From contig CAMNJW010000005.1 of the NCBI GenBank assembly GCA_946541845.1, forward strand, positions 1 through 50,879: a DNA stretch of 50,879 nt. Direction: 5' to 3'. Each line of letters starts with the position of its first letter. Within the stretch, counting starts at the first letter, position 1. The position numbers and the translations under genes are program-made. Below are positions 1 through 50,879 of the stretch, in pieces. The notes beneath the pieces are model-generated. The model was given only the letters and a program-made list of their open reading frames with translations, was not told the origin of the DNA and searched no databases. Source of the DNA: an uncultured Methanobrevibacter sp. Lineage in GTDB: Archaea > Methanobacteriota > Methanobacteria > Methanobacteriales > Methanobacteriaceae.

Positions 1-2
1 GC

Positions 3-350
3 GGAAATGAACTGGATGATGACAATTACTGCACCAACTGCATGGAATTTTTTGAGGATACAGAAGATTTTGATGATACAGAAAATCTTGACGATGTGGA
101 TTACGACTCAATGGTAAATAATGGAAGCAGCATATGCTTGAACTGCACTTATTGGAGCGTAAGTCCGTATGGTTCTGCCTATGGGATGATTTGCAGAAGG
201 GGATATCCCACCGATGGGCCTGGGGATTCCTGCGGAGATTTTGTGCAGTCCCATAAATTTGCAAATTATGGGGACAGCGGACAGTTCCAGTTTGATGAAA
301 CCGGAAGGGACATCTCAAATAAATTGTATCATTGGAAAAACAGTAGGTAA
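3..350 (+). CDS. Cys-rich acidic protein, 3' part only
   Basis: The reading frame is open at the left edge, so this is the C-terminal part of a longer protein; the ATG at 42 is internal to the open frame and need not be the start. What is visible is a CxxC pair just before residue M at 42 (YCTNC), an Asp/Glu-rich linker, then CLNCTYW, CRRG and SCGDF, which suggests a zinc-binding knuckle with paired cysteines. There is no membrane segment. I do not recognise the family and assign no function. It ends 194 bases before pyrG, with a T-rich stretch following. Confidence 0.6.
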   Translation, partial: GNELDDDNYCTNCMEFFEDTEDFDDTENLDDVDYDSMVNNGSSICLNCTYWSVSPYGSAYGMICRRGYPTDGPGDSCGDFVQSHKFANYGDSGQFQFDETGRDISNKLYHWKNSR

Positions 351-491
351 TTAGATTAAAAATCCTTTTATGTTTAATTATCTTCTTCTTTTAATCTTAT
401 TTTTGATTTAATTTTCAACTAACAATGTTATTCATTTATCTTTTTTTTTAAATCAAGGTTATAATTCTAATTTTATGAGATGAATTAAATT

Positions 492-526
492 TTTATATAT
501 CATGAAAAACTAAAGTTATAGTATAA
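492..526 (+). promoter_or_regulatory. Putative pyrG promoter (TATA box and start region)
   Basis: TTTATATAT at 492-500 looks like an archaeal TATA box. Initiation about 25 bases downstream would fall near 525, giving a leader of about 20 bases that contains the ribosome site GGAGAGG at 532-538. Inferred from spacing only. Confidence 0.45.
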
Positions 527-544
527 GTAACGGAGAGGATTTTT

Positions 545-2146
545 CTGACAAAGTATATTATTATAACTGGTGGGGTAGTTAGTTCCATAGGTAAAGGTAT
601 CACATCCGCATCTATGGGTAGGATTTTAAGGTCATATGGTTTAAAGGTTTCAGCTATTAAAATAGATCCTTATTTGAACTGGGATTCTGGAACACTCAAT
701 CCATATCAACATGGTGAAGTATTTGTAACTCATGATGGAATGGAAACAGACTTGGACCTTGGTCATTACGAAAGATTTTTGGATGTAGAGCTTGATGGAA
801 TGGCTAACATTACAACTGGTAAAGTTTATGAGTCTGTAATAGCTAAGGAAAGAGAAGGAGGATACTTAGGCGAATGTGTACAAGTTATTCCTCATATCAC
901 CAACAGAATCAAGGAAATGATTAGGGCTAATTCTGAAAGCGCCGATTATGATGTTGTCTTGGTTGAGCTTGGTGGTACTGTTGGAGATATTGAAAGCCAA
1001 CCTTTCCTTGAAGCGTTAAGGCAACTTAGAAATGAGGAAGGAAGAGAAAACGTTATGTTTGTCCATGTTACATTTATTCCCTACCTAAATGCAGCTGGAG
1101 AATTCAAAACTAAACCTACTCAACACTCAACCAAAGAACTGAGAAGTGTCGGTATAAATCCTGATGTAATTGTATGCAGATCACAAGAGCACATAGATGA
1201 TGCATTGCTTGGAAAAGTAGCTCACTTTTGTGATGTTGATGTAAACGCTGTTGTAAACACTCCCGATGCAGGCACAATCTATGAAGTGCCTTTGGTTTTA
1301 GAAGACAAGAACATCGGTGAATTCATTGTCAACAGAATAGGTCTTGATGTGGATCCTGATTCATCTAAATTAGATGAATGGAGAGAAATTGTAAAATCTC
1401 TAAAAACAACAGAACCTGAAGTCACAATTGGTATTGTCGGTAAATATGTGGAGCTTGAAGATTCATATATCAGTATTCGTGAGTCTCTTTTGCATGCAGC
1501 CGCTAGCATTGGAGTTAAGGCTAAAATTAAATACTTAAGTTCCGATGTTGAAAAACTGGATGAAGATGAACTTAAAGACTTTGATGGTATCCTAATTCCA
1601 GGAGGATTTGGAGAACGTGGATTTGAAGGCAAGTTGGATGCAATTGACTATGCAATTGAAAATAACGTGCCTTTATTCGGAATCTGTCTTGGAATGCAAT
1701 CCATGGTCACTCAATTTGCAAGAAGAAATGGATATCCTAATGCAAACAGTTCCGAATTCGATGACAATCTGGAATTCCCTGTTATTGACATGATGGAAGA
1801 GCAAAAGAAAATCAAGAACATGGGCGGAACAATGCGTTTAGGATCATATGACTGCAAGATTATTGAAGGAACCAAAACCTTTGAAGCTTATGGTGAAATA
1901 GATATTGAAGAACGTCACAGACACAGATATGAGTTCAACAATGATTTCAGGAAAGACTTGCAGGAAAAAGGTTTAATCATTTCAGGTACCAGTCCTGATG
2001 ACTTTTTAGTTGAAATCGTTGAACTTCCAGATCATCCATGGGCTATTGGTTGTCAGTTCCATCCTGAATTTAAGTCAAGACCAAACAGGCCTCATCCATT
2101 ATTTAAAGCATTTTTAGAAGCTATTTATGAGTTTTCTAAAAATTAA
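545..2146 (+). CDS. pyrG: CTP synthase
   Basis: Makes CTP from UTP, ATP and glutamine in the cytosol. The N-terminal amidoligase domain begins [17 protein letters not shown] (the nucleotide-binding loop) and continues [12 protein letters not shown]. The C-terminal class I glutamine amidotransferase domain has GGFGERG, the catalytic Cys in FGICLGMQ, and the His/Glu pair in [10 protein letters not shown]. The length from 545 is 533 residues, normal for the family. The first ATG in frame (614) would delete the essential [10 protein letters not shown] loop. Between the in-frame TAA at 524-526 and that ATG there is no ATG, GTG or TTG; CTG at 545 sits 6 bases after GGAGAGG (532-538) and is the best start. 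The function is secure; the non-standard start is inferred. Confidence 0.95.
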
Positions 2147-2160
2147 TCTTTCTTTTTTTT
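2147..2160 (+). terminator. T-rich terminator after pyrG
   Basis: The stop codon is followed directly by TCTTTCTTTTTTTT, a T-tract typical of archaeal intrinsic termination. No clear hairpin precedes it. Confidence 0.4.
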
Positions 2161-2241
2161 ATTCAATTTTATATTTAAAAAACAATTTTACAAGCTTATT
2201 TTCTAACTAATTAATATAATTTGAAGTTAAATAGTATAATC

Positions 2242-3108
2242 ATGAATTTTACTACTATATTTCTTATTCAAATTATTGTTACAATGTTATTTTCGATATT
2301 GGCGGCAATTTATGATGTTAAAAAAAATATTGTTCCGGATTCGTTGAACTTTTCTTTGATGGCATTTGGGCTGGTATCTAACCTGATTTTGTCATTGATT
2401 TCAAGTAACATTAAATTCATTTTAGCTTCAATTATTTCAATGGTTATCACATATGTCATAACTTATTTGCTTTGGAAATTGAATATGTGGGGTGGTGGCG
2501 ATGTAAAACTTTTCACAGCTATTGCCACAGTCATACCGTCAGGCATCAATATCAACTTTTTGAATATATTTCCACAGCTGTCGATTTATCCCTTTTCATT
2601 CAGTGTAGTTATAAACAGCATTCTGGTGTCATTCCCTTTTCTGGTCGTGTTCGTCACCCATCTGATTTTCAAAAATGAAATGTTCAAGGACAATATCGAT
2701 TTTCTATTCAATATTTTTAATATCGAAAGTTTGCGATACATGGTCAATTCCACTTTAAATAGACTGATTCCCGTTAAAGATTTGAAGGAGGGAATGATTG
2801 TCAATGATTATTACTTCAACAATGAGCATATCATTGAACTGATTGATGATATTGACGGAAACTTAAAGGTATATAAATCAAATCGAGATGATTTCAAGTA
2901 TTATTTCAAGTCCCAAAGTGCCGGGGGCATAACCGATAGGGAAATGTGGCAGCTAAAGATAATGAATGCACAGGATCTCATCTCGGATGACATCTCAATT
3001 AAGGTATCGTTTCCGTTCACTCCGGCAATTCTTTTTGGTTTAATAATTGCAGTTGTCTATGGGGATGTTATGATGCTGTTTGCAAAAAATCTATTTTTGG
3101 TGATTTAG
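2242..3108 (+). CDS. Type IV prepilin (class III signal) peptidase, A24 family
   Basis: A polytopic membrane aspartyl protease expected to cleave class III signal peptides (Q/F-x-S-x-E) of pilin-like proteins. The two family aspartates are visible: DVKKNIVPD after the first membrane segment and GGGDVKLFTA after the third. Several hydrophobic stretches follow, then a hydrophilic region of about 100 residues and a final membrane segment (FPFTPAILFGLIIAVVYG), the extended form seen in EppA-like archaeal enzymes. I start at ATG 2242; a TTG at 2221 is also in frame and would add 7 residues, and neither has a clear ribosome site. The next gene, which begins one base after this stop, encodes a probable substrate, so the pair is very likely co-transcribed. 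Confidence 0.85.
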   Translation: MNFTTIFLIQIIVTMLFSILAAIYDVKKNIVPDSLNFSLMAFGLVSNLILSLISSNIKFILASIISMVITYVITYLLWKLNMWGGGDVKLFTAIATVIPSGININFLNIFPQLSIYPFSFSVVINSILVSFPFLVVFVTHLIFKNEMFKDNIDFLFNIFNIESLRYMVNSTLNRLIPVKDLKEGMIVNDYYFNNEHIIELIDDIDGNLKVYKSNRDDFKYYFKSQSAGGITDREMWQLKIMNAQDLISDDISIKVSFPFTPAILFGLIIAVVYGDVMMLFAKNLFLVI

Positions 3109-3537
3109 ATGGTTAAGGAAAACAGGGGCCAGATTTCCCTTGAGTATATTTTGATATTCGCAATATCTCTTATAATCCTGATGGTGTTTACGCTGCCATT
3201 GGCAGAACAATCTATAAATAACACTCTTGACGTGTCAGATACTTTAGACGCAAAGAATTGCCTTTCAAAAATAGCTCAAGCAATTAAGCAGGTTTACAGT
3301 GAAGGTCATGGGTCAAAGCATACTGTCTATTTGAACGTCAACAAGAAGGTCAGGGTAGATATTTCAAGCGGTCATGTATCATGCAATTTGAAACTCAATG
3401 ATAAATCAAATAAAAGGTTGGATGAGCATGTTCTATCAAGAATTAAAGACACTTCAATAACATTGGACAAGGGTGAAAATGTCTTAATTGTGGAATGGCC
3501 GGTAAATGGTGAAAACATGTTAATCTATAAACAATAA
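3109..3537 (+). CDS. Class III signal peptide (pilin-like) protein
   Basis: A 142-residue small exported protein. The N-terminus MVKENRG / QISLEYILIFAISLIIL carries a charged n-region, a predicted cleavage site between G7 and Q8, Ser and Glu at +3 and +5, and a hydrophobic helix: the archaeal QxSxE (DUF361-type) prepilin signature. After cleavage the helix would serve as the assembly core, with a roughly 110-residue C-terminal domain outside containing CLSKIAQAIKQVY and a second Cys (SCNLKL) that could form a disulfide. The ATG follows the prepilin peptidase stop directly, which supports a peptidase-substrate pair. The type of filament, if any, is unknown. Confidence 0.85.
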   Translation: MVKENRGQISLEYILIFAISLIILMVFTLPLAEQSINNTLDVSDTLDAKNCLSKIAQAIKQVYSEGHGSKHTVYLNVNKKVRVDISSGHVSCNLKLNDKSNKRLDEHVLSRIKDTSITLDKGENVLIVEWPVNGENMLIYKQ

Positions 3538-3610
3538 TTCACAGTCCATAAAAAATTATTTTAACTATTATAATTTAAATATTAAGTAAGTAATTAAAGG
3601 ACTGTGAATT
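3536..3610. promoter_or_regulatory. 12-bp inverted repeat flanking a putative promoter
   Basis: AATTCACAGTCC (3536-3547) and GGACTGTGAATT (3599-3610) are perfect inverse complements separated by 51 AT-rich bases that include TTTAAATATT (3574-3583), a plausible TATA box for the gene at 3615. It could be an operator looping around the promoter or a long-loop hairpin ending the upstream transcript. Confidence 0.45.
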
Positions 3611-3614
3611 TTTT

Positions 3615-4418
3615 ATGGATATTATAACTACAATTATTTACATCGTTTTATTTATTATAATGATGGTATTTGTATTTTCAATTGGAATGTTGAGGCAATT
3701 CATGCCCAAGAGGGAAGTAATCCTTGTTCTAATTGTTGCTTTTTTAATCGGTGCAATTGGTGGGGCATTTTTCCTTGATCCAATCTATGATGAGCTGCCG
3801 AACGTTGTCAGCACGGTTGAAAGAAACATGCCAAACAACGAAGAAACATTATACCTTGATTTATCCTCATCTATTGATATTAATGAATTGAAGAATAATT
3901 TGTCTTCAACTGAAGGATTCAAATCATTCAAGGAGGAATCAATTACGATTCCTATGTGGACGTTTAATGAACGGGAACACAATTACTTTGAGGAAATTGT
4001 CGGAAATATTGATTCCCATTATGGCGATTATAATGTGACCTCCTCTGAAATCAAGATTTCACTTCAAGAGAATTATACTTCTTCCGAGGCTTTAAAATCA
4101 TTTTCCGATTGGTATAAATTAGTTTATGGAGATACAATATCATATGCACAGGTACATGCAGTGTTAGTAGTTGATTCTGCGTCTCTTGATACCTTTGAAC
4201 ATAATTTACTTGAAAGAGGTATTGTTGCAAGCAGCATTGAGGGACCTATTCAAGACAGCGTAAACAATACAAATTCATCAATGTTATCCAATACTGAGTT
4301 TACATTGGTTTGCGGAGGTATTGGTGTGGTCGTTGCAATAATCGGAATTTACTTTGATTCTGTTGTTCCGGCATATAGACGATTTAATAAATTCTTAAAT
4401 GAAAAACGTAAACGGTAA
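3615..4418 (+). CDS. Membrane protein with large extracytoplasmic domain (unknown)
   Basis: A 267-residue protein with two N-terminal membrane segments (about residues 3-23, IITTIIYIVLFIIMMVFVFSI, and 33-54, VILVLIVAFLIGAIGGAFFL), a hydrophilic region of roughly 180 residues, and one C-terminal segment (FTLVCGGIGVVVAIIGIYF) followed by a positively charged tail. The central region would sit outside the cell if the short loops are inside. It has no recognisable catalytic motif. Its place after a prepilin peptidase and pilin suggests, but does not prove, a role in the same surface system; a separate promoter may lie at about 3574. Its stop lies just before the Dph6 start at 4423. Confidence 0.75.
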   Translation: MDIITTIIYIVLFIIMMVFVFSIGMLRQFMPKREVILVLIVAFLIGAIGGAFFLDPIYDELPNVVSTVERNMPNNEETLYLDLSSSIDINELKNNLSSTEGFKSFKEESITIPMWTFNEREHNYFEEIVGNIDSHYGDYNVTSSEIKISLQENYTSSEALKSFSDWYKLVYGDTISYAQVHAVLVVDSASLDTFEHNLLERGIVASSIEGPIQDSVNNTNSSMLSNTEFTLVCGGIGVVVAIIGIYFDSVVPAYRRFNKFLNEKRKR

Positions 4419-4422
4419 TTTC

Positions 4423-5103
4423 ATGAATGTTGCAATCTTATTTTCCGGTGGAAAAGATAGTACTATGGCATTATATCATGCCTTAGAAGCGAAAGAAGAT
4501 GTCAGATATCTTCTTTCAATGAAATCTAGGAATGATGAATCATACATGTTTCATGTTCCTAACATTCACATTACTGACTTGCTGTCTCAGGCGCTTGATA
4601 TTCCGATAATGTCAGTTGAAACTGATGGAATCAAGGAAGAGGAACTCAACGACCTAAAAAAAGCATTTGTGGATTTAAAGCAATTAGGTGTTGAAGCAAT
4701 TTACACTGGTGCTCTTTATTCAGTTTATCAAAAGTCAAGAATTGAAAAGCTATGTGATGAAGTCGGCTTGAAGGCAATCTCTCCATATTGGCATGTCGAT
4801 GAATTGGAATACATGAGAAAAATAGTCTCTCTAGGTTTTGAGGTAATAATTTGTGGAGTTGCAGCCTGGGGATTGGACGAGTCCTGGCTGGGCAGGGTCA
4901 TTGATGACAAAACAATTGACGAGCTTGTAAAACTCAATGAAAAGTATCAGGTCAACATTGCCTTTGAAGGAGGCGAAGCCGAAACATTGGCTGTTGATGG
5001 TCCTATTTTCAAAAAAAGGCTCAAAATTTTAAAAGATAAAAAAGAGTGGCACCTTGACAGTGGTGTTTATATTATCGAAGATGCAATTTTAGAAGATAAA
5101 TGA
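4423..5103 (+). CDS. Diphthine--ammonia ligase, Dph6-type ATP-pyrophosphatase
   Basis: Predicted to catalyse the last step of diphthamide formation on elongation factor 2, amidating diphthine with ATP and ammonium. The protein begins MNVAILFSGGKDSTMALYHA, the SGGKDS PP-loop of N-type ATP pyrophosphatases, and continues with family landmarks YTGALYSVYQKSRIEKLC, ISPYWH and FEGGEAETLAVDGP. The length of 226 residues matches archaeal members (DUF71/TIGR00289). I prefer ATG 4423, which places the PP-loop at residues 8-13; an in-frame ATG at 4399 lies inside the upstream gene. It ends one base before the stop of the converging gene. Confidence 0.88.
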   Translation: MNVAILFSGGKDSTMALYHALEAKEDVRYLLSMKSRNDESYMFHVPNIHITDLLSQALDIPIMSVETDGIKEEELNDLKKAFVDLKQLGVEAIYTGALYSVYQKSRIEKLCDEVGLKAISPYWHVDELEYMRKIVSLGFEVIICGVAAWGLDESWLGRVIDDKTIDELVKLNEKYQVNIAFEGGEAETLAVDGPIFKKRLKILKDKKEWHLDSGVYIIEDAILEDK

Positions 5104-5646
5104 TTATAAATCAATCTCATCAAAATATTCATTAATTTTTTCATGACAACTTTCCAAATCGCTTTCATTAATGATTAGCTTGTCGGAAAGAGAAATAACG
5201 CTTCCGATACCGAACTCTAATTCCATTTCATCTCTAGCTTTGAATACATTATAATCGGTGGAGTCATCTTCTCTCATTCTTTTTTTCAGTCTTTCAAATC
5301 TCAATGAAGGATTTGCGAAAATGGAAAGGATTATGAAATTATCGAAATTTTCCTTAAACATCTCAACTTCATGGTGGCTTCTGATGCCTTCGACCATTAT
5401 GCTTTTTTCAAGGCCTTCATCTTGAAGCATTTTAATTTTTTTAATGGTTAATTCAGAAACGATATATTGTCCGAATTCTTCCCTTAAATTTTTAGCAGTT
5501 TCTTTTGTGGTTTCCCCTCTTTTTTTAGCTTCCTCGCGTATAATGTCTCCCATGCTTACAATCATTGCTCCCCTTTCGGCTGCAATTTCAGAAATTATAC
5601 TTTTTCCAGATCCTGGCATGCCAGATATTCCCATCACTCTCATCAT
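5104..5646 (-). CDS. UPF0200-type AAA/nucleoside-kinase-like protein
   Basis: A P-loop protein of about 180 residues: GISGMPGSGKS is the Walker A motif close to the N-terminus, followed by SMGDIIREEAKKRGE, IMVEGIRSHHEVEMF and a lid-like RFERLKKRMREDDSTD, the pattern of small nucleotide/CoA-type kinases (UPF0200, COG0237-like). The substrate is unknown. I choose ATG 5646 (preceded by AGAGTGA); a GTG at 5652 would overlap the upstream gene by four bases. It is co-directional with the phosphopantothenate synthetase, so a role around CoA metabolism is possible but not shown. Confidence 0.8.
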   Translation of the reverse strand: MMRVMGISGMPGSGKSIISEIAAERGAMIVSMGDIIREEAKKRGETTKETAKNLREEFGQYIVSELTIKKIKMLQDEGLEKSIMVEGIRSHHEVEMFKENFDNFIILSIFANPSLRFERLKKRMREDDSTDYNVFKARDEMELEFGIGSVISLSDKLIINESDLESCHEKINEYFDEIDL

Positions 5647-5648
5647 AT

Positions 5649-6386
5649 TCACTCTTTTATTTTAATTTGTTCTAATGACTCTTTGAGATTTTCCTCGTTA
5701 TCAAAATCATTAACAATGTCCAACAAGACTTTTTTGTCTTGGGTTTTTAAGTCTTCAGCTATTTTTGTCATAAATGGTATAGCTCTTACAATATTATCCA
5801 TAATTGAAACGTCAGACATTTTAGATGTTCTTGAAAGTGGATTTAAATCAATTGTAATAATATTTTTCCCGGATTTCTTTAATATTTCTGCTCTGTCTCC
5901 GTCTTCAAGTGGAACTAAAACTGTATCTGCAGAATAAATTCCGGTTTTACTTGCGGTTGCTCTATTATTTTTTATATCATCAATATATTCAATATCATCA
6001 TCAAGTGTTCCAAGTATGTTTTTGTAACCGTGATCTTTGTATAGTTGGGTTATCAATTTAACTCTTTCATCAGTTCTGTAGAAGAGATTGATTTCGATTT
6101 TTGCATCAACAGCATTGGCCAATTCTATGATTTCATCAATGGCTAATGCAGTAGCATTTCCATTAACGGAAATCACTGGATTATTTGATAAAAGAAGTGC
6201 TGCAACAGCAACGTACATGGCTCTTTTTGCAGGGTAGGTTGTTTTTTCACCAATCAAATAGTCAAAGGCTTCTCCTCTACCATGTGCAATTAATGCAGAA
6301 TCTGCCAAATATCCTATTTCTGCAGCTTTAACCATTTTATCTCTTAAAACTAATGATTCATAACGAGGGTGTGATTTTGGTATCAT
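5649..6386 (-). CDS. 4-phosphopantoate--beta-alanine ligase (archaeal phosphopantothenate synthetase)
   Basis: In archaeal CoA synthesis this enzyme joins 4-phosphopantoate and beta-alanine with ATP, replacing bacterial PanC/CoaA chemistry. The N-terminus MIPKSHPRYESLVLRDKMV, then ALIAHGRGEAFDYLIGEKT, NPVISVNGNATAL, INLFYRTDER and TIDLNPLSRTSK are conserved landmarks of the DUF137 family as I remember it. The length of 245 residues is typical. The start is supported by GGAGAT seven bases upstream of ATG. It is cytosolic and the first of at least two minus-strand genes with the UPF0200 kinase. Confidence 0.88.
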   Translation of the reverse strand: MIPKSHPRYESLVLRDKMVKAAEIGYLADSALIAHGRGEAFDYLIGEKTTYPAKRAMYVAVAALLLSNNPVISVNGNATALAIDEIIELANAVDAKIEINLFYRTDERVKLITQLYKDHGYKNILGTLDDDIEYIDDIKNNRATASKTGIYSADTVLVPLEDGDRAEILKKSGKNIITIDLNPLSRTSKMSDVSIMDNIVRAIPFMTKIAEDLKTQDKKVLLDIVNDFDNEENLKESLEQIKIKE

Positions 6387-6398
6387 AGTTTAATCTCC

Positions 6399-6782
6399 TT
6401 ATTTTAAATCAATTTTCATTTGAGCTAAATATCCTAAAAATGTTGTTATTGACAATGTTATTATAAGCATGGATGCAAAATGCAGAGGATAATCCTGAAC
6501 CATCGGCACGGTATGTTGCGGGAAAATGAAAAAAATATAATCACAGATTACATCCGCAATGACAAATATTAATCCGCCTAAAAAACCTTCAATAACCTCA
6601 TTTCTTTCTATTGAACGAATGTATAATATTCCGAAGAATCCGGTTACACTAATTATGATTATAGGTACTACTATGTTAATATTAGGGAGATTATCTGTAA
6701 AAATTGGATTAAGAATTGTTGAAAGGATATATGTTATCAACCAGATGAGTATCCCATATATTATTGCTAATTTGATTTTCAT
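6399..6782 (-). CDS. Small polytopic membrane protein (unknown)
   Basis: A 127-residue protein with four predicted membrane helices: about residues 4-25 (LAIIYGILIWLITYILSTI), 37-56 (NIVVPIIIISVTGFFGILYI), 65-88 (FLGGLIFVIADVICDYIFFIF) and 101-121 (FASMLIITLSITTFLGYLA). There is a conserved-looking charged turn RSIERNEVIEG. It has no catalytic motif and I do not recognise the family. It lies 12 bases upstream of the phosphopantothenate synthetase and is probably the first gene of that transcript. Confidence 0.7.
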   Translation of the reverse strand: MKIKLAIIYGILIWLITYILSTILNPIFTDNLPNINIVVPIIIISVTGFFGILYIRSIERNEVIEGFLGGLIFVIADVICDYIFFIFPQHTVPMVQDYPLHFASMLIITLSITTFLGYLAQMKIDLK

Positions 6783-6872
6783 AGTAAAACCCTAAAGATA
6801 ATTATTAATATTTTTAGTTTAAAAATCATATAAAGTTTACTAAGTTGATTTTAAGTTAAAATTTTTATTTAG

Positions 6873-7010
6873 TATAAATTGTATTAAAAAATAGGTTTTG
6901 GGATGTTAGGTAGTTAAGTAACTACCTAACAACTTGTTTTAACAAGCTTTTAGAGAAATGAATTTTAAAATTTGGCTGTTTAATCTATCTCTCTGGCTAC
7001 TTTGTAGCCA
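6873..7010 (+). ncRNA. Candidate structured small RNA (three perfect hairpins)
   Basis: The 338-base gap 6783-7120 has no ORF but holds three perfect hairpins in 106 bases: GTTAGGTAGTTA/TAACTACCTAAC (6905-6930, 2-base loop), CTTGTT/AACAAG (6933-6946) and TGGCTAC/GTAGCCA (6994-7010, TTT loop). TATAAAT at 6873-6879 could start a transcript near 6900 on the plus strand. The gene at 7121 has its own TATATATTA at 7089-7096, so the hairpins need not be part of its leader. The strand is uncertain because hairpins are symmetric; the DNA could instead be protein-binding sites. Confidence 0.35.
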
Positions 7011-7120
7011 ATTATATTATTTGATGTTTACTTATATATAAATGTTATGTATAATTTAGAAAAAGTCAAGTATACTTTATTAAAAAACTATATATTAGTA
7101 AATTTATAAAGTTTAATTGA

Positions 7121-8167
7121 ATGACAGAAGATTATTTTATGGAAGAATATTTAAGAAATGCATTATCCGACTCTATTCGCTCTTCTAATTCAACTGATAA
7201 TGTTGAACGAAAAGAAAGAAGATTATCAAGTTCATATTATAAAGATTTGAAAGAAAAACTCTTAATTGAATATGAGAATAAGTCTTTAGATGATGTGATG
7301 GATTGCAAAATCAAAAATACTTCCTGCGGTGATGCTTTAAAGATAACTACAAAAGAAAAAATCAGTTTCAATATTGAAGACAATGATTTTAGAAACCAGA
7401 TCAACAATAATCTTAAGTTGCTTCCAAGAATTGGCCTTAAAACAGAGCAGAACCTTAAAAGCCAAGGTTACACCACAATAGAATCGTTAAAAGACCATGA
7501 TAAATACTCAAATGTAGCATCTAAATTTCTGGATGAAATCGATGACATGTCATTTAGGGAAATTGTGGATGTATTGGATAATAACCGGTATTCTAAAAAG
7601 TGCAGAGATAATCTGCTTAAATGTATAAGCTTGACTGATATTGAAAACTTCAAGTTTATGGATATTGAAACTAAGGGATTATCCAACGTTCCCATAATAT
7701 TGATTGGTGTTGCTGAAATTAAGGGGGACAATATAATTGCATCACAATACTTTTTAAGGGATTATACTGAAGAACCGAATATTATTGAAGCATACCTGTC
7801 ACATTTGGATGATGATTCTGTTCACGTCACTTTCAATGGCAAAAGCTTTGATGTGCCGTTCATTAAAAACAGATGCCTATCTAATGGCATTGATTCTGAA
7901 TTGGATTTGCCTCATCTTGATTTGATGTATTTTGCAAAAAATCTATGGAGGGATTCTCTTCCGAATTGCCAACTTCAGACAATAGAACGTGAAGTATTTG
8001 GAATAACACGTCAGGATGATGTTCCGGGCCAGTACATTCCAGGTTATTATGATACTTATTTACTAGAGGACAATATCGGACCGGTTGTTCCAATCATTGA
8101 ACATAACTGCCAGGATATTATTTCACTTGCCAGCTTTTTAGAGAAAATGTATGAGGATGTAAATTAA
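7121..8167 (+). CDS. MrfB/YprB-like RNase H-fold exonuclease
   Basis: A 348-residue protein whose C-terminal half is a DEDD/RNase H-like 3'-5' exonuclease domain (PF13482, YprB type). The metal-binding acids are visible: FMDIETKGL (about residue 180, D and E), VTFNGKSFDVPF (D) and EHNCQDIISLA (D). The N-terminal half is charged and helical, with a helix-hairpin-helix-like LPRIGLKTEQNLKSQGYTTIESL at about residues 98-120 that could bind DNA. There is no TPR domain, unlike the Bacillus protein as I recall it. The ATG at 7121 lies about 25 bases after a TATA-like TATATATTA, so the transcript may be nearly leaderless. The stop is one base before the next ATG, so it is co-transcribed with the HEAT-repeat protein. 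Confidence 0.82.
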   Translation: MTEDYFMEEYLRNALSDSIRSSNSTDNVERKERRLSSSYYKDLKEKLLIEYENKSLDDVMDCKIKNTSCGDALKITTKEKISFNIEDNDFRNQINNNLKLLPRIGLKTEQNLKSQGYTTIESLKDHDKYSNVASKFLDEIDDMSFREIVDVLDNNRYSKKCRDNLLKCISLTDIENFKFMDIETKGLSNVPIILIGVAEIKGDNIIASQYFLRDYTEEPNIIEAYLSHLDDDSVHVTFNGKSFDVPFIKNRCLSNGIDSELDLPHLDLMYFAKNLWRDSLPNCQLQTIEREVFGITRQDDVPGQYIPGYYDTYLLEDNIGPVVPIIEHNCQDIISLASFLEKMYEDVN

Positions 8168-8168
8168 A

Positions 8169-9677
8169 ATGGGTTTATTTGACAGATTTAAAAAGAATGA
8201 TAAAAAGGAAAAAAAGGAAATTAAAATTCCCGAAAATCCTGAAATTGATGAAGATCAATTGCTATTGAAGAAAATAGCCACAACCGATAAGGACAGGTAT
8301 AAAAGGGCTGAAGCTGCCGATAAAATCACTAATCAATTTGTAGCGCTTGACATGTCTAAGACTGTAAAGGATAGGGCTATCAGATTAATTGCCATCAATA
8401 AAGTAAAGGATGAGGATTTATTGAGAGATGCTGCTTTAAACTCTCAATTTTTTGATGTGAGAAGCTTTGCATGGGAAAGGTTAGGTGAAAATAATAAATC
8501 CATTGCTGAAATCGTCATTAATACAAAAAAGAATCCTCATGTTGATGATATATTTAACAAGGTGGTTGATGAGGAAACCCTGAAATGGATTGCGATTGAG
8601 GCTGACGATAAAAGATACAGAACACAGGCTATAGAAAAAATCGATTCCGCTGACATATTGTATGATTTGGTTTTCGAGTCTAAGGACAAGTCTATCCGAA
8701 GGGCTGCAGTTTTAAAGGACTCATTTGTCAGCGAGGATGTCCTTAAAAAAGTTGCAATAGAAGATAAGGATGAAGATGTGAAGAAAGCGGCAATAAACAA
8801 GATTAAAAATGAGGACAACTTAGCGCAGATTGCTCAGAATGAGGACAACGCAAAGATAAGGTCATTAATATTTGACAAAATCACAGACCCTGAAATTCTC
8901 AAAAGCATTGTTTTGAATTCTCAAAAGTCTGATGTTCGCCTTGACTTGGTTTCCAAATTGGATGATGAGGAGCTATTGTCACAAATAGCATGCAACGATT
9001 CTGATAAAATAGTTAGAAGTGAAGCCGTTAAAAAAATTAAAGATGAATCTGTCCTGGAGGACATTCTTTCATCTGAAGAGGACAGGTTTGTGAGGCAAAT
9101 TGCTGTTAATAACATTACCAATCCCCAATTATTGACTAAAATAGCCATTGAGGATGAAGATCAATTCGTAAGAAATCATGCAATATCAAATCCTGCATTA
9201 GTCGATGAAAAGGATTTCGAATACATTGCAATTAACTCAACGGATGAAGAAATAGCAAAAGAAGCATTAACTCATATTTCCAGCGAAAAATCATTCATTG
9301 AAATATTGAAGAATGCAAAACTTTCAGTAATTAGAAAATCAACATTGGACAATATTTCCGATTTGGAAACATTGATACGTATTGTTCTTGCAAATGAGGA
9401 TGAAGAATTTTCCCTTAAGGCATTGAATAAGATTAAAGTGGAAAAATGCTTAATGAAAATTTATGAACAGGGAATATCCGAAAATATTTCAGTCAGAGCA
9501 ATATCTTTAATAAAAGACCAAAATTACCTTGTCGATGTTGTTAAAAATGATGATTCCTGGAGAGTCAGGGAAGCGGCCGCTAAAAAAATAATAAGTAAAA
9601 AGGTATTAAGGGAAGTTTCAAACAACGATGAGAATGAATACGTAAGAAATGTTGCTAAAAAGAGAATGAATTTATAA
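8169..9677 (+). CDS. HEAT/LRV-type helical-repeat protein
   Basis: A 502-residue, highly charged cytosolic protein made almost entirely of helical repeats of roughly 23-26 residues with the pattern LLxxIAxxDxDxxVRxxAxxKI (for example LLSQIACNDSDKIVRSEAV and LLTKIAIEDEDQFVRNHAI). The first 35 residues (GLFDRFKKNDKKEKKE) form a lysine-rich tail that might contact nucleic acid or membrane. No Fe-S cysteines precede the repeats, so it is not a classic LRV protein. It is a probable protein-interaction scaffold. It follows the YprB-like nuclease after a single base, with GAGGATG as ribosome site inside that gene. The partner is unknown. Its 3' end overlaps the converging gene by six bases. Confidence 0.75.
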   Translation: MGLFDRFKKNDKKEKKEIKIPENPEIDEDQLLLKKIATTDKDRYKRAEAADKITNQFVALDMSKTVKDRAIRLIAINKVKDEDLLRDAALNSQFFDVRSFAWERLGENNKSIAEIVINTKKNPHVDDIFNKVVDEETLKWIAIEADDKRYRTQAIEKIDSADILYDLVFESKDKSIRRAAVLKDSFVSEDVLKKVAIEDKDEDVKKAAINKIKNEDNLAQIAQNEDNAKIRSLIFDKITDPEILKSIVLNSQKSDVRLDLVSKLDDEELLSQIACNDSDKIVRSEAVKKIKDESVLEDILSSEEDRFVRQIAVNNITNPQLLTKIAIEDEDQFVRNHAISNPALVDEKDFEYIAINSTDEEIAKEALTHISSEKSFIEILKNAKLSVIRKSTLDNISDLETLIRIVLANEDEEFSLKALNKIKVEKCLMKIYEQGISENISVRAISLIKDQNYLVDVVKNDDSWRVREAAAKKIISKKVLREVSNNDENEYVRNVAKKRMNL

Positions 9678-10430
9678 ATAAAATTCAGGCTCTTTTCTTT
9701 CGCTGTTTGCTTTCTCAAATTCTGGTTTTTTGCCTTCAAAAGCATCTCCTGTAAACATACGTGCATCTTCAGGACAAATTGAAATACATGCTGTACATCT
9801 GGAGCATAAGTCTAAATCTGTATCAACTGGATCATCATCAGGAATGGCATGTTCCGGACAGATTGAAACGCAGTCATAACAGAATGCGCAGAGTGTTTCA
9901 TCACAGCTTACAACAAATGGTAACTGCTTGTAGTCAACATAAGGTCTGTTTCCAGGAATTTCACTGTTTAAGCTTTCATTTGACTCGATTTTTTCCTGAC
10001 ATTTTTCGGCAAACTCATTTATTTTTTCAATGTCTGAACTGTCAGGCCTTCCAACTGCAACGCCACTGAATATGGAGTGGTGGCTAATTGTGGATGCGGC
10101 TGCAATCACATTGAAACTGTTCTCTTTTAAAACGTCAACCAACTCAAGCAATGAATCGGTTACATGGGCATTTCCATAGTTTACGACAGCTATTGCTGGG
10201 GTGTCGTTTCCTTTTAACTTTTCCAATCTGTCTCTTGCGCTTTTAGGAATTCTTCCTGCAAAAACTGGCATTCCAACGATTGCAATGTCATCGGATGAAA
10301 ACTCCTTTTGTGAGTTGAAATTCAATAAGTCGTAATTTTCTTGATTGCCTTCGAAATTACCTGCCATTTGGTCAATAACTTTCTTGGTTGTGCCTGATGG
10401 GCTAAAATATATTTTCACTACATTTGACAT
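9672..10430 (-). CDS. Flavodoxin-ferredoxin fusion (EFR1-type)
   Basis: A 252-residue redox protein. Residues 1 to about 150 form a flavodoxin-like domain with FMN-binding loop SPSGTTKK near residue 11. The C-terminal part carries two [4Fe-4S] motifs, CAFCYDCVSICPEHAIPDD and CSRCTACISICPEDA, as in bacterial-type 2[4Fe-4S] ferredoxins. The fusion is common in anaerobes (EFR1 family) and would pass electrons between the FMN and Fe-S centres; the physiological partner is not known. The start is supported by AGGTGA upstream of ATG. It is transcribed opposite to the HEAT gene and divergent from the peptidase at 10559. Confidence 0.88.
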   Translation of the reverse strand: MSNVVKIYFSPSGTTKKVIDQMAGNFEGNQENYDLLNFNSQKEFSSDDIAIVGMPVFAGRIPKSARDRLEKLKGNDTPAIAVVNYGNAHVTDSLLELVDVLKENSFNVIAAASTISHHSIFSGVAVGRPDSSDIEKINEFAEKCQEKIESNESLNSEIPGNRPYVDYKQLPFVVSCDETLCAFCYDCVSICPEHAIPDDDPVDTDLDLCSRCTACISICPEDARMFTGDAFEGKKPEFEKANSERKEPEFYL

Positions 10431-10558
10431 ACTCTCACCTATTAAATGTTTAATCTGTTTCCATTTATGTTTTGAATATTAATTTCAACATTTAACTAAT
10501 TAATATATAATAGAAACTATTTAATATAATTAAACTTATAAAATATTTTGGTGATACG

Positions 10559-11587
10559 ATGGAATTAATGAGAGAGTTATCCTTGGCACCAGGTGTATCT
10601 GGTAGTGAAGAGGAAATTGCTAAAATTATTACACGTGAATTAAAAGATGTAGCTGATAAAATTGAAACTGACAGTATGGGAAACTTGATTGCAACTAAAA
10701 AAGGTGAAAAAAAGGCTCCTACTGTAATGTTAGCATCTCACATGGATGAAATTGGTTTAATGGTGAGATACATTGATGATAACGGTTTTATTAAATTCTC
10801 AAACATAGGTGGAATCAATGACCAAATGTTAATGAACCAGACTGTAACTGTCCACTCCTCAGTTGGAGAACCTGTTGTAGGTGTAATCGGTTCAAAACCA
10901 CCTCACGTAACAACTCCTGAAGAAAGAAATAAAGTTGTTAAAGCTACTGACATGTTTATTGATATTGGTGCAAAGGACAAAGAAGAAGCAGAAAAAATGG
11001 TTAGAATTGGAGACAAGATGACCTTCAATGCACTCTTCGAAGAATATCCTAATAACCTAATCATGGGTAAGGCATTGGACAATCGTGTAGGCTGTTATGT
11101 AATGATGGAAGTTTTAAAAAGAGTCAACACAAGAGCTACTGTTTACGGTGTAGGTACAGTCCAAGAGGAAGTTGGCCTTAAAGGGGCTAAAACTTCAGCA
11201 TTCAAATTAAACCCTGACTTAGCTATTGCACTTGATGTAACATTATCCGGTGATCATCCTGGAATCAAGCCTGAAGAGGCACCTGTGGTAATGGGTAAAG
11301 GTCCCGCTATTATCTTGGCGGATGCAAGTGGAAGAGGTATTTTAACCCAGCAATCCGTAAAGGACATGCTCATTAAGGCCGGAGATGAAAACGATATTCC
11401 ATATCAATTGGAAGTAAGTGATGGCGGAACCACTGACGGAACTGCAATTCACTTGACTCGTGAAGGAATTCCAACTGGTGTTTTATCAGTTCCTACTCGT
11501 TACATCCACACTCCTGTAAGTGTATGCAGTATGGATGATATTGAATCAACTATTCAATTGATTACTGAAGCTATAAACAATTTATAG
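10559..11587 (+). CDS. M42-family metallo-aminopeptidase
   Basis: A cytosolic dizinc aminopeptidase of the TET/PepA type that trims peptides into amino acids. Metal ligands appear in order: His in ASHMDEIG (about residue 62), Asp in KALDNRVG (about 175), Glu pair in [10 protein letters not shown] (about 205), Asp in [11 protein letters not shown] and His in RYIHTPVSV near the C-terminus. The length of 342 residues is typical. GGTGAT precedes the ATG. It is a single-gene unit, followed by a T-run at about 11600. Confidence 0.92.
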
Positions 11588-11626
11588 CTTTTATATTTTC
11601 TTTTTTTTAAAAAATAGTGATGAAGA

Positions 11627-12112
11627 TTATTTAAATCTGTCATCTGATTTTTGTGACTTGGCTTTTTGGTGTTTTGTTTCAAACCAACCGATTTTTAGCT
11701 CGTCAATTGTGTCTTCGTATAACTGTGGAACATAAGGTTTTATGTCTAGAAGCGGTGTTCCATCTAGAATATCAACATTTTCAACATATATAATATTTTC
11801 TTCAACTTTTGTTACCTTAACAACGCTCATTCCAATGCGATTTGGTCTTTTGGGAGATCTTGTTGCAAATACTCCGTGTGTGTTGTCGTCCATGAACGGT
11901 TTGACTTCAAGCATATATCCATCAACTTTGTGAAGCAGGTAAATTAGGTGAATATGTGAAAACCCGTCCAAATCTTTAAGTCCGTCTGCATATTTATCTT
12001 TAATTTCTACAGTTCCTTTGATTCCTTTTGCACCTGTTGGTTGAATGGGCATACCTTCAATTTCTTTAAAATCGGTATGGATTGTTCCAATTGACTCTAA
12101 TTCGATATTCAT
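11627..12112 (-). CDS. trmO: tRNA (t6A37) N6-methyltransferase TrmO family
   Basis: Predicted to methylate the N6 of threonylcarbamoyladenosine at position 37 of some tRNAs using S-adenosylmethionine. Family landmarks are the N-terminal ESIGTIHTDF, the central FSHIHLIYLLH, and GVFATRSPKRPNRIGMSVVKV, the most conserved TsaA/TrmO motif. The protein is 161 residues, short relative to E. coli TrmO but normal for archaeal members, which lack the C-terminal extension. It has a lysine-rich C-terminus. Both neighbours are on the other strand, so it is monocistronic. Confidence 0.88.
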   Translation of the reverse strand: MNIELESIGTIHTDFKEIEGMPIQPTGAKGIKGTVEIKDKYADGLKDLDGFSHIHLIYLLHKVDGYMLEVKPFMDDNTHGVFATRSPKRPNRIGMSVVKVTKVEENIIYVENVDILDGTPLLDIKPYVPQLYEDTIDELKIGWFETKHQKAKSQKSDDRFK

Positions 12113-12198
12113 AGTATTATTTTCGTTTTGGTTTTTTATATAATTTATCCTTTCTATTAATGGTTTTCTAACAATGTTGCCATATCGTATTTTTGAAT

Positions 12199-12431
12199 TT
12201 CGATAAATTCATAATTATTCTGTAAAATTTACTTTAATTTTATAATAATTTGTTTAAATTGTAATATTACTAAAAATAATTATAATATTTGCTTTAAATA
12301 GAATTTAATTAATTTTAATAATGTTTAATATTAAAAATTATGTAAAATATATTCGATATGAACTAATTTCGGTAATCGATTAAAAAACACTTTATTTCTA
12401 AAAAACCGAAACATTTATATGCAATTCGATA
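12199..12431. promoter_or_regulatory. mop upstream region with repeated TTCGATA motif
   Basis: The 355-base gap 12113-12467 has no ORF. TTCGATA occurs at 12199-12205, 12352-12358 and 12425-12431, with a related ATCGAT at 12375-12380, and TTTCGGT/ACCGAAA form an inverted pair (12367-12373, 12405-12411). A TATA-like TTTATATGC lies at 12414-12422, so the last TTCGATA sits between the TATA box and the expected start near 12443. This looks like operator spacing for the Mop gene; no known archaeal molybdate operator was matched. Confidence 0.4.
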
Positions 12432-12467
12432 CAAGTTATTATTATCAAAATATATGGATGTGAAATT

Positions 12468-12674
12468 ATGCAACTTAGTGCAAGAAATCAATTAGAAGGA
12501 AAAATTGTCGGTGTAGATAAAGGTGCCGTTATGGCAAATATTAAAATCGAAGTAAGTGAACCTAATACCATTACTGCAGTAATTACTAAAGAATCTGCTG
12601 AAAAATTAGGTTTAACTGAAGGTGATGACGTAACCGCTATCATCAAATCAACTGAAGTAATAATCGGCAAATAA
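12468..12674 (+). CDS. Molbindin (Mop/TOBE domain protein)
   Basis: A 68-residue single Mop domain: MQLSARNQLEGKIVGVDKGAVMANIKIEV is the classic molbindin start, followed by TITAVITKESAEKLGL and DDVTAIIKSTEVIIGK. Such proteins oligomerise and bind molybdate or tungstate in the cytosol, buffering the metal for cofactor synthesis; methanogens need it for formylmethanofuran dehydrogenase. The nearby converging moaE supports a role in molybdopterin metabolism. A weak GGATGTGA precedes the ATG. Length and sequence are intact. Confidence 0.9.
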   Translation: MQLSARNQLEGKIVGVDKGAVMANIKIEVSEPNTITAVITKESAEKLGLTEGDDVTAIIKSTEVIIGK

Positions 12675-12715
12675 GTAAGTTAAAATTAGAACTGGGGTTT
12701 TATTTGAATAGGGGA

Positions 12716-12853
12716 TTAAATTCCCACTATTCCTAATACTATTGATAATATAAATAGTATTATAGCTATTTTTAAAATTGTTTTCAAGTGTTTGATTATT
12801 GCATAGACAATAATGAAAAGTAATATTAATTTAATAATAAAAAGGAAGGTCAA
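12716..12853 (-). CDS. 45-residue hydrophobic peptide downstream of moaE (TTG start)
   Basis: A short minus-strand frame that standard callers miss. TTG at 12853 lies exactly 6 bases after GGAGGT (12860-12865), which overlaps the last codons and stop of moaE. The 45 residues start LTFLFIIKLILLFIIVYAII, then KHLKTILK, then IAIILFILSIVLGIVGI: two hydrophobic helices joined by a basic turn, i.e. a small hairpin membrane protein. The stop is TAA at 12716-12718. Translation coupling to moaE is strongly suggested; function is unknown. Low-complexity AT-rich sequence can fake such a frame, so conservation should decide. Confidence 0.6.
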   Translation of the reverse strand: MTFLFIIKLILLFIIVYAIIKHLKTILKIAIILFILSIVLGIVGI

Positions 12854-12856
12854 AAT

Positions 12857-13294
12857 TTAACCTCCGGCAAGGATTGTTTTTGTACCTTCTTCAGAGATTT
12901 CCTCTTTTTTAAATTCAACATCATATTTTACAGTTTCTATTACTTCTTTTAAAGCATCAAGGGTTTCTCCTCTGTGTGCTCCTAAAACTGCAACTAAGAA
13001 TAACATGTCTCCTGTGTAAAATTCACCGATGTAGTGAACAACGGAAATCTCATGAACGTTGTATTTGATCTTTGCATTTTCAACGATTTTTTCAATTTCC
13101 TCTTTGGTTTTTTCTTTATCAGGTGTTGACAAAATTAATTTTTTCAGGTTCATGTTTTCTTCTTTTCCACGAACTATTCCTTCAAAAGTAAAAATTGCAC
13201 CTGAATAATCAATCTTTGTGCTTTTCTTTAATTCAGCTATTAAATCAGCTGTTGTAACCTTATCTTCTTTTGCTTCGATAACTCTTACAACCAT
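12857..13294 (-). CDS. moaE: Molybdopterin synthase catalytic subunit, MoaE family
   Basis: Transfers sulfur to precursor Z (cPMP) with MoaD to make molybdopterin. The 145-residue protein shows GAIFTFEGIVRGKEE (the MoaE core beta strand), VHYIGEFYTGDMLFLVAVLGAHRGETLDAL, which matches the family H-x-G-x-L and A-x-HR motifs, and the Lys-rich segment YDVEFKKEEIS, whose lysines align with the catalytic Lys pair. GGAGAG precedes the ATG. The GGAGGT at its 3' end seems to serve the next small membrane-protein gene. It converges with the molbindin gene. Confidence 0.85.
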   Translation of the reverse strand: MVVRVIEAKEDKVTTADLIAELKKSTKIDYSGAIFTFEGIVRGKEENMNLKKLILSTPDKEKTKEEIEKIVENAKIKYNVHEISVVHYIGEFYTGDMLFLVAVLGAHRGETLDALKEVIETVKYDVEFKKEEISEEGTKTILAGG

Positions 13295-13363
13295 TTTATC
13301 TCTCCTTTATTTTAATTATAATCCCTTAATAAAAATTATGTTCAATATATTATATAACTATTG

Positions 13364-13909
<546 letters not shown>

Positions 13910-14620
13910 TTAAGCTTCTAGTTCATCCAAACTCATGATTAAGTTATCGGCTGTTTTTTGTTTTTCCATCATTGCATCGGTAATTGAGGTTTCCACAAGC
14001 AATGTGTTAATTCCATTTTCTGCAATTGGAATTGTAACCTTTTCAGGACTTGTACCTTCTGTAAATTGATAATCTGCAAGGTTCACGTCACTGCTTAACT
14101 TTGCAATATATGAATCTATCTTGTCTGTCCTGTTTGACAAGCTGAATATGAAGTTTGAATACTCATAATCCGGATTGATTTCATGAACATCGACAACAAC
14201 GAAAGGTTTATCCTTGGCGATATTCGGAACGACAAATTTGTTGGCCAGTTCTTCGCCTGCAGGGCGTGTATCCTCACGGGAAGTTAGATTGTCTTTAGTC
14301 TGAATATAATAAATCACATATTTTTTGGTAAGGTTATGTGTACCGTTTTCTGAAGTTATGTTGTAAATTGTATTGTTTACGGCCTCGTGTATTTCATGCT
14401 CACGAGGATGAACACCTAAAATAATCCCAATGGTTTCATTAGATGACATATTGCCCGCTTCAATTTTATAGACTGTACCATTCGCATTCTTTCCAACGGA
14501 AGTAACATTATAAATGTTGTCCGGTGTGTCCATTACGGATGTTAGAATGATTGCCAGGTTAAATATTACAATTGCTATTAAAACTGCAAGCAATATCTGA
14601 TATTGTATTTTTTTATTCAT
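13910..14620 (-). CDS. Exported M14-carboxypeptidase-like protein
   Basis: A 236-residue protein with a membrane anchor or signal helix at about residues 7-29 (ILLAVLIAIVIFNLAIILTSV). The outside domain carries IILGVHPREHEIHEAV, which fits the HxxE zinc site of M14 metallocarboxypeptidases (normally G-x-HARE), a later VVDVHEINPDY that could give the third zinc His, and NTLLVETS with a Glu at the position of the catalytic base. It is shorter than a typical M14 catalytic domain (about 300), so it is a compact or divergent member. In a pseudomurein-walled cell it could act on cell-wall peptides; that is inference. It lies upstream of nadM. Confidence 0.65.
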   Translation of the reverse strand: MNKKIQYQILLAVLIAIVIFNLAIILTSVMDTPDNIYNVTSVGKNANGTVYKIEAGNMSSNETIGIILGVHPREHEIHEAVNNTIYNITSENGTHNLTKKYVIYYIQTKDNLTSREDTRPAGEELANKFVVPNIAKDKPFVVVDVHEINPDYEYSNFIFSLSNRTDKIDSYIAKLSSDVNLADYQFTEGTSPEKVTIPIAENGINTLLVETSITDAMMEKQKTADNLIMSLDELEA

Positions 14621-14722
14621 AAATTGACCTTTTATTTAAACTTTTAATAATTAAATATCTAACTAAACTTATATTAAATACTTGTTACTTAAATTATATT
14701 ATTAAATTATGGAGTTTTCTTA

Positions 14723-15385
14723 ATGGAAAATAAAAATATTATTATAATACTGGTGGCAATTATAGCGGTTATTGCAATAGCAGGTGCTATTTTTGTTTCA
14801 GGAGTATTTAACGAAACTAATGACTTAGGCAGCACTCCATTTAAAACAAATTTTATGGAAGGTGCTTTTGTTGGAAATGTAACTCTTGTAGATGGAAAAG
14901 AAAAGTTCATGCATTCCTATAAGGATAAGGAACATAAAATCACTTACAATATTTCAACCGTTGATAATTCAACTGCACTGATGGATATCTACTCAATTCA
15001 GGGAGTAACCAATCCTGAAGAAAGATCATTCAACGGTAATGACTGGAACATTTACTTTACTCAAGCCATTCCTGGAAATGATACATCAAAAACCAATGAT
15101 ACAATGAATATTATCATTTGCCAATCACAAGGAGAAAAGCAAGGATATTTAATATATGCTATCTTTGATGGCAAGTCAGATGTCAATTCAACCGGTAACG
15201 AATTCGGTCAGTCTTACACTGATTTCATAAAGCCGTTACTTGAAAATGTCACACTGAAAAAAAGTAAAAACGTTCCCGCCATCAATGAGGAATTCGGTCT
15301 TACAGAAGATCAGTTTGCTGAGCAGATGGATTTAATTCAACAATACAAAGCAGGAAACACTTCTGCGCTAGAGGGTGCTCAATAA
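14723..15385 (+). CDS. Exported or membrane-anchored protein (unknown)
   Basis: A 220-residue protein with one N-terminal hydrophobic helix (residues 5-29, IIIILVAIIAVIAIAGAIFVSGVF), then an extracytoplasmic domain rich in Asn/Ser/Thr with several N-x-S/T sites (VDNSTAL, GNDTSK). It contains one Cys (IIICQSQGE). The sequence GGAG precedes the ATG. I do not recognise the family. It is divergent from the M14-like gene and overlaps the Tsr3 gene by one base (TAATG), so it is co-transcribed with a ribosome-maturation enzyme, probably without functional connection. Confidence 0.7.
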   Translation: MENKNIIIILVAIIAVIAIAGAIFVSGVFNETNDLGSTPFKTNFMEGAFVGNVTLVDGKEKFMHSYKDKEHKITYNISTVDNSTALMDIYSIQGVTNPEERSFNGNDWNIYFTQAIPGNDTSKTNDTMNIIICQSQGEKQGYLIYAIFDGKSDVNSTGNEFGQSYTDFIKPLLENVTLKKSKNVPAINEEFGLTEDQFAEQMDLIQQYKAGNTSALEGAQ

Positions 15386-15918
15386 TGAAAATTACAGTTT
15401 TTCATGCAGATGAATGCGACAGAAAAAAATGCACTTCCATCAAAATGGAAAAGATGGGTAAATGCAGGTTGGTTTATGATATCAATAAGATTCCAGGTGG
15501 TGCAATTGTCCTAAATCCATATGCTGAAAAAGCTGTATCCTATGAGGACTATCGATATGTTCAAAGAAGAGGGGTTGTAGGACTTGACTGCTCCTGGAAT
15601 GAAGTGTCAAGTTCTAAAAAATTCTTTTCTTTATCAAAATATCATAGATCCCTTCCATTTTTAATAGCAACCAATCCTGTTAATTATGGAAAACCATGTA
15701 TTTTATCAACTGTTGAAGCTATTGCGGCTACATTGTACATCACTCGATTCAAGGATGAGGCAATCAATCTCATGGACGGTTTTAAGTGGGGTCATACCTT
15801 TTTAGAATTGAACCATGATTTGCTTGAAAGCTATAGTGAAGTAGATACCAGTGCTGAGGTTGTAAAAATACAAAACGATTTTTTAAATGAGAAGAACATG
15901 ATTTCTGATGATGAATGA
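15385..15918 (+). CDS. Tsr3-type rRNA aminocarboxypropyltransferase
   Basis: Predicted to add the 3-amino-3-carboxypropyl group of S-adenosylmethionine to a hypermodified uridine of small-subunit rRNA (m1acp3-psi). The sequence has the DUF367/RLI-like N-terminus ITVFHADECDRKKCTS, then GAIVLNPYAEKAVS, VGLDCSWNEV, SLPFLIATNPVNYGKPC, STVEAIAATLYI and FKWGHTFLELN, all landmarks of the family. The length of 177 residues is typical for archaea. It starts at an ATG that shares one base with the upstream stop; GAGGGTG lies inside that gene as ribosome site. L40e follows after a 289-base gap. Confidence 0.9.
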   Translation: MKITVFHADECDRKKCTSIKMEKMGKCRLVYDINKIPGGAIVLNPYAEKAVSYEDYRYVQRRGVVGLDCSWNEVSSSKKFFSLSKYHRSLPFLIATNPVNYGKPCILSTVEAIAATLYITRFKDEAINLMDGFKWGHTFLELNHDLLESYSEVDTSAEVVKIQNDFLNEKNMISDDE

Positions 15919-16092
15919 TGTAATTATTAAATTACATTCTTCTATTTTTTCAAGCATGAATTATAATATGCTTATTTTAAAATTAAATGACTTTGGAAAA
16001 TCAAAATTTTCCAGGTGGCATTTTATATACTATAACAACAATAATTTTCATTATCGAAATATTTTTGTTGTTTTAAGTCTTTTTCCTAAACC

Positions 16093-16207
16093 TTTAAATA
16101 CTATTAAGATAATATAATTAAGTAATAGTTATGAACACTGAAATATCACTTTTTATTTCATAACAATTTATTATTATTAATTTTCATGATTATAGGAGGA
16201 GTTATTA
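16093..16207 (+). promoter_or_regulatory. L40e promoter and long structured leader
   Basis: TTTAAATA at 16093-16100 preceded by a CC-containing BRE-like element predicts a start near 16122, leaving a leader of about 85 bases, long for this genome. It contains an inverted repeat GTTATGAA (16128-16135)/TTCATAAC (16157-16164) and the ribosome site AGGAGGAG ending at 16201. The hairpin could mediate autoregulation; unproven. The rest of the 15919-16207 gap holds no gene I can support. Confidence 0.4.
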
Positions 16208-16354
16208 ATGGCAAGATTTGAAGAAGCAGAAAACAGAATGTTCAATGTAAAAATCTGCTTAAAATGTAATGCTCGTAACCCTGCTGCTGCTACTACCTGC
16301 AGAAAATGTGGTTACAAAGGTTTAAGATTCAAAGCTAAAGAACCAAGAGGATAG
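16208..16354 (+). CDS. rpl40e: 50S ribosomal protein L40e
   Basis: A 48-residue zinc-ribbon protein of the large subunit. It starts [20 protein letters not shown] and contains a CxxC-x(10)-CxxC zinc site (CLKC ... CRKC), followed by a basic tail [14 protein letters not shown], the standard archaeal L40e. A very strong AGGAGGAG site precedes the ATG. It is followed by a long T-rich terminator, so it is probably transcribed alone. It is shorter than most automatic ORF thresholds but unambiguous. Confidence 0.96.
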
Positions 16355-16368
16355 ATTTATTCTCTAAC

Positions 16369-16394
16369 TTTTTTTTATTTATTTATTTTTTTTT
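16369..16394 (+). terminator. T-rich terminator after L40e
   Basis: A run of T residues with few interruptions, starting about 15 bases after the L40e stop; a typical archaeal U-tract terminator. Confidence 0.5.
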
Positions 16395-16438
16395 AAAAAC
16401 AATTAATTTAATATATTATTTTTAATAAAACTTATTTT

Positions 16439-17191
16439 ATGAAAGATGTTGAAAATTATATCCGTGATATATTAAAAACAAGAAAAATTCATTTTACTTT
16501 AATTGATCCTGATGAACAAACTCCTGAGGAAGCTTTGGAAATAGCAACAAAAGCTATTGAAGGGGGTACTGATGGAATAATGATTGGTGGGTCAACTGTA
16601 AATGGTGATGATGTCGATAACACCTGTAAAATATTATCTGAAAACATTGCAGTACCTATTATTATTTTCCCTGGAAATACTAGTAGCGTAAGTGAATATG
16701 CTGATGGAATATTTTTCATGAGTTATGTTAATTCTACAAATCCATACTGGATTAATGGAGCACAATCTCTTGCAGCACCTTCAGTAAAGGCATCAGGCCT
16801 TGAGATTTTACCTATGGCTTATATGGTTGCCGAACCTGGTGGAACTGTTGGATGGGTTGGAGACGCTAAATTAGTGCCTAGAAATAAACCAAAAATACCT
16901 GCAATCTATGCTATGTCTCATGAGATGTTTGGATTCAAGTTTTTCTATCTTGAAGCTGGTTCAGGAGCAGATAAACCAATTCCTCCTGAAATGGTAGCAT
17001 ACACTAAAAGAGCAACAGACAATATGATTATTGTTGTTGGTGGAGGAATCAGGGATGCAAAAGCAGCTTATACTGCAGCAAAAGCTGGTGGAGATGTTAT
17101 TGTAACCGGTACTGTTGTAGAAGAAGTTGATGATGTAAAATCTAAAATTGAAGAATTAACTGGAGCTATCAAAAAGGCTTCAATGGAGTAG
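16439..17191 (+). CDS. Geranylgeranylglyceryl phosphate synthase
   Basis: Catalyses the first committed step of archaeal lipids, joining geranylgeranyl diphosphate to sn-glycerol-1-phosphate. It is a TIM-barrel prenyltransferase of group II: HFTLIDPDEQTPEEAL (Mg/phosphate site), DGIMIGGSTVNGDD, IIFPGNTSSVSEYADGIFFMSYVNS, YMVAEPGGTVGWVGDAK, FYLEAGSGADKP and VVGGGIRDAKAAYTAAKAGGDVIVTGT, the phosphate-binding loops. Its 250 residues match the family. It directly follows the L40e terminator; no ribosome site is evident, so a short leader or leaderless start is likely. Confidence 0.95.
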   Translation: MKDVENYIRDILKTRKIHFTLIDPDEQTPEEALEIATKAIEGGTDGIMIGGSTVNGDDVDNTCKILSENIAVPIIIFPGNTSSVSEYADGIFFMSYVNSTNPYWINGAQSLAAPSVKASGLEILPMAYMVAEPGGTVGWVGDAKLVPRNKPKIPAIYAMSHEMFGFKFFYLEAGSGADKPIPPEMVAYTKRATDNMIIVVGGGIRDAKAAYTAAKAGGDVIVTGTVVEEVDDVKSKIEELTGAIKKASME

Positions 17192-17254
17192 TTTTCAACT
17201 GCTCTCACCATACTTTTTTTATTTTAAATTAACATAATTATGTAGTGTGATATT

Positions 17255-18328
17255 ATGTTAAATTCATTATATGAGAAAGCCATCGCTAAAAGAGGATTTA
17301 TTCATGATATTGATTCTGAAACTGATGTTGAATCACAACTGGAATATAAGTGGTTTGACAGGGACATTCAAGAGAGTTCAGATGATTTTTCTATAGCTGC
17401 CGGAGATGGGAGTTTCAATAAAAAGAAATTCCTGACCACAAATTTCTGCGCTGTAGGTGCTGAATCCATAATTTATGATGGTGAAATTAAAAAAATTGAT
17501 GACTCGGATATATTTGATATTGCCAATGTTTCCTTTTTGGATGAATTACTTGGAAATTACATGGCAATATATGAACTTAAATGTGCATTGAGGACTATTA
17601 ATGATTATAATGTGGATTATTATATGTTTGATGGTTCACTTCTGGGCGATTTGCAGAATGCATTTCCAAGAGGAGCGCAATTGCCATCTAAACTTAGGGA
17701 CAATATGGATGATGCACTTTTAAATGAATTTGAAAGAAGATTAAAGATAAGGCAGTATGGTTTAGTCTTTCCCGAAATCAGGGATTCACTTAAGCTGATG
17801 GAATTGCCTAAAAGGGAAGATGCCAATAAAGTTGAGGAATACAATCTTCATTTATCCGCTATAGAGAAAATTGTTTTGTTAAAGGAAATTTTACAACATA
17901 GAAAGAAAATAATTTCAATATCAAAAACCTCTTCAGATAATGATTTGTTCCATTGGAATATTCCTGATATTGCTTTTTTGGATAAGTTCACTGAAAAGCA
18001 AGGAATCTCATTGATTAAACATAGGGAAGTTCACAAAAAATTGGCATTTCAATATTATAATGACTTTTTTAAGGGATTGACATTTACAGTATTTTACATT
18101 CGTCTGCAGGATAATAAAGGTGTTTTAAAAGTCGAGCTCCCTTATAAAGCATCTAAAGAGGAAGTATTCAGTATTATTAAGAAAATTAAGTTTTTATCAG
18201 TTCAAGGTTATCCTTACTTGCTTAACAAGGCACATAATGATGTCGTAATCACTGATAGGAACATGAAGGAATTGTTGAAGATAGCTAAGATTTATGAGAC
18301 AACTAATAGGGAAGTGATGTCATGGTAG
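17255..18328 (+). CDS. nurA: DNA double-strand break repair nuclease NurA
   Basis: 5'-3' nuclease that works with HerA, Mre11 and Rad50 in DNA end resection. NurA landmarks are an RNase H-like core with metal acids in AAGDGSFNKKKF (Asp near residue 50) and YYMFDGSLLGDL (near residue 125), and a later ISISKTSSDNDLFH. The length of 357 residues is at the normal size. It overlaps herA by seven bases, so the two are translationally coupled. It is the first gene of a four-gene resection set. Confidence 0.9.
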   Translation: MLNSLYEKAIAKRGFIHDIDSETDVESQLEYKWFDRDIQESSDDFSIAAGDGSFNKKKFLTTNFCAVGAESIIYDGEIKKIDDSDIFDIANVSFLDELLGNYMAIYELKCALRTINDYNVDYYMFDGSLLGDLQNAFPRGAQLPSKLRDNMDDALLNEFERRLKIRQYGLVFPEIRDSLKLMELPKREDANKVEEYNLHLSAIEKIVLLKEILQHRKKIISISKTSSDNDLFHWNIPDIAFLDKFTEKQGISLIKHREVHKKLAFQYYNDFFKGLTFTVFYIRLQDNKGVLKVELPYKASKEEVFSIIKKIKFLSVQGYPYLLNKAHNDVVITDRNMKELLKIAKIYETTNREVMSW

Positions 18329-19824
18329 TTGGAATTTGTGTTGGGGAAACTTCATTAACTGAAGTTACATTCATTTCTGATAAAATGCCCAAAGTCGGAG
18401 AGTATGTAACAATAGAATATGACGGTAAAAAAGTTTTAGGAATGATTGAAAACTTAATACGTGGAAATGATGCTTTGAATGTTGATATAAATGATTTTAA
18501 AGCAATTCAAAAAATTTCAAGGATTGGTGTTGAAGATAACTACATCAGAGGCAAAGTTAAAATCCTGGGTGATGTTAATGATGACTTGAGATTGCCTAGA
18601 ACACCTGTGCTTCCTGGAACTGAAATCCAGCTGGCTGATGAAGATGTCCTAAATGAAATTTTCAAGGTTGATAATCCTATCACTTTAGGCACATTAGTCA
18701 ATCAGAGTGATGTTGAAGTCAATGTTGAAGCGAATCCTATTCTATCAAGGCACTTGGCAATTTTAGCTATGACAGGTGCAGGTAAATCAAATACTGTTGC
18801 GGTATTGATTGATGAATTATTGGATTATAATGTTCCTGTATTTGTTTTTGACATGCACGGAGAGTATAAGGATGCAGTATTTCCAAACGGCGACGTTAAT
18901 GTCATCAATCCTAAGATCAATCCGAAATACATGAACTTTTATGAGATTAAAAAATTAGTCAATATTGGTGGAAACAGTTTTATTCAGGAACGTCACTTCA
19001 GAAGAGCATTCAAACAGGCTAAACAAATGCTTTCAGATGGTGTAGCTCACACAAACAACTTTTTACAAATAATGTATGATATTCTAGAGAAAGATTCGCA
19101 GGTTGAGGGATCTGACAAGCAGATTGTTGATGTGATGAACAAGATTGACGATTCTATGGACAGGTACTCTAATCTATTTGATAAGAATGTGGGTAATATA
19201 TTATCCAATATCAAAAAGGCCCATGCAAATGTTTTGGACTTGTCACAGGTCGATGAATCAGTAGCAAGTGTCCTTGTAAGTCATATTTTAAGAAATTCAC
19301 TTCAGAGGTCTAAAGATGCGGCACACACAGGAAACAAAAAAGACTTATTGGACAATTCCGTTTTCTTCATTTTAGAAGAGGCACATATTCTGGCTCCAAA
19401 TAAACGTGATTCAGATTCAAAAAGGTGGATTCAGAGAGTTGCAAGAGAAGGGCGTAAATTCGGTTTGGGATTATGTTTGGTAAGTCAGTCTCCAAAGACG
19501 GTCGACCATGATGCATTATCTCAGATGAATAATATGATTATTTTAAGGCTTGTCGAACCTGAAGACCAAAGGCATGTTCAGTCAGCAAGTGAAAGCTTAT
19601 CTCAGGATCTGGTAAATCAGCTTCCGTCATTGAATGTCGGTGAGGCAGTAGTTCTGGGTTTAATGAGTAAAGTTCCAACCCTTGTAAAAATCAACAAATT
19701 TAAAGGACGTACTCATGGAGATGACATGGATATAGTTTCATATTTCAAAAAGGCTGTTGAAGAGGAAGCTCGTGAAATTGAAGAACTTGAACAGGAAACA
19801 TTAGATATGGGATATGATTACTAA
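18322..19824 (+). CDS. herA: DNA double-strand break repair helicase HerA
   Basis: A hexameric FtsK/HerA-type ATPase that translocates on DNA and activates NurA. The N-terminal HAS-barrel (about residues 1-110, including KMPKVGEYVTIEYDGK) is followed by the RecA-like core with Walker A AMTGAGKSNTV (about residue 150), Walker B VFFILEEAHILAP (about 350) and arginine-rich RWIQRVAREGRKFGLG. The C-terminus is acidic (EEEAREIEELEQETLD). 500 residues is typical. ATG 18322 lies within the nurA end. Confidence 0.95.
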   Translation: MVVGICVGETSLTEVTFISDKMPKVGEYVTIEYDGKKVLGMIENLIRGNDALNVDINDFKAIQKISRIGVEDNYIRGKVKILGDVNDDLRLPRTPVLPGTEIQLADEDVLNEIFKVDNPITLGTLVNQSDVEVNVEANPILSRHLAILAMTGAGKSNTVAVLIDELLDYNVPVFVFDMHGEYKDAVFPNGDVNVINPKINPKYMNFYEIKKLVNIGGNSFIQERHFRRAFKQAKQMLSDGVAHTNNFLQIMYDILEKDSQVEGSDKQIVDVMNKIDDSMDRYSNLFDKNVGNILSNIKKAHANVLDLSQVDESVASVLVSHILRNSLQRSKDAAHTGNKKDLLDNSVFFILEEAHILAPNKRDSDSKRWIQRVAREGRKFGLGLCLVSQSPKTVDHDALSQMNNMIILRLVEPEDQRHVQSASESLSQDLVNQLPSLNVGEAVVLGLMSKVPTLVKINKFKGRTHGDDMDIVSYFKKAVEEEAREIEELEQETLDMGYDY

Positions 19825-20015
19825 TTTCATATTCTTTTAATTTTTAATATTTTTTTTACTTATTTTTAATTATAATTTCTTAAAAACAATTTTGATTTGT
19901 TTTCAATTGCTCTCTTGGCAAACAATTAAATATACTTTTGAATAAACTATTACTCAATTAAATACTTTTATTAGTGTTTATTGGTTATATACAAAAAATT
20001 AAAAAAGGTAATATA

Positions 20016-21260
20016 ATGAAATTTGCACATTTAGCAGATACTCATTTAGGTTATCGTCAATTTGGTTTAATTGAACGGGAAAAAGACTTTTATGAAGTAT
20101 TTGAAAAGGTTATAGATAAAATAATTGAAGAAAAAGTAGATTTCGTAATACATAGTGGAGATCTATTTGAAACCGCAAGACCATCTCCAAATGCACTTTT
20201 AGCATTCCAAAAAGGATTGCTCAAACTAAAAGGTGCAGGAATTCCTATGTATGCGATTGCAGGCAATCATGATGTGGTTATGCGTAAGGGAGCTATTCCT
20301 CCACAAGTGATATTTAAAAAATTGGGTTTAAAGGTGATTAGTCCAATTAATACTAATTATATGCATGGAGACATATTCATTGCGGGGCTGCCTTATTATC
20401 CTTCATCTCAAAGTAAAGTATTGAAATCTAAATTGGCTGAATTATCTAAAAAAGCGGCCGAACATGAAAAATCAATCTTGGTTTTACATCAGGGAATAGA
20501 TAAATACTTCGGATACCAGTATGAATTGGAAATTGGTGACATTCCGGATAATTTTGATTATTACGCTTTAGGACACATTCATAAGTATGTGAATGATTCA
20601 TTCGGAGGCGGCAGATTAGTATATCCGGGTTCAGGCGAAATTTGGAAAACCGATGAATTGACTGATTATAATGAAAATGGAAAAGGTTTTGTTTTAGTTG
20701 ATTTCGACGGTCCAAAGCCTTTGGTCAAAAGAGTTAAAATTGATATTCCTCGTGAATTTATAATAAGGTCACTTGACTATAACAATTTAGAAAGTGGCAT
20801 TGCCGGAATCAAGGAAACAATAAAGGACTTTGATAAAAAGCCTATTCTTAACTTGACTATTAATAATGTCGATTCAGATACCAGTGTTGTTTATGACATT
20901 ATCAATGAGGAATTAGGTGACTTGGCTTTAATGATTAGGCCTAAGTTCAACATGCTTGGAGAAGAAAGCATAGATGATATAATAAACCAAGATACAGGAG
21001 TAGGTCCTAAGGAACTTCTTGTAGATCAGTTAAAAGGTTACGGCGATAGTAACGTTAACCAGTTAGCCGTTGATTTATATGACTTCTTATCAAAAGACAA
21101 AATAGACGAATCAAAAGAATTGGTGGATCAATTCTTCAATGAATTTTACAACAAGAGTAAAGATGATGTGGAATTTAAGACTGAAGAAGTTGAAACAGAA
21201 GAAGCACCTCAGGAAAAGTCAGAGGATGTTCAAGTAACATTTAACGAGGTTTTAAAATGA
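20016..21260 (+). CDS. mre11: DNA double-strand break repair protein Mre11
   Basis: Manganese-dependent nuclease of the Mre11-Rad50 complex. Phosphoesterase motifs appear in order: FAHLADTHLGY (D8, H10), FVIHSGDLFE, YAIAGNHDVV, LVLHQG and YALGHIHKY. The C-terminal third is the capping/Rad50-binding region with an acidic tail. I start at ATG 20016, preceded by AAAGGTAA; an upstream in-frame start at 19974 would add 14 lysine-rich residues without a ribosome site. The length is 414 residues. The stop overlaps the rad50 start as ATGA. Confidence 0.95.
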   Translation: MKFAHLADTHLGYRQFGLIEREKDFYEVFEKVIDKIIEEKVDFVIHSGDLFETARPSPNALLAFQKGLLKLKGAGIPMYAIAGNHDVVMRKGAIPPQVIFKKLGLKVISPINTNYMHGDIFIAGLPYYPSSQSKVLKSKLAELSKKAAEHEKSILVLHQGIDKYFGYQYELEIGDIPDNFDYYALGHIHKYVNDSFGGGRLVYPGSGEIWKTDELTDYNENGKGFVLVDFDGPKPLVKRVKIDIPREFIIRSLDYNNLESGIAGIKETIKDFDKKPILNLTINNVDSDTSVVYDIINEELGDLALMIRPKFNMLGEESIDDIINQDTGVGPKELLVDQLKGYGDSNVNQLAVDLYDFLSKDKIDESKELVDQFFNEFYNKSKDDVEFKTEEVETEEAPQEKSEDVQVTFNEVLK

Positions 21261-24004
21261 TTTTCACAAGACTCAAACTAAACAATTTTAAATCTCATGA
21301 AAACACTGTCATTAAATTCGAAAAAGGAATTAGTGTTATTGTTGGGGAGAATGGTGCAGGAAAATCAACAATTTTAGAAGCAATTAGCTTTGCTTTATTC
21401 AAACAACATACAGGTAAGAAAATTGATGATTTGGTAAGGAATAATGCACAATCCATGTCTGTAGAATTGGAATTCAACTCAAACGGCAGACAATATAAAA
21501 TCATTCGTGAAAAGAAATCCAATTTAAAATCTTCAATATATAAAAAGACATCAACAGATGGAGATTATGTCCATGTTTGTACTGGTGATAAGGAAGTTGC
21601 TAATGAAATTCGCCAAATTTTAGACATTGATTCTGATTTATTCTTAAATGCAATTTATATAAGGCAAGGAGAAATAGCGGAACTTGTTGATAAAACTTCT
21701 GCCGAGAAAAAATTATTGATAGGCAAATTATTAGGCATTGACTCCTTAGAGAAGTCATGGAAAAATCTTTTACCATTAATTAATGATTATGACAATCAGC
21801 TTTCAGAATTAAAAGGTAAATTATATAATTCTGATAAATTGTCTGAAGATTTGCAGAAGAAACGTGCTGAACTTGATTCTCTTAAAAATAGAGGGCACGA
21901 ACTTGAAGAACAAATTGATGAAGTAAATGAGTTACGTTCTGAAATTTCTGAGAGTAAAAGAAATATGGAACGTGAAAAGGAAATTTACGACACTCAGGTT
22001 AATAATCTAGAAGCTGAAGAAAAAACATTGGCTAAGCTGGAAAATGATAAAAGAATTGTTCAAGATAATCTGGACAAGATTAGACAAGCTGAAGAACAAA
22101 TCAGCAGATTAGAGAAATTCGTTTCCAAATTAGATGTGTACCTTGATTTTGAGAAATCTGTGACCAGTATCCAAAGTTTAAAGGAAAGTGAAGGTGAAAT
22201 TAACAATAAGCTTGATTCAATCGCTGAACAAAAAGAGATTGTTGCACAGAATAAAGAGAATTATAATAAATTTTTAGCATCTGATGAGGAGATTTCAAAG
22301 CTTGACAATAAAAAGGTTAGTTTTGAAAAGGAATTGGCTGCAATGGCCAAACTTGAAAATGATAAAAAAGAACTGTTAAAAAGAATTGAAAATGAGAGAA
22401 ATGACATTGAAGACTTTTTCTCAAGAGCTAAAGATAAACTGTCTGATGAAGGCCTAGACCAAGACACCTTGGCTGAAATTGATGATTTTAATCATCTTGA
22501 AGAGGCTACAAGCAATTTCTTAGATGAGATATCCTCAAAAATCAAGGGCATCGGTGATGATATAATTGCTAAAAATGAAGAGATCGTTGTCTTTAAGCAG
22601 AATATCAAATCCAGTGAAAAACCTTTAGAGGAATTGTATGATGTGGACAATAAATGTCCTGTATGTCAATCTAATATTAGTGAAAATAAAAAATCTGATT
22701 TGATTAGAACTTACACAGAGGAAATTGAAGAAAATAATCAGTTAATCTCTGAGTATGAAGAAAATGTTCGTTTGCTTAGCAAAAATAAGGAAAGCTTTGA
22801 AAATAAGCATGAAAAATTGCTTGATTTATCTAAGAATATCATTGAATACAAACATAAATTCCATCATTTGCAAAATGAATTAGTTAAGTTAAACAAGCTT
22901 GACAGTGACCTTGAAGCAAAAGAGTACATTAGTAATAAGTTAGGTGAAATCATATTGGTCATTGCTAATAAGAAGGCTGATCGTGAATCCTATAAGGAAT
23001 CATATGACTCTTATAATCAGGCTAAAGGTGCTTTGGAAGTTTTAGGCAGTGAAACCGAAGCCCAATATAAATTAAAACAGGTTAAAAATGAAATTGATAA
23101 TCATGTGACTAATATTAAACTTGCCATTGACCAAGACCCACATTTAAGTGGTGATATTAGTACTGCTGAGCTTCAAAATCGTATTTCTGATTTAAAACAG
23201 AAAAATGAGGAATATAATCAACTTAAAGGATTTGTTCAAAATAAAAAATCTTATTTGACTCAGCTTGATTCAGTCAAGGAAGATATTGGTGTTTCATTAA
23301 ATCAAATTGATATTACTGAAAATAAGATTAAAGCTTCTATTTATGATAAAGAAAAATATGAACAAATCATTTATCGTTCAGAGCTTTATGAAAGAAGATT
23401 TAACACCTTTAACACTGAATTATCTGAAATCAAGGGTAGGGCTCGCGAATCAATTGCATATGTTAAGGAATTAACAGAAAAACTTGAAATTGCCGACAAA
23501 TTCCAACAACAATATAATGATATTTCAGATTATATTAATTTATTAAGCCATATCAGAAGTTTATACAGTAAAAATGGTATCCAAAAAGATTTAAGAAATA
23601 TTTCAAGACCTTTAATCCAAAAGTATACCAAGGAATTCTTCAATGAGTTTAACTTTAACTATTCTGATTTGACACTTGATGATGAATATGATGTGACTGT
23701 TTATGGTCCTGAAGGGGAATCATCAATGAGTATGGTTAGTGGCGGTGAAAAGATAGCGATTGCATTGGCCTTAAGACTTGGTATTACTCAGGCTATGGCT
23801 AATGGAGAATTGGACACTATCTTACTGGATGAGCCTACAATTCATTTGGACAGTGCAAGAAGGCATGAATTAATTAATTTATTAAAGGACATGTCTGTGT
23901 TGCCTCAAATGATTATTGTAACTCATGAGCCTCAACTTGAAAATGCGGCTGATAATTTAATAAAAGTAGAAAAAGAGAATGGTATTTCAAAAGTAATGAT
24001 TTAA
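21257..24004 (+). CDS. rad50: DNA double-strand break repair ATPase Rad50
   Basis: SMC-like ATPase that tethers DNA ends and gates the Mre11 nuclease. Walker A VGENGAGKSTILEA is near residue 30, two long heptad coiled coils flank the zinc hook CPVCQSN (Cys 467 and 470), and the C-terminal lobe has signature MVSGGEKIAIALALRL (about 825) and Walker B TILLDEPTIHLD (about 855), plus IVTHEPQLENAADN. Its 915 residues are normal. It is the last gene of nurA-herA-mre11-rad50 and converges on the TIR-like gene. Confidence 0.96.
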   Translation: MIFTRLKLNNFKSHENTVIKFEKGISVIVGENGAGKSTILEAISFALFKQHTGKKIDDLVRNNAQSMSVELEFNSNGRQYKIIREKKSNLKSSIYKKTSTDGDYVHVCTGDKEVANEIRQILDIDSDLFLNAIYIRQGEIAELVDKTSAEKKLLIGKLLGIDSLEKSWKNLLPLINDYDNQLSELKGKLYNSDKLSEDLQKKRAELDSLKNRGHELEEQIDEVNELRSEISESKRNMEREKEIYDTQVNNLEAEEKTLAKLENDKRIVQDNLDKIRQAEEQISRLEKFVSKLDVYLDFEKSVTSIQSLKESEGEINNKLDSIAEQKEIVAQNKENYNKFLASDEEISKLDNKKVSFEKELAAMAKLENDKKELLKRIENERNDIEDFFSRAKDKLSDEGLDQDTLAEIDDFNHLEEATSNFLDEISSKIKGIGDDIIAKNEEIVVFKQNIKSSEKPLEELYDVDNKCPVCQSNISENKKSDLIRTYTEEIEENNQLISEYEENVRLLSKNKESFENKHEKLLDLSKNIIEYKHKFHHLQNELVKLNKLDSDLEAKEYISNKLGEIILVIANKKADRESYKESYDSYNQAKGALEVLGSETEAQYKLKQVKNEIDNHVTNIKLAIDQDPHLSGDISTAELQNRISDLKQKNEEYNQLKGFVQNKKSYLTQLDSVKEDIGVSLNQIDITENKIKASIYDKEKYEQIIYRSELYERRFNTFNTELSEIKGRARESIAYVKELTEKLEIADKFQQQYNDISDYINLLSHIRSLYSKNGIQKDLRNISRPLIQKYTKEFFNEFNFNYSDLTLDDEYDVTVYGPEGESSMSMVSGGEKIAIALALRLGITQAMANGELDTILLDEPTIHLDSARRHELINLLKDMSVLPQMIIVTHEPQLENAADNLIKVEKENGISKVMI

Positions 24005-24026
24005 AATCATTATTTTTTTATTTTTT

Positions 24027-24422
24027 TTACATTGTTTCATGTGCATCTTTAATGGAATCAACAATGCAGTTTGCGTTCCATCCAACAATTGTGGCAGCTT
24101 TTTCTTCTAGTTTTTCTGGAACTTCTTCAAGGCCCATTGGTCTGACTAAAACAATAGGTATCTCATATGTTTCACTGGCGTTTAATAGATCATCAAAAAG
24201 TTCCTTATTATCATTGTAAAGGCCGGCTAATAATATGATTCTATCAACTTTATTGTAAAATGCATCTCCTGCTGTGGCGTATGCTCCGGACATGGATTCT
24301 TTCCATCTGAAATCCACTTTTGAATATAATTTTTCAGTAAATTGACCATATTCATTTTTTTTATCAATGCCATTAGTAATTATCAAATTATAAATTTTTT
24401 CATCTCTCTCGTCTTCAAACAT
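24027..24422 (-). CDS. MTH538-like TIR-fold protein
   Basis: A 131-residue cytosolic protein. The C-terminal half, VDRIILLAGLYNDNKELF, then PIVLVRPMGLEEVPEKLEEKA and IVGWNANCIVDSI, closely resembles my recollection of Methanothermobacter MTH538, a flavodoxin/TIR-like fold solved by NMR (TIR-like family PF08937). The ATG has AGGTGA upstream. It sits tail-to-tail with rad50 and head-to-head with the Mur ligase. TIR-like proteins of this group often act as NAD-consuming or signalling modules, but the catalytic Glu is not obvious here, so I assign only the fold. Confidence 0.75.
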   Translation of the reverse strand: MFEDERDEKIYNLIITNGIDKKNEYGQFTEKLYSKVDFRWKESMSGAYATAGDAFYNKVDRIILLAGLYNDNKELFDDLLNASETYEIPIVLVRPMGLEEVPEKLEEKAATIVGWNANCIVDSIKDAHETM

Positions 24423-24538
24423 TTTCTCACCTTGCTTTTATGTTTAATATTATAATATAAAATAATTTGTCTTACAAAATCTTTATTAGTTTTAAAAATG
24501 TAAGTTTAATATAACGATTTGTATAAGGAATATTTTTT

Positions 24539-25816
24539 ATGAAAGCTGCAGTAATTGGATTGGGTGTAGAAGGAAAAAAAGCAGTAAATTCTCTTTTAAA
24601 GCATGGTTGGGAAGTTTACGCTACTGATTTGAATATTAATGTTGATTTATCTGGATTAGATTTGCCGATGTTATCATTGAATATGGTTGATGAAAATCAG
24701 ACTGTTTCTATTGTAGGAGATGAGATAACTATTGATTTGGGTTTTACTAATCCATATGCCATTGAACAATGTGATGCAATAGCTATTAGTCCTAGTATGT
24801 ATGGAGGGGCATTTGCAACAAGATTATTGGAAGATGGTGATTTATTAAGTGATGTCGTATCTAAACATAAGGATATCTTTACAATAGGAATAACAGGAAC
24901 CAATGGAAAAACCACTACAGTGCACATGCTAAAGGAAATCCTGGAAAATGCAGGCAAAAAGGTTTTAGTTGGTGGAAATGGTGGTGGAGGATTTTCCGGC
25001 TATTATGATTTGATTTTGGAAGCTAATGATGATTATGATGTTTTGTTAGTCGAAGTGTGTGACATGACTCTTGATTTTTGCAGGCACTGCTTTGACTTTG
25101 ACATGATTGGACTCACCAATATAGGCAATGACCATATGGATGTTCATAAAACCATTGCTAATTATAAAGATTCCCTTGTGAGATTTTTTACAGATAAAAC
25201 AATTTTCACTGCATTTAATCAGGACTTTAATGCTGATTTTAAAGAATCCGCCAAAAAAACAATTCCATATTTTGAATATCAGGATGAATTAAAATTATTT
25301 GGTAAATTTAACTTGCTTAATGCAGGATTGGCATCTGCAATTGCAAAAGAAATTAAAGTGCCAAAGGATGTTATTAGGGATACTTTATCCGATTTCAATG
25401 CAGTTGAAGGTCGTTTGGATGTTTATAAGATTAATGATGCATTTGTATATGTCGGAAAAACTGATAATTCTGACGCATTGGCTTCAGTTCTATCTGAAAA
25501 AGATTTTTATGCACTATTTATAGGAACACCGCGTCACAATGAGGTTCACAGATTAGATATTCTTGACGTTGCAGCTAAATATAATCCTGAAGTTATTGTA
25601 TTGTTCCCTGGATTGGAGGACACGTTAGATATTGCAATCTATAGGCTTAATTCTTTAGGTTACATGGGAAATATTATAACAGTCAATTCTCTCGATGAGA
25701 TTATAGAATTGGTTGCTGAATACTCTCATGAGGAGGCAATACTGATTGGTGGTAACGGTCAGGATACTATAATTAATATTCAAGAAAGAATCAAGTTAAT
25801 TTCAGAGAATTTATAG
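24539..25816 (+). CDS. Mur ligase family protein (probable pseudomurein peptide ligase)
   Basis: A cytosolic ATP-dependent amino acid ligase. The 425-residue protein shows an N-terminal Rossmann-type UDP-binding region (MKAAVIGLGVEGKKAV), Walker A TIGITGTNGKTTTVHML near residue 120, the middle-domain LLVEVCDMTLDF (catalytic Glu), LTNIGNDHMDVHKTIANYKDS and a C-terminal domain with VEGRLDVYKIND and GNGQDTIINIQERI. In a Methanobacteriales cell, which has pseudomurein and not murein, it most likely adds an amino acid to the wall precursor. The specific residue added cannot be read from sequence. The exported gene 25888 follows. Confidence 0.85.
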   Translation: MKAAVIGLGVEGKKAVNSLLKHGWEVYATDLNINVDLSGLDLPMLSLNMVDENQTVSIVGDEITIDLGFTNPYAIEQCDAIAISPSMYGGAFATRLLEDGDLLSDVVSKHKDIFTIGITGTNGKTTTVHMLKEILENAGKKVLVGGNGGGGFSGYYDLILEANDDYDVLLVEVCDMTLDFCRHCFDFDMIGLTNIGNDHMDVHKTIANYKDSLVRFFTDKTIFTAFNQDFNADFKESAKKTIPYFEYQDELKLFGKFNLLNAGLASAIAKEIKVPKDVIRDTLSDFNAVEGRLDVYKINDAFVYVGKTDNSDALASVLSEKDFYALFIGTPRHNEVHRLDILDVAAKYNPEVIVLFPGLEDTLDIAIYRLNSLGYMGNIITVNSLDEIIELVAEYSHEEAILIGGNGQDTIINIQERIKLISENL

Positions 25817-25887
25817 TTTAATAATAATCTTTTTATATAATGTTAACATATACTATATTATTATTGTTATATTATTAGGTGTATTAA

Positions 25888-27075
25888 ATGAGTCGTAGTT
25901 GGAGAAAAATATCTATTACAATATTTTTGGCATTAATATTTTTAGTAATACTCTTAGCAGTATTTAATGCAGTAAATAGTGCTCCTTACACTGCTCAATC
26001 CGTAACTGATGAATATAATCTTCCTATTGGTCAATCAATGTTTGAAAATCAATCAATTTTAGGTCAAAGAGATCCTATTCAAGTTCCTTTGATAACTGAT
26101 GTCGGATTCTTGTCACATCAATTATTAGCATTTGATATTCAGGGTTTGCTAATGTCTCTATCAAGTGGAATTGTACCGTTTGATTTTACAACTATCGCCA
26201 GCGAAGGTATTGATTCTTACGGAAATGTGGTTGATGTTAAAGGGCCAGGATACTTGACTTTTGAGGGGGATAAACTAGCTGTTAAAGAACCTGACAATTA
26301 TGTATGGGGATACAGTGTTCCATATAAATGGTTAGTTAAAACAGAAAATGGTGTAGATGTTGTTGAAAACGGTACTGTTATACAATCTGTTCCTGTGGAC
26401 CAAATTAAGGACTTAGATTTCAGTAATGATTATTATAATAACAATACAATTGTAAGTTGGTATAATTATGATGCTTCTAATGGATCCACTTTCACATTAG
26501 AAAAAGGAATGGCAGGATTTTCTGATGGAAGAAACAATATTTCATCTGATGATGTTCCTCACATATTCGGTCAGGATGTAGTTGACTATGCAGCTGAATA
26601 CCCAACAGGCTCTCCAATTCTTTTATACTCTGGAAATTACACTGAACAAGCAGGTGAAGTTTATGGTACTTCTTTAGGTTCTCACCCAGAATATGGGGAT
26701 TCAATTAGGGAAGTAAATGCACGACAATTTGTTGAAGCATGGAATGGTACAGTAATACCTCCTAACTCCACTAGTAGTGGTAAAGATTACGTTTACTTCG
26801 AATCAGCTAGTGATGCTTCTGCTCCAGGTGGAAGTGCTTCACATGGTGTATGTCCATCCGCTAGAGCTTTAAGGGCTGCTGTTACTTCTGAAGGCTTTGA
26901 TTTACCTGTTGGAATGACTTGGGACGAAGATGCGGTTCAATTTGGTTTTAACCCTGCTCAAGACATTACAGTTACCAACAACCATGATTATCCGGTAATG
27001 ATTAAAATGTGGACTGAAGGTTCAGGTACCGGAATGGGTATTTATGGTCAAGTTATAAGATATGTTCCTGCATAA
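25888..27075 (+). CDS. Exported protein with VanW-like C-terminal segment (unknown)
   Basis: A 395-residue protein with one N-terminal hydrophobic helix (residues 10-30, TIFLALIFLVILLAVFNAV) and a long extracytoplasmic region rich in Asn, Ser and Gly. Near the C-terminus NNHDYPVMIKMWTEGSGTGMGIYGQVI resembles the NxTDYPI-x-I strand of VanW-type proteins as I remember it; a full domain match was not established. AGGTG precedes the ATG. It is next to the Mur ligase, so a cell-wall role is possible. SASHGVCPSARAL holds its only cysteine. Confidence 0.7.
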   Translation: MSRSWRKISITIFLALIFLVILLAVFNAVNSAPYTAQSVTDEYNLPIGQSMFENQSILGQRDPIQVPLITDVGFLSHQLLAFDIQGLLMSLSSGIVPFDFTTIASEGIDSYGNVVDVKGPGYLTFEGDKLAVKEPDNYVWGYSVPYKWLVKTENGVDVVENGTVIQSVPVDQIKDLDFSNDYYNNNTIVSWYNYDASNGSTFTLEKGMAGFSDGRNNISSDDVPHIFGQDVVDYAAEYPTGSPILLYSGNYTEQAGEVYGTSLGSHPEYGDSIREVNARQFVEAWNGTVIPPNSTSSGKDYVYFESASDASAPGGSASHGVCPSARALRAAVTSEGFDLPVGMTWDEDAVQFGFNPAQDITVTNNHDYPVMIKMWTEGSGTGMGIYGQVIRYVPA

Positions 27076-27102
27076 AGGAATTATCTTTTTTACTTTTTTT
27101 TT

Positions 27103-27756
27103 ATGACAATCTCAACAATTATCACTGCAGCTGGAAAAAATTCCAGAATGAGAAAAGATCAACTTTCTCGAAATATTGAATTAAAAAACAAACTCATTTT
27201 ACCATTTAAGGATAAGACTGTTATAGAGACAACCATTGACAATGCATTATCCTCAAATATAGATGAATGTATTGTAGTACTTGGTCACTATGCTAGTGAA
27301 ATAATGGATGCTATTTTTGATAATTATAAAGATTCAGTTAAATTTGTAGTTAATAATCCTGTTGATGTAGGTTTATCAGTATCACTTTACAATGGTCTTT
27401 CAAATATTTCATCTGAATTTGCATTGTGCATCACCGCTGACCAGCCGACGGTATCCAGCGAAACATTTAATAAAATGATTGAAATAAGTCAGAATTCCGA
27501 TAATCCTTATAAAACAATATCTATCTTGAGAAGAAGAAAAACAGGATTGCTAGATACTGCTGAAGGATTGGGCATGCCTTTTGTTGCACCGCGTGAAAAC
27601 CTAATGAAATATTTAAAAAATGAGAATGATAACCTAAATCCTATTTTGAGAAAGATTTTTGCTGATGGTTATACTTTTTATGGTGTAAAAGAAAAAAATA
27701 AAAAAGAATTATTGAATATCAATCATTATGATGATTACTTAGAGCTATTAGATTGA
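27103..27756 (+). CDS. MobA/MocA-like nucleotidyltransferase
   Basis: A 217-residue cytosolic protein with the NTP-transferase start STIITAAGKNSRMRKD (nucleotide loop), ECIVVLGHYASEIM, VGLSVSLYNGLS and the acidic metal site ALCITADQPTVS, which matches the DQP motif of MocA/CTP:molybdopterin-type cytidylyltransferases (COG2068). The C-terminal YDDYLELLD is acidic. It could nucleotidylate molybdopterin or a sugar; the substrate cannot be fixed from sequence. It overlaps the converging DUF169 gene by nine bases. Confidence 0.8.
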   Translation: MTISTIITAAGKNSRMRKDQLSRNIELKNKLILPFKDKTVIETTIDNALSSNIDECIVVLGHYASEIMDAIFDNYKDSVKFVVNNPVDVGLSVSLYNGLSNISSEFALCITADQPTVSSETFNKMIEISQNSDNPYKTISILRRRKTGLLDTAEGLGMPFVAPRENLMKYLKNENDNLNPILRKIFADGYTFYGVKEKNKKELLNINHYDDYLELLD

Positions 27757-28422
27757 ATCAAGACCTGAAATAACTTCTTCGATTTTAGCTTTACTAATTC
27801 CGACTGTCATTTCATTATCTTTGATGTCTGCCGCTTTTCTGGAACCGTCACAACCTAAAGTAAAGTTAATTCCATCTGTAATGTATGGGTTTGCAAATGC
27901 GTCACCGCATAATGATTGAATACCTGCAAATGATGGAGTAATTTTTTCACCAGTTTTATAAACGATACTTTGAGCGAGTTTCATTCCTCCAACAGGTTCA
28001 GTTATTATTTCAATGACGTCTGCTTCAAAATCAGCTTCATCTAAAGGAGCATAAATGATTCCCCAGTGAATGTCTTTGACAATGGAAAGTTCGCTGGTTA
28101 ATTTTTTAGCGGTTTCTAAATCTTGGAATCTTCCAAGTGAGAAGTATTTTTCACCGTTTGCTAATTTTTCAGGCATATCTCTAAGTCCAATAGCGCCAGC
28201 TCCCCCTAAACATAATTGCTGTTCTATTGTTGAGTAGAATTTATCGCCTAAAGATGCTTTCCTAACCATTTCACAGTGTCTGATTTTTTCATCTATTAGT
28301 TCAATGCCTTCAGGTAGTTCATCTTCTGTTTTGAGCAACTTCATTGCGACTGGTTTTGCATCAAGTTTGATTTTACTTTCAATCGCTTCACAGTATTTTT
28401 GGTTTTTTTCTAAATTAGTCAT
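27748..28422 (-). CDS. DUF169 family protein
   Basis: A 224-residue soluble protein. Landmarks are KPVAMKLLKTEDELPEG, IRHCEMVRKASLGDKFYSTIEQQLCLGGAGAIGL, VGGMKLAQSIVYKTGEK and FAGIQSLCGDAFANPYITDG, which match my memory of DUF169, a family common in methanogens and other anaerobes. Several cysteines (CEMV, CLGG, CGDA, CDGS) could bind a metal or cluster. The biochemical role is unknown. Transcribed alone, divergent from nothing nearby; next to the nuclease gene in the same direction after 26 bases. Confidence 0.8.
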   Translation of the reverse strand: MTNLEKNQKYCEAIESKIKLDAKPVAMKLLKTEDELPEGIELIDEKIRHCEMVRKASLGDKFYSTIEQQLCLGGAGAIGLRDMPEKLANGEKYFSLGRFQDLETAKKLTSELSIVKDIHWGIIYAPLDEADFEADVIEIITEPVGGMKLAQSIVYKTGEKITPSFAGIQSLCGDAFANPYITDGINFTLGCDGSRKAADIKDNEMTVGISKAKIEEVISGLDSI

Positions 28423-28448
28423 TACAATCGCCTAATATTATATTTGCT

Positions 28449-29684
28449 TTAAGGAATTTTAAACTCTTTTGTTTTAACACTGTTATTTTTACAAAATGTC
28501 CTAAAATCACAAGCACTGCAAGTTCTTTCGTCAGAATCTGCTTTCCATGCCTCCTGAATTTTACATCCTTTCATCTCTTTTATCAATGAATTTTCAATAT
28601 CTGCTACAACGCTGTCAAACTTATAAAGTGCCTTTTGTTGCTCTTCCTCATCAACATTGATGATTCTTATTGACCTGTTGATTTTAAAATCATCACTCAA
28701 GTCAGGAGCCTTGTCTTCTTCCTCCCATTTATTGATTAAATCAACATCATTTTCAAATTCATTGCCGATATCGGTTAAATCATTGTTCAGCTCATCTTTA
28801 ATCAAGACTAAATCCTCTTTTGACGGAACCAGTTCGTTTAGATAGAATATGATTCCTGCAACAATAGGTTTTGAATCCTCTTGCTTTGACCTGAGCCAGG
28901 AATAAGTTAGGATTTGCTGCTTATGGTTTTCCCATTTGTCCTCAATTTTTGAATCCAAAACTTTCACAGGAGGTCTTTTCATTCCTTTATAGTCAATTAT
29001 GATTTCGTATTCATCCCCCTCGTCATATTCGGATATTCTTTTTTGGAAATCAGGGTCTTTTTTTAGAAATTCGATGATTTTATTATTGTAATTGTCTAGG
29101 GTACTTTGCTCTAATGTTCTGTTGATTTTCATTGATGTCAAAACATCCACAACACCGTTGATTCCATAATAATTGGATCTGCTGGTTTTTTCATCATAAT
29201 TTGGCATTTGGCGAACGCCCTTGATTAGAAGTTCTGATGATTCGATAAGTGGGAAAAGATATTTTCCCCATATGTTTATTGCTTTTTCAGCTCTTGCGCT
29301 TGCTAGTTTCTTGTGGTCATGTTCATTTAAATCATCGATTGTCAATCCTTCATCTGGTTGATTTAAAATACTGAAAAATAGGTCTTCGTCGTGGGGATAA
29401 AGACCTCTCACTTGCAGTCTCAAGTCAATCAAATCCTCAATAGGTCGAATATCCTCTTTCCAATCCCATGGGAATTGGGTTTGATTATATTTCCATTGGA
29501 TAAATGCCTCTTCCAAAACGCCATGAATAAATTCTCCAAACCATCTTTGAACAGGTTTTGAAGGTGGTAATGTTCCTTTGTTTTGATATCTGTATTGCAG
29601 ATTGCAGGTTAAAAATGAAAGCAAGTCTCCAGTTAGGCTGTATTCCGGAATCATGTATGATTTTGATCTTGAAGGTAATTTCAT
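28449..29684 (-). CDS. Fe-S PD-(D/E)XK nuclease (Cas4/AddB-like)
   Basis: A 411-residue RecB-type nuclease. The N-terminus has YSLTGDLLSFLTCNLQYRYQ (first Cys, near residue 27), the active site includes YYGINGVVDVLTS (Asp) and YEIIIDYKGMKRPP (D-x-K), and the C-terminus carries TCSACDFRTFC (three Cys). One N-terminal plus three C-terminal Cys is the iron-sulfur staple of AddB/Cas4/Dna2 nucleases. No cas1 or cas2 is nearby, so a Cas4 role is unlikely. It follows the helicase with 11 bases between them and is its probable partner in DNA end processing. Confidence 0.85.
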   Translation of the reverse strand: MKLPSRSKSYMIPEYSLTGDLLSFLTCNLQYRYQNKGTLPPSKPVQRWFGEFIHGVLEEAFIQWKYNQTQFPWDWKEDIRPIEDLIDLRLQVRGLYPHDEDLFFSILNQPDEGLTIDDLNEHDHKKLASARAEKAINIWGKYLFPLIESSELLIKGVRQMPNYDEKTSRSNYYGINGVVDVLTSMKINRTLEQSTLDNYNNKIIEFLKKDPDFQKRISEYDEGDEYEIIIDYKGMKRPPVKVLDSKIEDKWENHKQQILTYSWLRSKQEDSKPIVAGIIFYLNELVPSKEDLVLIKDELNNDLTDIGNEFENDVDLINKWEEEDKAPDLSDDFKINRSIRIINVDEEEQQKALYKFDSVVADIENSLIKEMKGCKIQEAWKADSDERTCSACDFRTFCKNNSVKTKEFKIP

Positions 29685-29695
29685 CTTAGCACATC

Positions 29696-32140
29696 CTATA
29701 TTAAGTAGATTTCATTAAATCCAACATATTCTTCATCTCTGCTCCATCCGAGGGCAACGTTCGGTATGTCAAAGTGACCTTTCTTATTGTTATACCCTTC
29801 AATTGCTGAATTGAGTCCAATCAACAGCAAAACACTTTCAGCTCTTGAAAATGCAACAAAATAAAGTCTTGTCAAGTCATCAAATGACCTGTCTTTTTCG
29901 CTTCTGTCACTTTTACCAAGACAACTGTATTGCCTTACGCTGTCTTCAACTGTCATGCTGTCCTTAAGGGATTTTGGAAATCTTAATCTTTGAGTTCTGA
30001 TATCATTGCTTTTAAATCTGGATCCTACATCAACAATAACCAACGGGAACTCCAATCCCTTTGATTGATGAATGGACAAAACATTGATTCTGTCATCAGG
30101 AAGTGTTTCAAGCAAAGATTCGTCAATACTTACTCCGCCTGTTGATAATGGTATGAAAATGTTCCAGATGGCTTCAAGAACTGAATCCCTTTCCTGTTTC
30201 GGACTTCTGAATGAAATATTTGAATGATAGTCATTGAAAAATCCGGTCTGTGTGATTGATTTTGTTATTGCCTCCAGATATACGATACCTTCAACATCAT
30301 CCTGAAGCTGCTCTATCCATGTTGTGATTTTATAGGCAAGTTCCATTAGACTGGCTGTCTTCGGCCATTCCTCATATCCTCTTGGCCTTCTGAGCTGCCA
30401 TGCTGTGACAAATTGTGATAATGTAATTGGTTCTCTAGGCTCTGGATTGAATTTGATGTAATCTTTAGCCTTAAGTCTCCAGCGCCTCATATTCCGTTTA
30501 GCCAAATTGGGAATTGTTTTGTCAAGATTTTGAATGCCTCCGTCAGGGTCGATACATTCCAATATCAGACCGCAGAATATTCCAACAATGTCAATGTCTT
30601 GAAGGTCAATTCCTCTAGGATTGAATACCTCTATTGGTTCTTTAAGTTTTTTGAGGTTTTTTCTTAGGAAATATAAAAATGTACGGTTTCCGTAGGATAT
30701 CTCCTTTGGTGAATATGACAAAACAGCAATGTCTGAGGCGGAACCATAGTCGCTGTCTAGTTTTAGAGTAATCTTTTTCATCTCTCTTCCGGCTTTCAGA
30801 TTTTCACTTTTTATCCGCTGCAATTTTGCAATGCTAATCTCACCATTCACCTTTTCGTAATATTCCTGATTTAAAACTTGCAGCACTTTTAGTTCGCATT
30901 CTCCCTTGTTTACAAGTTTATTTATCAAAAGGGAGAGGTCCCTTGCAAGCATTTCAGGGTTGTTTCTAAACATTCCCAATACTGGCATCCTGTCTTTTTC
31001 AAAGTCAGGAGCAATGATTTTAGGTTTGTTTTCAACTCTTGCATTCTGATATTCATTGTCCAATTCGGCAAACTGGTTGCAATGTGCGATGATGTTTTCA
31101 GTTGAGCGGTAATTGGTTCTTAAATTAATCTCTTCAACATCAATGTCCAGTCTCTCTTTAATTCTTTTCTGATAATTGGTGAACAGGTCCACTGTTGCAC
31201 CCCTAAAGCGGTAAAGTGACTGGTCATCATCACCTACTACAGTAATGTTTCCGTCATTTTCAAGTGCTGATTTTGCTATTGTAAAATAAATGTCCTCCTG
31301 AATAAGATTTGTATCCTGATATTCATCGATTAGAACAATTTTAATTTCATCTAAAAATGAATCTAAATGCCCATCATTCAATCTTTTCAGGAATTGAGAT
31401 TCAAGCATTGCAAAATCAATGGTATTTCTGTTTTCAAGTGTTGTTTCATATTCACGAATGCAATCCAGTGCAATGCGAACTCCGCTGTTTTCCTCGGTTT
31501 TATTGTATAGTTCATCAAAATCTACTTGGTCATAATAGATTCTGTTTTTGATTTCGATTAGAACTTCACTTATCTTGGAAGGTTCACCCAACTTGCTTTT
31601 TCCGCTCAGTTCCTGTAGATATTCAACTAATTTTTTATTAAGGTATTTTTCATCTTCAATAATTATTTTAATCATTGCAGAGTTTGCAACAAAATCTTCT
31701 ATGACAATGGCTTGGTTTTCTCCAGGTTTCTTATAGTCCCTAAGCAATTCTTCAGCAATGCTGTCTGTTGTACCGATATGGATTTGGTTGAAATCTATTC
31801 TGTCAATTTTTAGGATGTTGTCAAAGTTTTCATCATCGATATTGTCAAGTAGATAATTTTTAATCTGATCTCCCCAACCCAATATCCTTGAATATAACTC
31901 ATCAGCTGCTTTTCTTGTAAATGTTGTAGCTATAATCTCATTTGGTTCGATATCATCAACAAAAATGTATTTTAGTATTTTAAGCACCATTACGGTTGTC
32001 TTTCCTGAACCTGGTCCTGCTACAATAAAAAGGGATTTGTTGCTTGGAGACATAATTGCCTTCTTCTGGTCTTTATTTGAAGAAATATCTCTTTTAAGTA
32101 TGTTTACTACTATATCTTCAAATTCTTCATATGAAATCAT
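29696..32140 (-). CDS. UvrD/PcrA-type superfamily 1 DNA helicase
   Basis: An 814-residue ATP-dependent 3'-5' helicase. Motifs in order: Q-motif region SSNKDQKKAIM, Walker A LFIVAGPGSGKTTVM (about residue 38), ATTFTRKAADEL (Ia), VLIDEYQDTNLIQ (II), VVGDDDQSLYRFRGA (III), LRTNYRST (IV), NVLSIHQSKGLEFPLVIV (V) and LTRLYFVAFSRAE (VI). There is no C-terminal nuclease domain; that activity lies in the following gene, so the two resemble a split AddAB system. GAGGG precedes the ATG. Confidence 0.93.
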   Translation of the reverse strand: MISYEEFEDIVVNILKRDISSNKDQKKAIMSPSNKSLFIVAGPGSGKTTVMVLKILKYIFVDDIEPNEIIATTFTRKAADELYSRILGWGDQIKNYLLDNIDDENFDNILKIDRIDFNQIHIGTTDSIAEELLRDYKKPGENQAIVIEDFVANSAMIKIIIEDEKYLNKKLVEYLQELSGKSKLGEPSKISEVLIEIKNRIYYDQVDFDELYNKTEENSGVRIALDCIREYETTLENRNTIDFAMLESQFLKRLNDGHLDSFLDEIKIVLIDEYQDTNLIQEDIYFTIAKSALENDGNITVVGDDDQSLYRFRGATVDLFTNYQKRIKERLDIDVEEINLRTNYRSTENIIAHCNQFAELDNEYQNARVENKPKIIAPDFEKDRMPVLGMFRNNPEMLARDLSLLINKLVNKGECELKVLQVLNQEYYEKVNGEISIAKLQRIKSENLKAGREMKKITLKLDSDYGSASDIAVLSYSPKEISYGNRTFLYFLRKNLKKLKEPIEVFNPRGIDLQDIDIVGIFCGLILECIDPDGGIQNLDKTIPNLAKRNMRRWRLKAKDYIKFNPEPREPITLSQFVTAWQLRRPRGYEEWPKTASLMELAYKITTWIEQLQDDVEGIVYLEAITKSITQTGFFNDYHSNISFRSPKQERDSVLEAIWNIFIPLSTGGVSIDESLLETLPDDRINVLSIHQSKGLEFPLVIVDVGSRFKSNDIRTQRLRFPKSLKDSMTVEDSVRQYSCLGKSDRSEKDRSFDDLTRLYFVAFSRAESVLLLIGLNSAIEGYNNKKGHFDIPNVALGWSRDEEYVGFNEIYLI

Positions 32141-32340
32141 TTTTTCCCTCTAAATTTATATGATTTAATTTATGTTTATAAGTTATTAATAAAAGAATTG
32201 AGAGAGCATTTGTAAAGTAATGTTTAATCGCTTCTACTTGATTAATTGTAATTTATTTAGGTGTACAAAAACTTTTTTATTTAATGAAATTAAAATATGT
32301 ATATGTGGAAGATACATTATCTTTCATAATATGCATAAAT

Positions 32341-32370
32341 AAGTTGGAAACTATTTAATGTTTCTAACTT
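32341..32370. promoter_or_regulatory. 11-bp inverted repeat in divergent helicase promoter region
   Basis: The 309-base gap 32141-32449 between divergent helicase genes has no ORF. AAGTTGGAAAC (32341-32351) and GTTTCTAACTT (32360-32370) pair with one G-U/T mismatch around TATTTAAT. It lies about 80 bases before the MrfA-like gene, close to where its upstream promoter region is expected, so it may be an operator. AT-rich DNA elsewhere in the gap shows nothing further. Confidence 0.35.
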
Positions 32371-32449
32371 ACTGTTTTTAAATATACGAATAATTTAAAT
32401 ATTATTTTAACTCAAGGTATAATCATTAACTTTAATTTTAGCTGATATT

Positions 32450-35311
32450 ATGTCTGATGTTAACAATATTGATATGTTTAAAAATGATGTGAGATATAGG
32501 GAAAATATAGCTCATGTTGAGACAATTCCAGCTAAAAAAGCTAGTTTTAAAAAAGTTGATAATTTAAATGAAAAAATCGTACAGTATCTTGATTCCAAAG
32601 ATGTCAAGCTCTACAAGCATCAGGCCGAAACCTATGAAGCCATTCAAAGGGGAGAGCATGTAATCATTACGACTCCAACTGCATCAGGCAAGACATTGGC
32701 ATTTAATTTACCAATCATGGAGACAATGATTGAGGATAAGGATGCAACTGCTCTTTATATTTATCCTGCAAAGGCACTGTCCAATGATCAGCTTCATGTT
32801 TTGGAAAACCTTGAATGGGAATTGGACATAAACATCAAACCCCGCACTTACGACGGTGACACTCCAAGAACAGAAAAGAGAGGCATACGCGAAAAATCAA
32901 GGATTGTCCTTACAAACCCCTACCAGTTGCATTTGATACTGTCCTGGCACCATCAATGGTCACGATTTTATAGAAACCTAAGATACATCGTCATTGATGA
33001 GTCACATTACTATAAGGGGGTATTCGGTTCGAATGTCGCTTTCTTAATCAAAAGATTGAAGAGAATAGCTAATTTTTATGGTTCATATCCTCAGTTTATT
33101 TTATCTTCAGCAACCCTTGCCAATCCATTGGAGCTGGCCAACAGGCTGACAGGCGAGGAATTTGTATTGGTGGATGATGACACCTCACCTAGTGGCGAAA
33201 AGGACTTCATCCTGTATAATCCTTTTAAAAACTATGTAAGGAACAAGCCATATACACAAAACTCACCATCAGTTCACATGGAAACCGAGAACATATTCCT
33301 CTACATGATGCTTAAGGAGATTCAGACATTATGTTTCACGGTGTCAAGAAAGACAACTGAGCTGATTGCAATGTGGGCAAAAAAGGACATGACCCAAATC
33401 AAGGGAAAACTGGCTCACAGGATTGCCGCATATAGGGCAGGTTATCAGCCGCAGGAAAGGCGTGAAATTGAAGATGGCCTTAAGAGCGGAAAGTATTTGG
33501 GAGTTACCTGTACAAATGCCCTTGAATTGGGAATCGACATAGGTTCGCTTGATGCAGTCATTATTTCAGGATATCCCGGAACCATGATTTCAACCTGGCA
33601 GCAGGCCGGAAGGGCAGGAAGAAGCAATCAGAAGTCTCTGGCGGTATTGATAGCATTCGAAAATCAGCTTGACCAGTACTTCATGAACAATCCCAAGTTT
33701 TTCTTTGACAAGCCCCATGAAAATGCAATCATAGATTTGACAAACCCTATTCTGCAGGAGGCTCATTTGCTATGTGCCGCAAAGGAATTGCCGTTAAAAA
33801 GGGGAGAGGTAGAAAAGTACTTCGGAATTTCTCAAAACGTAATTGACGAATTGGTTTCCCGAAAAGACCTTTTTGAAAATCATAAGGGGGACTTCATGTA
33901 TCCGTTTGATGACAATCCTGCAATGGACCATTCACTGGATCAGATTTCATCAGAGGAATTCAAAGTAATGAACAATGGCCATCTTCTGGAGACTATGGAA
34001 AGGTCTCAGGTTTACAGGGAAGCCCATGAGGGTGCCATATTGATAAATAAGGGAGACACTTATGTTGTCAACAGCGTTAATCTATCAAGAGGGTATGTGA
34101 ATGTATCAAAACAGGTCGTTGATTATCACACCATGGTTTTAAACAAAACAGAGACCAACATCAGGAAAAAATTATCCAAGACAAAATTTGGGGATTTGAC
34201 AATCCATTTCGGTGAGCTTACTGTAAGTGAAGATTATTTCAAGTACAAAAAGATGCATTTCTCAAAACCGATTGGAACATATCCGTTGGATTTGCCTCCA
34301 TTGAAATTCAACACTAAGGGATTGTGGTTTACAATTCCAAATAATGTTAAGGATACATTGGAAAGCATGTTCCCGAATGATGAGGAAGTATTTGCAGGGG
34401 GTCTTCATGGGGCAGAGCATGCCTTAATCGGACTTTTCCCTCTCCATACCATGTGTGACAGATTTGACATTGGAGGACTTTCAACAAATTATCACGAGGA
34501 CACACAGGAGGCTACAATCTTTATTTATGACGGTTATGAGGGTGGAATTGGAATCTGTGAAAAGGCAGTGGATGTTTTTGTTGACCTTTTGGACTCAACA
34601 ATAGACCTGTTAAACAATTGCCAATGCAAAAAGGGATGTCCTTCATGCATATACTCTCCAAAATGTGGAAACGATAATAAACCGCTACACAAGGGTGCAA
34701 CAATCTATATCCTTGAATATATGAAAAAGTTGATTTCAAAGGATGCTGATGTTGAAGAGGAAATTGTTGTAGAAAAGGCAATTGTAGAAGAAGCGGATGA
34801 TTTCACTCAGGCATTGGAGCTATACGAAAAAGGCGAGTACTCAACATCAAAAGACCTTTTGAATAAAATTTTATCCGTGGATAAGAAGAATGTGGAAGCG
34901 CTCACGTTAATGGCTAAAATATTATACGACCAGGACCAAAAGGACATAGCATTGCTATTCACTAAAAAAGCGCTTGCTGTTGACAAGTCAAATGAAATGG
35001 CAAATGAGCTTGAGGTTTTGCTTACCAATAAACCTAAAGAGGATTCATCACAAATCAGTTCTCTGGATGATGTTGAAACGTTATATGAAGAGGCATATGA
35101 TTTGTATGAACAGGGAGATTTAAGTACAGCTTCCGAAATCCTAGAAAAGCTATTGGACTTTGACGATAGAAATTCAGAAGCACTTGCATTGATGGGACTG
35201 ATATATTATCACTCCGGATTTTTCCCAAAGGCGGTGGAATATTATAGAAAAGCCATAAAAATAAATAAGAATGGTGAAATGGTTAGGGAATTGAAGATGA
35301 GGGTTTCCTAA
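32450..35311 (+). CDS. MrfA/YprA-like superfamily 2 helicase with C-terminal TPR tail
   Basis: A 953-residue helicase. The SF2 core has Walker A ITTPTASGKTLAFNLP (about residue 75), VIDESHYYKGVFGSN (DExH, about 180), FILSSATLANP (III) and QAGRAGRSNQ (VI, about 385). The DUF1998 part ends in a four-Cys zinc site CQCKKGCPSCIYSPKCG at about 725-741, as in MrfA/YprA. The last roughly 170 residues (from about 780) are TPR-like repeats: ALELYEKGEYSTSKDLLNKIL, ALTLMAKILYDQDQKDIALLF and LGLIYYHSGFFPKAVEYYRKAI-type units. The TPR fusion is unusual for this helicase. It ends four bases inside the converging reductase. Confidence 0.9.
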   Translation: MSDVNNIDMFKNDVRYRENIAHVETIPAKKASFKKVDNLNEKIVQYLDSKDVKLYKHQAETYEAIQRGEHVIITTPTASGKTLAFNLPIMETMIEDKDATALYIYPAKALSNDQLHVLENLEWELDINIKPRTYDGDTPRTEKRGIREKSRIVLTNPYQLHLILSWHHQWSRFYRNLRYIVIDESHYYKGVFGSNVAFLIKRLKRIANFYGSYPQFILSSATLANPLELANRLTGEEFVLVDDDTSPSGEKDFILYNPFKNYVRNKPYTQNSPSVHMETENIFLYMMLKEIQTLCFTVSRKTTELIAMWAKKDMTQIKGKLAHRIAAYRAGYQPQERREIEDGLKSGKYLGVTCTNALELGIDIGSLDAVIISGYPGTMISTWQQAGRAGRSNQKSLAVLIAFENQLDQYFMNNPKFFFDKPHENAIIDLTNPILQEAHLLCAAKELPLKRGEVEKYFGISQNVIDELVSRKDLFENHKGDFMYPFDDNPAMDHSLDQISSEEFKVMNNGHLLETMERSQVYREAHEGAILINKGDTYVVNSVNLSRGYVNVSKQVVDYHTMVLNKTETNIRKKLSKTKFGDLTIHFGELTVSEDYFKYKKMHFSKPIGTYPLDLPPLKFNTKGLWFTIPNNVKDTLESMFPNDEEVFAGGLHGAEHALIGLFPLHTMCDRFDIGGLSTNYHEDTQEATIFIYDGYEGGIGICEKAVDVFVDLLDSTIDLLNNCQCKKGCPSCIYSPKCGNDNKPLHKGATIYILEYMKKLISKDADVEEEIVVEKAIVEEADDFTQALELYEKGEYSTSKDLLNKILSVDKKNVEALTLMAKILYDQDQKDIALLFTKKALAVDKSNEMANELEVLLTNKPKEDSSQISSLDDVETLYEEAYDLYEQGDLSTASEILEKLLDFDDRNSEALALMGLIYYHSGFFPKAVEYYRKAIKINKNGEMVRELKMRVS

Positions 35312-36447
35312 ACATAAGGGGAGAAACCTGTTTCAAAGTGTTCACAGGCGTTTTCCAATTCCTCTGGTATGTCTATCTTTTGAGTGCAGTAATCAAGACA
35401 GGATCCACAATATGTGCACTCGTCTGCAGGTACTTTTTCATCGCCTAGTTTATGGAAATATAATCTGTAGATGTTTGATTCCGGCTGATTTTTGCTTCTA
35501 TTGTATAAGTTGAAGTATTCGGGAATGGGAATCATTTCAGGGCATGCGTCAACGCAGTATCCGCATTCGCTGCATGGGACGGCAACGCTTTCAGATAATT
35601 TTTGAGCCATTCTTTTTAAAAATGCATTTTCATCATCGCTTAACACTTCAAAGTTTTCAAAAGTGTCGCAGTTGTCAAGCAAATCTTCCATAGTACTCAT
35701 GCCGCTTAAAACGATTTTAACATGTTCAAGGGAAGCGCAGAATCTGATTGCAAAACTTGCAATTGATTTGTCAGGATTGAATTTTTCAAATTCGTTTCTG
35801 ATTTCTTCTGATGGGTTTACAATGACTCCTCCTTTCAATGGTTCCATAACATAAACGTCAAGTCCGTGTTCAACGCATAAGTCGTAGCACTTGTGAGCTT
35901 CAATTATAGGATCTTCCCAGTCAAGATAATTCAATTCCAATAGAACAACATCGAATATGTCTCCGTATTTGTCCAGTACTTCTTTCAATAGCTTTGAGTT
36001 GTCATGGAAACTAAAACCGATTTTTTTGGCAACTCCTTCTTCTTTCATTTTTTTAACGTATTCGATTGTATTGTTCTTTTCTGCCAATTTGAACCATGGG
36101 ATATTCACATTATGAATAAGAAACACGTCAAAGTAATCGATTCCAAGTCTTTCAAGCATTTCATTCATGAACTTTTCGTTGTCCTCTTCAGATGTCAATG
36201 CCCAGGTTGGCATCTTATCGCAGATTTTAAATGATTCGCGAGGATATCTTTCAACCACTGCTTTTCTGATAGCCAGCTCACTGGTACCGTTGTGATAAGC
36301 GTAAGAAGTATCAAAGTAGTTGAATCCCTTTTCCATGTATATGTCAACCATTTCATTAAATAGCTCTTGGTCGATTTTAGTGGGGTCATCTGCATCTGTT
36401 TGAGGCAATCTCATACAGCCAAAACCAAATTTAGATTTATATTTCAT
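35308..36447 (-). CDS. Aldo/keto reductase with C-terminal 2[4Fe-4S] domain
   Basis: A 379-residue cytosolic oxidoreductase. The N-terminal TIM barrel has FGFGCMRLPQTD, NYFDTSYAYHNGTSE (catalytic Asp-Tyr), ICDKMPTW (Lys) and YFDVFLIHN (His), then a C-terminal ferredoxin domain with CSECGYCVDACPEMIPIP and CTYCGSCLDYCTQKIDIP. This fusion is widespread in anaerobes. I start at ATG 36447, 8 bases after GGAGAT; the upstream in-frame ATG at 36486 lies before any ribosome site. Divergent from hypA, with shared motifs in between. The substrate is unknown. Confidence 0.88.
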   Translation of the reverse strand: MKYKSKFGFGCMRLPQTDADDPTKIDQELFNEMVDIYMEKGFNYFDTSYAYHNGTSELAIRKAVVERYPRESFKICDKMPTWALTSEEDNEKFMNEMLERLGIDYFDVFLIHNVNIPWFKLAEKNNTIEYVKKMKEEGVAKKIGFSFHDNSKLLKEVLDKYGDIFDVVLLELNYLDWEDPIIEAHKCYDLCVEHGLDVYVMEPLKGGVIVNPSEEIRNEFEKFNPDKSIASFAIRFCASLEHVKIVLSGMSTMEDLLDNCDTFENFEVLSDDENAFLKRMAQKLSESVAVPCSECGYCVDACPEMIPIPEYFNLYNRSKNQPESNIYRLYFHKLGDEKVPADECTYCGSCLDYCTQKIDIPEELENACEHFETGFSPYV

Positions 36448-36473
36448 TATACTATCTCCTTTAATCATTATGT

Positions 36474-36617
36474 TTAAGTAATACAATATTTAAATGTTGT
36501 TTTTATCAACAGTTTAATTAAGTAATACTTTTTATCACTTTTATAATATTTATTTTTGGTTAATTTTGTCTTTCTTGTTTATTTTTTAAATGAGGGTATT
36601 ACTCGGATATTACTCAA
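36474..36617. promoter_or_regulatory. Four-copy TATTACTY motif between aldo/keto reductase and hypA
   Basis: GTATTACTTAA occurs twice on the minus strand (36484-36474 and 36528-36518) and GTATTACTCGG and ATATTACTCAA occur on the plus strand in tandem (36596-36606 and 36607-36617). The plus copies abut the BRE/TATA region TTAAATATAT (36621-36630) of hypA; the minus copies flank the TATA-like ATTTAAATATT (about 36486-36495) of the reductase. The arrangement suggests a shared regulator. The protein that binds is unknown. Confidence 0.5.
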
Positions 36618-36691
36618 ATATTAAATATATTTATTAATAAACAAAACAAAATTTATAGTGTTAAATATCAATGTTTAATAGGAGTATTAAA

Positions 36692-37069
36692 ATGCATGAA
36701 TTATCTATGGCTCAAGGAATTATTAATGCGGTTTTGGAAACAGCTGAGACCAATAATGCAACTGAAGTAACTGAAGTTACAATAGAAGTTGGAAGGTTGG
36801 CTATGATAAATCCTGAGCAGTTACAATTTATTTTAGGTGTTTTGATTGAAAACACTATCATGGAAGATGCAAAAGTCAATTTTGAGGAAATTCCTGCAGA
36901 AATTGAATGCCATGACTGTGATTTTCAGGGAGAAGCTGTCCTAGATGATAGTGATCACTATGCACCTCTTGTCAAATGCCCTAAATGTGACAGTTTAAGC
37001 GTAGAGGTATTAAACGGAAAAGATATTGTTGTTAAAAATATTGTTATTGAAAAACCTGATGATACATAG
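36692..37069 (+). CDS. hypA: Hydrogenase/urease nickel incorporation protein HypA
   Basis: Nickel chaperone that works with HypB to load [NiFe]-hydrogenases, which methanogens need for H2 oxidation. It starts MHELSMAQGIINAV (the conserved Ni-binding MHE), followed by VTIEVGRLAMI and PEQLQFILGVL, and a zinc site CHDC ... CPKCDS. I start at ATG 36692, behind AGGAGT; an upstream ATG at 36671 would move the essential MH away from the N-terminus. Length 125 residues. It is followed after 15 bases by hypB. Confidence 0.95.
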   Translation: MHELSMAQGIINAVLETAETNNATEVTEVTIEVGRLAMINPEQLQFILGVLIENTIMEDAKVNFEEIPAEIECHDCDFQGEAVLDDSDHYAPLVKCPKCDSLSVEVLNGKDIVVKNIVIEKPDDT

Positions 37070-37084
37070 AATGGAGGAGAAAAC

Positions 37085-37738
37085 ATGCACCAAGTAGCAG
37101 ATGTAGAAGTAGCAAAAAATATCATGGATGCTAACAAAAGGTTAGCTGATAAAAACTTAAAAAATTTAGAAGAAAAAGACATATTCTGTGTTGATTTTGT
37201 TGGAGCAATCGGTTCCGGTAAAACCACACTCGTAGAAGAAATCATTGATAACACTGACTATAAGATTGGAGTTCTTGCAGGAGATGTAATCTCAAAATTC
37301 GATGCAGGACGTATAGAAAAGCATGATGTTCCAGTAGTGGGATTAAACACCGGAAAAGAATGTCACTTAGATGCACATTTAGTAGGTCACGGACTTGAAG
37401 ACTTGCCATTGGATGACCTTGACATGGTAATCATTGAAAATGTAGGTAACTTGATTTGTCCGGTTGACTTTGATTTAGGTTCCCATTTAAGAATAGTTGT
37501 AGTAAGTGTTACCGAAGGTGACGATACTGTTGAAAAACACCCAATCATTTTCCAAACATCTGATGTGGTTGTAATCAACAAAGTGGACCTTGCTGATGCA
37601 GTTGGAGCGGATGCTGATAAGATGGTTGCTGATGCTCAAAAATTAAACCCTAAAATCAAGGTTATCAAATCCAGCTTAAAAGAAGGTGTAGGATTAGACG
37701 AAATTATTCAAACTATTGAAGAAGCAATGAATAATTAA
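37085..37738 (+). CDS. hypB: Hydrogenase nickel incorporation GTPase HypB
   Basis: GTPase that releases nickel to the hydrogenase with HypA. The G1 loop GAIGSGKTTLVEEI lies near residue 39, G3 in IENVGNLICPVDFDLG, G4 NKVDLADAVGADADKM, and GKECHLDAHLV is the Cys-His metal site at the dimer interface. There is no histidine-rich or N-terminal CxxCGC extension, so it is the short archaeal form (217 residues). GGAGGAGAA precedes the ATG. Co-transcribed with hypA. Confidence 0.95.
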   Translation: MHQVADVEVAKNIMDANKRLADKNLKNLEEKDIFCVDFVGAIGSGKTTLVEEIIDNTDYKIGVLAGDVISKFDAGRIEKHDVPVVGLNTGKECHLDAHLVGHGLEDLPLDDLDMVIIENVGNLICPVDFDLGSHLRIVVVSVTEGDDTVEKHPIIFQTSDVVVINKVDLADAVGADADKMVADAQKLNPKIKVIKSSLKEGVGLDEIIQTIEEAMNN

Positions 37739-37759
37739 ATTTAAAAATTTGGTGGTTTC

Positions 37760-38791
37760 ATGAAAGTATGGATAGATATTTCAAATGCGCCTCATGTGAG
37801 GTTTTTTAAAGATGTAATCAAATATTTGGAAGCTGAAGGTGAGGATGTAATAGTTACAGCAAGGCAATTTGGAGATATCCATAAATTGATGGAAATGTAT
37901 GACATAGATTTCATATCTGTTGGAAAACATGGTGTAAGTCTTTATGATAAACTTAAGGAGAGCACTTCAAGGGTATATAATCTTGTAGATGTGATACATG
38001 ACGAAAAGGTGGATGTTGCCCTTAGCAAGCATTCCATCGAACTTCCAAGAATCAGTTTTGGTTTGGGAATTCCAAGTCTATATGTTTTGGATAACGAGCA
38101 TGCTCTGGCAGCCAATAAGTTGACCCTTCCATTATGTGACAGAATCATCACACCGAAAATCATTGACATGTGGAAACTGATGAAATTCGGTGCTGATCCT
38201 AATACAATCATCTCTTATGATGGAACTTCTGAATTAATGCATTTTAAAAGTTTCAAATATAATGATAATGTTTTTGATGATTTGAATTTAGAATTGAATC
38301 ATCCTAAAACTATATTAATGAGACCAGAACCATCTCTTGCATCTTATCTTGATGCAGATTGCAGAAAGTCAGTTCTTTCACCAATCGTTGATGAGTTAAA
38401 AAATGTTGCCAATATTTTAGTTCTTCCAAGATTCAAAGAACAGGCTGAAATATTTGAGGGAATAGATAATGTTTCAATTTTAAAGCCACCAGTAGATACC
38501 TCCAGTTTAATCAAAAAATGTGATTTAGTAATTGGAGCAGGCGGAACAATGAACAGGGAAGCTGCAATTTTACAGACTCCAGTCATTTCATGTTATCCTG
38601 GTGAAACATTGTCAGTTGATCAGTATTACATAAATCACGGATTAATGTATAGATCCAACAATACTGATGAGGTAATTCATAAGGCATTGGAGTTCATCGT
38701 CAATCCACATAAAAAGATTGATGTCAAAACTGATGACTTGTTCCAAATTATTATAGATAATTTATACGATTTGGCCAAAAATGGTAAATAG
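37760..38791 (+). CDS. DUF354 family glycosyltransferase/epimerase-fold protein
   Basis: A 343-residue protein that starts MKVWIDISNAPHVRFFKDVI, the DUF354 signature, followed by VIVTARQFGDIHKLM, GVSLYDKLKEST, LSKHSIELPRISFGLGIPS and GAGGTMNREAAILQTPVISCYP. This places it in the GT-B/UDP-N-acetylglucosamine 2-epimerase-like fold. Substrate and partner are unknown. GGTGG precedes the ATG and it lies 21 bases after hypB, so read-through from hypAB is possible without functional link. Confidence 0.8.
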   Translation: MKVWIDISNAPHVRFFKDVIKYLEAEGEDVIVTARQFGDIHKLMEMYDIDFISVGKHGVSLYDKLKESTSRVYNLVDVIHDEKVDVALSKHSIELPRISFGLGIPSLYVLDNEHALAANKLTLPLCDRIITPKIIDMWKLMKFGADPNTIISYDGTSELMHFKSFKYNDNVFDDLNLELNHPKTILMRPEPSLASYLDADCRKSVLSPIVDELKNVANILVLPRFKEQAEIFEGIDNVSILKPPVDTSSLIKKCDLVIGAGGTMNREAAILQTPVISCYPGETLSVDQYYINHGLMYRSNNTDEVIHKALEFIVNPHKKIDVKTDDLFQIIIDNLYDLAKNGK

Positions 38792-38838
38792 TTATTTATA
38801 GTAATACATTCAAATAATAATATTAGTTAATTTTTTTT

Positions 38839-38911
<73 letters not shown>

Positions 38912-38943
38912 TTTTATAAACAAAAGATAATTGTGATTATAAT

Positions 38944-40026
38944 ATGTTGTTAATTGCTCAAAACCATTTACAATTAATTTTAGAAGTCGGATTAATGCTA
39001 TTTGTTACATTAGTGTTCTGTCTTAACTTAATTCCATTGTCACTTAGTGTTGTAACATTCTTGTCATTATTTTTGATGGGTGGATTCACACTTCTTTTCG
39101 GTGCGGATATTGCACTTCTTGTAATGTTTTCAAGTCAGGCAGAGTTCACTCACCCGTTCGGGCCATTGGCATTGCTTGGAGCCGTAACAGCACTAGCTTC
39201 GCTGAAGGTGATGAAAGAATCGGGTGTTGACATCAGACCTCTTAGAAGATTTGTAATATTATTCCTAGGAGGTATCACCGTTTTCGGTGGATTGATGCAC
39301 AGGTCATTTTTAATGTTATGGTTGCTCGGATTATTCTTGGGTTACTTAATGATTTCCAAATCTTTCAGGGAAAGATCTGTATTTACATTAAGAAGAATTG
39401 GAATGTTTTTAGGAGCCGCAGGTGTAGGATTTATCCTTCTAGAAGTAATTGCTCGTGTAAGTGGTATGACAATTTTCTCCCCTCTTTTAAGGTTAGGTAG
39501 GATTGAGCAATACTCTTTATCAAGTATTAAGACAGTATTAAACAATATTCAATTAATTGGACACAATGCAAAAGCTTCCTATTGGGGAGCCGAAGGTACG
39601 GCTTTCGCTGAAGGATATATCACCCTTCCGATGCAGTTCGTATTATTCTTCGGATTGCCATTCCCAATGTTTTTCGGAGTGTTGGTTAACCAAAAGGATA
39701 CAATCGATTATATGCTTCCAGGAATATTCGGTTGGGGATTCGATTTCGGTATTTTAGGTCTCATTGGATTGATGGTATTTGTACTGGGAACAATACTTAT
39801 TGGATTCAAGATTTTAAATATATACAGAGAAAAAAGGGAGAAAAACAACAAGAAATACTTAGGAAGAGAAGTATTATTAACTGGTGCGTTAGCAGCATTC
39901 TGTGCACAGTCATTAATTGGACTGTTCATATTTAACAGGTCCATCAACGGTATGGCATTATTAACATTCATATTTGTAGGTGCACTGATATTGGCTAATG
40001 TAGTCACACTGAAATCAAGATCATAG
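38944..40026 (+). CDS. Polytopic membrane protein (unknown)
   Basis: A 360-residue protein with about eight to nine hydrophobic helices, for example ILEVGLMLFVTLVFCLNLIP, LFLMGGFTLLFGADIALLVMF, FVILFLGGITVFGGL, LMLWLLGLFLGYLM, IGMFLGAAGVGFILLEVIA and AFCAQSLIGLFIFNR. One longer loop (RIEQYSLSSIKTVLNNIQLIG, then AKASYWGAEGTAFAEGYI) lies in the middle. There is no ATP-binding site. DUF1890 follows after 10 bases, so it heads the DUF1890-DUF1894-methionine synthase run. I do not recognise the family. Confidence 0.75.
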   Translation: MLLIAQNHLQLILEVGLMLFVTLVFCLNLIPLSLSVVTFLSLFLMGGFTLLFGADIALLVMFSSQAEFTHPFGPLALLGAVTALASLKVMKESGVDIRPLRRFVILFLGGITVFGGLMHRSFLMLWLLGLFLGYLMISKSFRERSVFTLRRIGMFLGAAGVGFILLEVIARVSGMTIFSPLLRLGRIEQYSLSSIKTVLNNIQLIGHNAKASYWGAEGTAFAEGYITLPMQFVLFFGLPFPMFFGVLVNQKDTIDYMLPGIFGWGFDFGILGLIGLMVFVLGTILIGFKILNIYREKREKNNKKYLGREVLLTGALAAFCAQSLIGLFIFNRSINGMALLTFIFVGALILANVVTLKSRS

Positions 40027-40036
40027 AGGTAGTTAT

Positions 40037-40495
40037 ATGAAAGCGTTAGTATTACTTGGATGTCCAGAAACTCCATCACAAACTCCGATGGCAGTTTATG
40101 TATTCAATAAATTAACAAAAATGGGATATGACACCACCATTGCTGCAAATCCGGCAGCCTCAAAGCTAGTGAGGGTATCAGATCCTGAAGGTTTCTATAA
40201 TCTTAACATTGTAGATTTGGAAAGATTGCTTGGTGAAATCAATGAAGGGGATTATGACCTGTTGGTTGGTTTTGTACATAAGGATGCGGCAGCATCATTC
40301 TTTGTGACATTTGAGCAATTATTAAATACAAAATCTCTTGCATTGGTATTTTCAAGGGATGCCGATGAAGTCGCTGAGTTTGTTAATATGATTGAAGAAA
40401 GCGGAAGTAATGCTAAGATTGTTGCTGTAAGAGCTTTCCATAATCCTTCACCGATTAAAGTTAAATTCGATAAAGCAATTAAGGAGTTTGAATAA
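40037..40495 (+). CDS. DUF1890 protein (methanogen-specific)
   Basis: A 152-residue cytosolic protein. It begins MKALVLLGCPETPSQTPMAV and continues KMGYDTTIAANPAASKLVRVSDPEGFY and DLLVGFVHKDAAASFFVTFEQL, which fits my memory of DUF1890, restricted to methanogens. A conserved Cys sits near the N-terminus (GCPETP). GAGG precedes the ATG. It is followed one base after its stop by DUF1894 and then by methionine synthase, which suggests a role in the same methyl-transfer path; this is context only. Confidence 0.82.
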   Translation: MKALVLLGCPETPSQTPMAVYVFNKLTKMGYDTTIAANPAASKLVRVSDPEGFYNLNIVDLERLLGEINEGDYDLLVGFVHKDAAASFFVTFEQLLNTKSLALVFSRDADEVAEFVNMIEESGSNAKIVAVRAFHNPSPIKVKFDKAIKEFE

Positions 40496-40810
40496 ATGTC
40501 ATTCTGTTTGGATACTTACCTTCAGCAATCAGATAATTATGAAATCCATGCTTCAAAAGCAGGATTTAAAGACTGTGCAATGATTATCAGATTTAAAGCT
40601 GATGATTTAGTTTACATTAAACCTGGAGATGAAGTTTTAGGTGTTAGAGTAATTGGTATTCCTCCAATTCCTATAGGATTTGACAATGAAAAGGGAACCG
40701 TTCTTTTACCATACACCAAACCATGTCATGGAACATCCGTAGTAGAGCTTCCAATTGATGAGGAAGAAGTTGAAAAAATCAGAAAGCTCGATACTGGTAA
40801 TAAAAAATGA
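40496..40810 (+). CDS. DUF1894 protein (methanogen-specific)
   Basis: A 104-residue soluble protein, FCLDTYLQQSDNYEIHASKAGF, CAMIIRFKADDLVYIKPGDEVLGVRVIGIPPIPIGFD and TKPCHGTSVVELPIDEEEVEKI. It has three Cys (FCLD, DCAMI, PCHGT). AAGGAG inside the preceding gene serves as ribosome site. DUF1894 is known to me as a methanogen-specific family without assigned function. It overlaps the methionine synthase start by four bases (ATGA), so all three are one transcript. Confidence 0.82.
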   Translation: MSFCLDTYLQQSDNYEIHASKAGFKDCAMIIRFKADDLVYIKPGDEVLGVRVIGIPPIPIGFDNEKGTVLLPYTKPCHGTSVVELPIDEEEVEKIRKLDTGNKK

Positions 40811-41757
40811 AATCAACTGTTGTAGGCAGTTTTCCTTCAAGGGAAAGCTCCCCATCTAATTTTAAAGATAAGTTATTGAATACCTTTGGATCTTACGACC
40901 CATTTAAGCAAGCCATTAAAGATAGTGTTACAAGTCAGCTTGATGCTGGAGTTGATATAATATCTGACGGCCAGGTTAGAGGTGACATGGTCTCTATTTT
41001 TACTGAATATATTCCTGGAATGAAAATTGAGGAAGGAAATACATTCATTGTTGGAAAAATCAGAAATCCAACACAGGAAATTTCAATCAAGGACTTGCAA
41101 TATGCAAAAAAGGTCATGGCTGATTATTATGGTGGAAAAATTCCTGAAGGCAAGGGAATCAAGGGAATCATAACAGGTCCGAACACTATTGTCCACTCTT
41201 CAAGGATAACTTCCTTTTACAAAAACAAGGAAGATGCTATAATTGATTTGGCACATAGCCTTAAGGTGGAAGCTGATGCAATAGCAAAAAAAGTAAAGCC
41301 AAGCTATATTCAAATAGATGAGCCGTTCCTGTCAACAGGCATGGTTGACATGAAGACAGCCCGCGAAGCTATTGGAATCATTAAGGACGGTTTGGAAGTT
41401 CCTTTGGGTATGCATGTTTGCGGTATCCTAAAAGATGCATTCAAAGACCTAACCAAATTTGATGTTGACATTTTAGACTTTGAATTCGCTGGAAATAATG
41501 TCAATTTGGGTGTTTTAGAGGAAAATGCTTCATTGATTTCTAATAAAAAAATTGGATTCGGATGTGTTGATTCATCAGTCAACACTGTTGATGATATTGA
41601 AGATATAGATAATCTTGTAAGTAAAGCTATTGAAATTGTCGGAAAAGATAATATACTTCTTGACCCTGACTGCGGTCTTAGAAGGGCACCTGAAGATGTT
41701 GCTTTTGAAAAATTAAGATTAATGAATCAAATTAAGGACAAGTATAATAACTCTTAA
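40807..41757 (+). CDS. metE: Methionine synthase, archaeal core-MetE type
   Basis: A short (316-residue) cobalamin-independent-like methionine synthase with only the catalytic C-terminal barrel. It shows the start STVVGSFPSRE, then SDGQVRGDM, ITGPNTIVHSS, IQIDEPFLSTGM, GMHVCGIL (zinc His-Cys), FEFAGNNVNLG and PDCGLRRAPEDVAF (second zinc Cys). Methanothermobacter relatives use methylcobalamin or a methyl-corrinoid protein as methyl donor instead of folate. Overlaps DUF1894 by ATGA. Followed by a T-rich stretch. Confidence 0.9.
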   Translation: MKSTVVGSFPSRESSPSNFKDKLLNTFGSYDPFKQAIKDSVTSQLDAGVDIISDGQVRGDMVSIFTEYIPGMKIEEGNTFIVGKIRNPTQEISIKDLQYAKKVMADYYGGKIPEGKGIKGIITGPNTIVHSSRITSFYKNKEDAIIDLAHSLKVEADAIAKKVKPSYIQIDEPFLSTGMVDMKTAREAIGIIKDGLEVPLGMHVCGILKDAFKDLTKFDVDILDFEFAGNNVNLGVLEENASLISNKKIGFGCVDSSVNTVDDIEDIDNLVSKAIEIVGKDNILLDPDCGLRRAPEDVAFEKLRLMNQIKDKYNNS

Positions 41758-41845
41758 ATTTGATTTAACTTTTTTTAATTCTAACTAAACTATTTATTAG
41801 TCAGTACAAATATAATATTAATTAATTATTTTTTTCAGTGATTAT

Positions 41846-42643
41846 ATGAAAGACAATGAAATCAAACATAAACATGAACTGGACTTCTGGTCTGGAAGGG
41901 TTGAAGCTGAAAAGACTTTAAAGCAAATGTCCGGTGGTGCACCTTATGAGAAGTTTTACATTGATGACTTTGGATTTACTCATGAGGATTTTGAAGGTAA
42001 AAGAATTTTGGATATCGGATGTGGTCCGAGAGGAAGTCTTGAATGGGCTGACATGGCTGAGTTAAGAGTTGGACTTGACCCTTTAGTTAATGATTACTAT
42101 AAGCTGGGTGGAGGAACTATATTTCATAAGATGACTTATGTAAATGCATACAGTGAAGACATGCCTTTCACCGATGAGCTATTTGACTTTGTTTTTACCA
42201 TCAATTCCCTTGACCATGTTGATGATTTGGATGAAACAATTTCTGAAATTAAGCGTGTCTTGAAAGTTGGAGGAATCTGCGGTATCATTGTTGATGCAAA
42301 TCACCCGCCACGTCCTGCAGAACCGATTTTCATTGAGTTAAATCTAAAAGACAAATTTTTAGATGTCTTTGAGGTATTGGAAGAGAAGGCACTTGAAGAC
42401 ATTTCCCCAGATGGTTTTCGTGATAACTTGGATAATCCTGTATATTATGATTTTGAAGACGAGACAATGCGTACTGCAATCTTGTTCTTGAAAATGAGAA
42501 AGATCAGACCAGTTAATTTTGTTCCGGATGAGGAAACTTTTGACAGCTTGTTGAAAGAAAATATTGACCTTAAAAACGATATTGAGGAATTAAAAAATCA
42601 ATATAAGAAATTAGCTGATGAGTTAAATGAGTTAAAAGGATAA
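41846..42643 (+). CDS. Class I SAM-dependent methyltransferase with C-terminal coiled coil
   Basis: A 265-residue protein. RILDIGCGPRGSLEWADM is the S-adenosylmethionine-binding motif I, followed by RVGLDPLV, YSEDMPFTDELFDFVFTINSLDHVDDL and EIKRVLKVGGICGII, a methyltransf_11-like core. The last 35 residues (TFDSLLKENIDLKNDIEELKNQYKKLADEL) form a heptad coiled coil that may oligomerise. The substrate is unknown. It has its own promoter region and sits between methionine synthase and another methyltransferase without evident linkage. Confidence 0.8.
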   Translation: MKDNEIKHKHELDFWSGRVEAEKTLKQMSGGAPYEKFYIDDFGFTHEDFEGKRILDIGCGPRGSLEWADMAELRVGLDPLVNDYYKLGGGTIFHKMTYVNAYSEDMPFTDELFDFVFTINSLDHVDDLDETISEIKRVLKVGGICGIIVDANHPPRPAEPIFIELNLKDKFLDVFEVLEEKALEDISPDGFRDNLDNPVYYDFEDETMRTAILFLKMRKIRPVNFVPDEETFDSLLKENIDLKNDIEELKNQYKKLADELNELKG

Positions 42644-42686
42644 ATTATCCAACTTTAACTTTTTTTATTTTTACTTATTCTTAAAA

Positions 42687-42702
42687 TTTAGGCATGCCTA
42701 AA
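42687..42702. promoter_or_regulatory. Perfect palindrome TTTAGGCATGCCTAAA (DtxR-like operator candidate)
   Basis: A 16-bp perfect palindrome just upstream of a TATA-like TTTATATATT (42705-42714) and 61 bases before the methyltransferase ATG. Palindromes with TTAGG/CCTAA arms are known for archaeal DtxR/MDR1-type metal repressors, so binding here would block BRE/TATA access. The exact regulator is inferred. Confidence 0.55.
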
Positions 42703-42763
42703 AATTTATATATTACTTCCCACTATTTTTATATATATTCAAATAACTGACGGAGGTAAGATT

Positions 42764-43546
42764 ATGAATTTAGAAGGTGTAGAAAAAACAATGCTTTTGA
42801 CATTGTATTCAAAAGCGAAACATTCACAACAAAAGAACCATAAGTTTTTTGATAAAAAGGCAATCGATGTCGTATCAAAAATAGATTATGATTTTAGCGT
42901 AGCTGATGACGATTTTTTAATGAAATCCGGGGTAATTGCAAGAACAATTGTACTGGATGAAATGGTTTCACAATACCTTGAAAAGCATCCTCATTGTACA
43001 ATTATCAATATTGCTTCTGGAATGGACACCAGATTTAACAGGCTGGACAATGGCCTGATTAGATGGTATAATGTTGATTTGGAAAATTCAGTCAACTTCA
43101 GATTAAAATATATTGAAGATAGTGAAAGGGTAACCACATTGGCGTACTCTGCAATGGATCCCAGTTGGGCTGATGAAATTAAGATAGAAAGCGGAAATGT
43201 GCTTCTAATAATTGAAGGTTTAACAATGTACCTAAACCAAAATGATGTTTCAGACATTTTAAAAATCATTAACGATAATTTCAGGCATTGCACAATATTT
43301 GTTGAGGTAATGCCTCCGGCATCCGTTAAAAATGTTAAGGAAAAATCAGTCGAAGGCACTGATTCCAAATTTACATGGGGCGTTCAAAAGGGAAACGAGT
43401 TATTGAAAATGAATCCCAACTTTCATTGGATAAAGGATGTCAACCTGTTTGATGGAATGAATGTGTATATGCCGTTTACAAGATTGTTCAGCTGGCTGCC
43501 TTTCATTAAAAATAAGATGGATTATATTGCAGTGCTTGAAAAATAG
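42764..43546 (+). CDS. SAM-dependent methyltransferase, LCMT/TcmP-like
   Basis: A 260-residue protein. Landmarks: SGVIARTIVLDEMVSQYL, TIINIASGMDTRFNRLDN (SAM motif), WYNVDLENSVNFRLKYI, VLLIIEGLTMYLNQNDV and FVEVMPPASVKNVKEKSVEGTDSKFTWGV. This fits PF04072 leucine carboxyl/TcmP-type O-methyltransferases. Substrate unknown. A perfect GGAGGT precedes the ATG, and the promoter carries a candidate metal-repressor palindrome, so a link with iron or manganese status is suspected, for instance a metal-binding small molecule; this is inference. Confidence 0.8.
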   Translation: MNLEGVEKTMLLTLYSKAKHSQQKNHKFFDKKAIDVVSKIDYDFSVADDDFLMKSGVIARTIVLDEMVSQYLEKHPHCTIINIASGMDTRFNRLDNGLIRWYNVDLENSVNFRLKYIEDSERVTTLAYSAMDPSWADEIKIESGNVLLIIEGLTMYLNQNDVSDILKIINDNFRHCTIFVEVMPPASVKNVKEKSVEGTDSKFTWGVQKGNELLKMNPNFHWIKDVNLFDGMNVYMPFTRLFSWLPFIKNKMDYIAVLEK

Positions 43547-43588
43547 GAGGATTAATTTCTCCTTTGAATCTTTTAGGATTAAAAAGGT

Positions 43589-43649
43589 GTTAACATTAAT
43601 ATTGTTAACTGAATGTTGAATATTGTTTTAGGAGGATTATAAATAATCC
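43589..43649. terminator. Palindromes between converging genes
   Basis: GTTAACA/TGTTAAC (43589-43609, 7-base loop) and GGATTAT/ATAATCC (43634-43649, 2-base loop) are perfect inverted repeats at the tail-to-tail junction of the methyltransferase and nitroreductase. TAGGAGGATTA occurs twice as a direct repeat (43544-43554 and 43629-43639). A bidirectional terminator is the simplest explanation. The second hairpin overlaps the nitroreductase stop region. Confidence 0.4.
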
Positions 43650-44149
43650 ACCATATCCTCCATACTTACATTTCTTGAGTGTAGCGGAGAAGGTTTGGCC
43701 TTGTCTGAAGGATAGCCAATCGGAAGCAATGCAACTGATACAAGATTGTCCGGAAGGTCAAATAATTCATCCAATACACGTTTATCATATCCTCTAACCC
43801 AAACGGATCCAATTCCCAAATCATATGCCTCAAGCATCATCTGTGTTGTTGCAATTACGGCATCATCAAGACCGGCATCATGTCCGTCGACTGTTTTCCA
43901 TGATACATCTTTGTCATAGCAGATTAATAGGACAATTGGTGCATTAAAACAGTATGGAGTGAATGACCTGACTTTTTCAAGTGCTTCCTCACTTTTAATT
44001 ACAAAAACACGCTGTGGCTGGAAATTGTTCCCTGTTGGCGCAACTTGAGCTGCTTTCAAAATCTTTTCTAACTTTTCTTCTTCAATTTGCTTGTCGCTAT
44101 ATTTCCTGACAGAATATCTTTCACATGCTAATTGTAAAAAATCTTTCAT
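43637..44149 (-). CDS. Nitroreductase family protein
   Basis: A 170-residue FMN-dependent oxidoreductase. It has ACERYSVRKYSDKQIEEEKL (the N-terminal RxSxRxF motif), APTGNNFQPQRVFVI (FMN site), DDAVIATTQMMLEAYDLGIGSVWVRG and SVALLPIGYPSDKA, the standard nitroreductase order. It acts as homodimer and the physiological substrate is unknown. I start at ATG 44149, 4 bases after AAGGTGA; the longer frame from 44209 would add 20 residues with no ribosome site. Confidence 0.88.
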   Translation of the reverse strand: MKDFLQLACERYSVRKYSDKQIEEEKLEKILKAAQVAPTGNNFQPQRVFVIKSEEALEKVRSFTPYCFNAPIVLLICYDKDVSWKTVDGHDAGLDDAVIATTQMMLEAYDLGIGSVWVRGYDKRVLDELFDLPDNLVSVALLPIGYPSDKAKPSPLHSRNVSMEDMVDYL

Positions 44150-44424
44150 AAATTCACCTTGATTATAGTTTGTATAATTTGATATTATAATGTTGGGTAT
44201 ATATGTCATTGTTAATTGCCGAAATCTCTTTTTGATGCTCGGCAGTTTTTTAAATCAAATTTATTAACCATTTTTATTATATTATTATATTGATGTGTCG
44301 ATATTAAGACTGGAATCTATGATGATGGTGATTACACAACATATGATAGTTATAAAAATTGTTTATTTAGGCTGTTTTTTGAGGTTATTCTCTAATAAAT
44401 TCGTTTTACAATAGATGGGATATT

Positions 44425-45066
44425 ATGCAAGAAAATAGAAATGATAAACTTGTCCTAAAGGAATTAAGGCAAATAACAAAGAACCCTGGCTGTTGGAAAG
44501 AAAATATTGATGAGGTGGCAGAAAAATTGGATAATGGTTATTCCATTGAGGTTAAGGCAAAAGCATTATGGCTTCTTGGGGAGATGGGATTAAAGAATCC
44601 GGTTGAAATAGAGGAGCATGTTGAAGATATTGCCGGGTTTCTTGAAGATGAAAATCCCAAATTGAGGGAAAGGTCGGCCAATGCAATTGGCAGGATTGGC
44701 AGGGCAAATAAAAATTTGATAATGCCTTATTTTGATGAATTGATGGAAATGAGACATGACGAGTTTGAAAACGTTAGGCATGCATTTGTCTGGGCCTGTG
44801 AAAATATTGCAATAAATGCTCCTGAGCTGTTTTTTGAAAAACTCAATATTTTCTGTGAGATGATTTCGGATTCCGGACAGAAAGTTCGAATTGAAGCTCC
44901 GGAAATGTTTAGGGTGATTGGAAAGAGAAGCCCTGAGCATGTAAAACCCTACCTTGAAGAATTAGAATGCCTTGCTGAAAATGATGAAGACCCCACGGTT
45001 CGAATCCATTGTGCAGGTGCAATTCGAATTACAAAAAAAGCATTGAAAGAACGTAAAAATCTTTAA
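44425..45066 (+). CDS. HEAT-repeat protein
   Basis: A 213-residue soluble helical-repeat protein. Repeats of about 38 residues carry AKALWLLGEMGLKNPVEIEEHV, RSANAIGRIGRANKNLIMPYF, VRHAFVWACENIAINAPELFF and VRIEAPEMFRVIGKRSPEHV, typical HEAT units with R/A pairs. There is no catalytic motif; a scaffold function is likely. GGGAT precedes the ATG. It is the second helical-repeat protein in this window, unlike the 502-residue one at 8169 in repeat length. Confidence 0.78.
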   Translation: MQENRNDKLVLKELRQITKNPGCWKENIDEVAEKLDNGYSIEVKAKALWLLGEMGLKNPVEIEEHVEDIAGFLEDENPKLRERSANAIGRIGRANKNLIMPYFDELMEMRHDEFENVRHAFVWACENIAINAPELFFEKLNIFCEMISDSGQKVRIEAPEMFRVIGKRSPEHVKPYLEELECLAENDEDPTVRIHCAGAIRITKKALKERKNL

Positions 45067-45206
45067 AACATTTAACGTGCCTATTCCAAGTTGAATTTCA
45101 CAATAAATTACTTTTTCATTACTGTCATAATAATCAGTAACTAAGGTGATCTAATTGGATCTTTCTATTTAAGAATATTATATTATGAATTGCAGGAGGT
45201 GAATCT

Positions 45207-45305
45207 ATGGTGGAATATGATGAAAAGGAATATTGTCCGTTTTGTGGTGAGGAGTTGGAAGATCCTGATTATTGTTACAATTGCGGATGGCCTAACAACG
45301 AGTAG
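45207..45305 (+). CDS. 32-residue zinc-ribbon protein
   Basis: A very small gene, clearly marked by a perfect GGAGGTGA 5 bases before ATG. The product VEYDEKEYCPFCGEELEDPDYCYNCGWPN has CPFC and CYNC, a complete treble-clef/ribbon zinc site on a 32-residue acidic peptide. It is too short for most callers. Function is unknown; such micro zinc ribbons are common partners or regulators in archaea. It stands 140 bases after the HEAT gene, with its own AT-rich upstream sequence. Confidence 0.8.
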   Translation: MVEYDEKEYCPFCGEELEDPDYCYNCGWPNNE

Positions 45306-45393
45306 ATGAATTTAAAAATCAAAAAATCATTAAAAATTATTTTTTTTTAAGACATTTGAAAAATATGTAGATAATTATCGAATATTGTAGGAA

Positions 45394-45657
45394 TCATTGG
45401 ATATACTTAAGGATTTCCAAACCCAATTCAGTATTTTTATACAATCTTCCCTTTCTTGCATCTTCATTTAAGCAAATAACAATATTTTCACTTTTCAATT
45501 CTTTCAAAACATTGGAAACATGATTTGTTCTTAAATTAAGTTCCTTGGCAATGTTGGATGGAATTTTAATGCCATTTCCAATATTTTTAATTATGTTCTT
45601 GCGGTACTCGGATGCCATCACGTATCCTACTAACTTGAATAGTTCATCATCATTCAT
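45394..45657 (-). CDS. Winged-helix transcriptional regulator
   Basis: An 87-residue DNA-binding protein with a winged helix: YRKNIIKNIGNGIKIPSNIAKELNLRTNHVSNVLKELKSENIVICLNEDARKGRLYKNTELGLEIL. The recognition helix is LRTNHVSNVLKELK, the wing RKGRLYKN. There is no metal site or ligand domain. It is divergent from mtxX with 225 bases between, which contain two short palindromes that may be its target. Confidence 0.82.
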   Translation of the reverse strand: MNDDELFKLVGYVMASEYRKNIIKNIGNGIKIPSNIAKELNLRTNHVSNVLKELKSENIVICLNEDARKGRLYKNTELGLEILKYIQ

Positions 45658-45790
45658 ATATGTCTATATAAATAGTTAATCATAATTATATTATGTACAA
45701 AATAGATTATATTTATTGACTAATTAAACAAAATGTAAAAATTAATTTACAAAGTTCCATAATTAAAATTTATATTATATAACTGAATTT

Positions 45791-45833
45791 AGAAAATAAT
45801 AAATTTTCTTTTATATTGATGTGCTGTTGCACA
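45791..45833. promoter_or_regulatory. Two palindromes upstream of mtxX
   Basis: AGAAAAT/ATTTTCT (45791-45809, 5-base centre) and TGTGC/GCACA (45820-45833, TGTT centre) lie between the divergent regulator and mtxX, ahead of the mtxX TATA-like TTTATATATG. They fit operators for the adjacent winged-helix protein, but AT-rich DNA makes the first weak. Confidence 0.35.
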
Positions 45834-45882
45834 ATATAAATACAAAAATTAATTTATATATGAAAATACATATCATATACTA

Positions 45883-46599
45883 ATGAAAACAATAGCTATC
45901 GGTGTTGGAGAAAACGACAATATTATACAAGCTTGTCATATTTTTAAAGAAAAACACCCAAAAACAAATTTAAAACTAATATATCGTGATGAAGACCTGG
46001 TCAAGGCAGTTTTAGATGATAAGATAGATGGGGTAGTTCGTGGATCCCTTCCTGCATCCAATATCATGAAGGAATTAAAATCCAAATATCCAAACATTTC
46101 AAGGGCAACCTATGTAAATGGCAACGGACGTGAATTCCTTTTGACTCCGGTCGGTATTGATGAAGGTGAAACTGTTGAAGACAGATTCGAAATAGTTGAA
46201 AATTGTATTGATTTCCTAAAAAGAGTTGGTAAAACACCAAAAATTGCAATTCTTGCAGAAGGAAGAAAAGATGATTTCGGAAGAGGAGAGGAAGTTTCTA
46301 AATCAATAACTGAAAGTGAAAAATTAACTAAACTCATTCAAGAAAAAACATCTGAGGAAGTCAAAAACTATTATATTCTGGTTGAAAAGGCAATAAACGA
46401 CAATTGCAATGTTATAATTGCTCCAAATGGAAGAGTTGGAAACATTATATTTAGAACACTAGTTTTACTCAATTCCTGGCCGAGTTATGGTGCTGTGACA
46501 TTTGGAATGGACAAAATATATATTGATACAAGCAGGGATCAAAGCATCGATGGTTATGTTCGCAGTTTAATTTTAGCAAATGACTTGGATAGAGTTTAA
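45883..46599 (+). CDS. mtxX: Methanogenesis marker protein 4 / MtxX
   Basis: A 238-residue protein of the phosphotransacetylase-like MtxX family, found in methanogens and once annotated as a methyltransferase subunit. Landmarks: GVGENDNIIQACHIF, DDKIDGVVRGSLPASNIM, FLLTPVGIDEGETV, LAEGRKDDFGRGEEVSKSI, IIAPNGRVGNIIFRTLVLLNSWPSYGAVTFGM and SRDQSIDGYVRSL. The true reaction is unknown. The ATG directly follows an AT-rich TATA region, so the transcript may be leaderless. uppS follows after 19 bases. Confidence 0.9.
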   Translation: MKTIAIGVGENDNIIQACHIFKEKHPKTNLKLIYRDEDLVKAVLDDKIDGVVRGSLPASNIMKELKSKYPNISRATYVNGNGREFLLTPVGIDEGETVEDRFEIVENCIDFLKRVGKTPKIAILAEGRKDDFGRGEEVSKSITESEKLTKLIQEKTSEEVKNYYILVEKAINDNCNVIIAPNGRVGNIIFRTLVLLNSWPSYGAVTFGMDKIYIDTSRDQSIDGYVRSLILANDLDRV

Positions 46600-46618
46600 T
46601 TATATAAAAGGGATTTAA

Positions 46619-47383
46619 ATGGCAGAAAATATACTTTACAGATTATATGAATGGTACATTTCAAGAGATCTCATTCCTGAAAAAATGCCAAAGCATGTGG
46701 CCATAATTATGGATGGGAATAGAAGATACTCCAAACTTCAAGGAAACATTGATGTTTTGAAAGGCCATGAAATTGGAGTCGATACCCTGGAAAAAGTTCT
46801 AGACTGGAGTATTGACCTCGGCATTGAAATTATAACTGCCTATGCATTTTCTACTGAAAATTTCAACAGACCAAAACATGAAGTCGAAGGATTGATGAAG
46901 CTATTTGTCATTAACTTCAAAAGACTCGTAGACCACGAAAAAATACACAAAAACGAAGTAAAAGTGAATGTTGTGGGTAGAACTGAACTGCTTCCGGATG
47001 AAGTTAAGGAAGCCATTAGAGAAGCAGAAGAAGCAACTGCAAACTACAATAAAAGAGTTTTAAATTTAGCTATTGGATATGATGGTCGTCTGGAGATTAT
47101 AGATTCATTTAAAAAGATTATTCAGGATGTTCAGGATGGAAAAATCACAATCGATGATGTGGATGAGGAGCTTGTAAGCAAAAACCTCTACACAGGAGGA
47201 CTGGATGACCCTAACTTAATCATAAGAACAAGCGGTGAAGAGCGCTTAAGCGGATTCCTGCTATGGCAATCCTCCTACTCCGAACTGTATTTCTGCGAAA
47301 CCTTATGGCCTGAGCTTAGGAAAGTCGATTTCATAAGGGCAATCAGATCATATCAAGCAAGAGACAGAAGGTTCGGTACATAA
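46619..47383 (+). CDS. uppS: cis-prenyltransferase (undecaprenyl/dolichyl diphosphate synthase family)
   Basis: Extends allylic diphosphates with cis-isoprene units to make the polyprenyl lipid carrier for glycans and, here, pseudomurein precursors. The catalytic site [15 protein letters not shown] (Asp, near residue 30), [56 protein letters not shown] and [14 protein letters not shown] are intact. 254 residues. Shares one base with the tatD start (TAATG). Acts at the membrane face. Confidence 0.95.
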
Positions 47384-48144
47384 TGATAGACACACACTGC
47401 CACATTGATTTTAAGGACTTTGATGAAGACCGAGAGGATGTCATCAAAAGAGCAAAGGACAAACTGGATAATGTAGTTGTTTCAGGTTACAGCAACGACA
47501 GCAACATGGATGTGCTGCAGCTTTCAAAAGATTATGAAGGTTTTATTTATCCTACATTCGGTTTTCACCCAGTCAGCTCACAAAATGCAACTGATGAAGA
47601 GATTAGTATAGCTCACCAAAACATTGTCAATCATCTTGATGAAATAGTAGCTATCGGTGAAGTGGGAATGGACTATTTTTATGTTACAGACAAGACCCTG
47701 CGTGAAAGACAGCAGGAGATATTCACAGGTTTTCTGGAGCTTGCAAACGAATATAAAAAGCCAATCGTAATGCATGTAAGGGACTGCGAGAAAAAGGCGG
47801 TCAATATCATACCGGATTATGATGACATTCCATATTTTGTTTTCCATTGCTATGGGGGTAGCCTAAAGACTGCCAAGAGAATAATGAACATGGACAATGC
47901 ATACATGAGCTTTTCAACAATGCTGTGCTATTCCAAACAGCATCAGGATTTAATAGAAAAAATAGACTTGAATTATGTTTTAACAGAAACTGACAGTCCT
48001 TATTTGGCAATGACAAAAGAAGAGAGAAATGAACCTGTAAATGTCGTTAAGGCGGTTCATAAAATAGCTGAAATCAAGGACATTGATGTGAGTATTGTTG
48101 ATGAGATTACCACCAACAATGCCCGTAAAATTTTTAAAATCTAG
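47383..48144 (+). CDS. TatD-family metal-dependent hydrolase
   Basis: A 253-residue TIM-barrel hydrolase of the amidohydrolase superfamily. Metal ligands: IDTHCHIDF (HxH), IGEVGMDYF (Glu), IVMHVRD (His), VFHCYGGSLK (His) and TETDSPYLAM (Asp). TatD enzymes often have 3'-5' DNA exonuclease activity; the substrate here is not known. It is translationally coupled to uppS by a one-base overlap and overlaps the converging hypothetical gene by four bases. Confidence 0.9.
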   Translation: MIDTHCHIDFKDFDEDREDVIKRAKDKLDNVVVSGYSNDSNMDVLQLSKDYEGFIYPTFGFHPVSSQNATDEEISIAHQNIVNHLDEIVAIGEVGMDYFYVTDKTLRERQQEIFTGFLELANEYKKPIVMHVRDCEKKAVNIIPDYDDIPYFVFHCYGGSLKTAKRIMNMDNAYMSFSTMLCYSKQHQDLIEKIDLNYVLTETDSPYLAMTKEERNEPVNVVKAVHKIAEIKDIDVSIVDEITTNNARKIFKI

Positions 48145-48509
48145 TAATGAAGTGTGAAATTCAGGTTAATCAGCACATCATTATTTTCTTTTACCGCTTC
48201 TATTTCCAATTCAAAATCAGTTAAATCATCCATTACCAATTTTATCAGATTCCAGTCAAGTAGGGAATCGTTCAAATATATAATGAATTGGTTTCTGTCG
48301 ATTTTTACTTCTTTTCGGCAGAACAGCTTGAAAGCATAAAAATAAAGTTCGATTCTAAAAATCAGATCCTGCTTATCGCCGGCTCCATTGATGAAATATT
48401 CCTTCAAATCATCTTGCAATATTTTGCCTTCATCCCCTGTGTCTGCTTTGAATGTTTCCATTTCCGCTAAATCATCCATCAATTGTTTCTTTTCTTCATC
48501 GCTGTACAT
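48141..48509 (-). CDS. Soluble protein, last gene of pilin-like operon (paralogue of neighbour)
   Basis: A 122-residue acidic cytosolic protein with no membrane segment. Its C-terminal half (LIFRIELYFYAFKLFCRKEVKI, IYLNDSLLDWNLIKLVMDDLTDFELEI, VLINLNFTLHY) aligns by eye with the C-terminal half of the gene at 48510-48884, including the pattern x-Y-x-x-D-SL-x-x-x-L-x-x-x-L-D-D and a final hydrophobic strand. The start ATG abuts the upstream stop. Fourth and last in a minus-strand operon with two pilin-like genes; no known family recognised. Confidence 0.7.
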   Translation of the reverse strand: MYSDEEKKQLMDDLAEMETFKADTGDEGKILQDDLKEYFINGAGDKQDLIFRIELYFYAFKLFCRKEVKIDRNQFIIYLNDSLLDWNLIKLVMDDLTDFELEIEAVKENNDVLINLNFTLHY

Positions 48510-48884
48510 CTAATCACTTAATATAAATTTCAATTTTAAAAGATTGTAACTGTTAGGCATGAAACAAAGATTGAACCTGTTGAAGTTATCATCCAGTTTT
48601 CGTAAAAGACTGAATTCCAGGCTGTCTGGAATGATATACAATATAAACGAGTCTTCAGTGATTTCAATGCCTAAATCTTCCAAAAGAGGTATCTTCAGCT
48701 CGCTGATGAACAGATACTTGTAAACGATTAACTCATAATCGTTTATTGGCTTTTTGCTTTTGATGATATCTGCAAGTTCATCCTGGATTTTACTGGCTAT
48801 TGCTTCAAATGTTTCTTCTGTAATTTCAATCCCTCTTTGAATTTTTTCACTTGCTGAGTGAATCTTTACAAATATATTAGTCAT
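48510..48884 (-). CDS. Soluble protein of pilin-like operon (paralogue of neighbour)
   Basis: A 124-residue soluble protein, TEETFEAIASKIQDELADIIK, then YELIVYKYLFISELKIPLLEDLGIEI, FILYIIPDSLEFSLLRKLDDNF and LLKLKFILSD. It has the same order of a helical N-terminus, a central hydrophobic segment, a D-SL-x-x-x-L motif and an LxLxF end strand as the next gene. I prefer ATG 48884, which shares one base with the stop of the upstream pilin-like gene (TAATG); an alternative ATG at 48893 overlaps it by ten bases. The family is unknown. Confidence 0.68.
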   Translation of the reverse strand: MTNIFVKIHSASEKIQRGIEITEETFEAIASKIQDELADIIKSKKPINDYELIVYKYLFISELKIPLLEDLGIEITEDSFILYIIPDSLEFSLLRKLDDNFNRFNLCFMPNSYNLLKLKFILSD

Positions 48885-49381
48885 TAAACCCATTTAACAT
48901 TAGCTGTCGTGTAGACATAATGGGGAGAGAAAACGGGATTATATAACTTATTGGTTGATTGCGTTGAATTGAAACTGACTGCAACGGATTTTCTTAGATT
49001 ATAATTGATTCTGTCTCCTATGGAAACAAGTTCCTTTGAATCGAATCTGTCGGAGGTTTTTGCATAAACCTTGAACTGAATTCTTTTTTTATCGTAATTT
49101 TTGTCAAGGCCCAAATCAGAATAGGAAATGTTTACTATTTTAACTGAATATGGATATAGCAGGCTGGTTTTTGAATTTGAATAATCTCTGTATGTGTCTT
49201 CAGGATAGATTGCACTTGAAGATGTTGCAAGTCCTTCGATTGCACCGTTTCTTGCAGCAGCCATTGCTGCGGTCAGTTCATTTTCACCTGCAATGAATAC
49301 AATTGAAATCATCAAAATAATAATCAATGTTCCGAATAGGAACAACAGTTCTGCTGAAGTCTGTCCGCTATCTCCAATCAT
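48884..49381 (-). CDS. Class III signal peptide (pilin-like) protein
   Basis: A 165-residue exported protein. The start MIGDSG / QTSAELLFLFGTLIIILMISI has the predicted cleavage before Q7, Glu at +5 and a hydrophobic helix, the archaeal QxSxE prepilin signature. A mature domain of about 130 residues, rich in Ser/Tyr (YPEDTYRDYSNSKTSLLYPY), follows. ATG overlaps the preceding stop as ATGA. With the peptidase at 2242 as likely processor. It could be a minor pilin; no cysteines stand out. Confidence 0.82.
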   Translation of the reverse strand: MIGDSGQTSAELLFLFGTLIIILMISIVFIAGENELTAAMAAARNGAIEGLATSSSAIYPEDTYRDYSNSKTSLLYPYSVKIVNISYSDLGLDKNYDKKRIQFKVYAKTSDRFDSKELVSIGDRINYNLRKSVAVSFNSTQSTNKLYNPVFSPHYVYTTANVKWV

Positions 49382-49773
49382 GTTATCACAATCTTTCCGT
49401 CATCAGTCTTTGAAATGCAATATTTCTGTCCGCTTATCAGCTTATATTTTTCATCCGTTTTTAAAAGGGGCATCAATGATTCTCCTTTTTTGCCGTCATA
49501 TTCAATGGTCAGCCTTGACTTGTCTACGGTTATTTCAAAATATCCCTTGTCCGATGGCAATTCAATACTCTTGGAAAAACCGGCGCCATTTGAATTGACC
49601 TGGCTGATTTTATCTTTTATATCATCTAGAATCAGTCTATGTTCCACACTGTCTGCAATATTGAAACTTGAACTGACATTTGCTTCACCATAAAATAGTA
49701 ATCCTGAGGCAATAATAATTACTATAAATAATGAAAATAGATATTCTAGTGAAATGAAACCTTTATTGTCCAT
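49378..49773 (-). CDS. Class III signal peptide (pilin-like) protein
   Basis: A 131-residue exported protein. The start MDNKG / FISLEYLFSLFIVIIIASGLLFYG has the cleavage before F6, with Ser +3 and Glu +5, and a hydrophobic helix; the usual Gln at +1 is replaced by Phe. The mature domain includes LDDIKDKISQVNSNGAGF and a Cys near the end (KYCISK). It is first in the minus-strand pilin-like operon and divergent from cbiF with 98 bases between. Filament or secretory role is not known. Confidence 0.8.
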   Translation of the reverse strand: MDNKGFISLEYLFSLFIVIIIASGLLFYGEANVSSSFNIADSVEHRLILDDIKDKISQVNSNGAGFSKSIELPSDKGYFEITVDKSRLTIEYDGKKGESLMPLLKTDEKYKLISGQKYCISKTDDGKIVIT

Positions 49774-49871
49774 ATTTTTTAATTATTTTAAAAATTAATA
49801 AAGTTTACTAAATTTAAAGGTCAATTTTGATACATAATAATTAAATATGACTTGAAATAAAAAGTTAAACC

Positions 49872-50624
49872 ATGAAAGGAAAAGTCATTTTTGTTGGTGC
49901 AGGTCCTGGGGACCCGGATTTAATAACAGTTAAAGGAAGAAATGCAATCGAACAGGCTGATGTGATTATCTATGCAGGTTCACTTGTAAATAAGGAGGTG
50001 CTATGTCCTGCAAAAGACGGATGTGAAATTCACAACAGTGCATACCTGAATCTGGATGAAACAGATGCCATAATCACTGAAGCGGTTAATGAAGGAAAGC
50101 TTGTGGCTCGTGTACATACTGGTGATCCGTCAATTTACGGGGCAATTGCAGAGCAGATTCGAGAGCTTAAAAAGCATGACATAGAATATGAGATTATTCC
50201 GGGAGTCAGCTCCCTCTTTGGTACAGCCAGCGTATTGGAAGCCGAACTGACCTTGCCTGAAATTTCACAGAGCGTAATCATTACACGCCCTGAAGGAAGA
50301 ACACCAAAACCTGCCGGCGAAAGCTTGGCCAGCTTTTCAAAACACCATGCTACCATGTGCATTTTCTTGGGAATAGGCATGATCGACAAGGTGGTTGACG
50401 AATTGCTTGTAGGTTATGAGGAAACCACTCCGGTTGCAGTTGTCAAAAAGGCAACTTGGCCAGACCAACAAATAATTAGAGGAACCCTTCAAGATATTGC
50501 ACAGAAAGTTAAAGATGCCAATATAACAAAGACTGCAATGATTGTGGTGGGAGATGTGTTAGACCCCGGTGACTTTAATGCATCCAAGCTATATGACAAA
50601 AACTTTAAGCATGAATATCGTTAA
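49872..50624 (+). CDS. cbiF: Cobalt-precorrin-4 C11-methyltransferase
   Basis: Methylates C-11 of cobalt-precorrin-4 with S-adenosylmethionine in the anaerobic cobalamin pathway, which methanogens need for corrinoid methyl transfer. Landmarks: FVGAGPGDPDLITVKGRNAI (tetrapyrrole methylase start), VIIYAGSLVNKEVL, VARVHTGDPSIYGAI, IIPGVSSLFGTASVLEAELTLPE, TMCIFLGIGM and VVGDVLDPG. The length of 250 residues is typical. No strong ribosome site. The enzyme class is secure; cbiF/cobM naming follows family practice. Confidence 0.93.
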   Translation: MKGKVIFVGAGPGDPDLITVKGRNAIEQADVIIYAGSLVNKEVLCPAKDGCEIHNSAYLNLDETDAIITEAVNEGKLVARVHTGDPSIYGAIAEQIRELKKHDIEYEIIPGVSSLFGTASVLEAELTLPEISQSVIITRPEGRTPKPAGESLASFSKHHATMCIFLGIGMIDKVVDELLVGYEETTPVAVVKKATWPDQQIIRGTLQDIAQKVKDANITKTAMIVVGDVLDPGDFNASKLYDKNFKHEYR

Positions 50625-50879
50625 GTGAGTAAAACTCCTCACAATTTTTGCATAAAAATTCATGTCCTCAAAAGTCAGTGAAAAGAAGCTCTCCTAGGCT
50701 TTGATTATATGATTTTTGGGGAAACCCACTACTTTTGTTAACAGTTAAAATGATGTCCTCACAACTTTTTTTAGAGAATGATTTTATGATTGTTAAAATG
50801 GGAAAATAAGAGAAAATAGGTAGTGTTTGAACTGAATGTTTTGGAGGATAATATTCAAAACATTAACACCAGTCATTAT
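50625..50879. other. Non-coding end region with short repeats and hairpins
   Basis: No supportable ORF. TCCTCACAATTTTT (50636-50649) and TCCTCACAACTTTTT (from 50756) are a near-repeat 120 bases apart, with a third TCCTCAAAA around 50665. Hairpins: AATTTTT/AAAAATT (about 50644-50661), TGGG-GAAA-CCCA (50717-50728, GNRA-like loop) and AATGTTTTG/CAAAACATT (50835-50864). It may be the edge of a repeated element that continues outside the window. Confidence 0.3.

Follow-up and report, generated by a model that had tools for sequence, protein, structure and literature searches.

In the 50,879-nucleotide stretch of DNA analysed here (the window), which comes from a draft genome of an uncultured Methanobrevibacter sp. 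(1.58 Mb, 118 contigs, 85% complete), two genes for pilin-like proteins, P1 and P2, run directly into two genes for small soluble proteins, S1 and S2. The question raised by this locus is whether the four genes make up a single module, and what two cytosolic proteins might be doing at the tail of a pilin operon. The first-pass annotation had read them together as a plausible undescribed surface or secretion module, with the soluble pair as a possible heterodimeric chaperone or cytosolic regulator.

Architecture of the locus

The four genes occupy 48141-49773 on the minus strand, flanked by a divergent cbiF/cobM and a convergent tatD, the stop of which overlaps that of S2 (Table 1). As first described, the reading frames abut, with an ATGA overlap at P1/P2, TAATG at P2/S1 and a zero gap at S1/S2, and there is no assembly ATPase among the four. 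Only the 98-bp spacer in front of P1 could accommodate a promoter for the operon without entering coding sequence, as the genes meet without spacers at the remaining junctions. The class III signals reported for the first two proteins are also present, with a glycine at -1, a glutamate at +5 and then a hydrophobic stretch (KG/FISLEYLFSLFIVIIIA in P1 and SG/QTSAELLFLFGTLIII in P2). P2 scores 14.5 bits with the Pfam Class_IIIsignal profile, under the 23.7-bit cut-off, and P1 is not listed.

Table 1. Features of the window discussed in the text.
Feature	Position	Strand	Basis
Type IV prepilin peptidase	2221..3108	+	Pfam match, PF01478, E=2.3e-14
Class III pilin next to the prepilin peptidase, reduced clade-1-like T4P locus	3109-3537		
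Membrane protein of the reduced T4P locus	3615-4418		
Diphthamide-synthase PP-loop protein of the reduced T4P locus	4399-5103		
S2, soluble alpha/beta protein, 122 aa, last gene of the operon	48141..48509	-	ORF and model
S1, soluble alpha/beta protein, 127 aa, paralogue of S2	48510..48893	-	ORF, model and orthologues
S1 from the likely ATT start, 104 aa	ATT at 48824-48822	-	Orthologue alignment
Scar of a CMD deletion between P2 and S1	48822..48893	-	Relatives with CMD or CMD remnants
P2, pilin-like, class III signal SG/QTSAE, 165 aa, core gene of the order	48884..49381	-	ORF and signal
P1, pilin-like, class III signal KG/FISLE, 131 aa, first gene of the operon	49378..49773	-	ORF and signal
AT-rich divergent spacer to cbiF/cobM, 98 bp	49774..49871	.	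ORF map

A pilin pair found across the order

The P2 profile finds matches at E <= 0.01 in 138 of 139 Methanobacteriaceae genomes, across all 17 genera. In 129 of the 139 the match is strong (E < 1e-10), while the remaining matches are short N-terminal hits to the signal peptide, at least some of them where a contig end cuts the locus. When the search was extended past the family, a match was present in 95 of 97 genomes of high completeness. P1 lies upstream of P2 in the contexts inspected, often close to cbiF, and its orthologues stand beside P2 throughout the Methanobacteriales. Both genes are under purifying selection, with a median dN/dS of 0.22 for P1 and 0.15 for P2, though here and for S1 and S2 below the figures are rough because the synonymous distances are large.

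The profiles relate the pair to known pilins. That of P1 matches pilins of the main type IV pilus (T4P) locus in Methanothermobacter and Methanobacterium type genomes at E about 1e-24 and 6e-29, and that of P2 matches other pilins of the main locus at 1e-10 and 1e-12. This main locus is consistent with the clade-1 pilus described by Makarova et al. (2016, PMC4858521), who report that clade-1 loci include a diphthamide-synthase PP-loop gene and that the clade-1 ATPase is the only secretion ATPase found in Methanothermobacteria. P1-P2 is a widespread core pair of the order, related to the pilins of the known clade-1 locus.

Part of the machinery is encoded elsewhere in the window. The genes at 2221-5103, for a prepilin peptidase, another class III pilin, a membrane protein and the diphthamide-synthase PP-loop protein, come after CTP synthase in an order similar to that of the T4P locus of M. 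thermautotrophicus, which holds more genes between. The peptidase is likely to serve P1 and P2. In each of 15 relatives a single strong secretion ATPase and two genes of the TadC type are encoded away from P1-P2. In the 85%-complete source draft no strong match to an assembly ATPase was found; it gave weak ATPase-like hits, and its TadC is one truncated copy at a contig end, so that the ATPase is probably missing because the assembly has a gap.

The pair can be compared with the Epd minor pilins of Methanococcus maripaludis, which belong to a clade-1 archaeal T4P (PMC4858521). Shared features are the class III signals, an A24 prepilin peptidase, an ATPase and TadC that are separately encoded in the relatives, minor pilins of similar size and the homology of P1 to a main-locus pilin of M. 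thermautotrophicus. P1-P2 differ in lying apart from the main locus.

Two paralogous soluble proteins

S1 and S2 are paralogues. Alignment of the two families with hhalign gave a probability of 77% and E=2e-5 over 96 columns, and all 29 S1 sequences score above 10 bits with the S2 HMMs, a level reached by 2-4 of 1000 shuffled sequences. In the opposite direction the signal is weaker, the S1 HMM reaching 8 of 28 S2 sequences, and BLASTP of the single S1 and S2 sequences gave no signal (E=1.2). The single-chain AlphaFold2 models (mean pLDDT 84 for S1 and 80 for S2) are alike in the order of their predicted elements, HHH-EE-H-EE. An old duplication had been suggested from a shared D-S-L...L pattern and LxLxF strand, and the profiles and element order bear this out as a resemblance beyond chance. 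Both genes are under purifying selection, with a median dN/dS of 0.16 for S1 and 0.07 for S2.

Sequence searches of Pfam, NCBIfam and the PDB gave no usable family match for either protein, and Roadblock/LC7 (PF03259) matched none of the 27 S2 or 29 S1 members. Foldseek searches of both models against the PDB, and of S1 against viral proteins, returned weak hits only (E > 0.003); these included designed proteins, GspL/XcpY domains, TRAPP and YbjN, and we did not use them as evidence. Two hits of S1 at E < 1e-6 were to AI-designed TIM barrels, with no stretch passing on its own, and were rejected. S1 and S2 are a new, orphan cytosolic family, and operon position is their one link to the pilins.

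A changeable slot between P2 and tatD

In a gene-neighbourhood search across the genus, about 50 genomes had S1 and/or S2 between P2 and tatD, with a direction and order that never varied, and all 34 loci with organism names from the S2 profile search were from Methanobrevibacter. A gene of the carboxymuconolactone decarboxylase family (CMD, PF02627) sits between P2 and S1 in most S1-bearing relatives. Seven states of the slot were seen: CMD-S1-S2 (23 genomes, including one with a contig starting before P2), CMD-S2 (10 genomes), S2 alone (8 loci, one bearing an S1 remnant), S1-S2 without an intact CMD (5 genomes, the source genome included), CMD alone (3 genomes), CMD-S1 (2 genomes) and empty (4 genomes, with tatD still adjacent). 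On the P2 tree there are at least 21 changes among these states, below every one of 200 label shuffles, so the states are inherited yet often changing. S1, S2 and CMD are additions to this slot made at the level of the genus, and each has undergone repeated loss. The idea of one undescribed four-gene module is not supported by this comparison, since the pilin pair is order-wide, related to a known pilus type and served by machinery encoded elsewhere, and S1 and S2 are dispensable, lineage-restricted additions.

Two genomes have unusual arrangements. In G092 (L095 9351-12507) S2 retains about 24 codons, and the space between S1 and tatD holds a 607-aa ORF. G049 carries two versions of the whole locus (L073 and L012), for which its listed contamination of 9% may account.

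A 5' remnant of CMD of about 35 codons is left in G066, a decayed remnant in G077 and none in the window, where the P2-S1 junction is the scar left by deletion of CMD. As CMD stands between P2 and S1 in most relatives and has been lost here, the TAATG coupling of the two genes is recent.

S1 is confined to part of the genus and S2 has a wider range, from which we infer that S1 is the derived copy of an S2-type gene. Relatives of S2 at about 30% identity in other genera adjoin unrelated genes. Two such relatives (L076 9400-9777 and L075 9759-10199) lie beside what we judge by sequence to be a HerA-like ATPase or a glycosyltransferase, not beside pilins. This bears on the proposal that the soluble pair are dedicated pilin chaperones. 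Their operon position would suit such a role, as would a very weak resemblance in fold between S1 and YbjN/AmyR, which we take to be a secretion-chaperone-like family, but no fold match has E < 0.001 and most genera keep P1-P2 without S1 or S2. Given that S1 and S2 are dispensable and lineage-restricted, and that distant S2 relatives occur away from pilins, we regard a dedicated chaperone as highly improbable. The two may form a heterodimer or have a regulatory role, as had been suggested.

In Methanothermobacter and Methanobacterium type genomes the genes directly behind P1-P2 encode a Roadblock/LC7 protein, a KaiC-Ras-like GTPase fusion and KaiC proteins (L148 8801-11125, L261 4231-7167 and L263 8401-11365; families were scanned in L148, and L261 and L263 were judged by sequence and length). 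S1 and S2 could be a comparable switch, since in both cases cytosolic proteins follow the same pilin pair in the same slot and direction, and archaeal T4P loci are reported to include Roadblock proteins (PMC4858521). Against this, S1 and S2 have no sequence or Pfam relation to the cluster, a Roadblock match included, and many genera have neither module; we consider a switch of this type improbable.

A further possibility is that S1, S2 and CMD are passengers at a permissive P2-tatD site, transcribed with the pilins while performing unrelated cytosolic work. In its favour, most genera and several genomes of the genus have P1-P2 without any of the three, the slot states vary down to an empty one, and the distant S2 relatives are unlinked to P1-P2; we also know of no role in pili for the CMD enzyme family. 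Their long retention at the site, with constant strand and order and tight junctions, and the strong conservation of S2 (dN/dS about 0.07) are harder to reconcile with passengers. Taken together, this explanation falls somewhat short of an even chance, and is almost as likely as one in which S1 and S2 are partners of the pilins.

The start codon of S1

S1 had been annotated as a protein of 124 residues, read from the ATG at 48884; a further ATG lies upstream at 48893. The reading frame is there, but its 5' end (MTNIFVK...) is probably not the start of the protein. In 8 of the 29 S1 genes (L024, L032, L038, L039, L041, L046, L051 and L052) the stretch from the upstream in-frame stop to the conserved region contains no ATG, GTG or TTG, and these eight have a dN/dS of 0.17, like the whole family. 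Alignment of the genes on the first residues that are conserved puts ATG at the expected start in 12 of them, ATT in 16 and ATC in 1. An expected start directly before Thr-Phe accounts for 9 ATG and 4 ATT, and one three codons further upstream for 3 ATG, 12 ATT and 1 ATC. Because these two sub-positions were chosen after viewing the alignment, the count over 29 of 29 genes is descriptive and not a test, and the sequences are related and not independent; the lack of a usual start codon in the eight genes does not hinge on how the sub-positions were chosen. It is the eight genes that point to AUU as the probable start of S1, in the window at 48824, where the conserved sequence begins.

A candidate upstream motif, of the GGTGAT or GAGGGAT type, lies a few bases before the expected start in many of the genes. 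The S1 residues preceding the ATT have a pLDDT of about 50, which adds little because orthologue coverage of this segment is thin. An alternative to an AUU start, recoding from CMD into S1, was considered and rejected: S1 comes after the CMD stop without a change of frame in G073 and in a different frame in G045, and it persists without an intact CMD.

Bacterial infC is a gene with an AUU start codon. S1 is similar to genes of this type in having ATT at the expected start, often behind a Shine-Dalgarno-like sequence, and differs in being archaeal, in having no known relation to translation factors and in that its AUU start is a prediction from sequence. In the open-access literature, as represented by titles, abstract openings and one paper searched by term, we found neither an AUU start codon in archaea nor a description of this operon. 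One report describes aIF1 as favouring discrimination against non-canonical starts in archaea (PMC6237735). It may be that AUU is a conserved start of S1 in some 17 species, keeping S1 low relative to S2, and that the ratio of the two serves to tune the pilin operon, though this seems to us rather unlikely.

Discussion

The explanation that we tentatively prefer, while giving it a little less than an even chance as a whole, is that P1-P2-S1-S2 would be a single transcript in which the pilins are the core and S1 and S2 an accessory pair expressed with them. P1 and P2, co-translated, would be minor type IV pilins that the prepilin peptidase at 2221-3108 processes and that enter a clade-1 archaeal pilus, with its ATPase and platform components encoded at other places in the genome. 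The soluble pair would have arisen inside the genus by tandem duplication of an S2-type gene and taken its place at the end of the operon, next to a CMD gene since lost from the source genome. S1, made at a low rate from its AUU, and S2, from an AUG, would then act together in the cytosol, and may in some way act on the pilins.

We favour this explanation because the junctions lack spacers and the P1-P2 pair is conserved across the order, because P1 is homologous to a pilin of the main T4P locus, and because the window itself has a prepilin peptidase, a further pilin and a diphthamide-synthase gene, with secretion ATPase and TadC-type genes in 15 of 15 relatives. The paralogy of S1 and S2, the purifying selection on all four genes and the constancy of slot, direction and order in about 50 genomes argue in the same direction. 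Against it stand the absence of S1, S2 and CMD, each from several genomes that keep P1-P2, the unrelated neighbours of the distant S2 relatives, the want of any fold or family match that would give S1 and S2 a function, and the strong ATPase hit not found in the draft.

The pilin pair is of an ordinary, known kind, and it is the S1 and S2 partner proteins that are new. Gut methanogens gain a defined, order-wide pilin pair whose part in pili and attachment can be put to the test, together with two orphan proteins of the cytosol that operon position ties to it. If the AUU pattern is confirmed, it would represent a conserved archaeal start outside AUG, GUG and UUG, and would imply that in many genomes S1 is truncated or overlooked by gene callers.
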